Positions 1 through 64,000 of a stretch of DNA of 64,000 nt are shown here, piece by piece (position 1 is the stretch's first letter; each line of letters opens with the position of its first letter). The notes under the pieces are model-generated. The model was not told the origin of the DNA. It saw only the letters and a program-made list of their open reading frames with translations, and searched no databases. The position numbers were made by a program, and so were the translations under genes. The DNA is from Methylopila jiangsuensis (GTDB lineage Bacteria > Pseudomonadota > Alphaproteobacteria > Rhizobiales > Methylopilaceae), in contig NZ_BSFK01000016.1 in assembly GCF_027922305.1 (NCBI RefSeq), forward strand, positions 1 to 64,000, read 5' to 3'.

Positions 1-33
1 CGCTGTTGGCCGCCCCGTCGTCCGGTGTGGCGC

Positions 34-63
34 TTTATAGGCAGCACCCAACCAAGGTGTCAA
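34..63 (-). promoter_or_regulatory. Strong sigma-70-type promoter reading out of the left edge
   Basis: On the minus strand a perfect -35 hexamer TTGACA (63-58) is followed after 18 bases by TATAAA (39-34), or after 17 by CTATAA. Just upstream on that strand lie two A-tracts (83-78 and 74-70), about 8 bases apart, like an UP element. The bases after the -10 are very GC-rich. This combination is known from rRNA and other very strong promoters, but the gene it drives lies outside the window, so its identity is inference. Confidence 0.6.
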
Positions 64-458
64 CGACGGTTTTTCGGTTTTTTCGCCCTTTCGGTCGCCA
101 GCCCCTGCCCATCAGGACGGCTTTCCGCTCAAGAATGAGGCGGTTTGAGCCGTCTTAAACGCTCCAAAAAAACGTCATTCCCCGGTCATTCCGGCCCGCG
201 CAGGGGATGGGCCCGTCAGGCAAACCCCATCGACGCGTTTCCGCGCATCCGGGAGAGCCGGATCCCTTAACCCCTTGCCTGAGCGTTCTTTTTAGGTGCG
301 CCCCAATGGGGCCACACTGCTCGCGAATCCCTGTTCGCACAGGACGCGAGCGGAAAACATGCCGCCGCGCGCCTCCGAACGTTGGCGTTCGGGAGCGACG
401 GGGGTAGCTTGCCCTGCGTTCTTAACATTCGCTTCACAGGTCGAGGCCGCCCGACAAC
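64..458. other. Intergenic stretch before the M23 peptidase gene
   Basis: No convincing gene is visible. The stretch has somewhat lower GC than its surroundings. It holds a small CCCC-AAT-GGGG hairpin (301-311) and an imperfect hairpin at 373-395 whose arms are CTCCGAACG and CGTTCGGGAG with one bulged base. A GAGG about ten bases before the GTG at 459 could be the ribosome binding site of the next gene. No clear promoter was found for that gene. Confidence 0.4.
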
Positions 459-2456
459 GTGTCCCCCCGTCGCGTTCCCCGCAGTTCCACGCATATGCGG
501 CCGCCGATCGCCCTCGGCTCGGAGCCGCCGCTGCGCGTCGACGGACAGGGCGACGGCCCGCCGGACCCGCGCGCGGTCAGCCTCCGGTGGTTCGTGGGCA
601 CGGTGCTGACGGGCATGGCGGGGGCCGGGCTGCTCGCGGGCGCGATCTACTCCACGCTGGAGAGCGAAGCCGGGGTCATCGGCGCGCCGCGGCTGCTGGC
701 CGCCCTGCGCCCCGCGCCCGAGGAGACCGGCTCGGCCGGCCTGCGCAAGGGCGACCGGCTGTCGGCGGAGGCCGAGCAGGTGTCGGCGCGCGCGCTGATC
801 CGCGTCAGCGCCAGCACCCGGCACGGCGACCGCGAAGTGGTGAAGATGCGGCCCTTCGTGCGCGTCAGCGCGACGCTGGCCCAGGGGCCGACCGACCGCG
901 CCGGCGACGTGCCGCCGTTCGATCCGCTGAAGGTGCAGGCCGCGGCGGACAAGAATCCCCCGCCCCAGCCGGACGCGGACGGCGAGGGCGACCTGTCCTT
1001 CGTGGTCAGCGACCTGTCCAAGCACGCCATCGGCCCGGATGAGGGCCCCACCGTGCCGCCCACCGAGGTGCGCGCCCGGGTGCGCGAGGCCGCGGCGTTC
1101 GAGATCGCGTCCCGCTACGCCGCGGCGACCCAGCTCACCCCCGGCGCCCAGAGCCGGCTCGCTTACGCGCCGGAGCCGGGCGCGGGTGGGTTCGCAGCGC
1201 CGTTCGGCGACGACGCTCCGCCGGTCGCCAACGTCACCCTGGTGGCGAAGTCCGCCACCGAACCGCTGAACCCCGCCGGCCCCGGCGAGCGCATGATCGC
1301 CATCACGGCCGATGGCGCGCTGGAGGCGGCGCTGGAGCAGGAGGCGGGGGTTCTGCCCGAGGACGCCCGGGCCGTGGCGCAGCGATTCGGCGGCCGCGAC
1401 GGCTACGGCCTCGCCACGGTGAAGACCGGGCAGAAGCTGAAGGTGCTGATGGGCCGCTCCGCCGCGCCCGGCCTCAACCGGCTGCAGCCGGTGCGCGTCA
1501 GCCTGTTCGAGGCCAACGGCGACCATGTGGGCTCGGTGGCGCTGTCGGACGTGGGCGACTATGTGGCCATCGCCGATGTGGGCGACATGTCGGACGAGCC
1601 GACGGCGGAGGAGCTGGCCGAGGAAAGCGCGCCCGTCGCCTCCGGCCGCATGCGGCTCTACAACGGCCTCTATGAGGCGGCGCTGAAGAACGACGTGCCG
1701 CCCGCCATCATCGACGAGATGGTGCGCATCGTCTCCTATGACGTGGACTTCAACCGCCCGGTGCGGCCCGGCGACAGCTTCGAGGTGTTCTACGCCGCCG
1801 ACGAGGAGCTGAACGGCGCCGGCGAGGTGGCCTTCATGGCGCTCACCGCCGGCGGCGAGGCCCGGCGTTTCTACCGCTTCACCACCGAGGACGACGGCGT
1901 CGCCGACTATTACGACGAGACCGGCAAGTCGGCGAAGCAGTTCCTGATGCGCAAGCCCATGAGCGGCGGCGTGATGCGCTCGGGCTTCGGCTTCCGGCGG
2001 CATCCGGTGCTGGGCTACTCCAAGATGCACACCGGCGTGGACTGGGCGGCCCCCACCGGCACGCCCATCGTCGCCTCCGGCAATGGCGACGTGGAGAAGG
2101 CCGGCTGGTCCAACGGCTATGGCCGGCAGGTGGTGCTGAAGCACGCCAACGGGTACGAGAGCACCTACAACCACATGTCCGGCATCGCCCGCGGCGTCAC
2201 GCCCGGCGCGCGGGTGCGACAGGGACAGGTCATCGGCTATGTGGGCTCCACCGGGCTCTCCACCGGAGCGCATCTGCATTACGAGGTGCTGATCAACGGC
2301 CGCTTCGTGAACCCCATGAAGATCAAGCTTCCGCGCGGCCGCGAGCTCGACGGCGAGACGCTGGCGAGCTTCCAGCGCGAGCGCGAGCGCGTCGACGGCC
2401 TGCTCGGGCGCGGCTCCACCACCGCCGCCCGCGCCGCGACCAGCGAAGGCGGCTGA
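459..2456 (+). CDS. M23 family metallopeptidase (LytM-type cell-wall hydrolase), membrane anchored
   Basis: The 665-residue protein has one membrane segment near residues 44-66, a long periplasmic middle part and a C-terminal Peptidase_M23 domain (about 500-640). The zinc ligands are visible as H524 and D528 (HTGVD) and H607 in HLHYE. Family members cut peptide cross-links in peptidoglycan during growth and division. An intact active site argues for a real enzyme rather than an EnvC-like activator. The GTG at 459 was chosen because GAGG lies before it; an ATG at 495 would also keep the membrane segment. It stands alone, followed by a palindromic repeat. Start uncertain, family certain. Confidence 0.88.
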   Translation: MSPRRVPRSSTHMRPPIALGSEPPLRVDGQGDGPPDPRAVSLRWFVGTVLTGMAGAGLLAGAIYSTLESEAGVIGAPRLLAALRPAPEETGSAGLRKGDRLSAEAEQVSARALIRVSASTRHGDREVVKMRPFVRVSATLAQGPTDRAGDVPPFDPLKVQAAADKNPPPQPDADGEGDLSFVVSDLSKHAIGPDEGPTVPPTEVRARVREAAAFEIASRYAAATQLTPGAQSRLAYAPEPGAGGFAAPFGDDAPPVANVTLVAKSATEPLNPAGPGERMIAITADGALEAALEQEAGVLPEDARAVAQRFGGRDGYGLATVKTGQKLKVLMGRSAAPGLNRLQPVRVSLFEANGDHVGSVALSDVGDYVAIADVGDMSDEPTAEELAEESAPVASGRMRLYNGLYEAALKNDVPPAIIDEMVRIVSYDVDFNRPVRPGDSFEVFYAADEELNGAGEVAFMALTAGGEARRFYRFTTEDDGVADYYDETGKSAKQFLMRKPMSGGVMRSGFGFRRHPVLGYSKMHTGVDWAAPTGTPIVASGNGDVEKAGWSNGYGRQVVLKHANGYESTYNHMSGIARGVTPGARVRQGQVIGYVGSTGLSTGAHLHYEVLINGRFVNPMKIKLPRGRELDGETLASFQRERERVDGLLGRGSTTAARAATSEGG

Positions 2457-2471
2457 TTCGCCTCCCTCATT

Positions 2472-2570
2472 GAGCCTGCTTGGACATCGCTGAAGGGCGC
2501 GATCTAAACTTCGTCATGCCCGAGCTTGCCCATCGGGCATGACGAAAATCTTGACGTTCCAATCAGGCTT
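2472..2570. repeat. Palindromic repeat element A (REP core with outer inverted repeats)
   Basis: The core is a hairpin with 14-base perfect arms (2510-2523 and 2533-2546) built on CGTCATGCCCGA. Outside it are imperfect inverted repeats: GAGCCTGCTTGGAC at 2472-2485, and at 2556-2570 a sequence whose complement reads AAGCCTGATTGGAAC. The same core occurs at 5137, 38180 and 45135. The form resembles the small palindromic elements known in Rhizobiales. It fills the gap before the next gene. Confidence 0.8.
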
Positions 2571-2598
2571 TTTCGCCGCTCTTCCGGACCCGACCGCG

Positions 2599-4275
2599 AT
2601 GACCGACCTTCGCCCGCGCTCCGGCGCCGAAATCCTCGTGGACGCGCTCGTGGCGAACGGGCTGACCACCGGCTTCGGCGTGCCGGGCGAAAGCTATCTC
2701 GCCGTGCTGGAGGCCATGCGGGCGGCGGGAGGCGGGTTCGACTTCGTCACCTGCCGGCAGGAGGGCGGCGCCGCGATGATGGCCGACGCCTGGGGCCGGC
2801 TTTCGGGCCGTCCGGGCCTGTGCTTCGTCACCCGCGGCCCCGGCGCGACCAACGCCATGAGCGGACTGCATGTGGCGCGGCAGGATTCGAACCCGCTGCT
2901 GCTGTTCGTGGGCCAGGTGGCGCGCGGCGTCCGGGGGCGTGAAGCGTTTCAGGAGCTGGACCTCCGCGCGGTGTTCGGCTCCATCGCCAAATGGGTGGTG
3001 GAGATCGACGACGCGGCGCGCATCCCCGAGCTGATCGCGCGGGCGATCCGGACGGCGACGCAAGGGGCGCCCGGCCCGGTGGTGATCGGCCTGCCCGAGG
3101 ACATGCTGGCGGATCAGGCCTCCGTCGCGGACGCCCCCGCCGTCGCGCCGGCGGAAAGCTGGTCCGGCCTCGCCGACATGGCCGAGCTCCAGAAGCGGCT
3201 GTGGGCGGCGAAGCGGCCGATCGCGGTCGTGGGCGGCGGGCGCTGGTCGGCGCGCGCGGTCCAGAGCCTCGCCCGATTCGCGGACCGGTTCCGGCTTCCG
3301 GTCGCCACCACCTTCCGCCGGCAGATGCTGTTTCCGGCCGACCACCCGTGCGCCGCGGGCGACCTCGGCATCGCGCCCAACCCGAAGCTCGCGACGCGCA
3401 TCCGCAATGCCGACCTCGTGCTGCTGATCGGCGACCGGCTGAGCGAGGTTCCGTCCCAGGGCTACGAGCTGCTCGGCGTCCCCTCCCCCCGGCAGACGCT
3501 GATCCATGTGCATCCCGATCCGCAGGAGATCGGCCGGGTCTACCAGCCGGCGCTCGGGATCGTGGCGTCGCCCACCGCCTTCGCCGCCACGCTCGAAGGC
3601 GTGCAGCCGCCGAACGCCCTGCCCTGGGAGGCGGAGACGGACGCGGCGCACGCGGATTACCTCGCCTGGTCGGAGACCGTCCCCCCGCATCCGGGCCCGG
3701 TCCAGATGGCCGAGGTGACGGCTGCGCTGCGCGCGCTGCCGCCCGAGGCGGTGATCTGCAACGGCGCGGGCAACTACTGCGGCTGGCTGCACCGCTTCCA
3801 CCGCTTCACCCGCTACGGAAGCCAGGCGGCGCCCGCCTCCGGCTCCATGGGCTACGGTCTGCCGGCGGCGATCGCGGCCAAGCGGCTCGATCCGGCGCGC
3901 GAGGTGGTGGCGCTCGCCGGCGACGGCTGCTTCCTGATGACGGGGCAGGAGCTCGCCACCGCGGTCCAGCACGATCTCGCGGTGGTGACGATCGTGATCG
4001 ACAACGGCCAGTACGGCACCATCCGCATGCATCAGGAGCGGACCTATCCCGGCCGCCCCTTCGGCACGGCGCTGGCGAATCCGGATTTCGCGGCGCTGGC
4101 GCGGGCCTATGGCGCGGAGGGATTCTCGGTCACGGAGGCCGGCGCGTTCGCCACCGCCTTCGCCGCGGCGCGGGCCTCGGGGCGCCCGGCGCTGATCCAT
4201 GTGGCGCTCGATCCCGAAGCGCTGAGTCCGACCGCGACCGTCGCCGGGCTGAGGGCGCAAGCCGCGCGCGGCTGA
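2599..4275 (+). CDS. Thiamine-diphosphate-dependent enzyme, acetolactate synthase large-subunit-like
   Basis: This 558-residue protein has the three-domain layout of the ThDP decarboxylase/synthase family: N-terminal pyrimidine-binding domain with the catalytic Glu (E55 in CRQEGG), central domain, and C-terminal ThDP domain with GDG (441-443) and the partner Asn N469. E55 argues against glyoxylate carboligase, which lacks it. No ilvH small subunit follows, so true acetohydroxyacid synthase activity is unlikely and the substrate is unknown. I chose the ATG at 2599 (MTDLRPRSG) over one at 2539, because the upstream ATG lies inside the palindromic repeat and would add 20 residues encoded by it. 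cobF follows 67 bases on. Confidence 0.85.
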   Translation: MTDLRPRSGAEILVDALVANGLTTGFGVPGESYLAVLEAMRAAGGGFDFVTCRQEGGAAMMADAWGRLSGRPGLCFVTRGPGATNAMSGLHVARQDSNPLLLFVGQVARGVRGREAFQELDLRAVFGSIAKWVVEIDDAARIPELIARAIRTATQGAPGPVVIGLPEDMLADQASVADAPAVAPAESWSGLADMAELQKRLWAAKRPIAVVGGGRWSARAVQSLARFADRFRLPVATTFRRQMLFPADHPCAAGDLGIAPNPKLATRIRNADLVLLIGDRLSEVPSQGYELLGVPSPRQTLIHVHPDPQEIGRVYQPALGIVASPTAFAATLEGVQPPNALPWEAETDAAHADYLAWSETVPPHPGPVQMAEVTAALRALPPEAVICNGAGNYCGWLHRFHRFTRYGSQAAPASGSMGYGLPAAIAAKRLDPAREVVALAGDGCFLMTGQELATAVQHDLAVVTIVIDNGQYGTIRMHQERTYPGRPFGTALANPDFAALARAYGAEGFSVTEAGAFATAFAAARASGRPALIHVALDPEALSPTATVAGLRAQAARG

Positions 4276-4342
4276 CGAAGCCGCGTGCGCCGGCCCGCCG
4301 AAGCCGGTAAAGGGAAGCCCGTTCGTCACGGGGAGGCGGCCC

Positions 4343-5119
4343 ATGGCCAAGACCATCAAGATCATCGGAATCGGGGCCGGCGATCCGTCCCACGTCACCC
4401 TGCAGGCGGTCGAGGCGCTGAATACGGTGGACGTGTTCTTCCTGATGGAGAAGGGCCCGTCCAAGGACGATCTGCTGGCGCTGCGCCGCGAGGTGTGCCG
4501 GCGCTACATCCGGGCGGACCGGACCTACCGCTTCGCGGAAGGGACCACGCCGGAGCGGGACCGGGGCGCGGCGGACTATCTCGCCGCCGTCGACGACCTG
4601 AACGATCGCAAGGGCGCCGCGGTGGAGCGGCTGATCGCCGAGGAGATGGCGGACGGCGAATGCGCCGGCTACCTCGCCTGGGGCGATCCCGCGCTCTACG
4701 ACAGCACCATCCGCATCATCCGCACGATTGCGGAGAGCGGGCGTCACGACATCGTCTGGGAGGTGATCCCCGGCGTCAGCAGCCTGCAGGCGCTGACCGC
4801 GCGCCATAAGGTGACGCTGAACAGCATCGGCCGCCCGGTGCTCATCACCACCGGGCGACGGCTTGCGGCGGACGGGTTTCCGACGAACACGGACAGCGTC
4901 GCGGTGATGCTGGACGCGGAGAACAGCTTTCTGGCGTTCCGGGACGACCCGTCCGTCGAGATCTACTGGGGCGCCTATGTGGGGGCCGCCAACGAGATCC
5001 GGATCACCGGGCCTGTCGGCGAGGTCGCCGACGAGATCGTCCGCCGCCGGACGGAGGCCCGCGCCGCGAACGGCTGGATCATGGACAGCTACCTGCTGCG
5101 CCGGACGACGCTGCCCTAA
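4343..5119 (+). CDS. cobF: Precorrin-6A synthase (deacetylating), CobF
   Basis: The 258-residue protein is a tetrapyrrole methylase with the N-terminal GIGAGDP loop (about residues 8-14), a central YLAWGDPALYDS stretch and the ending expected of CobF, at the usual family length. CobF methylates C-1 of precorrin-5 with S-adenosylmethionine and releases the extruded acetyl group, in aerobic cobalamin synthesis. GGGAGG lies before the ATG. No other cob gene is in the window and no cobalamin riboswitch was seen upstream, so this pathway gene stands apart from the rest. Co-transcription with the ThDP enzyme is possible (67-base gap). Confidence 0.87.
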   Translation: MAKTIKIIGIGAGDPSHVTLQAVEALNTVDVFFLMEKGPSKDDLLALRREVCRRYIRADRTYRFAEGTTPERDRGAADYLAAVDDLNDRKGAAVERLIAEEMADGECAGYLAWGDPALYDSTIRIIRTIAESGRHDIVWEVIPGVSSLQALTARHKVTLNSIGRPVLITTGRRLAADGFPTNTDSVAVMLDAENSFLAFRDDPSVEIYWGAYVGAANEIRITGPVGEVADEIVRRRTEARAANGWIMDSYLLRRTTLP

Positions 5120-5136
5120 CGCTGACGTCCGCACAC

Positions 5137-5231
5137 CGTCATGCCCGAGCTTGTCTCGGGCATCCACGACTTCCCTTGAGCGAAACCCCGGCGTCCACAT
5201 CTTGGATGCCCGCCATGCGGCGGGCATGACG
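5137..5231. repeat. Palindromic repeat element B (two inverted REP hairpins, REPIN-like)
   Basis: Left hairpin: CGTCATGCCCGAG (5137-5149) against CTCGGGCATCCACGA (5155-5169). Right hairpin: TTGGATGCCCGCC (5202-5214) against GGCGGGCATGACG (5219-5231). The two units face each other across about 32 bases, so the whole element begins with CGTCATGCCCG and ends with its complement. It lies between the convergent cobF and the formyltransferase-like gene and may serve as a transcription end for both. Outer inverted repeats like those of element A are not evident here. Confidence 0.82.
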
Positions 5232-5274
5232 TGGAGGAGTCTTTACGCGCGGGCTCGGCTCCCGGACGTTCGGC

Positions 5275-6207
5275 TCACACGCTGAAGCGCGCGCCGACGG
5301 CGAGGCCAGACGACGCGGCGTGTTCGCCGGCCGCGAGCTTCGCGCCGCCCTCGGGCTGAACGCGGGTGATCAGGAAACGCCCGTCGGCGCAGACCACGGT
5401 GATGCCCTCCGGTCCGACCGCAACCACCTCGCCGAGCTTGCCTCCGATGTCCTTGGGGGACTTGGCCGGCAGCGGGGTCGCGTCCAAGACCTTGAGCGTC
5501 GCGCCATCCAGCGTCGTCCAGGCGCCGGGCGAGGGGTTGCAGCCGCGGATCAGCCGGTCGATTTGGCTCCAAGGCTTGCCCCAGTCGATCCTGGCGTTGG
5601 CCGCGCGGCACAGACCCTCATAGGTGGCCTTGTCCTCGTCCTGTTTGATCCGCGGCGCCGTTCCGGCCTTCACCAGATCGACCGCCTCGAGCATGGCCTC
5701 GACGCCCAAGGGGAACAGCCGGTCGAAATAGACCGAGCCCAGCGTGTCCTTCGGCCCGATGGGCGTGGTCTTCTGCAGCAGCACGTCGCCGGTGTCCAGG
5801 CCGTCGTCCGGCCAGAAGATCGACAGCCCGGTCTCGGTCTCGCCCTTGATGATCGGCCAGTTGATGGCCGAGGCGCCCCGATAGGCCGGCAACAGCGACG
5901 GGTGGTACTGGATCGAGCCGTGGGTCGGGATGTTCAGGAAGCTCGACGGCACGAACAGCGTGACGAAGGCCATCACCTGAAGGTCCGGCTTCAGGGCGCG
6001 GAACTGCTCGGCCACCTCGTCCGACCGGTAGGAGGCGGGCTGGCGCACCTCCAGCCCCGCGGCCAGCGCCGCCTCCTTCAGGGGATCGGCCTTCTGGCCC
6101 TCTTTCTCGGGCGCCACATAGACCGCCACGACGTTTTCGCCGCGCGCGAGCAGCGCCTCAAGCACCGCCTTGCCGAAGGCCTGCTGGCCGTGAACCACGA
6201 TGCGCAT
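5275..6207 (-). CDS. Formyltransferase-family protein resembling the 10-formyl-THF hydrolase domain of FDH
   Basis: The 310-residue protein has a Formyl_trans_N domain (about 1-190) and a C-terminal Formyl_trans_C/FMT-C-like domain (about 205-305). The active-site stretch YHPSLLPAYRGASAINW with H102 and D138 matches, in wording and in the 36-residue spacing, the hydrolase domain of animal 10-formyltetrahydrofolate dehydrogenase (H106, D142) better than methionyl-tRNA formyltransferase, which has an Asn two residues before the His (here Q100). The ATG at 6207 follows GGAGGA. It lies downstream of frc behind a strong terminator. A role in passing or releasing formyl groups made by oxalate breakdown is inference. 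Confidence 0.8.
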   Translation of the reverse strand: MRIVVHGQQAFGKAVLEALLARGENVVAVYVAPEKEGQKADPLKEAALAAGLEVRQPASYRSDEVAEQFRALKPDLQVMAFVTLFVPSSFLNIPTHGSIQYHPSLLPAYRGASAINWPIIKGETETGLSIFWPDDGLDTGDVLLQKTTPIGPKDTLGSVYFDRLFPLGVEAMLEAVDLVKAGTAPRIKQDEDKATYEGLCRAANARIDWGKPWSQIDRLIRGCNPSPGAWTTLDGATLKVLDATPLPAKSPKDIGGKLGEVVAVGPEGITVVCADGRFLITRVQPEGGAKLAAGEHAASSGLAVGARFSV

Positions 6208-6277
6208 GCGCTTGTCCTCCCAGATGACGTTCGGTGCGGAACGCGCAGGACGCCGACGAACGCCGCGCGGTCCACAT

Positions 6278-6351
6278 AAAAAAACCGCCCGCCGGGGGGT
6301 CACGTCGGGGGCGCGGGGCGCGCGTCCCTTCTGTGAGCCGCCGGCGGGCGG
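6278..6351 (-). terminator. Rho-independent terminator after frc
   Basis: Reading leftward from frc, an 11-base stem pairs the minus-strand complement of 6341-6351 with that of 6285-6295 (CCGGCGGGCGG), and is followed at once by seven Ts (plus-strand A at 6278-6284). The loop of about 45 bases is GC-rich and can fold further. It separates frc from the formyltransferase-like gene. Confidence 0.75.
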
Positions 6352-6367
6352 GCCGCAAGGAGCGGTG

Positions 6368-7645
6368 TTATTCGGCTGCGAGCTTCTGGATGACGCCGAC
6401 GGCGCCGGAGCCCTCGATCTCGGCGATCTCGGAGTCGGAGTAGCCCAGCACGTCGCGCAGGATCTCGTCGGTGTGCTCGCCCAGCAGCGGGGCGCGCTCC
6501 ACCTCGACCGGGCTGCCCGAGAGCTTGATGGGGCTGCCGACCGAGACGTATTCGCCGCGGGTCGGATGGTCGACCTTCACCAGCGTGCCGGTGTCGTACA
6601 GACCTTCGTCCTCGATGATCTCCTTCATGGAGAGGATCGGACCGCAGGGGATGTCGAACTTGTTCAGGATGTCCATGGCCTCGAACTTGGTCTTGGTCAT
6701 GGTCCAGGCTTCGATGCGCGTGAAGATCTCGTTGAGATGCGGCAGGCGCGCCTTGGGCGTGGCGTAGTTCGGATCGGTCTTCCAGGTGGGCTCGCCGATG
6801 ACGTCGCAGATCTTCTCCCAGACCGGGGCCTGGGTGATGAAGTACAGATAGGCGTTGGCGTCGTGCTCCCAGCCCTTGCACTTCAGGATGCGGCCCGGCT
6901 GGCCGCCGCCGGAGTCGTTGCCCGCGCGCGGCACGTAGTCGTCGAAGTCGATGCCTTCGCCGAACTGGCTGTATTCGCGCAGAGGGCCGTGCTCCAGGCG
7001 CTGCTGGTCGCGCAGCTTGACGCGGCAGAGGTTCAGCACCGAGTCCTGCATGGCGCAGTCCACCTTCTGGCCGCGGCCGGAATGGGTGCGGTGGAACAGG
7101 GCGGTGACGATGCCGAGCGCGAGGTGCAGGCCGGTGCCGCTGTCGCCGATCTGGGCGCCGGTCACCATCGGGATGCCGTCGCGGAAGCCGGTGGTGGAGG
7201 CGGAGCCGCCGGCGCACTGGGCGACGTTCTCATAGACCTTGCAGTCCTGGTAGCGGCCGGGGCCAAAGCCCTTCACGGACGCCAGGATCATGCGCGGGTT
7301 GACCTCCTGGATTTTCTCCCAGGTCAGTCCCATGCGGTCGAGCGCGCCCGGGGCGAAGTTCTCCACCAGCACGTCGCATTCCTTCACCAGCCGCCAGAGC
7401 ACTTCCTTGCCCTTGGCGCTCTTGGAGTCCAGCGTGATGGAGCGCTTGTTGTGGTTCAGCATCGTGAAATAGAGGCTGTCCACGTCAGGGATGTCCTGAA
7501 GCTGCTGCCGGGTGGCGTCGCCGGCGCCCGGGCGCTCCACCTTGATCACGTCGGCGCCGAACCAGGCGAGAAGCTGGGTGCAGGTCGGGCCCGACTGGAC
7601 ATGGGTGAAATCCAGCACGCGGACGCCTTCGAGAGCCTTGCTCAT
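6368..7645 (-). CDS. frc: Formyl-CoA transferase (formyl-CoA:oxalate CoA-transferase)
   Basis: This class III CoA-transferase of 425 residues moves CoA from formyl-CoA to oxalate, giving oxalyl-CoA for Oxc. The start [17 protein letters not shown] matches the Frc family, and the catalytic Asp is D168 in [10 protein letters not shown] (Asp169 in Oxalobacter). Length fits the family (about 428). The ATG at 7645 follows GGAG and gives the usual N-terminus; an upstream ATG at 7744 would add unrelated residues. Gene order oxc-frc and the antiporter oxlT beyond make an oxalate catabolic module. A strong terminator follows at 6278-6351. Confidence 0.95.
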
Positions 7646-7673
7646 GTCGCTCCAATCCTTCCGGAAGCCCCAG

Positions 7674-7812
7674 GCCGCGGGCCCCTCACGGGCCTGCGGC
7701 GTCATATCCCCATCCCATTGACGGCGCGATGGGGCCGCCGTCAATGGGACACGCTGGCATTACTTATACATGAAACCCGACCGCCGCCGCCTAATCCCTT
7801 GGTCGGCGGCGG
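7674..7812 (-). other. Series of hairpins between oxc and frc
   Basis: Three inverted repeats lie in the 176-base gap. 7674-7684/7690-7700 has 11-base arms with one mismatch. 7713-7726/7736-7749 has 14 perfect base pairs (CGCCGTCAATGGGA) and a 9-base loop. 7781-7789/7804-7812 has CCGCCGCCG arms just after the oxc stop. None ends in a clear U-run. They could attenuate, process or stabilise the oxc-frc mRNA. A TATAAG (minus strand, about 7767-7762) next to ATGCCA suggests a possible second promoter for frc; weak. Confidence 0.5.
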
Positions 7813-7821
7813 ATCGTCGCT

Positions 7822-9600
7822 TCACTTCTTCTTCTTGACCACGCTCTGGGGATTAAGGCTTCCGATGTTGCCGCTCTCGCTGCCGGCTTCCGGGTCGATC
7901 TCCGCGTTGATGAGGGTGGGTTTGCCGCTGTCCATGGCCGCGTCCACCGCGCGCTTCAGTTCGTCGGGGGTCGTCACGTTCACGCCCACGCCGCCGAAGG
8001 CCTCCATCATCTTGTCGTAGCGGGCGCCCGGCACGAACACGGTGGTGCCGGGATCGCGGCCGGTCGGATCGGTGTCCGTGCCGCGGTAGATGCCGTTGTT
8101 GTTGAAGATCACGATGCAGACCGGCAGGTTGTACCGGCAGATCGTCTCCACCTCCATGCCGGAGAAGCCGAAGGCCGAGTCGCCTTCGACCGCCAGCACC
8201 GGCTTGCCCGTCTCCACCGCGGCGGCGATGGCGAAGCCCATGCCTATGCCCATCACGCCCCAGGTGCCCACGTCCAGGCGCTTGCGCGGCTGGTACATGT
8301 TGATGACGCCGCGGGCGAGGTCGAGCGTGTTGGCGCCCTCGTTCACGAGGATGGCGTCCGGCCGCTCCTTGATCACCTCGCGCAGCGCGCCGAGGGCGCC
8401 GTGGAAGTCCATGGGCGCGGCGTTCTTGCCGAGCTTGGCCTCCATCTTGGCGATGTTGGCGTCCTTCTTGGCGTTGATCGTCGAGGTCCACTCGGCGGGC
8501 ACGCCCGGCCAGCTGGAGTCGATGCCCGCGAGCAGGGTCTTCACCACCGAGCCGATGTCGCCCACGAGCGGGGCTGCGATCTCGACGTTGGAGTCCATCT
8601 CGCGCGGCTCGATGTCCACCTGGATGAACTTCTTGGAGCCGGGCTCGCCCCACTGCTTGCCCTTGCCGTGGCTGAGCAGCCAGTTCAGGCGGGCGCCGAG
8701 CAGCAGCACCACGTCGGAGTCCTTGAGCACGGTGGAGCGCGCCGCGCCCGCCGACAGCGGATGGGTGTCGGGCAGCAGGCCCTTGGCCATGCTCATGGGG
8801 ATGTAGGGGATGCCCGAACGCTCCACGAGCTCGCGGATCTCGTCGTCGGCCTGGGCGTAGGCCGCGCCCTTGCCGAGGATGATCAGCGGACGCTTGGCGG
8901 ACTTCAGCAGGTCGAGCGCGCGCTTGACCGCGGACGGCGCCGGGATCTGCTCGGGAGCCGCGTCGATCACCTTGACCAGCGAGGCCTCGCCCTTGGCGGC
9001 GTCGATCACCTGGGAGAACAGCTTGGCCGGCAGGTCCAGATAGACGCCGCCCGGACGGCCCGAGACCGCTGCGCGGATGGCGCGGGCGACGCCGATGCCG
9101 ATGTCCTCGGCGTGCAGCACGCGGAAGGCCGCCTTGCACAGCGGCTTGGCGATGGCGAGCTGGTCCATCTCCTCGTAGTCGCCCTGCTGCAGGTCGACGA
9201 TCTCACGCTCGGACGAGCCGGAGATCAGGATCATGGGGAAGCAGTTGGTGGTGGCGTTGGCGAGCGCCGTCAGGCCGTTCAGGAAGCCCGGCGCGGAGAC
9301 CGTAAGGCAGACGCCCGGCGTCTTGGTGAGGAAGCCCGCGATGGCGGCGGCGTTGCCGGCGTTCTGCTCGTGGCGGAACGAGATGACGCGGATGCCTTCC
9401 GCCTGGGCCATGCGGCCGAGATCCGTGATCGGAATGCCCGGCACGCCATAGATGGTCTCGATGCCGTTCAGCTTCAGGGCGTCGATGACCAGATGGAAGC
9501 CGTCGGTGAGCTCGGGCTCGGCGGCGATCTGCGGATCGAGCAGGGGGGCGGCGGTCTGCTCTTCGGACAGGGTTTGGATCTTCAATGCGGCGCTCGACAT
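7822..9600 (-). CDS. oxc: Oxalyl-CoA decarboxylase
   Basis: The 592-residue ThDP enzyme splits oxalyl-CoA to formyl-CoA and CO2. It shows the catalytic Glu E78 in FRHEQNAG, and the C-terminal ThDP-binding stretch [12 protein letters not shown] followed by FNNNGIYRG, both characteristic of Oxc. It ends in a lysine-rich tail (KKKK). The ATG at 9600 follows GGAGGA. About 25 extra N-terminal residues precede the conserved part compared with Oxalobacter Oxc. It is the first gene of the leftward oxalate unit and faces oxlT across a 608-base control region. Confidence 0.95.
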
Positions 9601-9834
9601 GGGCGTAATCCTCCAGATTTCTTTTTTGCTTTTGCGGTCCGCTCCGAAGGCGCGTTCCGGAACGGGTCCGGACGGCTTCCGCGGCCTTTGACGCTCGGGT
9701 GACGTGGGCTCTTCGGCCCCTTGGCCTTTCCCTTTCCGCGCGTGCGGCGCGCTCGTGCCGGCGAACGTCGCGCGCTTTGGTCGCAGCGTCCGCCGGCGCC
9801 CGGGCCGGTCGCGCCGACCCTCTGATCGCCGCAA

Positions 9835-9850
9835 ATCTGGCATGCCAGAT
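9835..9850. promoter_or_regulatory. Perfect palindrome, candidate operator 1
   Basis: ATCTGGCATGCCAGAT is a 16-base perfect palindrome with core TGGCATGCCA. The half-site is shared with the palindromes at 9956 and 10124. The TGGYATRCCA form resembles operators of FCD-type GntR regulators such as ExuR/UxuR (TTGGTATACCAA). The binding protein is not in the window. Confidence 0.6.
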
Positions 9851-9955
9851 ACAAGGCTGTCAACGAAACCTCACCGAGCGAGGGGCGGAGTTTTTTGCTG
9901 CGACGCAAGAAGCTCTTCGGTTTTCGCGGGGCTGGAGCGGCGACGATAGGCATTT

Positions 9956-9972
9956 TGGTATGCCACATGCCA
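9956..9972. promoter_or_regulatory. Candidate operator 2
   Basis: TGGTATGCCA (9956-9965) repeats the core of operator 1 with one change, and is followed directly by another half-site CATGCCA. Seen as TGGTATG-CCA-CATGCCA it is also an inverted repeat. It overlaps a wider GGCAT-N6-ATGCC palindrome (9949-9964). Confidence 0.55.
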
Positions 9973-10123
9973 GAAACGCTTATACTTTAGGATGGCTCCA
10001 TATCGGGTCGCGCCGCGCGCTCCTGCGACGTTATGCCCTCTCCTCCTTAGGGTCGCTCATAAGGGCTCCGGGCATTTTGCGACGCAGCATCATTCAGCGT
10101 CTACAACTTTCGTCGCTTGCCTT

Positions 10124-10144
10124 ATTGGCATCTTGAATACCAAT
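10124..10144. promoter_or_regulatory. Candidate operator 3, near the oxlT start
   Basis: The arms ATTGGCAT and ATACCAAT face each other across five bases. The half-sites match TGGYAT/ATRCCA of operators 1 and 2. It lies 65 bases before the oxlT ATG, where it would overlap a weak candidate promoter. Confidence 0.55.
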
Positions 10145-10208
10145 ATGACAAATCCGTGAGTGTCCCGTGATGACCCCCACGCAACAAGACCAATCATGAG
10201 GGTAGGAA

Positions 10209-11531
10209 ATGCACTCTGCGCTTGAGGCCGGCGACCCCGGCCACCGCGTCAGCGACGCCTATCGCTGGACGCAACTTGTCGTCGGCGTCATCTGCATGGT
10301 GATGATCGCCAACCTGCAATACGGCTGGACCTTCTTCGTTCCCGACATTCAGGCCAAGTTCGGCTGGGACCGCGCCGCGATCCAGTGGGCCTTCACGCTG
10401 TTCGTGCTGTTCGAGACCTGGCTGGTGCCGGTCGAGGGCTGGTTCGTGGACAAGTACGGCCCGCTGGTGGTGGTCGCCTTCGGCGGCGTGCTCTGCGGCG
10501 TCGGCTGGGTCATCAACGGCTACGCCACCTCGCTGACCGGGTTCTATGTGGGCCAGGTCATCGCCGGCGTCGGCGCCGGCGCGGTCTACGGCACCTGCGT
10601 GGGCAACGCGCTGAAGTGGTTCCCCGACAAGCGCGGCCTCGCCGCCGGCATCACCGCCGCCGGCTTCGGCGCGGGCGCCGCGCTCACCGTCGCCCCGATC
10701 CAGTCCATGATCGCCAATTCCGGCTACCAGGCCGCCTTCATCTGGTTCGGCATCGGCCAGGCCGTGGTGATCTGCGTGATGTCCACGCTGCTGCGCGGCC
10801 CGAAGGCCGGCCAGACGCCCGCTGTCACGGTCAACGCCGCGAACATCCAGAGCCGCCGCAACTACGGCCCGTCCGAGGTGGTGCGCCAGCCGATCTTCTG
10901 GCTGATGTACTTCATGTTCGTCATCGTCGGCGCCGGCGGCCTGATGATCACCGCCAACCTGAAGCCGATCGCCGCCGACCTGCACATCGACAAGGTGCCC
11001 GTCACCCTGCTCGGCCTGACCATGACGGTGGTCACCTTCTCCGCCACCATCGACCGCGTGCTGAACGGCCTCACCCGCCCGTTCTTCGGCTGGATCTCCG
11101 ACAAGATCGGCCGTGAGAACACCATGTTCGTCGCCTTCGCCATGGAAGGCGTCGGCATCTACATGCTCTACCTGTGGGGCCACGATCCGCTGTGGTTCGT
11201 GCTGCTTTCGGGCTTCGTGTTCTTCGCCTGGGGCGAGATTTACTCGCTGTTCCCGGCCACCTGCACCGACACGTTCGGCTCCAAGTTCGCCGCCACCAAC
11301 GCGGGCATGCTCTACACCGCCAAGGGCACGGCCGCGCTGCTGGTGCCGTTCGCGAACTATCTGCAGCAGGGCCAGGGCTCCTGGGACGGCGTGTTCCTGA
11401 TCGCCGCCGGCGCCAACATCCTCGCCTCGGTGCTCGCCATCGCCCTGCTGAAGCCCTGGCGCCGCCGCGTCGTCGCCGGCGCCAAGGCTGACGTCGCGGC
11501 GCCCGCCGGCCACGCCGCTCCCGCGGAGTGA
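10209..11531 (+). CDS. oxlT: Oxalate/formate antiporter, major facilitator superfamily
   Basis: The 440-residue protein has twelve predicted membrane segments and follows the OxlT pattern: ANLQYGWTFF in the first segment, WFPDKRGLAAG in the loop after segment 4/5, an Arg in RVLNGLTRPFFG and a Lys in LYTAKGTAALL that sit where OxlT uses R272 and K355 to bind the dianion. OxlT exchanges external oxalate for internal formate across the cytoplasmic membrane. It faces oxc and so completes an uptake-activation-decarboxylation route. A clear terminator follows at 11587. Substrate is inferred from family and context. Confidence 0.92.
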   Translation: MHSALEAGDPGHRVSDAYRWTQLVVGVICMVMIANLQYGWTFFVPDIQAKFGWDRAAIQWAFTLFVLFETWLVPVEGWFVDKYGPLVVVAFGGVLCGVGWVINGYATSLTGFYVGQVIAGVGAGAVYGTCVGNALKWFPDKRGLAAGITAAGFGAGAALTVAPIQSMIANSGYQAAFIWFGIGQAVVICVMSTLLRGPKAGQTPAVTVNAANIQSRRNYGPSEVVRQPIFWLMYFMFVIVGAGGLMITANLKPIAADLHIDKVPVTLLGLTMTVVTFSATIDRVLNGLTRPFFGWISDKIGRENTMFVAFAMEGVGIYMLYLWGHDPLWFVLLSGFVFFAWGEIYSLFPATCTDTFGSKFAATNAGMLYTAKGTAALLVPFANYLQQGQGSWDGVFLIAAGANILASVLAIALLKPWRRRVVAGAKADVAAPAGHAAPAE

Positions 11532-11586
11532 GTTCGCCGCGAACCTGACGGGGTCGCGCTCCCATCGCCCCGTCCGCGGCCACTCG

Positions 11587-11619
11587 GCCCCCGGCGCGCC
11601 CTCGCGCCGGGGGCTTTTT
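11587..11619 (+). terminator. Rho-independent terminator of oxlT
   Basis: A 12-base perfect stem, GCCCCCGGCGCG (11587-11598) with its complement at 11603-11614, has a CCCT loop and five Ts directly after it. Confidence 0.93.
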
Positions 11620-11635
11620 CATGCGCCCAAACGCA

Positions 11636-11670
11636 CGACGCCCCGGACCGTCATCGGGTCCGGGGCGTCG
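11636..11670 (-). terminator. Probable transcription end of the phosphate operon
   Basis: A 14-base perfect stem (11636-11649 with 11657-11670, arm CGACGCCCCGGACC) with a 7-base loop lies just after phoB. On the minus strand the following bases are TGCGTTTGG, so the U-run is poor. A second small palindrome (11681-11689/11697-11705) overlaps the phoB stop codon. Confidence 0.5.
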
Positions 11671-11702
11671 CGGCGTGAGGTGAGGTCAGGCGCCCCCTGA
11701 CC

Positions 11703-12404
11703 TCACTGGGTGCGGGCGAAGGTCTCGTCGAACGAGTAACCCGCGCCGCGCACGGTGCGGATCGGATCGAGCTGCCGCCCGCGATTGATGGCCTTGCGCA
11801 AGCGGCCCACGTGCACGTCCACGGTGCGCTCGTCGATGTAGACGTCGTGCCCCCAGACGCCGTCGAGCAGCTGTTCGCGGGAGAACACCCGCCCCGCCGA
11901 CTGCATCAGGAACTCCAGCAGCTTGAACTCCGTCGGCCCGAGATGGATTTCCCGCGACTGCCGGTGCACCCGGTGCGACTGGCGGTCGAGCTCGATGTCG
12001 CCGGCCTTGAGCACCGTCGCCACATGCTCGGGCTTCGCCCGGCGCAGCAGCGCCCGCACCCGCGCCACCAGCTCCGGCACCGAGAACGGCTTGACCACGT
12101 AGTCGTCCGCGCCGGTGGCGAGGCCGCGCACGCGCTCGGCCTCCTCGCCGCGCGCGGTGAGCATGATGATGGGCAGACGTTCGGTCTCGGGCCGGGTCCG
12201 CAGACGGCGGCACAGCTCGATGCCCGACAGCCCCGGCAGCATCCAGTCGAGCAGGATCAGGTCCGGCGTCCACTCGCGCAGCCGCGTCTCGGCCTCGTCG
12301 CCGCGGGCCACCGATTCCACGGCGTAGCCCTCGGCTTCCAGGTTGTAGCGGAGGAGGAGCGTCAGCGGCTCCTCGTCCTCGACGATCATCACCCGAGGCG
12401 TCAT
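11703..12404 (-). CDS. phoB: Phosphate regulon response regulator PhoB
   Basis: 233 residues: receiver domain (1-120) with acidic pocket E9/D10, phospho-acceptor D53 in LLDWMLPG and K105 in VVKPF, then an OmpR/PhoB winged-helix domain (about 130-228) with the FKLLEFLM and RTVDVHVGRLRKAI signatures. It activates genes at Pho boxes when phosphorylated by PhoR. It is the last gene of the leftward phoR-pstSCAB-phoU-phoB run, four bases after phoU. Confidence 0.95.
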   Translation of the reverse strand: MTPRVMIVEDEEPLTLLLRYNLEAEGYAVESVARGDEAETRLREWTPDLILLDWMLPGLSGIELCRRLRTRPETERLPIIMLTARGEEAERVRGLATGADDYVVKPFSVPELVARVRALLRRAKPEHVATVLKAGDIELDRQSHRVHRQSREIHLGPTEFKLLEFLMQSAGRVFSREQLLDGVWGHDVYIDERTVDVHVGRLRKAINRGRQLDPIRTVRGAGYSFDETFARTQ

Positions 12405-12408
12405 CGGC

Positions 12409-13140
12409 TCACCCCTGCGGGAACTCGATCTTGGTCGAGCTCGAGGTGTCGCCCTTGGGCCGGTCCTCGGTCAGGGGCGTCCCGTTGACGAGGTAGTAGA
12501 TCGTCTCCGCGATGTTGGTGGCGTGGTCGCCGATGCGCTCCACGTTCTTGGCGCAGAACAGGAGATGCGCGCAGAAGCCGATGTTGCGCGGATCCTCCAT
12601 CATGTAGGTCAGCAGCTCGCGGAACAGCGAGGTGTAGAGCTGGTCGATCTCGCCGTCCCGCTTCCACACCTCGAGCGCCCGGGCCTCGTCGCGCTGGGTG
12701 TAGGCGTCGAGCACCTCCTTCAGCTGCGCCAGCGTTAGGTTGGCGATGTGCGCCACGCCGTGGGCGAGCTTGGGCGGCTGGAACTGGCCGTCGAGCGCGA
12801 TCACGCGCTTGGCGATGTTCTTGGCGAGGTCGCCGATGCGCTCCAGGTCGTTGGCGATGCGCAGCGACGCCACCACCTCTCGCAGGTCGATGGCGACCGG
12901 CGCGCGCTTGGCGATGGTGAGGATGGCGCGCTCCTCGATCTCCTGCTGCAGGCGGTCGATGGAGCGGTCCCAGTCGATCACCCGCCGGGCGAGCGGGCTG
13001 TCGCGGGTGAGCAGCGCGTCGACGGATTCGGCGACGAGCTTCTCGGCCAGGCCGCCCATCTCGGCGAGCTTGTCGCCGAGCTCCTTCAGGTCGGCGTCGA
13101 AGGCGCTGACGATGTGGTCGGGCATGGTGGTGGTGGTCAT
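12409..13140 (-). CDS. phoU: Phosphate transport regulator PhoU
   Basis: The 243-residue all-helical protein has two PhoU repeats and the metal-binding-type motif regions, including ANDLERIGDLAKNIAKR and KNVERIGDHATNIAE, one per repeat. PhoU couples the Pst transporter to PhoR and damps signalling in phosphate excess. It lies between pstB and phoB with short gaps (25 and 4 bases), consistent with one transcript. Confidence 0.96.
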   Translation of the reverse strand: MTTTTMPDHIVSAFDADLKELGDKLAEMGGLAEKLVAESVDALLTRDSPLARRVIDWDRSIDRLQQEIEERAILTIAKRAPVAIDLREVVASLRIANDLERIGDLAKNIAKRVIALDGQFQPPKLAHGVAHIANLTLAQLKEVLDAYTQRDEARALEVWKRDGEIDQLYTSLFRELLTYMMEDPRNIGFCAHLLFCAKNVERIGDHATNIAETIYYLVNGTPLTEDRPKGDTSSSTKIEFPQG

Positions 13141-13165
13141 GTGGGTGTCTCCCTCCCCGTCCCGG

Positions 13166-13984
13166 TCAGCCGAAGCGGCCCGTGATGTAGTCCTGGGTGC
13201 GGCGGTCGTTCGGGCTGGTGAAGATCTGCTCGGTCGGGCCGGTCTCGACGATGACGCCGAGATGGAAGAACGCCGTGCGCTGGGACACGCGCGCCGCCTG
13301 CTGCATGGAGTGCGTCACGATCACGATCGTGAAGTTCTGGCGCAGTTCGTCGATCAGCTCCTCGATCTTGGCGGTCGCGATGGGGTCGAGCGCCGAGCAG
13401 GGCTCGTCCATCAGGATCACCTCGGGGCTCACCGCGATGGCGCGGGCGATGCAGAGGCGCTGCTGCTGGCCGCCGGAGAGGCCGGTGCCGCCGTCGTTGA
13501 GGCGGTCCTTCACCTCGTTCCAGAGGCTCGCCTTGCGCAGGCTGTCCTCGACGATCTCGTCCATCTCCGCCTTGGAGCGGGCCAGGCCGTGGATGCGCGG
13601 GCCGTAGGCCACGTTCTCGTAGATCGATTTCGGGAACGGGTTCGGCTTCTGGAACACCATGCCGACGCGGGCGCGCAGCTGCACCACGTCCAGCGAGGGA
13701 TCGTAGATGTCGTAGTCGTCGATGGTGATCTTGCCGGTGACCCGGCAGATGGAGATCGTGTCGTTCATGCGGTTGATGCAGCGCAGGAACGTGGACTTGC
13801 CGCAGCCGGACGGGCCGATGAAGGCCGTGACCGAACGCTCGGCCATGTCGATGGAGACGTCCTTCAGGGCGTGCTTCTCGCCGTAATAGACGTTCACGTT
13901 GCGGGCGACGATCTTCGGATCGCCGCCGAGATCGGCGGAGGCGGCGCCCTGGGTCTGGGTCTGGGCGTTCACGTTGGCGTCCAT
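13166..13984 (-). CDS. pstB: Phosphate ABC transporter ATP-binding protein PstB
   Basis: 272 residues with Walker [10 protein letters not shown] (57-65), Q-loop, signature LSGGQQQR, Walker B VILMDEP and switch His in VTHSMQQ. It powers high-affinity phosphate import with PstSCA. I chose the ATG at 13984 (MDANVN) because GAAGGAG precedes it at good distance; a GTG/ATG-type start at 14014 would overlap pstA. The N-terminal 25 residues are low-complexity and Gln/Ala-rich. Confidence 0.96.
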
Positions 13985-14007
13985 GGTCGAAACTCCTTCG
14001 GTCACGC

Positions 14008-15861
14008 TCACCACCGCCGCTCGAAGCGTTTGCGCAGCAGGATCGCAAGTCCGTTCATGAGGAAGAGGAACAGCAGCAGCACGATGATGGCCGCCGAGGT
14101 CTTGGCCTGGAACGCGACCTCGGGCAGGTCGGACCAGAGATAGATCTGCACCGGCAGAACCGTGGTCGCCGAGGACAGGCTGGTGGGCACGTCGACGATG
14201 AAGGCCACCATGCCGATCAGCAGCAGCGGCGCGGTCTCGCCGAGGGCGTGGGCCATGCCGATGATGGTGCCGGTCATGATGCCCGGCATCGCCAGCGGCA
14301 GGGTGTGGTGGAACACCGCCTGCTGGTGCGAGGCGCCGACGCCGAGCGCGGCTTCGCGGATCGAGGGCGGCACCGCCTTCAGCGCGGCGCGGCTCGCGAT
14401 GATGATGGTGGGCAGCACCAGCAGGGCCAGCACGAAGCCGCCGACCACCGCGGACGAGCGCGGCATGCCGAAGAAGTTCAGGAACACCGCGAGGCCGAGC
14501 AGGCCGTAGACGATGGAGGGCACCGCCGCGAGGTTGTTGATGTTGATCTCGATGATGTCCGTGATCCGGTTCTTCGGAGCGAACTCCTCGAGATAGATCG
14601 CGGCGCCAACGCCGATCGGCAGGCAGATCAGCAGCGTCACCGCCATGGTCAGCAGCGAGCCGACCAGGGCGCCGAGGATGCCGGCCTGCTCGGCCTCGCG
14701 GGAGTCGCCGGTGGTGAAGAAGCCGGTGTTGAAGCCGGACGTCACCAGCCCCTTCTCCTCAAGCGACTCCAGCCAGGCGATCTGCTGGTCGTTCAGCCGG
14801 CGGGAGTTCTCCGGGGTCTCGTAGGTCAGCACCTTCCACTGGCCGGCCTGGGCCGCGTTCGGGTTCTGCAGCGGCACAAGCACCCGGCCCTCGACGCGGT
14901 CGGCGGCGAGGCTCGTCACCTTCACCAGACCGCCGTTGATGGCGACGAGACGGCTCGGCAGCTTCTCGTCGAGAGTCTCGGCGCCGCTCTGGTTCCTGAA
15001 CCGGGTCTCGAAGTCCGCCGCCTCGCCGGCCAGCGTCTCCATCTGGGAGCGCAGGCTGTCGGAGTCGGAGTCGATCTTGGCGAGCGTGTTGCGCGCCACG
15101 GTGACCCGGGCGGCGTCGCCCGAACCTTCCGCGTTGGCGAGTTCGCGCTCGGCGCCCGGCCGGTCGGCCAGGACGCCGTCGCGCAGGGTCTTGATCCGCT
15201 CCACCTCGAAGCGGCGGGAGCGCGCGGTCTCCGAAAGGTCGCTCTTGATGTCGGCGAGATCGTTGGCGAAGGCCGGGTTCGACGTGACGATGGTCACGTC
15301 GCCGGTGGTCGCGGAGGGGGTCGCGACGCCCTCGCCGATCTCCTCGGCGACCTTCGTCACCGCGCCCTTGTAATAGAGGTCCGCATCGTCCGAGAAGGCG
15401 GAGCGGGTCTCGACGGTCTGGCCGATCAGGCGCGGATTGGCCATCACGTCGTCGCGCAGGTCGTCGGCTGCGCCGCTGGACAGCAGGCCGTTGAGCTGGC
15501 GGCGTTCGGCGCGGCCCGACACCTCCGGGAACAGCGCCTGGTAGGAGGCGCGCACCGCCGCGGTGTAGTCGCCGCGGGCGAGCGAGGCCGCCGAGCGGTC
15601 GCCGGCCGGATCGACCTGATCGGCGGTCGGCTGCGTCTGCAGCGTCAGGTGGGTGATGGTGAAGGCGGGCGTCGCCTTGACGACGATGTCCGCCAGCAGC
15701 ACCACGAGGAAGGCGGCCGAGAACAGGATGGCGGCGATGCCGTAGGCCTTGAAGCGGGCTTCGGAGCGGTAGCGCTTGCGCACCAGCGCGCGAGCGGCTT
15801 CGTCGCTGACGGCCCGACGGCGCGACGGGGATCCGGCGGCGGTTGCGGTCATGTCAGTCAT
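14008..15861 (-). CDS. pstA: Phosphate ABC transporter permease PstA, long form
   Basis: At 617 residues this is about twice the length of E. coli PstA. A first membrane segment (about 38-60) is followed by a roughly 330-residue region of the DUF3333 type, with a coiled-coil-like part, before the permease core (about 390-610) with the [14 protein letters not shown] coupling stretch. The extended form is known in alphaproteobacteria. Its first codons overlap the pstC stop; a second Met four codons in (15852) would avoid this. Function: membrane channel of the Pst phosphate importer. Confidence 0.94.
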
Positions 15862-17242
15862 ACTGCTCTCGATACTTCTGCACGATACGGAGGGCGATGA
15901 AGTTCAGGACCAGCGTGAAGAAGAACAGCACGAAGCCCAGCGCGAAGGCGGAGAGCGTCTTGGGGCTGTCGAACTCCTGATCGCCGACCAGCAGCGTCTT
16001 GATCTGAACGGTGACGGTGGTGACCGCCTCGAGCGGGTTGAAGGTGAGGTTGCCGGCGAGGCCCGCCGCCATCACCACGATCATGGTCTCGCCCACCGCG
16101 CGGGAGATGGCGAGCATGAAGGCCGAGACGATGCCCGGCAGCGCCGCCGGCAGGATGACCTTCTTGATGGTCTCCGACTTGGTGGCGCCCATGCCGTAGG
16201 AGCCGTCGCGCAGCGACTGCGGCACGGCGTTGATCACGTCGTCGGACAGCGACGACACGAAGGGGATGATCATCACGCCCATGACGAGGCCCGCCGCCAG
16301 CGCGCTCTCTGACGCCACGTTGAGGCCGAGAGCCTCGCCGGTGGAGCGGATGAGCGGCGCGACGGTCAGCGCCGCGAAGAAGCCGAACACCACCGTGGGC
16401 ACGCCGGCCAGAACCTCGAGCACCGGCTTGACGATGGAGCGCACCCGCGGGCTCGCGTACTCGGCCATGTAGATCGCGGAGAACAGGCCGATGGGGCCCG
16501 CGACCAGCATGGCGATCAGCATGATCAGCGTGGTGCCGGCGAACAGAGGCACGGCGCCGAAGGAGCCGGAGGCGCCGACCTGATCGGCGCGGATCGCCGT
16601 CTGGGGCGACCACTGCAGGCCGAACAGGAAGTCGTACCAGGGGTACTTGGAGAAAAAGCGCAGCGTCTCGAACAGCACCGAGAACACGATGCCGACCGTG
16701 GTCAGCACCGCGACCGCGGAGCAGGCGAGCAGCAGGACGCCCACCACCTTCTCGACCCGGTTGCGGGCGCGGAAGGCGGGGGAGAGCTGGCGGGACGCCC
16801 AGAAGAAGCCGAGCAGCGCCAGCGCGAAGCCGACGACCAGCAGCGACCAGTCCGCGGCCATGCTCCAGCCGGCGAAGGTCTGGCCCGCGGCGCGCAGGCC
16901 GTCGGACGCGTCCGGGACCTGGCCGCCCTGGGCCAGCGTCATGATCTCGCGCAGGCGGGCGCCGTAGGTGAGCGGATCGGTCGGCGTGAGGTCCGACGGC
17001 AGCGCCGCGATCGCCTGCGCCTCGACCACCTTGGGGGCGATCGCCTGCCAGGCGAACAGCCACAGCAGCATGGGGGCGATGGCGGCCACCGCCAGATAGA
17101 AGCCGTGATAGCTGGGCAGCGAGTGCATGCGGGCCGCGCCGCCGCCCGCGCCTGCGACCGCGAAGGACATGCCGCGCTGGCGGCCGGCGACATAGGCGCC
17201 GATCGCGACCAGCGCGATGCCGAGAATGTAGATGAACGTCAT
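15854..17242 (-). CDS. pstC: Phosphate ABC transporter permease PstC, long form
   Basis: The 462-residue membrane protein carries extra N-terminal segments (residues 1-150, two or three helices) before the usual permease core with LRDGSYGMGATKSETIKK as the EAA-type ATPase-coupling loop. The ATG at 17242 (MTFIYILG) puts the first membrane helix directly at the N-terminus; an ATG at 17281 would add 13 polar residues. It overlaps pstA by a few bases, which points to translational coupling. Confidence 0.94.
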   Translation of the reverse strand: MTFIYILGIALVAIGAYVAGRQRGMSFAVAGAGGGAARMHSLPSYHGFYLAVAAIAPMLLWLFAWQAIAPKVVEAQAIAALPSDLTPTDPLTYGARLREIMTLAQGGQVPDASDGLRAAGQTFAGWSMAADWSLLVVGFALALLGFFWASRQLSPAFRARNRVEKVVGVLLLACSAVAVLTTVGIVFSVLFETLRFFSKYPWYDFLFGLQWSPQTAIRADQVGASGSFGAVPLFAGTTLIMLIAMLVAGPIGLFSAIYMAEYASPRVRSIVKPVLEVLAGVPTVVFGFFAALTVAPLIRSTGEALGLNVASESALAAGLVMGVMIIPFVSSLSDDVINAVPQSLRDGSYGMGATKSETIKKVILPAALPGIVSAFMLAISRAVGETMIVVMAAGLAGNLTFNPLEAVTTVTVQIKTLLVGDQEFDSPKTLSAFALGFVLFFFTLVLNFIALRIVQKYREQYD

Positions 17243-17360
17243 CCGCTGAGCGCTCCGCTCGATGCCGGGACTGGATTTCACGCCCGCTCCGGGAGCGGAG
17301 ACGGGCGAACGGCGCCGCGGAGGTTCGCCCCGCGGCGCCGTTCGGCGTGGTCGGGACGGA

Positions 17361-18416
17361 TCAGGACGCCGGAGCGGAGATCGTCACGAGCTTCTTGGCG
17401 GCGTCTTCGGCCTCGTGGGCCTGGGCTTCCGGCAGCGGCACGAGGCCCTTCTCGGACAGGTAGCCCTCTTCGCCCATGGCCTTGTCGGAGGCGTATTCGG
17501 CGAGGAACTCCTTGAGGCCGGGGATCACGCCCACATGCTGCTTCTTGAAGTAGACGAACAGCGGGCGGGAGACCTTGTAGGAGCCGTCGGCGATGGCCTC
17601 GAAGGTCGGAGCCTTGCCCTCGATGTTGGCGCCCTTGATCTGCGACGCGTTCTCTTCGAGGAACGAGTAGCCGAAGATGCCGACCGCCTTGGGGTTGGCT
17701 TCGAGCTTCTGCACGATCAGGTTGTCGTTCTCGCCCGCGTCGATGTAGGCGCCGTCCTCGCGGACGGTCTTCCACGCGGTGTCGAAGGCCTTCTTGTCCG
17801 ACTTCTTGAGCGCGGCGAAGCTCTCGACCTTCTCGGCGCCCTTCTCCATCACCAGCTCAAGGAAGGCGTCGCGGGTGCCGGAGGTCGGGGGCGGGCCCAG
17901 GACCTCGATCTTCTCGGCCGGGAGCGACGGGTCGATGTCGTTCCAGGACTTGTAGGGATTGGCGACCAGCTTGCCGTCCGCGCCCGGCACTTCCTTGGCG
18001 AGCGCCAGGAACAGCTGCTGGCGGGTCAGCTTGAAGTCCGGACCCTTCTTGGAGTTGGCGAGCACGATGCCGTCGAAGCCGACCTTCAGCTCGATGATCT
18101 CGGAGACGCCGTTCTTGTTGCAGTCGTCGAACTCGGACTTCTTGATGGCGCGCGAGGCGTTCACCGCGTCCGGGTGACCGGCGCCGACGCCGGCGCAGAA
18201 CAACTTGAAGCCGCCGCCGGTGCCGGTGGACTCGACCACCGGGGTCTTGAACTGGCCGGCCTTGCCGAACTGCTCGGCGGCGGCGGTGGTGAACGGATAG
18301 ACCGTCGAGGAGCCGACGATCCGGATCTGGTCGCGGGACTGGGCGCTGGCGGCGCCGGCCGCGAGCACGCCCGCGAACGCGAGCGCGATGGTGCTGGACA
18401 TCGTGAAGAGCTTCAC
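17361..18416 (-). CDS. pstS: Periplasmic phosphate-binding protein PstS
   Basis: 351 residues with a signal peptide (hydrophobic TIALAFAGVLAAGA, cleavage after ASA) and the phosphate-binding IVGSSTVYPF near the mature N-terminus, plus GTGGGFKLFC. It captures phosphate for PstCAB. I prefer the GTG at 18416 because AAGGAG lies seven bases before it; the ATG at 18431 itself overlaps that ribosome site. A three-repeat Pho box lies 133 bases upstream, so induction by PhoB in phosphate starvation is expected. Confidence 0.95.
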   Translation of the reverse strand: MKLFTMSSTIALAFAGVLAAGAASAQSRDQIRIVGSSTVYPFTTAAAEQFGKAGQFKTPVVESTGTGGGFKLFCAGVGAGHPDAVNASRAIKKSEFDDCNKNGVSEIIELKVGFDGIVLANSKKGPDFKLTRQQLFLALAKEVPGADGKLVANPYKSWNDIDPSLPAEKIEVLGPPPTSGTRDAFLELVMEKGAEKVESFAALKKSDKKAFDTAWKTVREDGAYIDAGENDNLIVQKLEANPKAVGIFGYSFLEENASQIKGANIEGKAPTFEAIADGSYKVSRPLFVYFKKQHVGVIPGLKEFLAEYASDKAMGEEGYLSEKGLVPLPEAQAHEAEDAAKKLVTISAPAS

Positions 18417-18548
18417 GCGCCTCTCCTTCATGTGATCGTCGTTAATTCGCCGTCATCGAAAACGGCGGCGCGGTCGCCTGACCGTCATCGCCCCCCGGTT
18501 CGACCGGCGGGAATGCGGCGGACCCTAGAGGCCCGTCGTCACGCTTCT

Positions 18549-18577
18549 ATGAAAGTTGGACGACAGTTGTGTGACAC
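18549..18577 (-). promoter_or_regulatory. Pho box with three direct repeats
   Basis: On the minus strand three 7-mers, GTGTCAC, CTGTCGT and CTTTCAT, are spaced by exactly four bases (11-base period), matching the CTGTCAT-N4-CTGTCAT PhoB site. The box points towards pstS and lies after the end of phoR, giving pstS its own phosphate-controlled promoter. Confidence 0.85.
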
Positions 18578-18634
18578 GCCGCTCCCGAGCGCGCGAAGGC
18601 TTTTGATCGCCGGATCATTCTTTCGTCTGCATCG

Positions 18635-19945
18635 TCAGCCGGCGGCTTTCAGGGCGGGCGACGCGGAGGCCGCCAGCTCCTTCGGCGCCGGGTCGAGCGT
18701 CACGACAAACGACGCGCCCTCGCCGAGCCGGCTCTCGATCGCGAGCTGGCCGCCGTGCCGCTGCAGGATGTGCTTCACCAGCGCAAGGCCAAGGCCGGTG
18801 CCGCCGGCGTCCCGGGAGGCCTGGGCGTCGCCGCGGTAGAAGCGTTCCGTCAGGCGCGGGAGATGCTCGGGCGCGATGCCCGGACCGAAGTCGCGCACCG
18901 TGACGCGCACCCCCTGCGGGCCTTCGCCCGCGGTGACCGAGGTCTCCACCCGGCCGCCGGAGGCTCCGTATTTGACCGCGTTCTCGATCAGGTTCTCGAC
19001 CACGCGGATCAGTTCGTCCCGATCCCCCAGCGCCCACACCGGCGCGGCGGGCGGCGTAAAGGCCAGCTCCACGTTCCGGTCCTGCGCCAGCGGCCCGATG
19101 GCGTCGATGACGGAGCGGACGATGCCGGAAATCTCCACCGCGGAATCCGGCCGCACATGGGCCTTCAGCTCGATGCGGGACAGGGACAGCAGGTCGTCGA
19201 TCAGCCGCGACATGCGGGCGGCCTGGGTGCGCATGATCTCCAGGAAGCGGGCGCGGGCGTCCACGTCGTTGCGGGCCGGGCCCTGCAGGGTCTCGATGAA
19301 GCCCAGCAGCGAGGCGAGCGGCGTGCGCAGCTCGTGGCTGGCGTTGGCGATGAAGTCCACCCGCATGCGCTCCGACCGGCGCTGCTCGGTGAGGTCGCGC
19401 AGCGTCACCACCGCGGCGCCGGCGCCCACCTTGTCGAACACGATCGGCGTCACGCTGACCTCGAACCAGCGCTCGATCGGCACCCGCTCAGCGTAGGACG
19501 TGACCGTCGGCGCGCGGCCGCCGAGCGCGGCGCGCACCGCGTCCAGCACCTCCGGCGCCCGGAGCGCGAAGGACAGCGGATCGCCGGTGCGCAGCGCCGG
19601 CAGCGTGGCGCGGGCGCGGGCGTTGAAGGCGAGCACGAGGCCGCGCCGGTCGAGCACCAGCGTCGGGTCCGGCAGACCCGAGAGCAGCGCCAGCGTCTGC
19701 GGGCTGACCACATCGTCGGCGCCGGTCATGCGGCGGGGCGTCAGAACCGATCGGGGCCGGGGCGCCACCGCCGCCAGCAGCGCCACCACGGCGAAGCCGA
19801 GCCCGGCCTCCGCCGGGGTGATCCGCCCCACGAGCGCGAAGGCGGCCAGCAGCAGCGCGACGCCGGCCAGCGCCCAGCCCGCGCCGCGCAGGCGGCCGGC
19901 GGCGCGGCGGGAGTCGGTGTCCGGTGAGGCGGGGGTGTCAGCCAT
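18635..19945 (-). CDS. phoR: Phosphate regulon sensor histidine kinase PhoR
   Basis: 436 residues: two membrane segments (about 22-42 and 47-63), a PAS domain (about 85-190), a HisKA domain with the phospho-acceptor H204 in NASHELRTPL, and a HATPase domain with N-, G1- and G2-boxes (NLIENAVKYG, DFGPGI, GGTGLGLA). It phosphorylates PhoB when the Pst system reports low phosphate. The ATG at 19945 was chosen since longer starts run into the divergent ppk2 gene. It heads the leftward phosphate run. Confidence 0.94.
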   Translation of the reverse strand: MADTPASPDTDSRRAAGRLRGAGWALAGVALLLAAFALVGRITPAEAGLGFAVVALLAAVAPRPRSVLTPRRMTGADDVVSPQTLALLSGLPDPTLVLDRRGLVLAFNARARATLPALRTGDPLSFALRAPEVLDAVRAALGGRAPTVTSYAERVPIERWFEVSVTPIVFDKVGAGAAVVTLRDLTEQRRSERMRVDFIANASHELRTPLASLLGFIETLQGPARNDVDARARFLEIMRTQAARMSRLIDDLLSLSRIELKAHVRPDSAVEISGIVRSVIDAIGPLAQDRNVELAFTPPAAPVWALGDRDELIRVVENLIENAVKYGASGGRVETSVTAGEGPQGVRVTVRDFGPGIAPEHLPRLTERFYRGDAQASRDAGGTGLGLALVKHILQRHGGQLAIESRLGEGASFVVTLDPAPKELAASASPALKAAG

Positions 19946-20036
19946 GGATCGACAACGCGCGCATTGGAGAAACCGGCAAAGGACTCCACTTTCGTGACGA
20001 CGGCGCGACGGTCGCGCCAGCAGGGAGAGCAGCGTC

Positions 20037-20996
20037 GTGTCCAAAGCCGCCCATGGCCGGAAATCCAAGTCGAGCCCGAAGGATGACGCGTCCGCGCCGG
20101 AACAGGTGTCGCCGGCCGGTCTCGACGCCACGCCGATCGTGGCGATCGACGGACTCGAGGTGAACCTCGACGACGAAAAGCTGCCGGAGGCCATCGACAA
20201 GGCGGCGCTGACCAGCGGCGGCTTTCCTTACGACAAGAAGCTCGCCGACGAACCCTACCAGCAGAGCCTGCGCCTGCTCCAGATCGAGCTTCTGAAACTG
20301 CAGTCCTGGGCGCAGGAGGCCGGCGAGCGGGTCGTGGTGCTGTTCGAGGGCCGGGACAGCGCCGGCAAGGGCGGCGTGATCCAGCGGGTCACCGAGCACC
20401 TCAGCCCGCGCAGCGTGCATGTGATCGCGCTCGCCAAGCCGACCCCGGTCGAGGCGGGCCAGTGGTACTTCCAGCGCTACCTCAAGCATTTGCCGACCGC
20501 GGGCGACATCGCGCTGTTCGACCGCTCCTGGTACAACCGCGGCGCGGTGGAGCCGGTGATGGGCTTCTGCACCGCCGAGCAGACCGCCCGCTTCCTGCAC
20601 GAGGCGCCGCAGGTGGAGCGCCTGCTGGTGGAGGACGGCGTCCGCCTGTTCAAGTTCTGGTTCACCATCGGGCGCGAGACCCAGATCAAGCGTCTTCACG
20701 CCCGCCGGCACGACCCCCTGAAGCGCTGGAAGCTGTCGCCGATCGACTACGCCGGCCTGAACCTGTGGGACGCCTATTCGCACGCGATCGAGCGCATGCT
20801 GCACGCGACGCACACCAAGGACACGCCGTGGACGGTGGTGCACGCCAACGACAAGCGCCGCCTGCGGCTCGCGGTCATCCGCCACCTGCTGCTGAACATT
20901 CCCTATCGCGGCCGCGACCTGAAGGCGATTGGCGGCGCCGACGAGCGCATCCTGATGGACGCCGACCGCTTCCTGCACAACGGCGGCGAAAGCTGA
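20037..20996 (+). CDS. ppk2: Polyphosphate kinase 2 (PPK2 family)
   Basis: 319 residues with Walker A EGRDSAGKGG (104-113), lid region and Walker B DRSWYNR (162-168). PPK2 enzymes transfer phosphate between polyphosphate and nucleotides. The single PPK2 domain fits class I, which phosphorylates nucleoside diphosphates, but class is not certain by eye. The GTG start follows GGGAGAG. The first 60 residues are poorly conserved. It is divergent from phoR by 91 bases, which ties polyphosphate to the phosphate regulon. Confidence 0.92.
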   Translation: MSKAAHGRKSKSSPKDDASAPEQVSPAGLDATPIVAIDGLEVNLDDEKLPEAIDKAALTSGGFPYDKKLADEPYQQSLRLLQIELLKLQSWAQEAGERVVVLFEGRDSAGKGGVIQRVTEHLSPRSVHVIALAKPTPVEAGQWYFQRYLKHLPTAGDIALFDRSWYNRGAVEPVMGFCTAEQTARFLHEAPQVERLLVEDGVRLFKFWFTIGRETQIKRLHARRHDPLKRWKLSPIDYAGLNLWDAYSHAIERMLHATHTKDTPWTVVHANDKRRLRLAVIRHLLLNIPYRGRDLKAIGGADERILMDADRFLHNGGES

Positions 20997-21004
20997 CGCC
21001 GCGG

Positions 21005-22891
21005 TCATGACGCCCGTCGGGCGACCCCGCGCCGGTAGAGCGTGCTGCGGCTGACGCCGAGCCGGCGGGCCGCCTCCGCCACGTTGCCGCCCGCGGCGTC
21101 CAGCGCCGAAGCGATCGCCGCGCGCGCCACCGTATCGAGATCGGCGGTCCGCTCCGCCGGGCCCTCCGGCGCCGGGACGGCGGACGGAACCGACGCGCGC
21201 CCGCGCAGGGGCGCGGGCAGCAGTTCCGGGCCGATCTCGTCGCCCGGCTCGGACAGGGCGATCAGAGCCTTCATGGCGCCCACCAGCTCCCGGCGGTTGC
21301 CAGGCCAGTCATAGGCCGCCATGCGCTCCAGCGTGGCGGGGCCGAGCGTCCGTCCCTCCGTCCGCAGCGTGGCCCAGAAGGCGAGCGCGGCGGCGCGGCG
21401 GTCCGGGGCGGCGCGCAGCGGCGGCAAAGCCACAGCGTATTGCGCCACGCGGTAATAGAGATCGGCGCGGAAGCCGCCGCTTTCGGTCATGGCGCGCAGG
21501 TCGCGGTGGGTGGCGCAGAGCAGGCGCAGGTCGACAGGATGGGGCTTGCCGCCGCCGAGCGGCGTCACCGCCCGCTCCTGCACCACCCTGAGCAGCCGCG
21601 CCTGCAGCGCGAGCGGCATGTCGCCGATCTCGTCCAGCAGCAGCACGCCGCCGTCCGCCTCCCGCAGCAGGCCCTTCGAGCCCGACCGGCGCGCTCCGGT
21701 GAAGGCGCCCTCCTCGTAGCCGAACAGCTCGGCCTCGATCAGCCCCTCGGGCAGCGCGGCGCAGTTCACAGCCACGAACGGCTTGCGGGCGCGGGAACTG
21801 GCGGCGTGCGCGGCTCGGGCGAACACCTCCTTGCCCGATCCGGTCTCGCCGCAGATCAGCACCGGCACGTCGCCTTCGATCAGGCGCACCGCCCGGGCCA
21901 GATCCGCCCGCGTCCCCGCGTCGAACACCGGGCCGGGCTCCGACGCGGGGCGCGCCTCCGCAGGCGTGCGGGCGGACTCGAACGCCGCCCCGGGCGTGAG
22001 CGCCGGAGCCCGGGCGGCGCGGGCGTAGAGCGTTCCGCAGGGACCGGAGCGCGCCACGCCGTCCACGAAGGCGGAGCGCGGGGCTTCGAACAGGTCCCGG
22101 AACGAGCGCTGGCCGAGCGCGCTCCAGTCGAGCCCGAGCATGCGCAGCGCATGGCGGTTGGCCGCCACCAGCCGGGAGCCCTCGAAGGCCAGCAGGCCGT
22201 CCTGCGCGCCGCCGAAGCGGTCCGGATCGGTCTGCAGCCGCACCACGTCCTCCGAGCGGAAGGCGGCCTCGAACAGCCGGCGCTCGATCTGGTCCACGCC
22301 GCGGCCGATCAGCTCCAGCGCCTCGGCGGTCGGAGCCCCCGCCGGACCGGACAGGTCGAGCGCGCCGAGCAGATCGCCGGTGGGGCTGAAGATCGGGGCC
22401 GCGGCGCAGGTGAGGAAGCGGTGGGGCTCGAAGTAGTGCTCGCCGCCGCGCACCTCCACCGGCCGGCGCTCCATCAGCGCGGCGCCGATGGCGTTGGTGC
22501 CGCTCGCCGCCTCGCTCCAGGCGACGCCCGGCCGGAGCGCCACGCGCGCCGCCTTGCCGGCGAAGCCCGTGTCGCCGGCCGCGTCCAGCACCAGGCCGGC
22601 GCCGTCGGTGAGGATGGCGATGGCGCCTGCGCCCCGCGCCTCGCCCCGCAACGCCACCAGCTCCCGCCGGCTGGCGCGGATCAGCCGCTCGGAGCGGTCG
22701 TGATGCTCCTTGAGGGTGGAGGACGGCACCGGCTCCAGCGCCGGCTGGCCGTGGCTGTCGAAGCCGCGGGCGCGGCAGCGGGCCCAGGAGTTCAGGATCG
22801 TCGGCGACACCGCGCCCTGGGGCTCGGCGCCCAGATCGAAGAACTGCCGGCGCGCCACGGCGACGTCGGCGGTGGGAGCGGATCGCTCCAT
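21005..22891 (-). CDS. Sigma-54-dependent transcriptional activator, AcoR type
   Basis: 628 residues: N-terminal GAF sensor region (about 60-210), a second linker/PAS-like part, an AAA+ domain (about 325-540) with Walker A GETGSGKE, the sigma-54 contact motif GAFTGA and Walker B LLLDEIGD, and a Fis-type helix-turn-helix at the C-terminus ([19 protein letters not shown]). Related activators respond to acetoin, alcohols or aldehydes. It faces an aldehyde dehydrogenase gene with a -24/-12 promoter, so that gene is the likely target. The inducer is unknown. Confidence 0.92.
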
Positions 22892-22904
22892 GGCGGCTCA
22901 TCCC

Positions 22905-22970
22905 TGTCGTCGCGTTTTGCGACATGTGTCGCGACCGTGCCGTCGCGTTCCCCGACACTGTTTCACGACA
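22905..22970. promoter_or_regulatory. Cluster of TGTCG/CGACA sites, likely upstream activator sequence
   Basis: Five TGTCG or CGACA pentamers fall within 66 bases (22905, 22920, 22927, 22953, 22966), one pair forming the palindrome GCGACA-TG-TGTCGC (22919-22932). They lie about 115-180 bases before the sigma-54 promoter at 23087, the usual place for enhancer-binding protein sites, and right before the activator's own start. Confidence 0.6.
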
Positions 22971-23086
22971 TCGTCGGCCGCGTCCACCTTCGTCATCGGC
23001 GGAGACGCCCTAGAATCGGCCACAGTCCCGGAAAGTCAGGCCGTTACCGCGGCGCACAACAACGAAACGCCCGACGACGCCCCAAC

Positions 23087-23102
23087 TGGCACGAACCCTG
23101 CG
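23087..23102 (+). promoter_or_regulatory. Sigma-54 (-24/-12) promoter of the aldehyde dehydrogenase gene
   Basis: TGGCACGAACCCTGCG has the GG-N10-GC spacing required for sigma-54 and matches TGGCAC-N5-TTGCW closely. It lies 42 bases before the ATG of the aldehyde dehydrogenase and downstream of the activator cluster. Confidence 0.85.
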
Positions 23103-23143
23103 AAACGCGGGACGGACAGAACACAAGTCTTGGGAGAGACGCC

Positions 23144-24664
<1,521 letters not shown>

Positions 24665-24692
24665 GGCTTAGGCCCGCAAACGGCGACGGTTG

Positions 24693-24720
24693 GGGCGGCC
24701 TTCGGGCCGCCCTTATCGTT
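24693..24720 (+). terminator. Terminator after the aldehyde dehydrogenase gene
   Basis: GGGCGGCC (24693-24700) pairs with GGCCGCCC (24705-24712) across a stable TTCG tetraloop, followed by a T-containing tail TTATCGTT. Confidence 0.75.
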
Positions 24721-24939
24721 TCGGCCGCCCGTTTAGCGCTCTCATGCGTTCCGCGCGCCGCTCCGCTCCGAGCGCACACGGGAGCGATGGCCGATGGCCC
24801 GGCCCGCCCGGACGCTTTCCGCCCTCCCGTCGAAGCGCGTCGTCCACCGCCTGTCACAGGTCCGACGCCCTCCTTCCCAGCCGAAACGGCCGGCCTGCGA
24901 CCGATCGGGCCGAACCCGGCGCCATGGGCTTTACATACA

Positions 24940-24955
24940 TACATACATGGATGTA
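24940..24955. promoter_or_regulatory. TetR/AcrR-type operator
   Basis: TACATACATGGATGTA is palindromic with one mismatch pair and begins within a run of TACA repeats. It resembles the AcrR operator TACATACATT...AATGTATGTA. It sits 30 bases before the start of the regulator gene, suggesting autoregulation. Confidence 0.65.
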
Positions 24956-24984
24956 GCTTCGTCCCGTCACGGAGAGCGCGGCGC

Positions 24985-25626
24985 ATGCGCAAGACCAAGG
25001 CGGAGGCGGAGAAGACCCGGGACCAGATCCTGGACGCGGCCGAGCGCGTGTTCTTCGAGCGCGGGGTCGCCCGGTCGTCGCTGGACGACATCGCCCGCGC
25101 CGCCGGCGTCACCCGTGGCGCGGTCTACTGGCACTTCACCAACAAGGTGGACCTGTTCCTCGCGATGCAGGAGCGCGCGCGCCTGCCGCAGGAGGAGCTC
25201 TGCGCCTGCATCGCTCAGTGCCCCGACCTCGACCCGCTGCGCGAGGCCGGCGATCGGGTGTGCGACATCTTCCGCACCATCGCGTCCGACGAGAGCCAGA
25301 CCCGCGTGCTGGCGATCCTGCTGATGCGCTGCGAGTACACCGACGAGATGGCGGACGCGATCCGCCGGCAGGACGAGGCCGACTGTTCGCTCGACGCGCA
25401 GTTCGGGGTTCTGTTCGCGCTCGCCCGGGAGCGCGGCCGGCTGAACGCCGCCTTCACGCCCGAACTGGCGCAGGGCGCGTTCCGGGCGCTGGTGTTCGGC
25501 CTGCTGCGGCGCTGGCTGGAGGCGCCCGAGGACATGGACCTGACGACCCGCGGCTGCGCGATCGTCCAGGCTTTCGTCGCCGCGCTGGCGTCCTCGCCCG
25601 CGCCGGCGCAGGAGGCCGCGGCGTGA
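24985..25626 (+). CDS. TetR family transcriptional regulator, AcrR/TtgR-like
   Basis: 213 residues: N-terminal TetR DNA-binding domain with helix-turn-helix in SLDDIARAAGVTRGAVYWHF (about 27-50) and a C-terminal ligand domain like those of AcrR/TtgR, which repress RND efflux pumps. The start at 24985 follows GGAGAG. The operator at 24940 supports autoregulation. No efflux pump genes adjoin it, unlike the usual acrR-acrAB pairing, so its target must be elsewhere or different. The C-terminus is Ala/Pro-rich. Confidence 0.88.
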   Translation: MRKTKAEAEKTRDQILDAAERVFFERGVARSSLDDIARAAGVTRGAVYWHFTNKVDLFLAMQERARLPQEELCACIAQCPDLDPLREAGDRVCDIFRTIASDESQTRVLAILLMRCEYTDEMADAIRRQDEADCSLDAQFGVLFALARERGRLNAAFTPELAQGAFRALVFGLLRRWLEAPEDMDLTTRGCAIVQAFVAALASSPAPAQEAAA

Positions 25627-25647
25627 CGGACGCCGCCTGAAGATTTC

Positions 25648-25829
25648 GCGGCGACGGTGCAAGCGCTGTCGCCGCGCACGGTCTCCGTCGTCGGGCCGGG
25701 CCCAAATCCCGGCCCGACGACGGGGCTAAGAGCTGCGGGCGGCGGCGCAAGCGTCCCCCAACGTCGCCCGCAGCTCCCCTGCGTTTCCCGGCCAAAGGAC
25801 GACCGGGGCACGCCAGCCCCCTGGCTTTT
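25648..25829 (+). ncRNA. Candidate structured RNA: three long hairpins and a terminator
   Basis: Directly after the TetR gene come hairpins 25648-25655/25668-25675 (8 pairs), 25685-25700/25708-25723 (16 perfect pairs, 7-base loop) and 25730-25741/25765-25776 (12 perfect pairs), then GCCAG-CCCC-CTGGC with TTTT (25812-25829). No reading frame is convincing here. This could be a small RNA or 3' untranslated region of the TetR mRNA, or simply tandem terminators. I recognise no known RNA family. Confidence 0.35.
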
Positions 25830-26067
25830 ACGGCAGCGCGACCACGATGGGAAACGGGGCCGGCCGCCCTTCTCCACCTTCCGTCGCATGCCCGTCACGC
25901 GGATCAGGCAAGAGGGCGCCGCGGCGAACGCCCGAGGCGGCCGTGGCCGGAGCGTCAGGTTCCGGCCGCGGCCGCCTCACCCATCTTCAGACCTTGCGGA
26001 ACGATATAGGGTTGCGGCGGTTCACCCGCAGGCATGGCGCGATCGCCGCCCGCAACCGGAGACTCCC
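25830..26067. other. Intergenic stretch before the MAPEG gene
   Basis: No gene is supported. The region is GC-rich with several short self-complementary runs (for example around 25944-25977) and ends with GGAGA before the ATG at 26068. Confidence 0.35.
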
Positions 26068-26469
26068 ATGGCGCCGCTCGTCTTTCCCGCGCTCACCGCG
26101 TTCTATGGCGCCCTGCTCGCGATCCTGTTCGTCGCCCTGTCCGGCTGGGTGGTCGCCGGCCGCGTCAACGCCAACGCGCTCCACGGCGACGGCGGCGACG
26201 ACAGCCTCGCCAAACGCATCCGCGCGCACGGCAATTTCGCCGAATACGTCCCGTTCGCGCTGCTGCTGATCGGGCTTTACGAAGCCGGCGGCGGATCGCA
26301 CGGCCTGACGCGCGGCCTGCTGATCGCGCTTCTGCTGGCCCGGCTGTCGCATCCTTACGGCATGTTCACGCCCGCGAACCACTGGACCCAGTTCGCGTTC
26401 CGAGGCGGCGCGGTGATCGTCACCTTTCTGGTGATCCTGATCGCAGCCGGGGCGCTGCTCCTCCATTGA
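26068..26469 (+). CDS. MAPEG family membrane protein (YecN-like)
   Basis: 133 residues with four predicted membrane helices and the MAPEG features, including the loop RIRAHGNFAEYVPFALLL and the final RGGAVIVTFLVIL. Eukaryotic relatives are glutathione transferases and peroxidases of membranes; the role of the bacterial YecN group is not established. The ATG at 26068 follows GGAGA. It is followed by a 13-pair hairpin and stands as a single gene. Confidence 0.86.
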   Translation: MAPLVFPALTAFYGALLAILFVALSGWVVAGRVNANALHGDGGDDSLAKRIRAHGNFAEYVPFALLLIGLYEAGGGSHGLTRGLLIALLLARLSHPYGMFTPANHWTQFAFRGGAVIVTFLVILIAAGALLLH

Positions 26470-26478
26470 ACCTGTTAG

Positions 26479-26509
26479 ACCCTGCCCCGGCGCGGCGCCG
26501 GGGCAGGGT
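26479..26509. terminator. Hairpin between convergent genes
   Basis: ACCCTGCCCCGGC (26479-26491) and its exact complement (26497-26509) form a 13-pair stem with a 5-base loop, ten bases after the MAPEG stop and just before the stop of the small leftward gene. There is no U-run beyond two Ts. Confidence 0.55.
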
Positions 26510-26515
26510 TCCGCA

Positions 26516-26746
26516 TCACGCAGGCGGCAGCCGGCCTGCCCCGGCCGGCGCCCTATCGACCGCCGGAGCTTCCATGGCCCGAACCGGAACGGCCCCCGAG
26601 AGGGGGACCGCCTGCGGCTGGACCTGCGCCGTGCGAACGGCGGGCGCCTCCACGACGAAGGGCGGCAGGGCGAGCAGCGACGCCGCGACCGCGGCGTAGG
26701 TGGCGACGGCGGCGGCGCCGGCGGCGGCGACAACACGATTGGACAT
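26516..26746 (-). CDS. Small hypothetical membrane or exported protein
   Basis: 76 residues that I do not recognise. Residues 5-30 are a hydrophobic Ala/Val-rich segment (VAAAGAAAVATYAAVAASLL) that could be a signal peptide or membrane anchor; the rest is Pro/Ala/Val-rich with no domain. The ATG at 26746 is preceded by AAGGG at some distance. A lower-GC stretch upstream (26750-26880) could hold its promoter. High Ala content makes a chance reading frame possible. Confidence 0.45.
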   Translation of the reverse strand: MSNRVVAAAGAAAVATYAAVAASLLALPPFVVEAPAVRTAQVQPQAVPLSGAVPVRAMEAPAVDRAPAGAGRLPPA

Positions 26747-26999
26747 GGTCAGAACCCTTTTTGGCGATGCGCGCGGAACGTTCCGCGCTGTCTTGACCGG
26801 CAATATGATGCGCCGCAGAAAATCAGTCCAACGCATGCCTTCGATTTTATACATCGATATGATTCATGACTTTAGGCGGGTCTGGCTTGGCGGCGTCCTG
26901 CCGCATGATGGGCGCGGGCGGTAGAACGTCTCATCCGCCGGCCTGTGACAACGACGCCCGGCCACCAGGGACCGGCGCGACCAAGAGGGTACGACCGTC

Positions 27000-27377
27000 A
27001 TGAGCTCGACCATCCCCCTGCGCGTGACCGCCACCGAGGCGGCGCTCGCTCTGATCGAGGAGCTTCGGGCCGAACACGGCGAGGTGCTGTTCCACCAGTC
27101 CGGCGGCTGCTGCGACGGGTCGTCGCCCATGTGCTACGCGGTCGGCGACTACCTGCTGTCGGACGCCGACGTGAAGCTGGGCGAGGTGGGCGGCGCGGGC
27201 TTTCACATGAGCCCGTCCCAGTTCGAATACTGGCGCCACACGGCGCTGACGCTGGACGTGGTGCCCGGTCGGGGCGGCATGTTCAGCCTGGAGAACGGCC
27301 GCGAGGTGCGGTTCCACATCCGCTCGCGCCTGTTCACCGAGGAGGAGACCCGCGCGCTGGACGCCGCCGGGGCCTGA
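27000..27377 (+). CDS. DUF779 domain protein
   Basis: 125 residues matching the DUF779 family over nearly the full length, with conserved FHQSGGCCDGSSPMCY (adjacent cysteines) and the central HMSPSQFEYWRHT. The family has no proven function; genes for it are often next to acetaldehyde-type aldehyde dehydrogenases, such as that at 23144, here 2.3 kb away with two genes between. The ATG at 27000 follows GAGGG. The paired Cys suggest metal or redox chemistry, which is inference. Confidence 0.85.
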   Translation: MSSTIPLRVTATEAALALIEELRAEHGEVLFHQSGGCCDGSSPMCYAVGDYLLSDADVKLGEVGGAGFHMSPSQFEYWRHTALTLDVVPGRGGMFSLENGREVRFHIRSRLFTEEETRALDAAGA

Positions 27378-27478
27378 CGGGGCGGCGGGTTTACGTAAGC
27401 GGCCCGGACGCCATTTCCGGTCCCGACACGCCAGCCGCCGTGGGCCGATCCGCGGCGCGAGCCACAGGACATCCGCCC

Positions 27479-28273
27479 ATGCGCATCGATCTCACCGGCA
27501 AGACCGCCGTCGTCACCGGCTCCACCCTCGGCATCGGCCACGCCATCGCCCTCGGGCTTGCGCGCGCCGGCGCGACCGTGGTCGTCAACGGCCGCAGGCC
27601 GGAGGCCGTGGACAAGGCGATCGCAGCCATCGGCGCAGCCGTCCCCGGCGCCACGCTGATCGGCGTCGCCGCCGACCTTGGAGCGGCGGACGGCGCCGCG
27701 GCGCTCCACGCCGCCGTGCCGGAGGCGGACATCCTCGTCAACAATGTGGGGATCTTCGGCCCGCAGGACTTCTTCGACATCCCGGACGCGGAATGGACCC
27801 GCTTCTTCGAGGTCAACGTCATGTCCGGCGTGCGCATGTCGCGGCTCTACGCGCCGGGCATGGTGGAGCGCGGCTGGGGGCGCATCGTGTTCCTGTCGTC
27901 GGAATCCGCGCTGAACATCCCCGCCGACATGATCCATTACGGCTTCACCAAGACCGCGAACCTCGCCGTCTCCCGCGGCCTCGCCAAGCGGCTCGCGGGC
28001 ACGGGCGTCACCGTCAACGCGGTGCTGCCCGGCCCCACGTTGTCGGAAGGGGTGGAGGAGATGCTGCGCGAGGAGGCGGAGAAGACCGGCAAGACGGTGG
28101 AGGAGGCCGCCGTCGCCTTCGTGCGGGAGCACCGCCCCACCTCGCTGATCCAGCGCGCCGCCACCGTCGAGGAGGTGGCGAACATGGTGGTCTACGCCTG
28201 TTCCGAACAGGCCTCCGCCACCACCGGCGCGGCGCTTCGCGTCGACGGCGGCGTGGTCGACGCCCTCGCCTGA
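27479..28273 (+). CDS. Short-chain dehydrogenase/reductase
   Basis: 264 residues with the SDR cofactor motif TGSTLGIG (about 14-21), NNVG, catalytic Ser in LSSES and YGFTK, the Y-x3-K pair. The NGRR after beta-2 suggests preference for NADP(H). Substrate unknown. The ATG at 27479 lies after a short gap from DUF779. Family certain, reaction not. Confidence 0.9.
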
Positions 28274-28433
28274 CAGGGGACCCGGCCAGGTCGCCCTTCT
28301 CCGGGCGACGTCGTGCTCTGACGCAAGGTCGCGGGGGCGTGAAACGGGCTCGCGCCGCGCGGGCCGGGTGGATTACAACGGGCGTCCCCGCCTCGGCGCG
28401 CCGGAGCGGGAACCGTTCTTTCAGGAGACGCCC

Positions 28434-29036
28434 GTGACCGGCCCCCATCGCTCCCCGCTCGACGACGACGCGCTCGACACGCTGTTCCGCGCCGCGCGCA
28501 GCCACAACAGCTTCAAGCCGGAGCCGGTGTCCGAGGTGACGCTCCGGGCGCTGTTCGAGCTGGTGAAGATGGGCCCCACCAGCGCCAACGGCCTGCCCGG
28601 CCGCTTCCTGTTCGTGACCTCGCCGGAAGGCAAGGCCAAGCTGCTGCCGACGCTGTCGGACTCGAACCGCGCCAAGACCGCCTCGGCTCCGGTGACGGTG
28701 ATCGTGGCCCACGACCTGCGCTGGATCGACCACCTGCCGCGCTTCTTCCCCCATGCGGACGCCAAGTCCTGGTACGAGGGCAACGACGCCGCGATCGAGG
28801 GCGCCGCGAAGCTGAACGGCTCGCTCATGGGCGGCTATCTCATCCTCGCCGCCCGGGCGCTCGGCCTCGACGCCGGCCCGATGGCGGGCTTCGACGCCAA
28901 GGCGGTGGACGAGGCCTTCCTCGCCGGCACGACCTGGAAGTCGAGCTTCCTCGTCAATCTAGGCTACGGCGACGGCGCGAACCTGTTTGAGCGTCTGCCC
29001 CGGCCGGAGTTCGACGAGTTCTGCCGCATCGTCTGA
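28434..29036 (+). CDS. Nitroreductase-family protein, RutE/malonic semialdehyde reductase-like
   Basis: 200 residues of the flavin nitroreductase fold, matching RutE along its length: [39 protein letters not shown] and the ending FLVNLGYGD. RutE reduces malonic semialdehyde to 3-hydroxypropionate in pyrimidine breakdown. No other rut genes are nearby, so it may serve another source of reactive semialdehydes. The GTG at 28434 follows AGGAGA. Confidence 0.88.
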
Positions 29037-29043
29037 TCGGGCC

Positions 29044-29715
29044 ATGCGCATTCTCGTCCTCGACACGGCGCTCGGCGCCGCGACCGCGGCGGTGGTCGCG
29101 GTCGACGGCTCCGCGCGGCCCGCAGCGCGGTCGGAGACGATGGCGCGCGGCCACGCCGAGGCGCTGATGCCGCTTGTGCGCGACGTCCTGCGCGAGGCCG
29201 GCGGGCTCGGCGCCGTCGATCGCATCGCGGTGACGGTTGGGCCCGGCAGCTTCACGGGCCTTCGGGTCGGGCTCGCCTGCGCGCGGGCGCTTGGGCTGGC
29301 CTGGGGGATTCCCGTGGTCGGCGTCTCGACGCTTCAGGCGCTGGCCGCGCCCGCGCTCGAGGCCGCGACGGAGCCGGTGGCGGCGGCGATCGACGCCCGC
29401 CACGGCCGGGTGTTCTTCCAGGCCTTCCGCCCGGACGGCGAGGCGCTGGCGCCGGCGCGCCTGCTCGCCGCCGAGGACGCCGCCGGCGCTCTCTGCGACG
29501 GCCCGGCGCAGGTCGTGGGCTCGGGCGCGGATGCGGTGATCGCGGCGGGCCACGGCCGGCTCCGCAAGGCGGACGGCCCGCACCACGCGCCGGCCCCGAT
29601 CCGGCTGGCGAGCCTCGGGGCGGCGTGCGATCCTGACCGGGCGCCGCCGCGGCCGCTCTACCTCAAGGCCGCGGACGCGCATCCGCAGACGTCGGGACGC
29701 ATCGCGCGGCGGTGA
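29044..29715 (+). CDS. tsaB: tRNA threonylcarbamoyladenosine biosynthesis protein TsaB
   Basis: 223 residues of the ASKHA fold with ILVLDTA at the start, the conserved VGPGSFTGLRVGL and IDARHGRVFF. TsaB is the scaffold partner of TsaD in making t6A37 of tRNAs that read ANN codons. The order tsaB-rimI-fur is common in alphaproteobacteria. The stop overlaps an in-frame GTG of rimI, indicating a shared transcript. Confidence 0.94.
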   Translation: MRILVLDTALGAATAAVVAVDGSARPAARSETMARGHAEALMPLVRDVLREAGGLGAVDRIAVTVGPGSFTGLRVGLACARALGLAWGIPVVGVSTLQALAAPALEAATEPVAAAIDARHGRVFFQAFRPDGEALAPARLLAAEDAAGALCDGPAQVVGSGADAVIAAGHGRLRKADGPHHAPAPIRLASLGAACDPDRAPPRPLYLKAADAHPQTSGRIARR

Positions 29716-29741
29716 CGCGAGGCCAACGGGAGGACCGGGGC

Positions 29742-30266
29742 GTGAACGCCCCGTGGCGGACGGACATGCTCTGGCTCTGGTACTGGGACGCGCTCCTCGG
29801 ACGCGCGCCACACTGGGCGGTGACGACGGCGGACGCCGGCGACGCCGACGAACTGGCCGCGATCCACGCCGCGAGCTTCGCCCGCGGCTGGAGCGTGGAG
29901 GAAATGGAATCGCTGCTGCGCGACCGGGCGGTGGTGGCCTCGGCGCTCTACCGCGAAGGAAGATCGAAGCCGAAGGGCTTCGCTTTGTCCCGCATCGCCG
30001 CCGACGAAGCTGAGGTGCTGTCGGTGGCGGTCATCGAGCGCCGCCGCGGGCAAGGCGGCGGCAAGGCGCTGTTCGGCCGCCATCTCGGCCAGCTCGCGGC
30101 CGCCGGCGCGCGCCGGGTGGCGCTGGAGGTGGACGAGGACAACGCCGCCGCGATCCGGCTCTATGAGGGTTTCGGCTTCCGCCGGGTCGGGCGGCGCGCC
30201 GCCTATTACCAGCGCGCCGACGGCGGCCGCGCCTCGGCGCTGGTGCTCGCGCTCGACATGGCGTGA
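29742..30266 (+). CDS. rimI: Ribosomal-protein-S18-alanine N-acetyltransferase RimI
   Basis: GNAT acetyltransferase of 174 residues with the acetyl-CoA loop RRRGQGGGKALF and the ending NAAAIRLYEGFGFRRVGRRAAYY, as in RimI. It acetylates the N-terminal Ala of S18. I chose the GTG at 29742 because GGGAGGA lies just upstream; a GTG at 29712 (overlapping the tsaB stop) and an ATG at 29766 are alternatives. It is second in the tsaB-rimI-fur set. Confidence 0.88.
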   Translation: MNAPWRTDMLWLWYWDALLGRAPHWAVTTADAGDADELAAIHAASFARGWSVEEMESLLRDRAVVASALYREGRSKPKGFALSRIAADEAEVLSVAVIERRRGQGGGKALFGRHLGQLAAAGARRVALEVDEDNAAAIRLYEGFGFRRVGRRAAYYQRADGGRASALVLALDMA

Positions 30267-30368
30267 GCGCCCCGCCGTCCGAGGTTTGATCCGGCCCACG
30301 TTTACGGCTCGCCCCGGCGCTCCTATAAGCTCCCGAACACCCCCGCCCGCGCAAGGGAGGCGGCCGCC

Positions 30369-30806
30369 ATGGCCACGACAGCGCTCAAGACCGAAACGAT
30401 CGAGCGGCTCTGCGCCTCCAAGGGCATGCGCATGACCGAGCAGCGCCGCACCATCGCGCGCGTGATCGAAGGCGCCGAGGATCACCCGGACGTGGAGGAG
30501 CTCTACCGCCGCGCCTCGGCGCTGGACCCGCGCATCTCCATCTCCACCGTCTACCGCACGGTGAAGCTGTTCGAGGACGCCGGCGTGATCGCCCGGGTGG
30601 ACTTCCGCGACGGCCGCTCCCGCTACGAACCGGCGCCGGACGAGCACCACGACCACCTGATCGACCTGCGCTCGGGCAAGGTGGTGGAGTTCCGCAACGA
30701 GGAGATCGAGGCGCTGCAGGCGGAGATCGCCCGTAGGCTTGGCTACCGGCTGGTGGACCACCGGCTGGAGCTCTACGCCGTGCCGCTCGACGACCGCGAG
30801 GACTGA
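30369..30806 (+). CDS. Fur/Mur family metal-responsive repressor
   Basis: 145 residues: winged helix (about 10-80, with ISISTVYRTVKLFEDAG) and a dimerisation domain with the metal ligands H93, H94 and H96 in EHHDHLI. The CxxC zinc pairs of many Fur proteins are missing. In Rhizobiales the Fur homologue next to rimI often acts as Mur, a manganese-responsive repressor of Mn import, while Irr and RirA govern iron; which metal applies here is not shown. AAGGGAGG precedes the ATG. Confidence 0.92.
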   Translation: MATTALKTETIERLCASKGMRMTEQRRTIARVIEGAEDHPDVEELYRRASALDPRISISTVYRTVKLFEDAGVIARVDFRDGRSRYEPAPDEHHDHLIDLRSGKVVEFRNEEIEALQAEIARRLGYRLVDHRLELYAVPLDDRED

Positions 30807-30812
30807 CCCCCC

Positions 30813-31607
30813 TTGCCGCTCCGTTCCGTTCGCGCAGGCCTCGCCGTGGGGGCGCTCGCCGCCGCGACCCTCGTCGGCCTGCCGATCCAGCATGTGGCGC
30901 TGAAGCTCGGCAGCCCCGCCGCCCGGCGCATCCCGGTGCTGTTCCACCGCTTCGCGCTCGGGGCCATCGGCGTCCGGCGCCGGGTGGTGGGCGTTCCGGG
31001 AGAGGCGCGGCCGCTGCTGATCGCCGCCAACCACGCCTCCTGGCTCGACATCGTGGTTCTGGGCGCCACCGCCCCGGTCTCCTTCGTCGCCAAGTCCGAG
31101 ATCGCGTCCTGGCCGCTGTTCGGCACCTTCGCCCGGCTGCAGCGCTCGATCTTCGTGGACCGCCAGCGGCGCGGGGCCACCGGCGCCGTGAGCCGCGAGA
31201 TGAGCGAGCGGCTGGTGGCGGGCGATCCGATCGTGCTGTTCGCGGAAGGCACCTCTAACGACGGGGTGCGCCTGCTGCCGTTCCGCTCGGCCCTGATCGG
31301 CGCGGCCCGCGCGGCCATCGTCTCCGGCGGCGGCGAGGAGGCCTTCGTGCAGCCGGTCTCCATCGCCTACACCCACCGCAACGGCCTGCCGCTCGGCCGC
31401 CGGGGCCGGCAGGACGTGGCCTGGTACGGCGACCTCGACATCCTGCCGCACATGTGGGCGATCCTGCGGGGCGGCGCGATCGACGTCACCGTCAGCTTCG
31501 GCGCCCCGATCCGGGTGGACGCCGCCACCGACCGCAAGGCGGTGGCCCGCTCCGCCGAGGCCGAGGTGCGGCGCATGACCGCCGCCGCGCTCCGGGGCGA
31601 GGTCTAG
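30813..31607 (+). CDS. plsC: 1-acyl-sn-glycerol-3-phosphate acyltransferase
   Basis: 264 residues with an N-terminal membrane segment and the PlsC motifs NHASWLD (H-x4-D) and FAEGTSNDG, which hold the catalytic and glycerophosphate-binding residues. It adds the second acyl chain to give phosphatidic acid at the inner membrane. The TTG start lies seven bases after the fur stop, suggesting co-transcription. An ornithine-lipid acyltransferase is possible for this family in Rhizobiales. Confidence 0.88.
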   Translation: MPLRSVRAGLAVGALAAATLVGLPIQHVALKLGSPAARRIPVLFHRFALGAIGVRRRVVGVPGEARPLLIAANHASWLDIVVLGATAPVSFVAKSEIASWPLFGTFARLQRSIFVDRQRRGATGAVSREMSERLVAGDPIVLFAEGTSNDGVRLLPFRSALIGAARAAIVSGGGEEAFVQPVSIAYTHRNGLPLGRRGRQDVAWYGDLDILPHMWAILRGGAIDVTVSFGAPIRVDAATDRKAVARSAEAEVRRMTAAALRGEV

Positions 31608-31608
31608 G

Positions 31609-32271
31609 TCAGCGCCCGAGCGCCGCGTCGATCAGCTTGAGCGCGTCGGCGCTCGCCCACTCCGCCGGGCCGGGAAGGAAGCCGATCTCGCAGCCGGCGC
31701 GGTCGAGGATCAGGGTGGTCGGCATGCCCGAGCCGCGGCCGACGGCGCGCAGATCCCGGAACAGCTTGTTGGTGGGGTCGGCGTAGAAGGCGAGGTTCCG
31801 CGACCCGATCTCCTTCAGGAACGCCTTGGGCTTGTCGGTCCCGCCGAAATCCAGCGACACGGCGACCACCTCGAACTCCGCGCCGCCGCGCTCCGCCTCG
31901 AGCTGGTCCAGCGCCGGCATCTCCTTGCGGCAGGGCGCGCACCAGGTGGCCCAGAGATTCAGCAGCGTCACCTTGCCTCTGAACCGGTCGAGCCCGGTCG
32001 CGGCGCCGGCGGCGTCCTGGAACGTGAGCGGCGGCAGCGGGCGCGGCGCGGACGGGACCACCACCCCCGCCACCTCGCCGCGGGCGGCCTTCGCCATGGC
32101 GGCGAGCGTCTCGGACGAGGCGGCGCAGGCGGCTTGGGCCTTGTCGCCGCCGCCGATCCCGTATAGGGCGAGCGCGGCGAGCCCCGCGACGGCGGCCGCG
32201 CCGAGCAGGCCCCTGCGGACCCAGGGCCTCCCCAAGAGGCTGTGGCTCTGTCGGACCGTGGGCTCTGGCAT
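31609..32271 (-). CDS. tlpA: Thiol:disulfide interchange protein TlpA
   Basis: 220 residues with an N-terminal membrane anchor (about 20-38) and a periplasmic thioredoxin fold with WCAPC (C111, C114) and cis-Pro in GMPTT. TlpA in Bradyrhizobium reduces proteins of the cytochrome oxidase CuA assembly line. It faces argH, the same divergent pair as in Bradyrhizobium. It ends two bases from the convergent plsC stop. Confidence 0.92.
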
Positions 32272-32330
32272 GCTTGTTCGACCTCGATGAACGCGCCCGC
32301 GCGGGCGCCGCGCGACGGGACCTTTATCAG

Positions 32331-33749
32331 ATGAGCAACTCGATGTGGGGCGGCCGGTTCTCCGAAAAGCCGGACGCCGTCCTCGAAGCGATCAACGCCT
32401 CGATCGACTTCGACCGCCGCTTCTACGCCCAGGACATCCGCGGCTCCAAGGTCCACATCGCCATGCTCGCCGCCACCGGCATCGTGGCGCGGGAGGACGC
32501 CGCGGCGATCTTCAAGGGTCTGAACCAGGTTCTGGCCGAGATCGAGGAGGGCCGCTTCACCTTCTCGCGCGCGCTGGAGGACATCCACCTCAACGTGGAG
32601 AACCGGCTGACGGAGATCGTCGGCCCCGCCGCCGGCCGGCTGCACACCGCGCGCTCCCGCAACGATCAGGTGGCGACCGACTTCCGCATGTTCGTGCGCG
32701 ACGCGCTGGACGGGCTGGACCGCAGCCTGCACGGGCTGCAGCAGGCGCTGGTCAGCCGCGCCGCCCCCAACGCCGGCACGGTGATGCCGGGCTTCACCCA
32801 TCTGCAGAGCGCCCAGCCGGTGACCTTCGGCCACCACCTGCTCGCCTATGTGGAGATGATCGGGCGCGACCGCGGCCGCCTCGCCGACGCCCGCCGCCGG
32901 CTCAACGAATGCCCGCTCGGCGCCGCGGCCCTCGCCGGCACCTCGTTCCCCATCGACCGGGAGATGACCGCGCGCGGCCTCGGCTTCGACCGCCCGACCG
33001 CCAACTCCATCGACAGCGTGTCGGACCGGGACTTCGTGCTGGAGACCCTGTCCTTCGCCGCCATCTGCGCCGGCCATCTCTCCCGCTTCGCGGAGGAGAT
33101 CGTGCTGTGGTCGACCCCGCAGTTCAATTTCATCCGCCTGTCGGACCGCTTCTCCACCGGCTCCTCCATCATGCCCCAGAAGCGCAACCCGGACGCCGCC
33201 GAACTGGTGCGCGGCAAGACCGGGCGCGTCATCGGCGCGCTGGTGGCGCTGCTGACGGTGATGAAGGGCCTGCCGCTCGCCTATTCCAAGGACATGCAGG
33301 AGGACAAGGAGGGGCTGTTCGACGCGCTCGACACGCTCGACCTGAACATCGCCGCCACCACCGGCATGGTGCTCGACATGACGGTGAACGCCCGCACCAT
33401 GGCCAACGCCGCCGGCGCCGGCTACGCCACCGCCACCGACCTCGCCGACTGGCTGGTCCGGGTGCTCGGCCTGCCGTTCCGCGAGGCGCATCACGTCACC
33501 GGCCGCATCGTGGCGGTGGCGGCGGAGAAGAAGCTGCCGCTGGAGCGGCTGGCGCTCGCCGACATGCAGGCGGTGGAGCCCCGCATCACCGAGGCGGTGT
33601 CCGAGGTTCTGGGCGTGCGTCGCTCGGTGGCGAGCCGCACCAGTTACGGCGGCGCGGCGCCCGCCAACGTGAAGGCGCAGGCCGTCCGCTGGCGGAAGAG
33701 GCTTGCCAAGGAGGCGCAGGCCTTCGACAACACGCCCACGGACGCCTGA
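32331..33749 (+). CDS. argH: Argininosuccinate lyase
   Basis: 472 residues of the fumarase/aspartase superfamily with MWGGRF at the start, catalytic-region THLQSAQPV and the signature [12 protein letters not shown]. It splits argininosuccinate into arginine and fumarate, the last step of arginine synthesis. The ATG at 32331 ([10 protein letters not shown]) is favoured over one at 32274, which would overlap the tlpA promoter. It leads the argH-lptM-lysA-DUF4175 group. Confidence 0.97.
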
Positions 33750-33785
33750 GCGCGCCTCTCATCCGAGACCCAAGGACCAGACCCC

Positions 33786-33986
33786 GTGTCGAGCCCCGCA
33801 ACCCGCGCCGTCTGCGCCGCCGTCGCCCTCATCGCCGCTCTCGGCCTCGCCGGCTGCGGCCGCAAGGGCCCGCCGGAGCCGCCCCCCGGCGCCCCGACCG
33901 TGAAGGTCACCCGGCCCGACGGCACGGTGGAGGAGAAGCCGGCCAAGCCCGACCGGCCCTTCGTGCTCGACCGTCTCCTGAACTGA
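33786..33986 (+). CDS. lptM: Small lipoprotein, LptM family
   Basis: 66 residues: a signal peptide, lipobox LAGC and directly after it GRKGP, the mark of LptM (formerly YifL), which helps maturation of the LPS translocon LptD/LptE in the outer membrane. The remainder is Pro-rich. It sits between argH and lysA, where this short gene is commonly found in proteobacteria. GTG start at 33786. Confidence 0.85.
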   Translation: MSSPATRAVCAAVALIAALGLAGCGRKGPPEPPPGAPTVKVTRPDGTVEEKPAKPDRPFVLDRLLN

Positions 33987-34020
33987 CGGGCGCGGCCCAG
34001 CGCCCCACCCGGACCGACCC

Positions 34021-35295
34021 ATGCACCATTTCGCCTATGCCGACGGCGCGCTCCGCGCCGAGGACGTGCCCCTCGCCCGCATCGCGGACGAGGTGGGCAC
34101 GCCCGTCTACGTCTATTCCACCGCCACGCTGACCCGGCACGTGCGCGTGTTCCGCGAGGCCTTCGCCGGCGTGGACCACCTCGTCTGCTACGCGCTGAAG
34201 GCGAACTCCAACCAGGCGGTGCTGACCACGCTGGCGCGGCTCGGCGTCGGCATGGACGTGGTGTCCGGCGGGGAACTGCATCGCGCGCTGAAGGCCGGCG
34301 TGCCGGGCGAGCGCATCACATTCTCCGGCGTGGGCAAGACCGCGGCGGAGCTGGCGGCCGGGATCGAGGCCGGCATCCTCGCCTTCAACGTGGAGAGCGA
34401 GCCCGAACTGCGGCTGCTGTCGCAGGTGGCGGCGGACAAGGGCGCGACCGCCCACGTCGCGCTCAGGGTCAACCCGGACGTGGACGCCAGGAGCCACGCC
34501 AAGATCTCCACCGGCTCGTCCGAGACCAAGTTCGGCGTGCCCATCGCCGACGCCCGCCGGGTCTATGCGGAGGCCGCGCGGCTGCCGGGCCTCAAGGTCT
34601 CCGGCGTGGACATGCACATCGGCAGCCAGATCACCGAGCTCGACCCGTTCGACAGCGCCATCGCCCGGCTGGTGTCTTTCGTGGGCGAACTGCGCGCCGA
34701 CGGCCACGCCATCGAGCATGTGGACCTGGGCGGCGGGCTCGGCATTCCCTACCGCGACGACAACGAGCCCCCGCCCCACCCGGACGCCTACGCGGCCGTG
34801 GTCAAGCGCCTGACCGCCGACCTGAAGGCGACGCTGGTGTTCGAGCCCGGCCGGCTCATCGTGGGCAACGCCGGCGTGCTGCTCACCCGCGTGATCTATG
34901 TGAAGCAGGGCGCCGCCAAGACCTTCGTGATCGTGGACGCGGGCATGAACGACCTGATCCGCCCGACGCTCTACGACGCCCATCACGAGATCTGGCCGGT
35001 GGCCGCGCCCGCCCCCGACGCGCCGCGCATCCGCGCCGACGTGGTGGGCCCGGTGTGCGAGACCGGCGACTATCTGGCGCTCGACCGGGAGATGGCGGCG
35101 CCCGAGGCGGGCGATCTGCTGGCGGTGATGTCCGCCGGCGCCTATGGCGCGGTGCAGGCCACCACCTACAACTCCCGCCCGCTCGTGCCCGAAGCGCTGG
35201 TGGACGGCGACCGCTACGCCGTGGTGCGCCCGCGCCCCTCGCTGGACGACCTGATCGCGCTCGACCGCGTGCCGGACTGGCTCGCGAACGGCTGA
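34021..35295 (+). CDS. lysA: Diaminopimelate decarboxylase
   Basis: 424 residues of the fold-III PLP decarboxylase family. The PLP lysine is K60 in CYALKANSN; HIGSQI, GGGLGIPY and the dimer-shared CETGD (about 340) complete the active site. It converts meso-diaminopimelate to lysine. It lies 34 bases after lptM and ends in a hairpin (35296-35317). Confidence 0.97.
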   Translation: MHHFAYADGALRAEDVPLARIADEVGTPVYVYSTATLTRHVRVFREAFAGVDHLVCYALKANSNQAVLTTLARLGVGMDVVSGGELHRALKAGVPGERITFSGVGKTAAELAAGIEAGILAFNVESEPELRLLSQVAADKGATAHVALRVNPDVDARSHAKISTGSSETKFGVPIADARRVYAEAARLPGLKVSGVDMHIGSQITELDPFDSAIARLVSFVGELRADGHAIEHVDLGGGLGIPYRDDNEPPPHPDAYAAVVKRLTADLKATLVFEPGRLIVGNAGVLLTRVIYVKQGAAKTFVIVDAGMNDLIRPTLYDAHHEIWPVAAPAPDAPRIRADVVGPVCETGDYLALDREMAAPEAGDLLAVMSAGAYGAVQATTYNSRPLVPEALVDGDRYAVVRPRPSLDDLIALDRVPDWLANG

Positions 35296-35317
35296 GGCCT
35301 CACGCCGGAGTGAGGCC
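35296..35317 (+). terminator. Weak terminator-like hairpin after lysA
   Basis: GGCCTCAC and GTGAGGCC form an 8-pair stem with loop GCCGGA immediately after the lysA stop. There is no U-run. Confidence 0.4.
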
Positions 35318-35421
35318 GCCTTCCGGTCCCGGGGTAGCGCCTGCGCCGTCCCGTGCTAGTCTCCCCCTTTCAACGCGCGAAACGCCTTGAGGGGAGACGG
35401 GCGCGCACGGGAGACCGGCGT

Positions 35422-38127
35422 TTGAACGACACCCATCCGATCCCGCCGTCGTCGCGCGGGTCCCTGATCGACCGCCTCGCCCGGCGCGCGGCGCTCGCCC
35501 TCGTCTGGGAGAAGGCCTGGCCGGCGCTCGCTTCGGCGCTGGTGGTCGGCCTCGTGTTCCTGAGCGCCTCCTGGCTCGGCCTGTGGGACGCCCTGCCCGT
35601 CTGGGCGCGCATGGCGGGCGTGGCGCTGTTCGCTCTGGCGGCGCTCGCCGCGCTGGCGCCGCTGGTCCGGCTGCGGCCGGAAGGGCGACGGGCGGCGCTC
35701 GCCCGCGTCGACCGGGACTCGGCGCTCGCCCACCGCCCCGCCACCAGCTACGACGACCGCCTCGCGGAGGCGGGCGAGGATCCGCTCACCCGCGCGCTCT
35801 GGGCCGCCCATCGCGAACGGCTCGAGGCCGAGAGCGCGCGGCTGCGCGCCGCCGCGCCGCGCCCCCGCCTCGCCGCCCGCGACCCTTACGCCCTGCGGTT
35901 TCTGGCGGCGCTCGTGGCCGTGGTCGCCTTCGTGGCGGCGGGCTCGGATCGGGACGCGCGGCTGCGCGCCGCCTTCGACTGGACGACGCCCCGGGCCGAG
36001 GTTCCGCCCGTGCGGGTGGACGCCTGGCTGACGCCGCCGCCCTACACCGGCCGGCCGCCGATCTTCCTCACCGCCGCCAAGGCGCAGGGCGAGGCCGCGC
36101 CCGAGGTGACGCGCGCGCCGGCGGGCTCCCTGCTGGTGGTGCGGGTCGCCGGCGGAACCGCCGAGGTGACCGCGACCGGCGGGCTGGAGCAGGCCACGCC
36201 CGAGGACGCCAAACGCCCCGAGGGCCTGACGGAGCACCGCTTCCGGCTCACCGGCGCAAGCGAATTGCGCGTGGCCGGCGACGGCGACGCCGCGCCGCGG
36301 TCCTGGCGCTTCGCCGCCATCCCCGACGCGCCGCCCACCATCCGCCTGAGCGAACCGCCCCAGCGCAACGCCCGCGGCGGCGCGACGCTGCGCTACGAGG
36401 TGACGGACGATTACGGCGTCGTCGCCGCCGAGGCCCGTTTCGCGCTGAAGCCGGCGGAGACGCCCAAGGACGGGCAGGCGGAAGAGCGCCGCCCGCTCTA
36501 CGAGGCGCCGAAGATCGCGCTGACCCTGCCCCGCAAGCGGGCGCGGGAAGGCAAGGGCCAGACCTCGCTCGACCTCGCCGAGCATCCGTTCGCCGGCGCC
36601 GAGGCGGTGATGACGCTCGTGGCCAAAGACGAGGCGGGACAGGAGGGCCTGAGCGCGCCCGAGACCCTGCGGCTGCCCGGCCGCCCCTTCGTCAATCCGC
36701 TCGCCCGGGCGCTGGTGGAGCAGCGGCGGACGCTGGCGCTCGACGCCAACGCCAAGCCCGAGGTGGCGCGCGCGCTGCAGGCGCTGATGCTCTATCCGGA
36801 GGAGTTCACGCCCAGAGCCTCGGTCTATCTCGGCCTGCGCACCGCCTACCGCCGGCTCGACATCGCCCAGACCGACGACGAGCTGCGCGCCGTCGCCGAC
36901 CATCTGTGGGAGATGGCGCTCCGGCTCGAGGACGGCGACCTGCCGGACGCGGAGCGCAAGCTGCGCCAGGCCGAGCAGGAGCTGCGCGAGGCGCTGGAGA
37001 ACGGCGCCTCGGAGCAGGAAATCGCCAAGCTCACCGAGGAGCTGCGCAAGGCGCTGGACGCCTTCATGAAGGAGCTCGCCCAGCGGGCGCAGCAGCAGCC
37101 GGGCCAGCAGGCGCAGACCCCGCCGAACGGCGCGCAGGCGATCCGGCCGGACGACCTGCGCAAGATGATCGACCGCATGGAGCAGATGGCCAAGAGCGGC
37201 TCGCGCGAGGCGGCCCAGCAGGCGCTGAACGAGCTGCGCGAGATGCTCGACAACCTGCGCACCGCCCAGCCGGGCCAGCAGCAGCAGGGCGATCCCCAGC
37301 AGTCCCAGAACCAGCAGCAGATGGACAAGCTGCAGGGCATGATCCGCGAACAGAACCAGCTCCGGGACAAGACCTATCAGCAGTACCGCCAGCAGGAGCG
37401 GGCGGAGCGCAACCAGCGCGGCCGCGACGGCCAGCCCCGGCAGGGCCAGAGCGGCGACATGCAGGCGCTCGCCGAGCAGCAGCGCCAGCTGCAGAAGAAG
37501 CTGGACGAGCTGATGCAGGAGATGTCGCCCGGCGGCCAGCCGGACCGGCCGAACCAGCCCCAAAGACCGGGCGAGAACGGCGGCGAGGGCCAGCAGCAAC
37601 AGCAGCAGGGCCAGAGCGGACAGGGACAGCAGGGCGAAGGCCGGCAGGGGCAGGGCCAACAGGGACAGGGGCAGCCGGGACAAGGTCAGGGACGTCAGGC
37701 GCAGGGCGAAGGCCAAGGCCAAGGTCAGGATCCGCTGGGCGAGGCCGGGCGCAGCATGGGCGACGCCCGTGGCGCGCTCGGACAGGGCCGGACGGGGCAG
37801 GCGCTGGACGATCAGAGCCGGGCGCTCGACAACCTGCGCAAGGGCGCGCAGGCGCTGGCGGAGCAGATGCGCCAGCAGGCCGAGCAGCAGGGGCAGCAGC
37901 CCGGACAGGGCCAGCAGGGCGCCGAGAACGGACAGGCCGACGGCCGCGACGATCCGCTCGGCCGTCCCGTGCGCCGTCGCGAGAGCGACGGGACCGGCAC
38001 CAAGGTGCCCGGCGAGATCGAGGCCCAGCGCGCCCGCCGTGTGCTGGAGGAGCTGCGCCGCCGCATCGGCGAAAGCGAGCGCCCCCGCGAGGAGCTGGAC
38101 TATCTGGAGCGCCTGCTCACGCCGTGA
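35422..38127 (+). CDS. DUF4175 (TIGR02302) membrane protein with long Gln-rich tail
   Basis: 901 residues: two N-terminal membrane helices (about 27-75), a third near 155-175, then a large periplasmic part with a conserved DAWLTPPPYTGRPP stretch and helical, coiled-coil-like segments (about 450-560). Residues 555-845 are dominated by Gln/Gly (QGQQG-type) and charged repeats. The family is conserved in alphaproteobacteria next to lysA but has no proven function. The TTG at 35422 follows GGGAGA; a GTG at 35353 lacks a ribosome site. Confidence 0.85.
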   Translation: MNDTHPIPPSSRGSLIDRLARRAALALVWEKAWPALASALVVGLVFLSASWLGLWDALPVWARMAGVALFALAALAALAPLVRLRPEGRRAALARVDRDSALAHRPATSYDDRLAEAGEDPLTRALWAAHRERLEAESARLRAAAPRPRLAARDPYALRFLAALVAVVAFVAAGSDRDARLRAAFDWTTPRAEVPPVRVDAWLTPPPYTGRPPIFLTAAKAQGEAAPEVTRAPAGSLLVVRVAGGTAEVTATGGLEQATPEDAKRPEGLTEHRFRLTGASELRVAGDGDAAPRSWRFAAIPDAPPTIRLSEPPQRNARGGATLRYEVTDDYGVVAAEARFALKPAETPKDGQAEERRPLYEAPKIALTLPRKRAREGKGQTSLDLAEHPFAGAEAVMTLVAKDEAGQEGLSAPETLRLPGRPFVNPLARALVEQRRTLALDANAKPEVARALQALMLYPEEFTPRASVYLGLRTAYRRLDIAQTDDELRAVADHLWEMALRLEDGDLPDAERKLRQAEQELREALENGASEQEIAKLTEELRKALDAFMKELAQRAQQQPGQQAQTPPNGAQAIRPDDLRKMIDRMEQMAKSGSREAAQQALNELREMLDNLRTAQPGQQQQGDPQQSQNQQQMDKLQGMIREQNQLRDKTYQQYRQQERAERNQRGRDGQPRQGQSGDMQALAEQQRQLQKKLDELMQEMSPGGQPDRPNQPQRPGENGGEGQQQQQQGQSGQGQQGEGRQGQGQQGQGQPGQGQGRQAQGEGQGQGQDPLGEAGRSMGDARGALGQGRTGQALDDQSRALDNLRKGAQALAEQMRQQAEQQGQQPGQGQQGAENGQADGRDDPLGRPVRRRESDGTGTKVPGEIEAQRARRVLEELRRRIGESERPREELDYLERLLTP

Positions 38128-38141
38128 GGGCGGCGTCCTCA

Positions 38142-38239
38142 GAGCCTGTCGGGCGGCGCCGCAGCGCGCGATTCAAACTGCCGTCATGCCCGAGACACGC
38201 TCGGGCATGACGGCCTGCCTGAATTTTCAAACGGGGTCT
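38142..38239. repeat. Palindromic repeat element C
   Basis: The core hairpin has 15-base perfect arms (38180-38194 and 38200-38214, GCCGTCATGCCCGAG) with loop ACACG. GAGCCTGTC at 38142 and the complement of CGTTTGAAAATT near 38223-38234 match the outer ends of element D. The element fills the convergent gap between the DUF4175 gene and ftsY, and its right end touches the ftsY stop codon. Confidence 0.78.
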
Positions 38240-39198
38240 CAGAACTCCCAGAACTTCTCGGTCTTGGGCAGGCCCACCAGCGCGCGGGCGAAATCGTCGG
38301 CGTCGAAGGGCTCAAGGTCGTCCACGCCCTCGCCCACGCCGATGAAGTGCACGGGGAGGCCGTACTTCTCCGCCACCGCCACCAGAATGCCGCCGCGCGC
38401 GGTGCCGTCGAGCTTGGTGACCACGAGGCCGGTGACGCCCGCGGTGCGCTGGAACGCCTCCACCTGCGACAGCGCGTTCTGTCCGGTGGTGGCGTCCAGC
38501 ACCAGCATGCAGGCGTGGGGCGCGTCCGGATCGAACTTCTTCAGCACCCGGACGATCTTTTCCAGCTCCGCCATCAGCCCGGCCTTGTTCTGCAGCCGGC
38601 CGGCGGTGTCGACGATCAGCAGGTCGGCGTCCTGCTCGCGGGCCTTGACGAAGGCCTCGTAGGCGAGCGCCGCGGCGTCGGCGCCGGTCTCCTTGGAGAC
38701 GAAGGTGGCGCCGGTGCGCTCCGCCCACACCCCGAGCTGCTCCACGGCCGCGGCGCGGAAGGTGTCGCCCGCCGCCAGCACGATCGACATGCCGGCGGTG
38801 CGGTAGGTCTCCGCCAGCTTGCCGATGGTGGTGGTCTTGCCCGAGCCGTTGACGCCCACCACCAGGATCACGGCCGGCCGGGCGCTTTCCGGCGGATCGA
38901 GCGGCGCCGCCACCGGCGCCAGCGTCTTCGCCACCTCCTGAGCCACGATGGCCCGCACGCCGGCGCCGTCCAGCGCCCGCTCGTGCCGGGCGCGGCCCAC
39001 CGCGGCGGTGATGCGCTCGGCCACGCCGACGCCGAGATCGGCCTGGATCAGCAGGTCCTCCAACTCGTCCAGCGTGGCGCCGTCGAGCTTCTCCTTGGTG
39101 AACAGCTCGGTGATGCCGCGGGTGAGCTGGTTCGAGGTCTTGGCGAGGCCCGCGCGCAGCCGCGAGAACCAGTCCCTGGGTTGGGCGTCGTCGGTCAT
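38239..39198 (-). CDS. ftsY: Signal recognition particle receptor FtsY
   Basis: 319 residues: short N-terminal region without the long acidic A domain of E. coli, four-helix N domain (about 25-95) and GTPase G domain with GVNGSGKTTTIGKL, DTFRAAA, DTAGR and TKLDG. It receives SRP-bound ribosomes at the inner membrane. mtaB lies 22 bases upstream on the same strand. The stop codon overlaps the end of repeat element C. Confidence 0.96.
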   Translation of the reverse strand: MTDDAQPRDWFSRLRAGLAKTSNQLTRGITELFTKEKLDGATLDELEDLLIQADLGVGVAERITAAVGRARHERALDGAGVRAIVAQEVAKTLAPVAAPLDPPESARPAVILVVGVNGSGKTTTIGKLAETYRTAGMSIVLAAGDTFRAAAVEQLGVWAERTGATFVSKETGADAAALAYEAFVKAREQDADLLIVDTAGRLQNKAGLMAELEKIVRVLKKFDPDAPHACMLVLDATTGQNALSQVEAFQRTAGVTGLVVTKLDGTARGGILVAVAEKYGLPVHFIGVGEGVDDLEPFDADDFARALVGLPKTEKFWEF

Positions 39199-39220
39199 GG
39201 CGTCTGTCCTTGGCGGGCGT

Positions 39221-40465
39221 TCAGGCGGCGATCAAAGCGCGGCCGTCGTGGGTCGCGGCGCGCAGGATGACGGTCTCGCCGCGGGGCACGGCGCGGGCGA
39301 GGCGGATGGCGGTGAAATCGGCCGCGCGGGCGAGGCCCTTGCCTTCCGACAGCGCGGCGATGCGGCGCCCGAGCCGGGCGTCCAGGTGGCGCGCGAGCAG
39401 CGCCGCGCCCAGCTCCCGCAGGGCGGCGGCGCGGGCCTTCACCACCTCGGGCGCAAGCTGCGGCATGCGGGCGGCCGGCGTCTCGGGCCGGGCGGAGAAC
39501 GGAAACACATGGGCGTAGGCGATCCCGCAGGCCTCCAGCGCCGCGCGGGTGTTCGACGCCATGGCCTCGGTCTCGGTGGGGAAGCCCGCGATCACGTCGC
39601 AGCCGAAGGCGATGTCCGGCCGCGCCCGCCGCGCCGCGTCGCAGAAGCGCTCCGCGTCGGCGCGGGAATGGCGGCGCTTCATTCGCTTCAGGATCAGGTC
39701 GTCGCCGGACTGCAGCGAGAGGTGGAGATGGGGCGCGAGCCGCTCCTCCTCCGCCAGCGCCCGCATCAGCGCGGGGTCGATCTCCACCGCGTCGAGCGAG
39801 GACAGCCGAAGCCGCGGCAGCTCGGGCACGGCCTTCAGCACGGCGCGGACCAGATCGCCCAGCCGCTCCTCCCCGCCGCCGAGATCGTGCCCCCAGGAGG
39901 TGAGGTCGACGCCGGTGAGCACCGCCTCGCGCGCGCCCAGCGCCAGCACGCGCCGCACCTCGGCGATCACCTGCGCCTTCGGCGTCGAGCGCGAGGCTCC
40001 CCGGCCGAAGGGGATGACGCAGAAGGTGCAGCGGTGGTCGCAGCCGGTCTGCACGGCGACGAAGGCGCGCGGCAGAAGGATGTCGGCCGCGGCCGGCGGC
40101 GGAGGCGGCGGGCTGCGCTCCGCGAACACGTCCGCGACCGCGACGCGGGGCGCGTCCGGCCCGGCGCGGCGCGCCCAGGTCTCGGGGCTCTGGCGCGCGG
40201 CCGCGCCCACCACGCGGCTCACCTCCGGCATGGCGGCGTAGGTCTGGGGCTCGATCTGGGCGCCGCAGCCGGTGACGACGATCTCCGCGTCCGGCCGGGC
40301 GCGGGCCGCGCGTCGCGCCGCCTGCCGGGCCTGCCGGCCGGCCTCCGCCGTGACCGCGCAGGCGTTGACCACGACGATATCGTCCCGCCCGCGCGCATGT
40401 GCGCGGATGGCCTCGCTGTCCACGGCGTTCAGCCGGCAGCCGAAGGTGACGATCTCGGGTCCCAT
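39221..40465 (-). CDS. mtaB: tRNA t6A37 methylthiotransferase MtaB
   Basis: 414 residues: N-terminal UPF0004 domain with cluster cysteines C10, C36 and C67, radical-SAM core with C142, C146 and C149 (CDHRCTFC), and a C-terminal TRAM-like part. It adds methylthio to t6A37 of tRNA, the product of the TsaB route. A run of six prolines (119-124) precedes the radical-SAM domain, an unusual linker. Upstream of ftsY and probably co-transcribed. Confidence 0.93.
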   Translation of the reverse strand: MGPEIVTFGCRLNAVDSEAIRAHARGRDDIVVVNACAVTAEAGRQARQAARRAARARPDAEIVVTGCGAQIEPQTYAAMPEVSRVVGAAARQSPETWARRAGPDAPRVAVADVFAERSPPPPPPAAADILLPRAFVAVQTGCDHRCTFCVIPFGRGASRSTPKAQVIAEVRRVLALGAREAVLTGVDLTSWGHDLGGGEERLGDLVRAVLKAVPELPRLRLSSLDAVEIDPALMRALAEEERLAPHLHLSLQSGDDLILKRMKRRHSRADAERFCDAARRARPDIAFGCDVIAGFPTETEAMASNTRAALEACGIAYAHVFPFSARPETPAARMPQLAPEVVKARAAALRELGAALLARHLDARLGRRIAALSEGKGLARAADFTAIRLARAVPRGETVILRAATHDGRALIAA

Positions 40466-40529
40466 GGTCCGCGGATATGCCGCAACGGCGGGAAAAACGC
40501 CACCCGCGCGGGAGAATCAGGCCGAAAGG

Positions 40530-41645
40530 TCAGGCCGGGCGGCGGCGCACGCTTCGCGCCGCGTCGCCCCAGGCGATGATGCGGTCGCGGGCGGGCTTCT
40601 CGATCACGTAATGGGCGATGGCGGCCGCGATCACGGCGGCTGCGAGCCCCGCAAGGCCCACCATCATCAGCCCCAGGGGCGAGGTCAGGCCGAGCAGCTT
40701 GCCGGCGACGCCGAAGGTCACCATCAGCACCGGCGCGTGGACGATGTAGAGCGCGTAGGAGATTTCGCCGAACCAGGTCAGCGGCCGGGCCCTCAGCAGG
40801 CCGGGCTCGGGCGCGACGGCCCGCAGCGCCAGCAGCAGCACCAGCGCCCCCACCAGCGGCCACAGCGCCGCGCCGCCGGCGCCGAAGGCGAGCAGCGCGC
40901 CGGCGGCGCCCAGCGTCAGCCCGAACAGGCCGGCGAGCGTCAGCGGCCCCGGCCGCTTCGTCAGGACGCCGAAGATCTCCCGCAGCACGACGCCGAGGAA
41001 GAAGGACGGCACGATGCGCAGCGCGCCGCCGTCGTGCATCAGGGTCATCAGGTCCCGGCCGAGCCAGAGCTTGGCGATCGCCCAGCACAGGGCGAACAGC
41101 GCGGCCGCGGCGGCGAGCTTCGCGAGCGGCGAGCGCAGCCGGGAGGACACCATCAGATAGAGCGGGAAGGTGAGATAGGCGGTCCATTCCGCGCCCACCG
41201 ACCAGGACGGCTGGTTCCAGGCGAGCTCCGGCGTGATCCCGGTGGCGTGCAGCATGGCCGCATGGGCTGCGAAGGACGAGGCGGTGGGCGACCACGGCGG
41301 CGTGAGCCCCACCGCCCGGCCGCCGAACACGATGGCCGCCACCGCGATGAGGCCCGCCATGTGCAGCGGCCAGATGCGGGCGAAGCGGCGGATCAGGAAG
41401 CGGAGGTGGTCGTAAGTCCCGTTCCGCCACGGCCCCTCATAGACATGGGCCAGCACGAAGCCGCTGAGCACGAAGAAGAAATCCACCGCGAGCAGGCCCA
41501 GCACGTCGAGCGGGACGCGGCTGGAGACGACCCCTTGCGCATAGGCGTCGATGTGGAAGATCACCACCATCAGCGCCGCGAAGCCGCGGGCGGCGGTGAG
41601 CTCGAGCAGTTCGCTCCGCGATGCGTCCGGCGCCAGTATCGTCAC
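40530..41645 (-). CDS. Acyltransferase 3 family membrane protein
   Basis: 371 residues with about ten membrane helices and Acyltransferase_3 motifs: FHIDAY with the catalytic-type His, RRFARIWPLH and the ending YVIEKPARD. Family members O-acylate sugars of exopolysaccharides, LPS or Nod factors. No polysaccharide genes adjoin, so the acceptor is unknown. I chose the GTG at 41645 because it gives the usual short N-terminus; ATGs at 41708 and 41765 would add charged residues. Confidence 0.88.
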   Translation of the reverse strand: MTILAPDASRSELLELTAARGFAALMVVIFHIDAYAQGVVSSRVPLDVLGLLAVDFFFVLSGFVLAHVYEGPWRNGTYDHLRFLIRRFARIWPLHMAGLIAVAAIVFGGRAVGLTPPWSPTASSFAAHAAMLHATGITPELAWNQPSWSVGAEWTAYLTFPLYLMVSSRLRSPLAKLAAAAALFALCWAIAKLWLGRDLMTLMHDGGALRIVPSFFLGVVLREIFGVLTKRPGPLTLAGLFGLTLGAAGALLAFGAGGAALWPLVGALVLLLALRAVAPEPGLLRARPLTWFGEISYALYIVHAPVLMVTFGVAGKLLGLTSPLGLMMVGLAGLAAAVIAAAIAHYVIEKPARDRIIAWGDAARSVRRRPA

Positions 41646-41784
41646 GGGGAAATCTTTGCGTCGCGGCCTGAGGACAGTTCCCCAGCATGACGCGGCGCGA
41701 GCGAACATTCGGTTAAGCGCCACGCTCGACGAAACCGGCGCCATGCGCGATGAAGACCCGCTCACTTGTCACGAGACCGTGTTC

Positions 41785-43014
41785 ATGCCCCCCGCCCCCG
41801 CCTCCCCCATCGCCTTCCGCCACCGCAACTTCGTGCTGTTCTGGACGGCGCGGCTCTGCGCCACCTTCGCGGTGCAGGTGGTGTCGGTGGCGGTCGGCTG
41901 GCAGGTCTACGACCTCACCCGCGACCCGTTCGACCTCGGTCTGGTGGGCCTCGTCCAGTTCGCGCCGGCCTTCGCGCTGGTGCTGGTCACCGGCCCGGCC
42001 GCCGACCGGTTCCCGCGCCGGATCATCATGGGCCTGTGCGTGGCGCTGGAGGCGGTCGGCGCGCTGGCGCTGGTGGGGCTGACGCTCGTCGGCAACGTCG
42101 ACACCGGGCCGATCTTCGCGGCGCTGTTCGCCTTCGGCGTGGCGCGGGCCTTCTTCGGCCCCGCCAGCGCCGCGCTGATCCCGAGCCTCGTGCCGAAGGA
42201 GGCGCTGGCCAACGCCATCACCTGGGCGTCGTCGTCCTGGCAGTTCGCCAGCATCGTCGGCCCGGTGGCCGGCGGCCTGCTCTACGGCTTCAGCCCCCAG
42301 GCGGCCTATATGGGCGCCGCGGTCCTGCTCGGCGTCGGCCTCGGCGCGATCGCGCTGCTCAGGGTGGACCAGCCCCGCCGGACGCTGGATTCCAGCTGGC
42401 GCACGCTGGTGGCGGGCTTCGCTTATGTGGCGAAGGAGAAGATCGTTCTCGGCGCGATCTCGCTCGACCTGTTCGCGGTGCTGCTGGGCGGCGCGGTCGC
42501 CCTGATGCCCGCTGTGGCCCGCGACGTGCTCGACGTCGGACCCTGGGGCCTCGGCCTGCTGCGGGCCGCGCCCGGCGTTGGCGCCATCGCCATGGCGGTG
42601 CTGCTGTCCGTCGCGCCGATCCGCGACCATGCGGGACGGATCATGTTCGCCTGCGTCGGCCTGTTCGGGCTCGCCACCGCCGTGTTCGGCCTGTCGGAGA
42701 CCGTGTGGCTGTCGGTGGCGGCGCTTGGCGTGATGGGCGCCGCCGACATGGTGAGCGTCACCATCCGCGAGACGCTGCTCCAGCTCTGGACGCCGGACGA
42801 GGTGCGCGGCCGGGTCAACGCCGTGAACATGCTGTTCATCGGCGCCTCCAACGAGCTCGGCGAATTCCGCGCCGGGGCCATGGCCTCCATCATCGGCGTC
42901 ATGCCCGCCATCGTGGCGGGCGGCGTCGGGGCCATGGCGGTGGCCGGCCTGTGGGCGTGGTGGTTTCCGGGCCTCCGAACCGCCCGCTCGCTGGAGCGGC
43001 GCGAAGACGGCTGA
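41785..43014 (+). CDS. MFS exporter, EntS-like
   Basis: About 409 residues with twelve predicted helices; FRHRNFVLFWTARLCATFA at the start and TGPAADRFPRR as the MFS loop motif fit the EntS/MFS_3 group of siderophore and drug exporters. Substrate unknown. Starts at 41785 (MPPAPAS) or 41743 are both possible with weak ribosome sites. It is divergent from the acyltransferase and convergent with rho, sharing a two-way terminator. Confidence 0.87.
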   Translation: MPPAPASPIAFRHRNFVLFWTARLCATFAVQVVSVAVGWQVYDLTRDPFDLGLVGLVQFAPAFALVLVTGPAADRFPRRIIMGLCVALEAVGALALVGLTLVGNVDTGPIFAALFAFGVARAFFGPASAALIPSLVPKEALANAITWASSSWQFASIVGPVAGGLLYGFSPQAAYMGAAVLLGVGLGAIALLRVDQPRRTLDSSWRTLVAGFAYVAKEKIVLGAISLDLFAVLLGGAVALMPAVARDVLDVGPWGLGLLRAAPGVGAIAMAVLLSVAPIRDHAGRIMFACVGLFGLATAVFGLSETVWLSVAALGVMGAADMVSVTIRETLLQLWTPDEVRGRVNAVNMLFIGASNELGEFRAGAMASIIGVMPAIVAGGVGAMAVAGLWAWWFPGLRTARSLERREDG

Positions 43015-43061
43015 AACGAAAAAAGGGCGCGACGGGGATCTCCGTCGCGCCCTTTTTCGTT
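43015..43061. terminator. Bidirectional terminator between MFS exporter and rho
   Basis: GGGCGCGACGG (43025-43035) pairs with CCGTCGCGCCC (43042-43052); A-run AACGAAAAAA lies before it and TTTTTCGTT after it, so both strands end in a U-run. It begins right after the MFS stop and 34 bases from the rho stop. Confidence 0.95.
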
Positions 43062-43094
43062 CAGCGGACCCTGAAACCTGCGCGTGAGGACGCG

Positions 43095-44360
43095 TCAGGT
43101 GTTCATGCTGTCGAAGAAATCGGCGTTGGTCTTGGTGGAGCGCAGCTTGTCCAGCAGGAACTCCATGGCGTCCACCGTGCCCATGGGATTGAGGATGCGG
43201 CGCAGCACATACATCTTCTTGAGCTGATCCGGCGGAACGATGAGCTCTTCCTTGCGGGTGCCGGAGCGGGTGATGTCCATGGCCGGGAAGGTGCGCTTGT
43301 CCGACACCTTGCGGTCGAGGATGAGCTCCGAGTTGCCGGTGCCCTTGAACTCCTCGAAGATCACCTCGTCCATGCGGCTGCCGGTGTCGATCAGCGCCGA
43401 GGCGATGATGGTGAGCGAGCCGCCTTCCTCGATGTTGCGCGCCGCGCCGAAGAAGCGCTTCGGGCGCTGCAGGGCGTTGGCGTCCACGCCGCCGGTCAGC
43501 ACCTTGCCGGAGGACGGCACCACGGTGTTGTAGGCGCGGCCGAGGCGGGTGATCGAGTCCAGCAGGATGACCACGTCGCGGCCATGCTCCACCAGGCGCT
43601 TGGCCTTCTCGATCACCATCTCGGCGACCTGGACGTGGCGCTGGGCCGGCTCGTCGAAGGTGGAGGAGATGACCTCGCCCTTCACCGAGCGCTGCATGTC
43701 GGTGACCTCTTCCGGCCGCTCGTCGATCAGCAGCACGATGAGGTAGCATTCAGGGTGGTTCTGGGCGATGGCGCTGGCGATGTTCTGCATCATCACCGTC
43801 TTGCCCGTGCGGGGCGGCGCCACGATCAGGGCGCGCTGGCCCTTGCCGAGGGGGGCGACGATGTCGATCACGCGGGTCGACATGTCCTTCTTGGTGGGGT
43901 TCTCCACCTCCATCTTCAGCCGCTCGTCCGGATAGAGCGGCGTCAGATTGTCGAAGTGGACCTTGTGCCGGGCCTTTTCAGGCTCCTCGAAGTTGATGGT
44001 GTTGACCTTCAGCAGGGCGAAGTAGCGCTCGCCCTCCTTGGGGCTGCGGATCTGCCCCTCCACCGTGTCGCCCGTGCGGAGCGAGAAGCGGCGGATCTGC
44101 GAGGGCGAGATGTAGATGTCGTCCGGCCCCGGCAGATAGTTGGCGTCCGGCGAGCGCAGGAAGCCGAAGCCGTCCTGCAGCACCTCCACCACGCCGACGC
44201 CGATGATGTCGGTCTCCCGCGCCGCGAGCTGCTTGAGAATGGCGAACAGCAGCTCCTGCTTTCGCAGCGTGCTGGCGTTCTCGACCTCGAGCTCCTCGGC
44301 CTGGACGAGCAGTTCGGTGGGCGACTTGGCCTTGAGATCGGAAAGCCTGACTTCGGGCAT
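43095..44360 (-). CDS. rho: Transcription termination factor Rho
   Basis: 421 residues: N-terminal helical domain, cold-shock-like RNA-binding domain (about 50-125) with GFGFLRSPD, and RecA-type ATPase with Walker A PPRTGKT, Walker B VVILLDS and the R-loop/Q-loop GSLTI. Essential hexameric RNA helicase for factor-dependent termination. It is preceded by a 274-base untranslated region before hemJ, in keeping with the long leaders of rho genes. The order hemE-hemJ-rho left of the origin is conserved in alphaproteobacteria. Confidence 0.98.
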
Positions 44361-44634
44361 CGGCAGCCTTCGGGAGATGGAGTCCGGAATCGAACGGAGA
44401 AAATCGGATCGATCGGGCAGGGGGGGAGGGTCGTTCGCAGGCGGGGCGGAAGGCTCGATTGGGGCGAGCCGCCCGTCGCCTCCTGAGCGTCGCGCGCCGG
44501 ACGAAACCGTCCGAAGGCGGAGCCGGCTCCAGCCTCGAACGGGCCGGAACGCTATGGCGCTGCGTAGGGAGTGGCTTTCACATAAACCATCGGGGACGCG
44601 CCCGACAAGAGGCGAGGCCCACGAAAAAGCAAGA

Positions 44635-45063
44635 TCAGAACGGTTTGAGGATCACAAGCGCGACGATCAGGATCATCAGCAGGGTCGGAACCTCGTTCAT
44701 GAACCGGTAGAAGCGGTGGCTGCGCGCGTTGCGGTCGGCGGCGAAATCCTTGACCCAGCGGCCGAGAACCTCGGTGTAGGCCGAAAGCGCCGCCACCAGC
44801 GCCAGCTTGGCGTGCATCCAGCCCGACGACCACCAGCCCGCCATCCAGATCATCGCGAGGCCCGCGACCCAGGCCACGGCCATGGCCGGCCGGCCGATGG
44901 CGTTGAGCAGCCGCCGCTCCATCACCTTGAAGGTCTCGGAGGTCTCCGATCCCGGCGCGGCGGCGCAGTGGTACACGAACAGCCGGGGCAGATAGAGGAT
45001 CGCCGCCATCCAGGAGATGATGGCGACCACATGCAGGGTCTTGATCCAGCCGTAGAGATCCAT
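44635..45063 (-). CDS. hemJ: Protoporphyrinogen oxidase HemJ
   Basis: 142 residues, four membrane helices, with the HemJ motif [14 protein letters not shown] (His H11) and HAKL in helix 3. HemJ converts protoporphyrinogen IX to protoporphyrin IX in bacteria lacking HemG/HemY. It lies next to hemE, an earlier enzyme of the same pathway. The ATG at 45063 (MDLYGW) matches the family; the longer frame upstream runs through a palindromic repeat and is not coding. Confidence 0.92.
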
Positions 45064-45093
45064 CGGCGCGCCCCGTCCCGGCTTTGAGGCTTC

Positions 45094-45258
45094 AAGAGCC
45101 TGTCTGGAAATTGCCAGAGCCGCTGTCCAGATTTCGTCATGCCCGCGCGGAGCGCGGGTATCCACGATTTTTTGGTGGAACGCAGGCCTGAGCGTTCCAG
45201 TCGTGGATGCCCGAGACAAGCTCGGGCATGACGGAGAGCTCCAATTTCAAACGGCTTT
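45094..45258. repeat. Palindromic repeat element D (nested, largest copy)
   Basis: A REPIN-like pair (45135-45233) begins with CGTCATGCCCG and ends with CGGGCATGACG; the inner units carry CGGGTATCCACGA and TCGTGGATGCCCG, and the centre is another palindrome, TGGAACGC (45176-45183) with GCGTTCCA (45192-45199). Outer ends AGAGCCTGTCTGGAAATT (45095-45112) and the complement AAAGCCGTTTGAAATT (45243-45258) form imperfect terminal inverted repeats. It fills the gap between hemJ and hemE. Confidence 0.82.
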
Positions 45259-45266
45259 GACGGCTT

Positions 45267-46334
45267 TTAACCGGTCCGCCGCGCCCGCGCCACCAGCTGG
45301 GCCACATGCTCCGGGGGCGTGTGCTGCCGCACCCCGTGGCCGAGGTTGAGGATGAACGGGCCGGAGCCAAGGTCCCGGAGGCAGGCGTCCACGGCCGCGT
45401 CGAGCGCCGGGCCGCCGGCCATCAGCGCCAGCGGGTCCACGTTACCCTGCAGCGCCGCGCCCGCAGGGGCCGCGGCGCGGGCGGCCACCCGGTCCTCGGC
45501 GGTGGCGAGGCCGAAACCGTTCGCCGGCACCGCATGGGCGAAGGCGCCGAACTTGGCGCCGGCGCCGCGGGCGAAGGCGATGATCGGCGCGCCCGGAACC
45601 CTGGCCCGCACCCGCTCGCAGATCGCCGCGATCGGCTTCGTCGACCAGCGCTCGAATTCGGCCGGGGGCAGGTCGCCGCTCCAGCTGTCGAAGATCTGCA
45701 CCGCCTGCGCGCCCGCCTGAAGCTGCGCCACCAGATGGGCGGCGGAGGCTTCCACCAGCCGGTCGATCAGAACCTGGAAGGTCTCCGGCTCGCCATAGGC
45801 CAGCAGCCGCGCCGGCGCCTGCTCGTCGCCGCCCCGTCCGGCCACCATATAGGTCGCCACGGTATAGGGAGCCCCGCAGAAGCCGATCAGCGCGGTCTCG
45901 GGCGACAGCGCCGCCCGCGCCCGCGCCACGGTCTCGTAGACCGGCGACAGGAAGCCCAGGTCGATCTCGGGCTTCAGGCGGTCGAACTGGGCGAGCGTCG
46001 TCACCGGATCGAGGCGCGGGCCCTCGCCCTCCACGAAGCGCACGTCCTGTCCGAGCGCGTGCGGCACCACCAGGATGTCGGAGAACAGGATCGCCGCATC
46101 GAAGCCGTAGCGCCGGATCGGCTGCAGCGTCACCTCGGTGGCGAACTCCGGCGTGTAGCAGAGGTCGAGGAAGCTGCCGGCGCGGGCGCGCAGCTCGCGG
46201 TATTCGGGCAGATAGCGTCCCGCCTGCCGCATGAGCCAGATGGGCGGCGTCGGCAGCGTCTCGCCGGCGAGCGCCCTCAGGAACGGCGCCGTGTCGCCCT
46301 GATCCGGACCTGCCGTCCCCTGCTGGCTCACCAC
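45267..46334 (-). CDS. hemE: Uroporphyrinogen decarboxylase
   Basis: 355 residues with PIWLMRQAGRYLPEYR (substrate Args), the second motif IGFCGAPYTVATYM and the C-terminal GNVDP and LNLGHGV. It decarboxylates uroporphyrinogen III to coproporphyrinogen III. Two adjacent GTG codons (46334 and 46331) follow GAAGGAG; the first gives five and the second eight bases of spacing. Its start borders the probable origin. Confidence 0.97.
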   Translation of the reverse strand: MVSQQGTAGPDQGDTAPFLRALAGETLPTPPIWLMRQAGRYLPEYRELRARAGSFLDLCYTPEFATEVTLQPIRRYGFDAAILFSDILVVPHALGQDVRFVEGEGPRLDPVTTLAQFDRLKPEIDLGFLSPVYETVARARAALSPETALIGFCGAPYTVATYMVAGRGGDEQAPARLLAYGEPETFQVLIDRLVEASAAHLVAQLQAGAQAVQIFDSWSGDLPPAEFERWSTKPIAAICERVRARVPGAPIIAFARGAGAKFGAFAHAVPANGFGLATAEDRVAARAAAPAGAALQGNVDPLALMAGGPALDAAVDACLRDLGSGPFILNLGHGVRQHTPPEHVAQLVARARRTG

Positions 46335-46692
46335 GAAGGCTCCTTCTCTAAGAATCCTGAATCGACTCTTCTGCTTCTTTTTCTAGGGGGGCCGATTACA
46401 TCCATTCCAAGGGGTCCACAAGGCGTCCACAGAACATGCATCGTTAACCATGCGTTAACGCCTGTGGCGGCGCTTCGAAGCTGAAGGAGTCGAGGGGTTG
46501 TCCGCTCATTCCGTCCACCGGCGCCGGAATCCTGTCCCGGCGCGGATCGATGTTGATGAAAATCGCCCCTTCGGCCACTGTCCGCCCCGAAGCGGCGTTC
46601 GGGCGTTCCGTCGTCCACAGCCGTCCACCGCGGGATTCACGGCCTGTCCCGCGCCTCGCCCGCCTTTCCCCGTCCGGTCCCGCTGAACCGCC
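46335..46692. other. Probable chromosomal replication origin (oriC)
   Basis: This 358-base gap lies between divergent hemE and ppsR (RP001/DUF299), the place of the Caulobacter origin. It contains a TTAA-N7-TTAA CtrA-type site (46444-46458), five GANTC sites (46352, 46359, 46364, 46527, 46634) and five same-strand DnaA-box-like 9-mers with the TCCAC core (46412 GGGTCCACA, 46423 GCGTCCACA, 46511 CCGTCCACC, 46611 TCGTCCACA, 46621 CCGTCCACC), the first two 11 and the last two 10 bases apart. A pyrimidine-rich T-tract (46365-46385) is the nearest to an easily melted stretch. Flanking genes run away from it. All calls by eye. Confidence 0.78.
46444..46458. promoter_or_regulatory. CtrA-type binding site in the origin
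   Basis: TTAACCATGCGTTAA is an exact match to TTAA-N7-TTAA, and TTAACCAT is the favoured left half in Caulobacter. CtrA blocks initiation there. It lies between the first DnaA-box-like pair and the second group. Confidence 0.75.
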
Positions 46693-47553
46693 ATGCCCGT
46701 TCGCGCCTTCCATTTCCATCTGGTGTCCGACTCCACCGGCGAAACGCTGGTGGCGGTGGCCCGCGCCGCGGTGTCCCAATACGAGGACGTCGCCGGCGTC
46801 GAGCATGTCTATCCGCTGGTGCGCTCGGCCCGGCAGCTCGACCGGGTGCTGGGCGAGATCGCCGACGATCCGGGCATCGTGCTCTACACGCTGGTGGAGG
46901 AGGAGCTGATCGAGCGGCTGGAGACCCGCTGCCGGGCGCTCGGCTGCCCCTGCCTGCATGTGCTGGAGCCGGTGTTCGCGCTGCTGCGCTCCTATCTCGG
47001 GGCCGAGAAGACCAAGCTGCCGGGCGCCCAGCACGCCCTCAACGCCGACTATTTCAAGCGCATCGACGCGCTGAACTTCACCATGGCCCATGACGACGGC
47101 CAGTTCACCGAGGGCATGGCCGACGCGGACGTGATCCTGCTCGGCGTCAGCCGCACCTCCAAGACGCCGACCTCGATCTACCTGGCCAACCGGGGCGTGA
47201 AGACCGCGAACATCCCGCTCATCCCCGATCTGCCGCCGCCGCACGGGCTGGAGAAGCTGCGCAAGCCGCTGATCGTGGGCCTGATCGCCACGCCCGAGCG
47301 GATCGTCGCCATCCGCCACAACCGCATCCTCGGGCTCGAGGGCGGCATGGAGGGACGGCTGCAGGACGACGCCTATGTGGACCCGGAGGCGGTGGCGGCC
47401 GAGATTTCCGCCTCCCGCCGCTTCTGCGCCCGCTACGGCTGGCAGACCATCGACGTCACCCGCCGCTCCATCGAGGAGACGGCCGCCGCCGTGCTCTCCA
47501 TGCTGAGCGAGCACCGCGCCAAACGCTTCGCCGAACACATCGCCACCACATGA
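46693..47553 (+). CDS. ppsR: Pyruvate, phosphate dikinase/PEP synthase regulatory protein (DUF299)
   Basis: 286 residues with [13 protein letters not shown] at the start and the P-loop GVSRTSKT (151-158) of the bifunctional kinase/phosphorylase family. The enzyme inactivates PEP synthase or PPDK by ADP-dependent phosphorylation and reverses this with phosphate. It is the first gene right of the origin and its stop overlaps maf (ATGA), starting a tightly packed group to dnaQ. Confidence 0.95.
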
Positions 47554-48164
47554 CGCTCTGGACCCTGCCCCACCCGCTCGCGCTCGCCTCCAAGAGCGCC
47601 ATCCGCGCCAGCATCCTCACCGGCGCCGGCCTGCCGGTGGAGACCCGGCCCGCCGACATCGACGAGCGGGCGGTGGAGGCGGAGCTGACCGGCGACGGCG
47701 CCTCGCCCGCGAACGTGGCGGGGGCGCTCGCCGCCGCCAAGGCGGTGGAGGTCTCGCTGCATCTCCCCGGCCGTCTGGTGGCGGGCGCCGACCAGACGCT
47801 GGCGCTGGGCTCCGAACGCTTCACCAAGCCCTCGGACCGGGAGGCGGGCCGCCGCCAGCTGGAGCGGCTGTCGGGGCGGTCCCACGTGCTGTCCTCCGGC
47901 GTGGCGCTCGCCATCGACGGCGTGGCGCTCTGGACCGAGGTGGAGCAGGCGCGCCTGACCATGCGGACGCTGTCGCCGGCCTTCATCGAGGCCTATCTGG
48001 ACGCGGCCGGCGACGGCGCGCGCCTGAGCGTCGGCGGCTACCAGTTCGAGGGCGTGGGCGCCCATCTGTTCGAGGCGGTGGAGGGCGACTTCTTCACCAT
48101 CCTCGGCCTGCCCCTGCTGCCGCTGCTTGCGGCGCTGCGCCGGGCCGGCGCGGTGGCGGCGTGA
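47550..48164 (+). CDS. maf: Maf family nucleotide pyrophosphatase
   Basis: 204 residues with [14 protein letters not shown], the ADQTLAL active-site stretch and [14 protein letters not shown]. Maf proteins hydrolyse non-canonical or modified nucleoside triphosphates and influence septation. The motif DQ in GADQTL is typical of the YceF/Maf-like branch. Overlaps ppsR by four bases and aroE by four bases. Confidence 0.93.
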
Positions 48165-49003
48165 GCGCTCCCCGCGCCTGCGTGCTGGGCTGGCCGGTGC
48201 GTCAGTCCCGCTCGCCCATGATCCACGGCCACTGGCTGACGACGCTCGGCCTTCCCGGCTCCTACGAGCATGCGGAAGTGGCTCCCGAGGATTTCGAGGC
48301 CTTCGTGCGGGCCTTCGCCGCCAACGGCTTCGTGGGCGGCAACGTCACCGCGCCCCACAAGGAAGCCGCCTTCGCGCTGGTGGACGAGGCCGACGGCGAG
48401 GCGGGCGCGCTTCGCGCCGTCAACACGCTGTGGCTGGACGGCGGCCGGCTCCACGGCGCCAACACCGACGGCTTCGGCTTCCTGACCAATCTGGACGAGG
48501 CCGCCCCAGGCTGGGAGGGCGAACGTCAGACCGCGGTCGTCATCGGCGCCGGCGGCGCGGGGCGGTCGGTGGTCCATGCGCTCGGGCGCCGCGGCTTCGA
48601 CCGGGTGGCGGTGGTCAACCGCACCCGCGACAAGGCCGAGGCGGTGGCCGCGCTCGCCGGCCGCGCCGGGCGGGCCTTCGGCTTCGACGAGCTGTGGCGC
48701 GTGCTGCCGGACGCCGATCTGGTGGTGAACGCCACCTCGCTCGGCATGGCGGGCAAGGGCGCGCTCGAGGTTCATCTGGGCGAGCTGCCCGAGCGGGCGG
48801 TGGCGACCGACCTGATCTACGTGCCGCTGGAGACGCCGTTCCTCAGGGACGCCAAGGCGCGGGGCGTGCGGACGGTGGACGGGCTCGGCATGCTGCTGCA
48901 TCAGGCGGTTCCGGGCTTCGAGCGCTGGTTCGGCGCGCGGCCCGAGGTGACGCCGGAGCTGCGGGCGCGGGTCGTCGCCGACATCGCGGGCGTGGCGGCG
49001 TGA
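48161..49003 (+). CDS. aroE: Shikimate dehydrogenase
   Basis: 280 residues with the substrate site RQSRSPMIH, catalytic Lys in [11 protein letters not shown], and NADP-binding GAGGAGRS followed by VVNRTRDKA. It reduces 3-dehydroshikimate to shikimate for aromatic amino acids. GTG start overlaps the maf stop (GTGA) and its own stop overlaps the coaE GTG, so translation is coupled. Confidence 0.97.
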
Positions 49004-49587
49004 TCGTCCTCGGCCTCACCGGCTCCATCGGCATGGGCAAGTCCACCACCGCGCGGCTGTTCGCCGACGAAGGCGTGCCGGTGCACGACGCCGACGCCAC
49101 CGTGCACCGGCTCTACGCCGGCGAGGCGGCGCCTCTGATCGAGGCCGTCTTTCCCGGCGTGATCCGGGACGGCGTGGTCGACCGCAGGGAGCTGGGGACG
49201 AGGGTGATCGGGCGGCCCGAAGAGCTCGCGAAACTGGAGGCGATCGTTCATCCTCTGGTGCGCCGCGCCGAGGCCGACTTTCTGGCCCGGGAGCGCGGGG
49301 GGGGCCGGCCGCTGGTGGTGCTGGACGTGCCGCTGCTGTTCGAGACCGGCCGCGCCGGCGCCGTGGACCATGTGGCCGTGGTCAGCGCCGGCGAGGACGA
49401 GCAGCGCCGCCGGGTGCTGGCGCGGCCCGGCATGACCGAGGAGACCTTCGCCGCCGTGCTGGCCCGCCAGACCCCCGACGCCGAAAAGCGCGCCCGCGCC
49501 CACAGCGTCATCGACACCTCCCGCGGGATCGAGGCGGCGCGCGATCAGGTGCGCGCCCTGATCGCGGCGCTGACCCACAAAGGCTGA
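49000..49587 (+). CDS. coaE: Dephospho-CoA kinase
   Basis: 195 residues, P-loop kinase with [10 protein letters not shown] near the N-terminus, [10 protein letters not shown] and the LLFETG lid. Last step of coenzyme A synthesis. GTG start at 49000 within the aroE stop. CoA supply is general, though this genome also uses CoA for oxalate activation. Confidence 0.96.
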
Positions 49588-49592
49588 CGTCC

Positions 49593-50306
49593 ATGCGCGA
49601 GATCGTGCTCGACACCGAAACCACCGGCCTCGATCCCCTGAAGGGCGACCGGGTGGTGGAGATCGGCTGCGTGGAGCTGCTGAACCGCATCCCCACCGGC
49701 GGCCACTACCACGTCTACATCAACCCCGAGCGCGACATGCCGGACGAGGCGTTCCGGGTCCATGGCCTCTCGGCGGAGTTCCTGTCGGACAAGCCGGTCT
49801 TCGCCGACGTGATCGACGGCTTTCTCGACTTCATCGCCGAAGACGCGCTGGTGATCCACAACGCCGCCTTCGACGTGGGCTTCCTCAACATGGAGCTGAA
49901 GCGCTGCGGCCGGGAGGAGCTGTACTCCGACCGCATCGTCGACACGCTGCCTCTGGCGCGGCGGCGCAACCCCGGCGGCGGCGCCTCGCTCGACGCGCTG
50001 TGCCAGCGCTACGGCATCGACAACTCCAAGCGCACCAAGCACGGCGCGCTGCTCGACAGCGAAATCCTGGCGGAGGTCTATCTGGAGCTGCTGGGCGGCC
50101 GGCAGGCCTCGCTCGGCCTGTCGCCGCTGGACGCCCTCAACGCCCGCGGCCGGGTGCGCACGCCCCAGCGGCCGGTTCCGCTGCCGCCCCGCCTGACCGC
50201 CGAGGAGAACGCCGCCCACCTCGCCTTCATCGCGACGCTCGGAGGCGGATCGCCCGCCTGGCGGGAGTACCTGGAAGACCCGGAGGCCGCCGCCGCCGCA
50301 GAATGA
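49593..50306 (+). CDS. dnaQ: DNA polymerase III epsilon subunit (3'-5' exonuclease)
   Basis: 237 residues: exonuclease domain with Exo I LDTETTGLDP, Exo II HNAAFDVGFLN and Exo III HGALLDSEILA, then a shorter C-terminal part that would bind the alpha subunit. It proofreads replication. Last gene of the ppsR-maf-aroE-coaE-dnaQ group, ending in a two-way terminator shared with secB. Confidence 0.97.
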   Translation: MREIVLDTETTGLDPLKGDRVVEIGCVELLNRIPTGGHYHVYINPERDMPDEAFRVHGLSAEFLSDKPVFADVIDGFLDFIAEDALVIHNAAFDVGFLNMELKRCGREELYSDRIVDTLPLARRRNPGGGASLDALCQRYGIDNSKRTKHGALLDSEILAEVYLELLGGRQASLGLSPLDALNARGRVRTPQRPVPLPPRLTAEENAAHLAFIATLGGGSPAWREYLEDPEAAAAAE

Positions 50307-50327
50307 CGGGCTCGCCGCAGGACGCAT

Positions 50328-50366
50328 GAAAAAGGCCGCCGGGATGCGCTCCCGGCGGCCTTTTTC
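50328..50366. terminator. Bidirectional terminator between dnaQ and secB
   Basis: GGCCGCCGGG (50334-50343) pairs with CCCGGCGGCC (50351-50360), flanked by AAAAA before and TTTTT after, so it serves both convergent genes. Confidence 0.93.
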
Positions 50367-50388
50367 GGTTCCGTCGAACGGAAAAGGA

Positions 50389-50871
50389 TCAGTTCGGCGC
50401 GCCCTGCTGCTGGCGGGCGGCCTCGTCGGCGGCGCGGGCGCGGTAGAGCGCGGCGAAGTCCACCGGGTCGATCATCAGCGGCGGGAAGCCGCCGTTGCGC
50501 ACGGACTCGGCCACGATCTGGCGCGCGAACGGGAACAGCAGCCGGGGGCACTCGATCATGACCACCGGGTGAAGCTGATCCTCCGGGATGTTCACGATGT
50601 GGAACACGCCGCCGTAGAGCAGGTCGACGCGGAAAATCTGGGTGTCGCCGTCCTTGGCCTGGCCCTCGATCGCCAGCTCGACCTCGAAATCGTGCTCGCC
50701 GACCTTGCGGGCGTTCACGTTCACGCGGATCTCGATCTGCGGCGAGGTCTCGCGCGGCGCGAGCGAGCGCGGCGCGTTCGGGTTCTCGAACGAGATGTCC
50801 TTGGCGTACTGGGCGAGGACGTTGATCGCCGGCAGGGTGCTGGGGTCCGGGGCGCCGTTGGTGTTCGCCAT
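50389..50871 (-). CDS. secB: Protein-export chaperone SecB
   Basis: 160 residues with the SecB core: YAKDISFENPNAP, DLLYGGVFHI, HPVVMIECPRLLFPFAR and PPLMIDPVDFAALY. It keeps precursors unfolded and hands them to SecA. Gln-rich end (QQQ). The dnaQ/secB convergent arrangement near the origin is usual in Rhizobiales. Confidence 0.97.
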   Translation of the reverse strand: MANTNGAPDPSTLPAINVLAQYAKDISFENPNAPRSLAPRETSPQIEIRVNVNARKVGEHDFEVELAIEGQAKDGDTQIFRVDLLYGGVFHIVNIPEDQLHPVVMIECPRLLFPFARQIVAESVRNGGFPPLMIDPVDFAALYRARAADEAARQQQGAPN

Positions 50872-51014
50872 GGGTTAGGATCTTTCGCTGACGGAAGGGT
50901 CGCGGCCGGGCCGCGAAGCGCATCCGCGCCCAAGGCCCATGTTCGCGCGCGGCGTAACACAGGGCCGCGCGCGTCGGAAGTCCCGTCCTCCGAAAAGACG
51001 GGCGCGTCTCCGGC

Positions 51015-51467
51015 TCAGCGTTCGGTGCGCGCGGCGGGCTCGACCTCGCGCCATTCCCGCGCGTCCAGGTCGACCATCTCGGGCTTCGCGGCGGAACGCG
51101 GCCTCTGGGGCCGTGCGGCGGCCGGAGCCATCTCGCCCGTGAACAGCCAGCGGATGCGCCGCCGGGCTTCGGGAACCAGCGCCAGCAGGCCGAGCGCGTC
51201 GGTGAGGAAGCCCGGAACGGCGAACAGCAGGCCCGCGAGGCCGCGCATGCCGCGCGAGCCGTCGAGCGCCATGGACAGCACGCCGCCGCCGCGCCGCGCT
51301 TCGGCCCGCGCCTCGCGGATCAGCGAACCCAGCATGGCGATGCCGATCGCGGAGATCGCGACCTGCAGCAGGATGGCCTTTCCGACGCCGATGGCCGAGG
51401 CCACCAGGGCGAAGGCGACGATCTCGAGGATCGGCAGGGCCAGAAGCAGAGTAAGGATGCGCGGCAT
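51015..51467 (-). CDS. fxsA: FxsA family membrane protein
   Basis: 150 residues with three to four membrane segments and the FxsA pattern LPILEIVAF and GLLFAVPGFLTDALGLLALVP. FxsA overexpression relieves phage T7 exclusion in E. coli; its normal role is unknown. The ATG at 51467 (MPRILT) gives the standard N-terminus. Divergent from the Tim44-domain gene, as commonly in alphaproteobacteria. Confidence 0.88.
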   Translation of the reverse strand: MPRILTLLLALPILEIVAFALVASAIGVGKAILLQVAISAIGIAMLGSLIREARAEARRGGGVLSMALDGSRGMRGLAGLLFAVPGFLTDALGLLALVPEARRRIRWLFTGEMAPAAARPQRPRSAAKPEMVDLDAREWREVEPAARTER

Positions 51468-51690
51468 TGACGTGTCCGTGAACGAGCTTGGCGAAACAGG
51501 CCGCCATGCTCCATGTGGGGAGGCGCAGGGCGCCCGCAAGGCCCTCGCGCTTCACGGCTTCGCGTCGGGCCGGGAGGCGTTCCGTTCCCGCGCGGCGACG
51601 ATCCGACTGGATCGACGCGCGGGCGCGGCACATATAGACCATGACGGACAGGCGGCGACGGGCCGCGCACGACACCAGTTGCGAGACCAG

Positions 51691-52407
51691 ATGAACGACG
51701 GCATCGACATCTACACGATCATCATCCTCGTGTTGGCGGTCTTCATCTTCTTCAAGCTGCGCTCCGTGCTCGGAACGCGGACCGGCCACGAGCGGCGCCC
51801 CACCGACCTGTCCCGCGGACCCCAGCCGGACGCCCCGCCCGCCAACGACCGGCCCACGCTGCAGCCCCAGCGGCCGTCCGAGCCCGTGCGGGACGCGGAT
51901 CCGCTGGACGACGCGCCCCCCGCGGACCGTTGGGCCGGCGTCGCCGCGCCGGACAGCGCGGTGGCCCGCGGCCTCGATCAGATCGCCGAGAGCGAGCGGG
52001 ACTTCGATCCGCGCCAGTTCCTGGCCGGCGCCCGCGCGGCCTACGAGATGATCGTCACCGCCTTCGCCGCCGGCGACCGCAAGGCGCTGAAGCCGCTGCT
52101 GGCGAAGGAGGTGTTCGACGGGTTCGACGCCGCCATCTCCGCCCGGGAGGCCCGCGGCGAGACGGTGGAATCCCGCTTCGTGGCGATCGAGAAGGCGGAG
52201 CTGACCGCCGCCGAGACCTCGGGCCGCGCCGCCCAGCTCACGGTGCGGTTCGTCTCCCAGGTCATCAGCGCGACCCGCGACCGCGCCGGCGAGGTGATCG
52301 ACGGCAGCCCGACCGAGATCGCCGATCTGGTGGACGTCTGGACCTTCGCCCGCGACCTCAACGCCCGCGATCCGAACTGGCGTCTCGTGGCGACCGAAGC
52401 GGTCTGA
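51691..52407 (+). CDS. Tim44-like domain protein (TimA type)
   Basis: 238 residues: N-terminal membrane helix (about 7-24), a Pro/Arg-rich linker (30-90) and a C-terminal Tim44 domain (about 100-235), related to the C-terminal part of mitochondrial Tim44. The alphaproteobacterial homologue TimA is membrane associated, and its role is not settled. The fxsA/Tim44/mltA/smr order with secB is conserved in the group. Confidence 0.9.
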   Translation: MNDGIDIYTIIILVLAVFIFFKLRSVLGTRTGHERRPTDLSRGPQPDAPPANDRPTLQPQRPSEPVRDADPLDDAPPADRWAGVAAPDSAVARGLDQIAESERDFDPRQFLAGARAAYEMIVTAFAAGDRKALKPLLAKEVFDGFDAAISAREARGETVESRFVAIEKAELTAAETSGRAAQLTVRFVSQVISATRDRAGEVIDGSPTEIADLVDVWTFARDLNARDPNWRLVATEAV

Positions 52408-52431
52408 TCCGACGACCGGAGGCCGCGTCCC

Positions 52432-53574
52432 ATGTCCGTCCGCGCCGCCGTGGCGCTCGTTCTCGCGCTCGCCGGCGTTTCGCCCGCGGGCGCGCAGTCG
52501 TTCGAGCGGGGGCTCGAGCCCGTCCGCTTCGCCGATCTGAACGGCTGGGCCCAGGACGATCCCTCGCGGGCCTTCGCCGCCTTCCGCGTCTCCTGCCGGA
52601 CCATGCTGGCCGGCGCGCCGCCCTTGCGCGCCGCGCTTCCCCCGCCCCCTGCCCTCACGCCCGTGTGCGAGGCCGCGCTCGCCAAAGCGCGCCCGGACCC
52701 CGCGTCCGCCCGCGCCTTCTTCGAGCGCTGGTTCCGGCCGTACCGGGCAGGACGTGGAATCCTCACCGGCTATTACGAGCCCGAGGCGCGGGGCTCGCTC
52801 CACCGCACCGCCCGCTTCGACACGCCGCTGCTGGCGCGCCCGGCCGATCTGGTGGACCTCGCCGACGGCGCGCCGCGCCCCGCGGGCGTGCCGGCGGAGC
52901 TGACGGCGGCGCGTAGGACCGCCCAAGGCCACGCCCCCTTCCCCACCCGCGCCGAGATCGAGGACGGCGCGCTCGGGCCCGACGCGAAGCCGCTGGTCTG
53001 GCTCGAGCGGGTCGACGCCTTCTTCGTCCACATCCAGGGCTCCACCCGGGTCCGGCTTGACGACGGCGCGGTGATCCGCATCGCTTATGACGGCCGCAAC
53101 GGCCGGCCGTTCACGCCGATCGGCCGGCTTCTGGTGCAGCGGGGCGAGATGGCGAAGGACGTGGCCTCCATGCAGGCGCTGCGCGCGTGGCTCGCCGCCC
53201 GGCCGGCGGAGGGCCGCGCGGTGATGCGCGAGAACCAGTCCTACATCTTCTTCAAGGTCGACACGGCGCTGAAGCCGTCCGACGGCCCGAGGGGCGCGCA
53301 GGCCGCGCCGCTCACCGACGGGCGCAGCATGGCGGTCGACCGCACCCGCTGGGCCTATGGCCTTCCCTTCTGGATCGAGGGCCGGCTTCCGCCGGCGGGC
53401 GGCGGGGGTCCTCTGCGCCGGCTCGTGATCGCGCAGGACACCGGCTCCGCGATCCTTGGCCAGGCGCGCGGCGACTATTTCGTCGGCTCCGGCGACGCCG
53501 CGGGCGCGATCGCCGGAGGCATGCGGGAGCAGACCGAATTCGTCGTTCTGCTCCCGCGCGCGGACCGGCCATGA
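52432..53574 (+). CDS. mltA: Membrane-bound lytic murein transglycosylase A
   Basis: 380 residues with a signal peptide (AALVLALAGVSPAGA-type, cleaved after GAQ region), MltA domain with GILTGYYEP, and the C-terminal 3D domain with the aspartates of IAQDTGSAI and VGSGDAAG. It cleaves peptidoglycan to 1,6-anhydromuropeptides. No lipobox cysteine was seen, so it may be soluble in the periplasm. The stop overlaps the Smr gene (ATGA). Confidence 0.94.
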   Translation: MSVRAAVALVLALAGVSPAGAQSFERGLEPVRFADLNGWAQDDPSRAFAAFRVSCRTMLAGAPPLRAALPPPPALTPVCEAALAKARPDPASARAFFERWFRPYRAGRGILTGYYEPEARGSLHRTARFDTPLLARPADLVDLADGAPRPAGVPAELTAARRTAQGHAPFPTRAEIEDGALGPDAKPLVWLERVDAFFVHIQGSTRVRLDDGAVIRIAYDGRNGRPFTPIGRLLVQRGEMAKDVASMQALRAWLAARPAEGRAVMRENQSYIFFKVDTALKPSDGPRGAQAAPLTDGRSMAVDRTRWAYGLPFWIEGRLPPAGGGGPLRRLVIAQDTGSAILGQARGDYFVGSGDAAGAIAGGMREQTEFVVLLPRADRP

Positions 53575-54164
53575 TCGGGCGGGGCGGCGGGAGTCGCCGC
53601 CGCCGCCAGCTCTCCGCCGCCGAGCGCGCGCTGTGGGACAAGGTGGTGGAGACGGTGACCCCGCTTGCGCCCCGCGCCCGCGTCGAGGAGCCGGAGCCCG
53701 CGCCGAAGGAGGAGCCGAAGCCGGCGCCCCTCCCCTTCGCCGATCTTTCGTCGCCCGCTCCCGCCGCCCCTGCGCCTCCTCGCAAGTCCGCCGCGCCGCC
53801 GCTCGCGCCGCTGGAGCCGAAGCTGCGCCGCCGCCTCAGCCGGGGCGTGGTCGCGATCGACGCCCGCATCGACCTGCACGGCCTGCGGCAGGACGAGGCG
53901 CACCGGCGGCTCGCCACCTTCCTCGCTTCGGCGCAGGTCTCCGGCTGCCGGGTGGTGCTGGTCATCACCGGCAAGGGCCGGCCGGGGCAGGAGGTGGGCG
54001 ACTGGTACGGGCCGGAGCGCGGCGTGCTGCGCCGCTCGGTGCCCATGTGGCTGTCCTCGCCGGCGGCCCGCGGGCTGGTTGTGGGGTTCGAGACCGCGGA
54101 CGCCGTCCACGGCGGCGCGGGCGCGCTCTATGTGCGCATCCGCAAGGCGGGCGCGCTGCGCTGA
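53571..54164 (+). CDS. Smr domain protein
   Basis: 197 residues: a basic start, a Pro/Ala-rich linker (about 40-80) and a C-terminal Smr domain with DLHGLRQDEA and ITGKGRPGQ. Smr domains of MutS2-type are nickases or RNases; the stand-alone alphaproteobacterial form has no proven role. The start overlaps the mltA stop. It ends four bases from the convergent diguanylate cyclase. Confidence 0.91.
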   Translation: MIGRGGGSRRRRQLSAAERALWDKVVETVTPLAPRARVEEPEPAPKEEPKPAPLPFADLSSPAPAAPAPPRKSAAPPLAPLEPKLRRRLSRGVVAIDARIDLHGLRQDEAHRRLATFLASAQVSGCRVVLVITGKGRPGQEVGDWYGPERGVLRRSVPMWLSSPAARGLVVGFETADAVHGGAGALYVRIRKAGALR

Positions 54165-54168
54165 CGTT

Positions 54169-55419
54169 TCAGCCGGCGCCCACCGCCCGGTCCCGGCCGG
54201 CGCGCTTGGCGGCGTAGAGCCGGTCGTCCGCCGCGCGCAGCGTCGGGCCGATGTCGCCCGCGCCGGGCGTCGAGGTGGCGACGCCGACGCTGATGGTGAC
54301 GCGCCGGTCGGGATCGGTCGCGAAGGCGGCGGCCACCGCGGTCCGCAGGCGCTCCGCGAGCCTCAGGGCGCCGGCGTCGTCGAGGCCCTCGCACAGGATC
54401 ACGAACTCCTCGCCGCCGTAGCGGTAGACCCGGTCGCCCTCGCGCACCCCGTCCATCAGCGCCCGCGCCACCCGGATCAGGATTTCGTCGCCGGCCTGAT
54501 GGCCGTGCCGGTCGTTGGCGGCCTTGAAGTGGTCCACGTCCGCCATCAGCACGCTGACCGCCCGTGGATCCACCGACGTCCGCTCCATGCGCTGCTGGCG
54601 CCAGTCCTCGAAGGCGCTGCGGGCGCCGGCGCCGGTCAGCTTGTCCACGGCGGAGCGGGCGAGCAGGTCCTCGTAGCGGGTGCGGTAGGTGAGCGCGTCG
54701 AACACGTCCCAGATCCGCCGGCGCGAGGGCGAGGGCCGCGCCGTGGGCTCGATCAGGGCGAGATAGCCCGCGATCAGCAGGCTGTAGAGCGCGGCGGCGC
54801 CCATCTTCGCCGCCCAGCCGCCGGTCAGGGCGCCGAGCGGCGTTCCGGTCAGCCAGTGCAGCACGGGGAAGAAGGCGATCTGGTCGAAGGTGAGCACCAG
54901 CGCCGAACTCGCCATCAGCGCCGGCAGCGCGTGGCGCCGGAACGCCCGCAGCAGGCGCTCGTAGACGAGGATCAGCGCGATGATGTCCACGAACAGCAGC
55001 ACCGTGCCCCAGATCATCAGCACGCCGATCTGGTCGATGAAGCGCATGTCGGCCTGGTAGCCGGGCAGCGGCGCCAGATGCTCGTGCTGGCGCAGCAGCA
55101 GCGCCAGCGCCGCCAGCAGCAGGTTGCCGACCATCAGCCCGTAGATCGGCTGGCGCACGGTCTCGGCGTCCTCCCTTATGTAGAGCAGGAGGAACATCAT
55201 CAGCTTGCCGGAGAACAGCACCGTGGAGCCGGGCGACAGCAGCCCGAACGGCAGTTCGATGAAGAACACCGCCGCCAGGTAGGTCTCGAGGAAGTGCATC
55301 ACTCCGAGAGCGCACACGAACAGGCCGACGCCATAGGCGATCCGGGCGCGCAGCAGCGCGGCCATCACGCCGAAATAGAGCAGGGCCTGCAGGGTGAGCA
55401 GCAGAACGCCGGTCATCAC
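54169..55419 (-). CDS. Membrane-bound diguanylate cyclase (GGDEF)
   Basis: 416 residues: seven or so membrane helices (1-225) forming an unrecognised sensor part, then a GGDEF domain (about 250-410) with DVDHFKAAND, an intact active site GGEEF (335-339) and an inhibitory I-site RxxD (326-329). It should make c-di-GMP with product inhibition. No EAL domain. In this group c-di-GMP often governs attachment, and tad pilus genes lie 4 kb on, but a link is inference. Confidence 0.93.
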   Translation of the reverse strand: MMTGVLLLTLQALLYFGVMAALLRARIAYGVGLFVCALGVMHFLETYLAAVFFIELPFGLLSPGSTVLFSGKLMMFLLLYIREDAETVRQPIYGLMVGNLLLAALALLLRQHEHLAPLPGYQADMRFIDQIGVLMIWGTVLLFVDIIALILVYERLLRAFRRHALPALMASSALVLTFDQIAFFPVLHWLTGTPLGALTGGWAAKMGAAALYSLLIAGYLALIEPTARPSPSRRRIWDVFDALTYRTRYEDLLARSAVDKLTGAGARSAFEDWRQQRMERTSVDPRAVSVLMADVDHFKAANDRHGHQAGDEILIRVARALMDGVREGDRVYRYGGEEFVILCEGLDDAGALRLAERLRTAVAAAFATDPDRRVTISVGVATSTPGAGDIGPTLRAADDRLYAAKRAGRDRAVGAG

Positions 55420-55656
55420 CGTCCATCCGCACGAACCGCGCGGCGGGCGCCGACGCCAGAGTGTCCGCCCGCGTCATACATGGTTCGCGCGCGGCGCGCT
55501 GCGGAAGAACCGCGCTTAGGCGGCCCGGAACCCCAAATTTTCGTGCGGAAAAGGCCTCGCGGGGTTTCCGGAGGGCGGTCGTCCGACGCCCGGAGCAGGT
55601 CTTCCGGGCGTCGGATCGGAGCCTAGCGTCTCGTGATCGCGGTCACGAGAACGAGA

Positions 55657-55959
55657 TCACTTGGCGTCCTTGCACCACGAGGCGGAGGCTTCGCGGCAGC
55701 GCTCGGTGTAGCCCTTGGCGAGCTTTTCCGCCGCGGCCCACTCGTCCTCGTCGATGCCGTTGTTGTCGTCCGTGTCCATCGCCGAGAAGACAGGCGCGGG
55801 ATCAAGCTTCAGCTTGCCCACGTTCTTGTCCCATTCCACCCGGCTGATCTTGCCGCTGCCGTCGGTGTCGAGGGACTTGAAATCGGCCCATTCGGCGGCG
55901 ACGGCGGCCGCCCCGGACAGAAGCAGCGCCGAAGCGATGGCGACCAGGGTCTTGGTCAT
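55657..55959 (-). CDS. Small exported EF-hand calcium-binding protein
   Basis: 100 residues: signal peptide (1-22, cleavage near VAA) and two canonical EF-hand loops, D31-E42 (DTDGSGKISRVE) and D62-E73 (DTDDNNGIDEDE). Two cysteines near the C-terminus could form a disulfide. Calcium binding in the periplasm is likely; the role is unknown. It is a single gene with a 356-base upstream gap. Confidence 0.87.
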   Translation of the reverse strand: MTKTLVAIASALLLSGAAAVAAEWADFKSLDTDGSGKISRVEWDKNVGKLKLDPAPVFSAMDTDDNNGIDEDEWAAAEKLAKGYTERCREASASWCKDAK

Positions 55960-56315
55960 GGCGTTTTCTCCCTTATGCGTTTATCGCTCGCCGCGTGCGC
56001 ACGCGACGACCGGCCGCCTTTTTTGGCGGCCCCGCAACGGGGGCTTACCGTCGCGCCTTTATCAATGGCAAAACTTCCCTTGCACTTCGGGAATACTTGG
56101 AACTGCAGCGCCTGACACCATTTCGCCGCTTAAAAAACGCATGTGGGACAAGGTCTTGGTGCGGCGCACGTGGCGCGTCAGCAGCGCTGACTTGGTCTTA
56201 AGGCTAAGCGCCCGGCCGGAACGCGGGGCGGCGAAAGGCGCGGCTTGGGCGGGGAGCGCCACGCGGGTATAGGACAAGGCCTCGTGAAACGCGGTTCCTG
56301 CGGAGACATCCGGTC
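55960..56315. other. Intergenic stretch with palindromes and a lower-GC patch
   Basis: CGCGTGCGCACGCG (55992-56005) is a perfect palindrome and GGCCGCC-T6-GGCGGCC (56012-56031) a hairpin with an all-T loop. From about 56055 to 56140 the GC content drops, as expected for a promoter region, but no -35/-10 pair is clear. A 71-codon leftward frame at 56062-56277 is not convincing. Confidence 0.4.
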
Positions 56316-57236
56316 ATGCGTCTTCTGATCCTCGGCGCCGGCGGCATCGGCGGCTATTACGGCGGCCGGCTCGCCGCCTCCGGCGCGGACGTGACCTTTC
56401 TCGTGCGCGAGCGGCGCGCGGAGCAGCTCGCGCGCGACGGCCTCGTGATCACGAGCCCCTATGGCGACGTCACGCAAAAGGCGGCCGCGGTCACCGCAAT
56501 CGCCGAGCCGTTCGACGCGGTGCTGCTGTCCTGCAAGGCGTACGATCTTGACAGCGCGGTGGAGGCGATCGCCCCCGCGGTCGGGCCGGAGACCGTGGTG
56601 CTGCCGCTCCTGAACGGCGTGCGCCATCTGGACGCGCTGGACGCCCGCTTCGGAGCGGACAAGGTGCTGGGCGGCTCGGTCCACATCATGGTGACCATGG
56701 CCGCCGACGGGACCATCCGCCATCTCAACAGGCTGCAGCGCTTCGTCATGGGCGCGCGCTCCGCCGGGCAGCAGGACGCCGCGGCCCGGCTGCACGCGGC
56801 GCTGGAGCCGGGCGGCTTCAGGCCGGAGTTCAGCGCCGACGTGATGCAGGACATGTGGGAGAAGTTCACCATGCTCGCGACCTTCGCGGGCCTCACCTGC
56901 GTGATGCGGGCCTCGGTCGGCCAGATCATGGAGGCGGAGGAGGGCGAGGCCCTCGCCGGCGCCCTGCTTAGCGAATGCGCCTCGGTCGCGGCGGCGAACG
57001 GCCATCCGCCCCGCCAGCCGTTCCTGGACCAGAGCCTCGGCATGCTGACCGCGAAGGGCTCGGCCGCCACCGCCTCCATGCTGCGGGACACGGAGAACGG
57101 CTTCCGCACCGAGCACGAGCACATCCTGGGCGACATGCGCCGCCGCGCCCGCGCCGCGGGCCTCGCCACGCCGGTTCTCGCCGTGGCGCTGGCCCACATG
57201 CAGGCCTATGCGGCCCGGCAGGCGGGCGCAACCTGA
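56316..57236 (+). CDS. 2-dehydropantoate 2-reductase family protein (PanE/ApbA)
   Basis: 306 residues: N-terminal Rossmann domain with GAGGIGGYYGG, the CKAYD Lys and LLNGVRHLD, then a C-terminal ApbA_C helical domain with MWEKFTMLATFAG. The family reduces 2-oxo acids with NADPH, classically ketopantoate in pantothenate synthesis. In Methylobacterium extorquens a paralogue, PanE2, is reported to reduce oxalyl-CoA to glyoxylate; given the oxalate genes here that role is possible but not shown. Confidence 0.9.
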   Translation: MRLLILGAGGIGGYYGGRLAASGADVTFLVRERRAEQLARDGLVITSPYGDVTQKAAAVTAIAEPFDAVLLSCKAYDLDSAVEAIAPAVGPETVVLPLLNGVRHLDALDARFGADKVLGGSVHIMVTMAADGTIRHLNRLQRFVMGARSAGQQDAAARLHAALEPGGFRPEFSADVMQDMWEKFTMLATFAGLTCVMRASVGQIMEAEEGEALAGALLSECASVAAANGHPPRQPFLDQSLGMLTAKGSAATASMLRDTENGFRTEHEHILGDMRRRARAAGLATPVLAVALAHMQAYAARQAGAT

Positions 57237-57297
57237 CACGGGCGTCGCGGACCGGGCCGCGAAGGCCGGAAGGGACTCCAGTTCCGGCGGACTGCGT

Positions 57298-57318
57298 GGT
57301 TGGCGAAGATTGCCAATC
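57298..57318. promoter_or_regulatory. Candidate operator of the parDE pair
   Basis: TTGGC and GCCAA face each other across seven bases (57300-57316), with outer GG/CC. The site is 34 bases before the parD-like ATG, where antitoxin autorepression sites usually lie. Confidence 0.45.
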
Positions 57319-57351
57319 CATGCCATCCTCGGAGGACTTTTGGAGGCGAAC

Positions 57352-57609
57352 ATGGCGACGATGAACGTGTCCCTGCCCGACCTGATGAAGAAATGGGTCG
57401 AGGGCCAGACGGAAAGCGGCCGCTACGGCAACGCCAGCGACTACATCCGCGACCTGATCCGCCGCGATCAGGAGAAACAGGCCAGCATCGCCGAGCTTCA
57501 GCGCCTGATCGACGAGGGCCGCGCGAGCGGGGTCTCGACGATCACGCGGGACGAGCTTTTGCGGGAGGCGCGCGCCCGGGCGGGCGTGGCGCCGCGCGAT
57601 GGCCTATAG
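57352..57609 (+). CDS. parD: ParD-type antitoxin
   Basis: 85 residues: ribbon-helix-helix N-terminus (MNVSLPDLMKKWVEGQ) with SGRYGNASDYIRDLIRRD, the hallmark of ParD/CC2985-family antitoxins, and a C-terminal toxin-binding tail. TGGAGG precedes the ATG. It overlaps the toxin gene by 11 bases. Expected to neutralise ParE and repress its own operon. Confidence 0.9.
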   Translation: MATMNVSLPDLMKKWVEGQTESGRYGNASDYIRDLIRRDQEKQASIAELQRLIDEGRASGVSTITRDELLREARARAGVAPRDGL

Positions 57610-57889
57610 GACGACGGCGGCGGCCAAGGCGGACCTGTTCGCTCTTTTCCGCTACGGCGTCGAAAACTTCGGCGTCGCAAAAGCCGACGCTTACTTTTCC
57701 GATCTCCTGGACGCGCTCGATCTCGTCAGCGACGCCCCTGGCGTCGGCGTCGCCCGGCCGGAGCTCGACCCGCCATGTCGGGTGCTGTTTCACCGCCTGC
57801 ACGCGATTTATTACGGCGTCGAATCCGACGGCGGCGTTCTGATCCTGCGCGTGCTCCACGCCACACGGGACTGGCGGCGCCACCTCTGA
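57599..57889 (+). CDS. parE: ParE-type toxin (RelE/ParE superfamily)
   Basis: 96 residues with the ParE fold features: TAAAKADLFALFRYGVENFG, RPELDPPCRVLFHRLHAIYY and the ending ILRVLHATRDWRRHL. ParE toxins poison DNA gyrase; RelE members cut mRNA, but the sequence fits ParE. Full length and no sign of damage. Coupled to parD by overlap. Confidence 0.9.
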   Translation: MAYRTTAAAKADLFALFRYGVENFGVAKADAYFSDLLDALDLVSDAPGVGVARPELDPPCRVLFHRLHAIYYGVESDGGVLILRVLHATRDWRRHL

Positions 57890-57984
57890 CCGGCGCGACG
57901 CGCCTATCGTCCCCGGGCCGCGCCGCCCTATCCTGATGGCCGCGGCCGTCTCCCCGACACCTTCTTCGCCTGCGCTGAGGTCTC

Positions 57985-59145
57985 ATGCCCCGTCTCGACG
58001 TCGACATCGACTATCTCGGCGATCAGCTCAAGGCGCTGCTCGCCATTCCGAGCCCCACCGGCTTCACCGACGCCATCACCCATGCGGTGGTGGACGAGCT
58101 GCAGCGGCTCGGCGTCGAGCCCGAGGTCACCCGCCGCGGGGCCATCCGCGCCCGGCTGAAGGGCCGGGTCAAGGATCCGTCGCGAGCGCTGATCGCCCAT
58201 CTCGACACCCTCGGCGCGCAGGTGAAGTACCTGAAGCCGAACGGACGGCTGGAGCTGGTGCCCATCGGCAACTGGTCGGCCCGCTTCGCGGAAGGCGCCC
58301 GCTGCACCGTGTTCACCGAACACGGCGCCTATCGCGGCTCCATCCTGCCGCTGAAGGCGTCCGGCCACACCTACGCCGACGAGGTGGACACCCAGCCCAC
58401 CGGCTGGCCCTATGTGGAGGTGCGGGTCGACGCGCTGGCGCGGGACGCCGCCGACCTGAACCGGCTCGGCTTCCATGTGGGCGACGTCGTCGCGATCGAC
58501 ACCGGGACCGAGTTTCTCGACAACGGCTTCATCGTCTCCCGCCATCTGGACGACAAGGCGGGCGTCGCCATCCTGCTGGCGGCGCTGAAAGCCATGGTCG
58601 ACAGCGGGAAGACGCCGCCGGTGGACACCTGGTGGGTGTTCTCGATCGCGGAGGAGGTGGGGCTCGGCGCCGCCGCCGTGCTGCCCCATGACGTGGCGGC
58701 CATGGTGACGGTGGACAACGGCACCACCGCGCCGGGGCAGGCCTCCGACGAGTTCGGCGTCACCATCGCCATGGCGGACCAGACCGGGCCGTTCGACTAC
58801 CACCTCACCCACGAGCTGATCCGGCTCGCCCGCGACAACGACATACGCCACCAGCGCGACGTGTTCCGCTATTACCGCTCGGACAGCGCCTCGGCGCTGG
58901 AGGCGGGGGCGGACGTGCGCACCGCGCTCGTCACCTTCGGCGTGGACGCCAGCCACGGCTACGAGCGCATCCACATGCACGCGCTGCGCTCGCTGGCCGA
59001 ACTGCTGACCGCCTACGCCACCAGCCCGATCGACATCAAGCGCGACGCCAAGCTGGTGGGCTCGATCGAGGGCTTCCCGCACCAGACCATCGAGCCGGCG
59101 GAGCCGGACATCGAGCCGGACGAAACCCTTCCCGCAGACGGGTGA
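57985..59145 (+). CDS. M42 family metallopeptidase, type linked with the NAGGN osmolyte system
   Basis: 386 residues of the M42/M20-like di-metal aminopeptidase fold: H72 and D74 in AHLDT, D190 in HLDDKAG, the Glu pair E223/E224 in AEEVG and a late His in IHMH. It resembles the subfamily found with N-acetylglutaminylglutamine amide (NAGGN) synthesis genes in Rhizobiales and Pseudomonas, though no such genes adjoin here. Substrate unknown. Convergent with tadC. Confidence 0.87.
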   Translation: MPRLDVDIDYLGDQLKALLAIPSPTGFTDAITHAVVDELQRLGVEPEVTRRGAIRARLKGRVKDPSRALIAHLDTLGAQVKYLKPNGRLELVPIGNWSARFAEGARCTVFTEHGAYRGSILPLKASGHTYADEVDTQPTGWPYVEVRVDALARDAADLNRLGFHVGDVVAIDTGTEFLDNGFIVSRHLDDKAGVAILLAALKAMVDSGKTPPVDTWWVFSIAEEVGLGAAAVLPHDVAAMVTVDNGTTAPGQASDEFGVTIAMADQTGPFDYHLTHELIRLARDNDIRHQRDVFRYYRSDSASALEAGADVRTALVTFGVDASHGYERIHMHALRSLAELLTAYATSPIDIKRDAKLVGSIEGFPHQTIEPAEPDIEPDETLPADG

Positions 59146-59169
59146 AGGCCTCTCGGCGCGTGGCGAAGA

Positions 59170-59190
59170 GCGCGGACGTCCGATCCGCGC
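59170..59190. terminator. Hairpin between convergent M42 gene and tadC
   Basis: GCGCGGA (59170-59176) and TCCGCGC (59184-59190) form a 7-pair stem; a GGCCGCCGGCC palindrome follows. The U-run is minimal, so termination is only plausible. Confidence 0.4.
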
Positions 59191-59218
59191 TTGGAGCGGC
59201 CGCCGGCCGCCGCGGGCC

Positions 59219-60205
59219 TCACTTCAGGTTCATGACCTGGATGACGGCCGGGCCGAGGATCACCACGAAGATCACCGGCAGGAAGAACAGGATCATCGGC
59301 ACCGTCAGCTTGGGCGGCAGCGCGGCGGCCTTCTTCTCGGCCTCGGCCATGCGCATGTCGCGGCTGTCCTGGCCCAGCACCCGAAGCGCCTGGCTGACCG
59401 GGGTGCCGTATTTGTCGGCCTGGATCAGGGCGGTCACCACCGACTTGACGGATTCGAGCCCGGTGCGGGCGCCGAAGTTCTCATAGGCCTGACGCCGGTC
59501 CTGCAGATAGGACATCTCGGCCATGGTGAGCGTCAGCTCTTCGGCGAGCGCCACCGACTGGGTTCCGATCTCGTCGGCCACCTTGCGGAAGGCGGCCTCG
59601 ATCGACATGCCGGATTCCACGCAGATCAGCATCAGGTCTAGCGCGTCCGGGAAGGCGCGCTGCATCTCGGCCTGACGTTTGGCCATCTGGTTCTTGAGGT
59701 AAAGCTCCGGCGCCTTGATGCCCGCATAGGTGGCGAACACCACGCCGCCGAGGCGGATCAGCGCCGGCTGGCCGAGATCGTTGACCACGAACAGGTAGAA
59801 CAGCGCGAACACCATGAAGCCGAGCGGCGCCACCAGCCGGAAGAACAGGAAGGTGGTCATGGCGCTCGGGCCGCGATAGCCGGCCATCTGCAGGCGCTGC
59901 TTGGCGTCGTCGGTTCCGAGGTGCTTGGCCAGATTGAAGCGGCTCACCACCGACTGCATGTAGGCCTTGGGCTCGCGCCGGATGCCCTTGCGCTCCGCCG
60001 CCATCAGGCGCTCGCGCTCGCGGGCGCGGATGCGGGAGCGCTCGGTCGCGACCGACTTCATGCGCTTCTGCAGCGGATCGTCCACCAGCAGCGGCATGGC
60101 GAGCGACATCACCGTCGCTGCGGCCGCAAGCCCCGCCAGGATGGTGGCCGCGGTGTGAAAGTCCGTCGCCGCCTTGAAGATTTCGCTGAACACGACGGTC
60201 CCCAC
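59219..60205 (-). CDS. tadC: Tad pilus inner-membrane protein TadC
   Basis: 328 residues with T2SSF domain (about 165-300) and membrane helices at 20-40, 115-160 and the C-terminus. With TadB it forms the inner-membrane platform of the type IVc (Flp) pilus. GTG start four bases after the tadB stop, so coupled. Last gene of the leftward tad run. Confidence 0.93.
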   Translation of the reverse strand: MGTVVFSEIFKAATDFHTAATILAGLAAAATVMSLAMPLLVDDPLQKRMKSVATERSRIRARERERLMAAERKGIRREPKAYMQSVVSRFNLAKHLGTDDAKQRLQMAGYRGPSAMTTFLFFRLVAPLGFMVFALFYLFVVNDLGQPALIRLGGVVFATYAGIKAPELYLKNQMAKRQAEMQRAFPDALDLMLICVESGMSIEAAFRKVADEIGTQSVALAEELTLTMAEMSYLQDRRQAYENFGARTGLESVKSVVTALIQADKYGTPVSQALRVLGQDSRDMRMAEAEKKAAALPPKLTVPMILFFLPVIFVVILGPAVIQVMNLK

Positions 60206-60209
60206 GCCT

Positions 60210-61187
60210 TCAGATGTCGAAATTGATCATCTTCTTCATCACCAGAATGCCGGTGATCATCCAGAGCGCCGAGCCCACGAGCATGATGCGGCCGAGATCG
60301 GTGGTCCACATCAGGTTCATGTAGCCGGGGTTGAGGCCCGAGATCACGACGACGGTGATGATCGGAAGCGAGCCGATGATGGCGGCCGAGGCCTTGGCCT
60401 CCATCGACATGGCCTGAACCTTTGCTTTCATGCGCTTGCGGTCGCGCAGCACGCGGGCGAGGTTGCCGAGCGCGTCGGACAGGCTGCCGCCGGCCTTGCT
60501 CTGGATCGCGATCACGATGCCGAAGAAGTTCGCCTCCGGCACCGGCATGCGTTCGTAAAGCTTGCCCACCGCCTCGTGCAGGGGAATGCCCACCGCCTGC
60601 GCTTCGACGATGGCGCGGAACTCGCCCTTGACCGGCTCCTGCGTCTCGTTGGCGACGATGCGGATGCAGTCGCCGAGCGGCAGGCCCGCCTTCAGGCCGC
60701 GCAGGATGACCTCCACGGCGTTGGGCAGCTCCACCAGGAAGCGCGCGATGCGCCGCCGTTTCAGGAAGCCGAGAATCCATGTGGGCGCGCCGAAGAAGCC
60801 CGCGAAGGCGCCGCCCAGCCCCGCAAGCGGGCTGCCCGAGGCCAGCATGACGGCCAGTCCCAGAACGGCGGCCAGGACGCCGCTGAAGGCGTAGTACCGG
60901 CCCTTGCTCCAGCCGTTCAGACCCGCCTGCGCCAGCCGCATCTCGAGGTTCGGCCGGTTGATGCGGCGCTGCCGCTCGTCCAGGGCCTTCAGGCTGTCGG
61001 CCACCTGGCCGCGCCGGAGGCTCTCGGCGGCGGCCTCCGTCGCCACCCGCCGCCGGTCGACGCCGATCAGCTTCTGGCGCTGCTCCAGCTTCTTCTCGCC
61101 GGACAGCCACGGATAGAACAGCGCGTAGGTGGCCCCGCCCGCAGCGACCGCGGCGAGGAGGATGAAGGGAAGGCGATCCATGTCCAT
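60210..61187 (-). CDS. tadB: Tad pilus inner-membrane protein TadB
   Basis: 325 residues: N-terminal helix, cytoplasmic stretch with LEQRQKLIGVDRRRV, T2SSF domain (about 165-290) with PNAVEVILRGLKAGLPL and GGSLSDALGNLARVLRDRKRM, and C-terminal helices. Platform partner of TadC. Two ATGs at 61187 and 61181 are possible starts. Confidence 0.94.
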   Translation of the reverse strand: MDMDRLPFILLAAVAAGGATYALFYPWLSGEKKLEQRQKLIGVDRRRVATEAAAESLRRGQVADSLKALDERQRRINRPNLEMRLAQAGLNGWSKGRYYAFSGVLAAVLGLAVMLASGSPLAGLGGAFAGFFGAPTWILGFLKRRRIARFLVELPNAVEVILRGLKAGLPLGDCIRIVANETQEPVKGEFRAIVEAQAVGIPLHEAVGKLYERMPVPEANFFGIVIAIQSKAGGSLSDALGNLARVLRDRKRMKAKVQAMSMEAKASAAIIGSLPIITVVVISGLNPGYMNLMWTTDLGRIMLVGSALWMITGILVMKKMINFDI

Positions 61188-61209
61188 GGGCTGAAGGGTC
61201 CGGTCCGGA

Positions 61210-62664
61210 TCAGGCGCTGCGCGGCGTGTCGACGTCCATGGCGTCGATCGCGGCGGCGAGGCGGTTCTCTTCGCCGAAGTAGCGGGCGCGCTCCCAGAAC
61301 CGCGGACGGCCGATGCCGGTGGAGCGGTGCCGGCCGATCAGCCGCTTGTTCTGGTCCTCGCCCAGGATGTCGTAGAGCAGGATGTCCTGGGTGATGATCA
61401 CGTCGCCTTCCATGCCCATCACCTCGGTCACATGGGTGATGCGGCGGGAGCCGTCGCGCAGGCGCGACGCCTGCACGATCACGTCCACCGACGAGCAGAT
61501 CATCTCGCGGATGGTGCGGGACGGCAGGGTGAAGCCGCCCATGGTGATCATGCTCTCCAGGCGCGACAGCGCCTCGCGCGGGGAGTTGGCGTGCAGCGTG
61601 CCCATGGAGCCGTCATGGCCGGTGTTCATGGCCTGCAGCAGGTCGAAGGCTTCAGGCCCGCGCACCTCGCCCACGATGATGCGCTCGGGGCGCATGCGCA
61701 GACAGTTCTTCACCAGATCGCGCATGGTGATCTGGCCCTCGCCTTCGAGGTTCGGCGGGCGGGTTTCGAGCCGCACCACATGCGGCTGCTGCAGCTGCAG
61801 CTCGGCCGCGTCCTCGCAGGTGATGATGCGCTCGTCCTCGTCGATGTAGCGCGTCAGGCAGTTGAGCAGCGTGGTCTTGCCCGAGCCCGTGCCGCCCGAG
61901 ATCAGCACGTTGCAGCGGACGCGGCCGATGATCTTGAGGATCTCGGCCCCTTCCGGGCTGATGGAGGCGAAGCGGACGAGCTGGTCGAGCGTCAGCTTGT
62001 CCTTCTTGAACTTGCGGATGGTCAGCGTCGGCCCGTCGAGGGCGAGCGGCGGCGCGATGACGTTGACGCGGGAGCCGTCCGGCAGGCGCGCGTCGCAGAT
62101 CGGCGAGGCCTCGTCGACCCGGCGTCCGACCTGGCTCACGATGCGCTGGCAGATGTTCAGGAGCTGGGCGTTGTCGCGGAAGCGGACGAAGGTCGGCTGC
62201 AGCTTGCCGGCGACCTCGATGTAGGTGCTGTCCGCGCCGTTCACCATGATGTCGGCGATGTCGTCGCGGGCGAGCAGCGGCTCCAGCGGGCCGTAGCCCA
62301 GTACGTCGTTGCAGATGTCGTCGAGCAGCTCCTCCTGCTCGGCGATCGACATCACCACGTTCCGGATCGCGATGATCTCGTTGACGATGTCGCGGATTTC
62401 CTCGCGCGCGCTCTCGGTGTCGAGCCGGGCGAGCTGGGCCAGGTCGATCGCCTCGATCAGGGCCCCGAAGATGCGGCTCTTGGTCTGGTAGTAGTCGTCC
62501 GAGCGGCGTCCGTCGCTGGCGGCCGCCGGCGCGACGCGGGGCTCGTCCGCGATGGAGATCGGCGCGATGTCGATGACCTGCGCCCCCAGCCCCGCGCCGA
62601 GGGCGGCGCGGGTGAATCCCTGCTGAGCGGGAGCAGACGGCGAACCGCCCCGTTTTCCGAACAT
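61210..62664 (-). CDS. cpaF: Tad pilus assembly ATPase TadA (CpaF)
   Basis: 484 residues: variable N-terminus, then the secretion ATPase with Walker [10 protein letters not shown], Asp box, Walker B and His box ([25 protein letters not shown] is the region). It powers extension and, in Caulobacter, retraction of Flp pili. AAGGAG precedes the ATG at 62664. Confidence 0.96.
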
Positions 62665-62692
62665 GCGTCGCGCTCCTTGGGCCTTCAGCTTG

Positions 62693-63958
62693 TCAGCCGG
62701 CCTTCTTCCAGTTCATCCGCGCCTTCAGCGGCTCGAGCAGGCTGCGCTTGGTCGCCCGCGCCTCGGACCGGCCCGTGATCTTGCGCGCAAGATCGGTAAA
62801 GGTTTCGTTGACCTTGTGGCCGGGCGAAGCCTCCGCGATCATCTGGCCGTTGTTGGCCGCCGCCCCGAACAGCGCCGGATCGAAGGCGATGACGGCCGAG
62901 GGCTCCACATCCAGCGCCTTGCAGAAATCGGCGACCTTGATCTCGGCCCGCTTCGGCACCGCGACCTGGTTGAGCACCAGCCGCATCGGCGCGTCGTTGG
63001 GGCGGGCCGCCTTCAGCAGGTCGATCAGGTTCTTGGCGTTGCGCAGATTGGCGAGATCGGGGCCGGCCACGATCACCACCTCGTCGGCGGCGATCAGGGC
63101 GCGGCGGGACCACGCCGTCCAGATGTGCGGCACGTCCAGCACGCTGCAGGGCGCGTTGGCGCGCAGGATGTCGAGCAGCGGGTCGAACACGTCCTCGTGG
63201 AAGTCGTAGACCCGGTCGAGCGTCGACGGCGCCGCCAGCAGGCTGAGCTGTTCGGTGCATTTCGACAGCAGCCGGTCAACCAGCGCGGAGTCGAGCCGGT
63301 CGGGCGCGAACACCACTTCGGCGATGCCCTGCGGCGGGTCCTGGTTGAAGTCGAGGCCGGCGGTGCCGAAGGCGAGGTCGAGGTCGACCACCACGCTGTC
63401 GAGCTTGAGCTGGCGCGCGATCGCCCAGGCGGCGTTGTGCGCCACGGTCGAGGCCCCCACGCCGCCCTTGGCGCCCACGAAGGCCACCGTGCGGCCGACG
63501 GGATCCGCGCCCGGCGCCCGGAAGATCTCGGACAGCGCCCGCACCATGTCGATGACGCCGAAGGGCGGCACCAGATACTCGCTGACGCCCTGCCGCATCA
63601 GCTCGCGGTAGAGCGGCACGTCGTTGACCTGCCCGATGACGACCACCTTGGTGCCGGCGTCGCAGACCTCCGCCAGCTTCTCCAGCGTCTCCAGCAGGCG
63701 GGCGCGGCTGGCGTCGCCCTCGATGATGATGACGTTGGGAGTGGGGGCGGTCTTGTAGGCCTCGGTGGCGGCGGCGCCGCCGCCCATCTGCACCTTGACG
63801 TGCGCCTTCTCCATGCGGCGGTCGGCCGTCACCTGCTCGATGAGGCGGGCGATCTCCACCGTCTCGCAGAAGGCCTGGATCGAGACGCGCGGCAGCGGCG
63901 CGATGATGTCGGACACGTGCGACGGCCCGCCGTCGCCGGTGTGGGTGCGGTCGCTCAC
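62693..63958 (-). CDS. cpaE: Tad pilus localisation protein CpaE/TadZ
   Basis: 421 residues: atypical receiver-like N-terminal domain (about 25-145) and a ParA/MinD-type ATPase with deviant Walker A GAKGGVGAST (about 162-171). CpaE places the Tad machinery at the cell pole. GTG start at 63958 follows GGAGGGAAG and overlaps the stop of the gene upstream. Confidence 0.93.
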   Translation of the reverse strand: MSDRTHTGDGGPSHVSDIIAPLPRVSIQAFCETVEIARLIEQVTADRRMEKAHVKVQMGGGAAATEAYKTAPTPNVIIIEGDASRARLLETLEKLAEVCDAGTKVVVIGQVNDVPLYRELMRQGVSEYLVPPFGVIDMVRALSEIFRAPGADPVGRTVAFVGAKGGVGASTVAHNAAWAIARQLKLDSVVVDLDLAFGTAGLDFNQDPPQGIAEVVFAPDRLDSALVDRLLSKCTEQLSLLAAPSTLDRVYDFHEDVFDPLLDILRANAPCSVLDVPHIWTAWSRRALIAADEVVIVAGPDLANLRNAKNLIDLLKAARPNDAPMRLVLNQVAVPKRAEIKVADFCKALDVEPSAVIAFDPALFGAAANNGQMIAEASPGHKVNETFTDLARKITGRSEARATKRSLLEPLKARMNWKKAG

Positions 63959-64000
63959 TGGGACTTCCCTCCAACCGCGCTGACCGAGGCGCCCTCGATC
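63955..64000 (-). CDS. C-terminal end of a gene running off the right edge, probably cpaD
   Basis: A leftward frame enters at the window edge and ends with TGA at 63957-63955, overlapping the cpaE GTG. The visible end reads EGASVSAVGGKSQ. In the conserved order cpaB-cpaC-cpaD-cpaE-cpaF this would be the pilus lipoprotein CpaD; only 14 codons are visible, so identity rests on position. Confidence 0.5.
   Translation of the reverse strand, partial: IEGASVSAVGGKSQ

Follow-up and report, generated by a model that had tools for sequence, protein, structure and literature searches.

A conserved intergenic gap between hemE and ppsR as the probable chromosomal replication origin of Methylopila jiangsuensis

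The window analyzed here, 64 kb of DNA, is the beginning of a 985,174-bp contig (C16) in the Methylopila jiangsuensis genome (G000; 3,715,153 bp in 18 contigs). It contains the divergently oriented genes hemE and ppsR, which flank an intergenic gap at positions 46335–46692 whose AT content is higher than the average of the window. The genes and the motifs in the gap are listed below by their positions in the window. Genus alignment here means the alignment of this gap with those of 12 other members of the genus (13 gaps).

45267–46334, minus strand: hemE (TIGR01464, E 6.3e-111)
46335–46692: intergenic gap, putative oriC, 358 bp, GC 0.623 compared to 0.707 for the 64-kb window
46352–46368: cluster of three GANTC sites (46352, 46359, 46364), on the side of the trio run that faces hemE
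46368–46385, minus strand: DnaA-trio run TAG-AAA-AAG-AAG-CAG-AAG, read towards hemE, likely unwinding element
46386–46389: G-run spacer between the trio run and the adjacent box-like 9-mer
46390–46398, minus strand: degenerate DnaA-box-like 9-mer TAATCGGCC beside the trio run, 4 mismatches to TTATCCACA
46412–46420, plus strand: DnaA-box-like GGGTCCACA, pair 1, TCCAC core
46423–46431, plus strand: DnaA-box-like GCGTCCACA, pair 1, 11 bp from the first box of the pair
46444–46458: CtrA-type site TTAACCATGCGTTAA, exact TTAA-N7-TTAA
46511–46519, plus strand: isolated box-like CCGTCCACC, without conservation in the genus
46551–46559, minus strand: conserved TGTTGATGA (minus strand TCATCAACA, 2 mismatches to TTATCCACA)
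46611–46619, plus strand: DnaA-box-like TCGTCCACA, pair 2, TCCAC core
46621–46629, plus strand: DnaA-box-like CCGTCCACC, pair 2, 10 bp from the first box of the pair
46693–47553, plus strand: ppsR (NF003742, E 5e-97)

A sequence-only reading of this DNA had placed the gap between the same two genes that flank the Caulobacter origin, and the profile matches to hemE and ppsR bear this out; ppsR is the gene that we take to be the COG1806/DUF299 gene of the papers on the Caulobacter origin. It had also described the genes as pointing away from the gap for several kb on each side. This holds to the right, where ppsR, maf, aroE, dnaQ, a Tim44-domain gene and an MltA gene read away up to 53.6 kb, but to the left the outward run of hemE, hemJ and rho spans 3.2 kb only. 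It is ended by an MFS transporter gene beyond rho (41551–43014, plus strand), which reads towards the gap.

The position of the gap is conserved. Out of 29 loci of relatives, hemE adjoins ppsR in 27, twelve of them within the genus; the two misses are a locus with 393 bp upstream (L154) and a locus without a hemE match (L147). The same adjacency is found in 77 out of 80 named loci, that is, those with a related ppsR, mostly from Hyphomicrobiales and overlapping with the previous set, the three misses having 80 bp (L257), about 1.5 kb (L251) and 10 kb (L235) upstream. Of 61 genomes searched for ppsR itself, 53 gave a match.

On its plus strand the gap has five TCCAC (46415, 46426, 46514, 46614 and 46624), on its minus strand none, and the two pairs with 10–11 nt spacing reported by the sequence-only reading are confirmed. 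Neither five TCCAC on one strand nor two such pairs were seen in dinucleotide shuffles of the gap (0/2000 in both cases). Among 4356 half-overlapping 358-bp windows from the first 780 kb of the contig, gap region included, as many TCCAC per strand are observed in three, and two pairs, in just one. The pattern GTCCACAN{3,4}GTCCAC has three occurrences in the 3.7-Mb genome, two of them within the gap and the third in contig C7, while the relatives G006 and G012 have one occurrence each, both in the hemE–ppsR gap. No second phased GTCCACA pair was found elsewhere on the gap's own contig. The gap has no 9-mer within one mismatch of TTATCCACA, and a cluster of TTATCCACA-type boxes was rejected as its mark, the score being equalled by 193 of 603 site-anchored windows in the first 780 kb, where exact TTATCCACA is absent and one-mismatch sites number 19. 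It is the TCCAC pairs, not TTATCCACA-type clusters, that make the gap outstanding, and the DnaA-box cluster characteristic of a hemE/COG1806-type oriC would be represented here by these putative TCCAC boxes.

Outside the gap, the genome has a single phased GTCCACA pair (G000:C7:253682). It falls near the 3' end of a gene for a replication initiator (PF10134, E 4.5e-91), behind the domain, with a ParA-type ATPase gene adjoining. The open reading frames of the initiator and the ATPase lie on the minus strand at L115:13364–14524 and 12729–13367, respectively, and the pair at L115:13682; the C7 module is either plasmid-like and chromosomal, or an additional replicon.

The CtrA-type site is likewise present as described earlier. 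There is one exact TTAA-N7-TTAA in the gap, and one is found in 1 of 2000 shuffles, in 16 of the 4356 windows from the first 780 kb and in 10 of the 13 genus gaps; this single predicted site would provide the CtrA site of a hemE/COG1806-type oriC. GANTC sites, of which five had been counted, are indeed there, but their number is six: in addition to the cluster of three near hemE, they are observed at 46487, 46527 and 46634. Six sites are reached by 15 of 2000 shuffles and by one of the 4356 windows, and the count per gap in the genus ranges from 1 to 6. Exact matching, the only kind tried, gave no strict IHF consensus (WATCAN4TTR or WATCAN5WTR) in the gap, the IHF site being an accompanying, not a defining, feature of the hemE/COG1806-type oriC.

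The genes for CtrA (over the curated cut-off), GcrA and DnaA are present. The C-terminal DNA-binding segment of DnaA, which contains the residues reading the box, gives a close alignment to the solved chain 8btg and retains GGRDHTTV. As this recognition segment is conserved, the suggestion that the GC-shifted boxes reflect a DnaA of relaxed specificity finds no support.

Of all 40-mers in the gap, the least stable one (start 46347) contains the DnaA-trio run, and only 9 of the 63,961 40-mers in the window, itself included, are at least as unstable. The spacer between the run and the adjacent box is exactly 4 bp in 12 of the 13 genus gaps, and the commonest form of the adjacent 9-mer in the genus is TAATCCGCC (9/13), with 3 mismatches to TTATCCACA. 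We surveyed 105 gaps, or 103 once duplicates were removed (13 from the genus and 90 from outside). Runs of at least six units are present on the minus strand in all 13 genus gaps and on the plus strand in none. Outside the genus, at least six units are found in 27 of 90 gaps on the minus strand and in one on the plus strand (shuffled mean 4.8, maximum 9), and at least five units, in 41 and 16 gaps, respectively (shuffled mean 15.7, maximum 25). Thirty-eight of these 41 minus-strand runs start at most 106 bp from the hemE-side end of the segment. The letters of the trios vary between gaps (TAATAACAATAA, TAAGAAGAAGAA, TACAACAACAAC), while their place and the three-base step are constant. The other 49 outside-genus gaps have no run of five, which speaks against universality. 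Of the 38 outside-genus loci whose trio run is near hemE, 15 have a TTATCCACA-type box (up to 2 mismatches) 0–16 bp before the trios, compared to a mean of 4.4 and a maximum of 10 for random places.

DnaA-trios have the general form.A. with the consensus 3'-GAT-5', and their presence beside a DnaA-box is described as an origin-opening signature in a survey of predicted origins of 2070 species (PMC8287927). As that survey covered proteobacterial classes, we do not claim trios in alphaproteobacterial origins as new. The gap resembles the basal unwinding system (BUS: DnaA-box, spacer and DnaA-trios) in having an (.A.) run beside a box-like 9-mer on the same strand, separated by a GC spacer, and its six units compare with the at least three trios of a BUS. 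It differs in the box: the trio-adjacent box has at least 3 mismatches in 12 of the 13 genus gaps, over the limit of 2, at 0–16 bp from the trios, set by the published search program (PMC8287927), and only one of the 13 stays within this limit, the box of the gap itself having 4 mismatches. Because the box exceeds the limit, the gap is called BUS-like and is not assigned to BUS, and the trio run is, judging by its sequence, a probable BUS-like candidate unwinding element.

In the genus alignment 117 of the 358 gap columns are identical in at least 12 of 13 sequences, and these columns are concentrated in the motifs. The conserved blocks are the T-rich run at 46368–46385 with the G-run, ATTACA, pair 1, the CtrA-type site, TGTTGATGA, TCGG-CGA-GT, and pair 2. 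Ten of the 13 genus gaps retain both TCCAC pairs and all 13 retain at least one of them; conservation does not extend to the fifth box (46514). In the region 46551–46585, TGTTGATGA, with all nine columns identical in at least 12 of 13 gaps, is followed by the TCGG-CGA-GT block, also conserved in the genus; TGTTGATGA could be a DnaA box on the reverse strand or a part of a promoter.

The strand polarity of the window's own genome does not mark the gap. A skew minimum at the gap was the proposed check of the sequence-only reading, and a minimum elsewhere was to count against it; formally, the minima are elsewhere, at 82–157 kb. From 46.5 to 82.5 kb, the KOPS word GGGNAGGG is found 0 times on the plus strand and 8 times on the minus strand, with the cumulative minimum at 82,161, and GC skew, taken over the first 780 kb, has its minimum at 156,731. 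We also used a polarity score based on 6-mers trained on contig C5 of the same genome, about half of which was covered; there, skew and k-mers reverse in the terminus sense between stretches 520–540 and 560–580 kb, and GGGCAGGG counts are 67 to 4 in the training stretches either side of the reversal. The score is –20.0 to the left of the gap and sums to –50.7 over 46.5–147.9 kb, being weakly positive over the 46.6–81.8 kb blocks together, negative over 82.8–147.9 kb and clearly positive only beyond 170 kb. The dnaA gene (637 kb) sits in steadily positive k-mer polarity (520–780 kb). As locators, own-genome GC skew was set aside as weak and displaced, and four-fold-site skew per stretch, as noisy.

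When set against G006, the initial 110 kb of the contig form a mosaic: blocks of about 1–23 kb, in both orientations and from both origin sides, correspond to regions that in G006 lie as far as 180 kb from the gap in either direction. Rearrangement close to the putative origin is dense; the block around the gap (43.1–50.3 kb) is intact within this mosaic. The own-genome KOPS and skew minima were thus probably displaced by the rearrangement of the first 110 kb. A low-GC stretch at about 148–166 kb (C16:148000–166000; L032 from 7880, L033 to 6000) begins beside tRNA-Ser and contains genes for an IS1595-type transposase, a TonB receptor and a phosphopantetheinyl transferase; by its composition and content it is probably a genomic island. 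The skew at 156.7 kb is unreliable, since it lies in this low-GC DNA with tRNA-Ser and the transposase, and this, together with the mosaic, weakens the displaced switch as counter-evidence. Two parS sites are located at 101,932 and 103,963, at 55–57 kb from the gap. Exact parS is present in 16 of 18 relatives searched, and its distance to ppsR is 4–9 kb in the five outside-genus relatives having parS and 13–89 kb in the genus, as measured in the eight relatives where a single contig carries both.

The polarity of G006 was analyzed in 400 kb chosen to be centred on its gap (3285.4 kb). The score forms a V with the vertex at 3292 kb (95% interval 3225–3356 kb by residual bootstrap, which also includes the parS sites at 3314–3316 kb), and the GC-skew minimum within these 400 kb is at 3,289,068. 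GGGNAGGG is found 7 times on the plus and 19 times on the minus strand to the left, and 26 and 20 times, respectively, to the right. The switch, located to about ±65 kb, is compatible with the gap. An origin at 56 kb in G006 was considered and dropped: the start of that contig has no significance as a landmark, and the switch is located around 3.29 Mb. In G012, among the matches listed for KOPS followed by CS or W, minus signs prevail from 1.27 to 2.02 Mb and plus signs beyond 2.27 Mb; in between, where the gap lies (2.150 Mb), the signs are mixed.

The Caulobacter crescentus origin, Cori, is described as a region of about 400 bp between hemE and COG1806 with DnaA boxes, TTAA-N7-TTAA sites and an AT-rich part (PMC1914354, PMC8959179), and the gap shares with it the flanking genes, DnaA-type boxes, the CtrA-type site and an AT-rich part. 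Cori has five CtrA sites, whereas the gap has one exact site; moreover, the gap differs from Cori in lacking the strict IHF consensus and in its GC-shifted boxes. For a counterpart of the Caulobacter ncRNA ccnA only Rfam was searched, with nothing at the gathering score: the single match in 46000–47100 (E 0.97) is far below its own. In Hyphomonas neptunium, marker frequency placed the origin close to hemE, while skew and DnaA-site analyses are reported to have given no clear result (PMC6650430); the situation here is similar in the proximity to hemE and in skew being no clear locator in the own genome. However, H. neptunium parAB is about 7 kb from hemE (PMC6650430), much closer than the parS sites here. 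For Methylocystis SC2, the GC skew is likewise described as having no clear inversion, and oriC was predicted by Ori-Finder (PMC3794950).

We conclude that the gap is very probably the chromosomal origin oriC, of the hemE/COG1806 type, in accordance with the sequence-only reading. This is the best explanation because the conserved position, the initiator motifs with the trio run, the near-unique TCCAC pairs and the compatible polarity switch of G006 all agree with it. Chance matches in a GC-rich spacer could be suspected, given the shortness of TCCAC and the departure of the boxes from TTATCCACA, but this explanation is already refuted by the shuffles, none of which reproduced the boxes, and by their conservation in the genus. 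It is improbable, too, that the functional origin is elsewhere near the polarity switch (about 82–160 kb, e.g., near parS at 102–104 kb) and the gap is a former origin. The GGGNAGGG and GC-skew minima and the parS sites would fit such a location, as would a low-GC stretch with four DnaA-box-like sites with 2 mismatches at 156.5–156.8 kb. The latter, however, belongs to the low-GC DNA where skew is unreliable, the 400 kb of G006 searched contain no block matching 109.8–170.0 kb, and the mosaic of both G006 arms in 0–110 kb can by itself scramble polarity, while the hemE–ppsR gap is intact and conserved and its contig has no second phased GTCCACA pair.

Even less probable is that the gap has no origin activity and is a mere promoter region, shared by hemE and ppsR and controlled by DnaA and CtrA. 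Divergent genes do need promoters, and both CtrA and DnaA also regulate promoters in Caulobacter. Still, against this explanation stand the trio run, whose place is kept in many gaps of the order while its letters vary, and the G006 polarity vertex compatible with the gap. The transcription of hemE in Caulobacter is reported to be tied to the origin (PMC8959179), which could suit a promoter, but trios beside a DnaA-box are a signature of origin opening (PMC8287927).

If the gap is the origin, DnaA would bind both pairs of weak TCCAC boxes (46412/46423 and 46611/46621) as well as the degenerate box adjoining the G-run, and the DnaA filament would then extend onto the minus-strand trios (46385–46368). 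The AT-richer DNA next to hemE would open, and the helicase would be loaded there. From its site at 46444–46458, between the box pairs, CtrA would prevent re-initiation, and newly replicated DNA may be marked by GANTC methylation. More tentatively, the origin of the genus might run on weak GC-shifted boxes and a degenerate trio-adjacent box with the DnaA segment unchanged, opening being achieved via the cooperative phased pairs and the trios; this reading is rather doubtful, but, if it is true, initiation would be unusually sensitive to the DnaA level and to CtrA.

The gap provides a well-supported replication start for a genus of high-GC alphaproteobacteria. It has been kept intact while its neighbourhood, the parS block included, was reshuffled, and the run of DnaA-trios at its hemE side adds a conserved candidate unwinding element to the hemE-type origins of the order.
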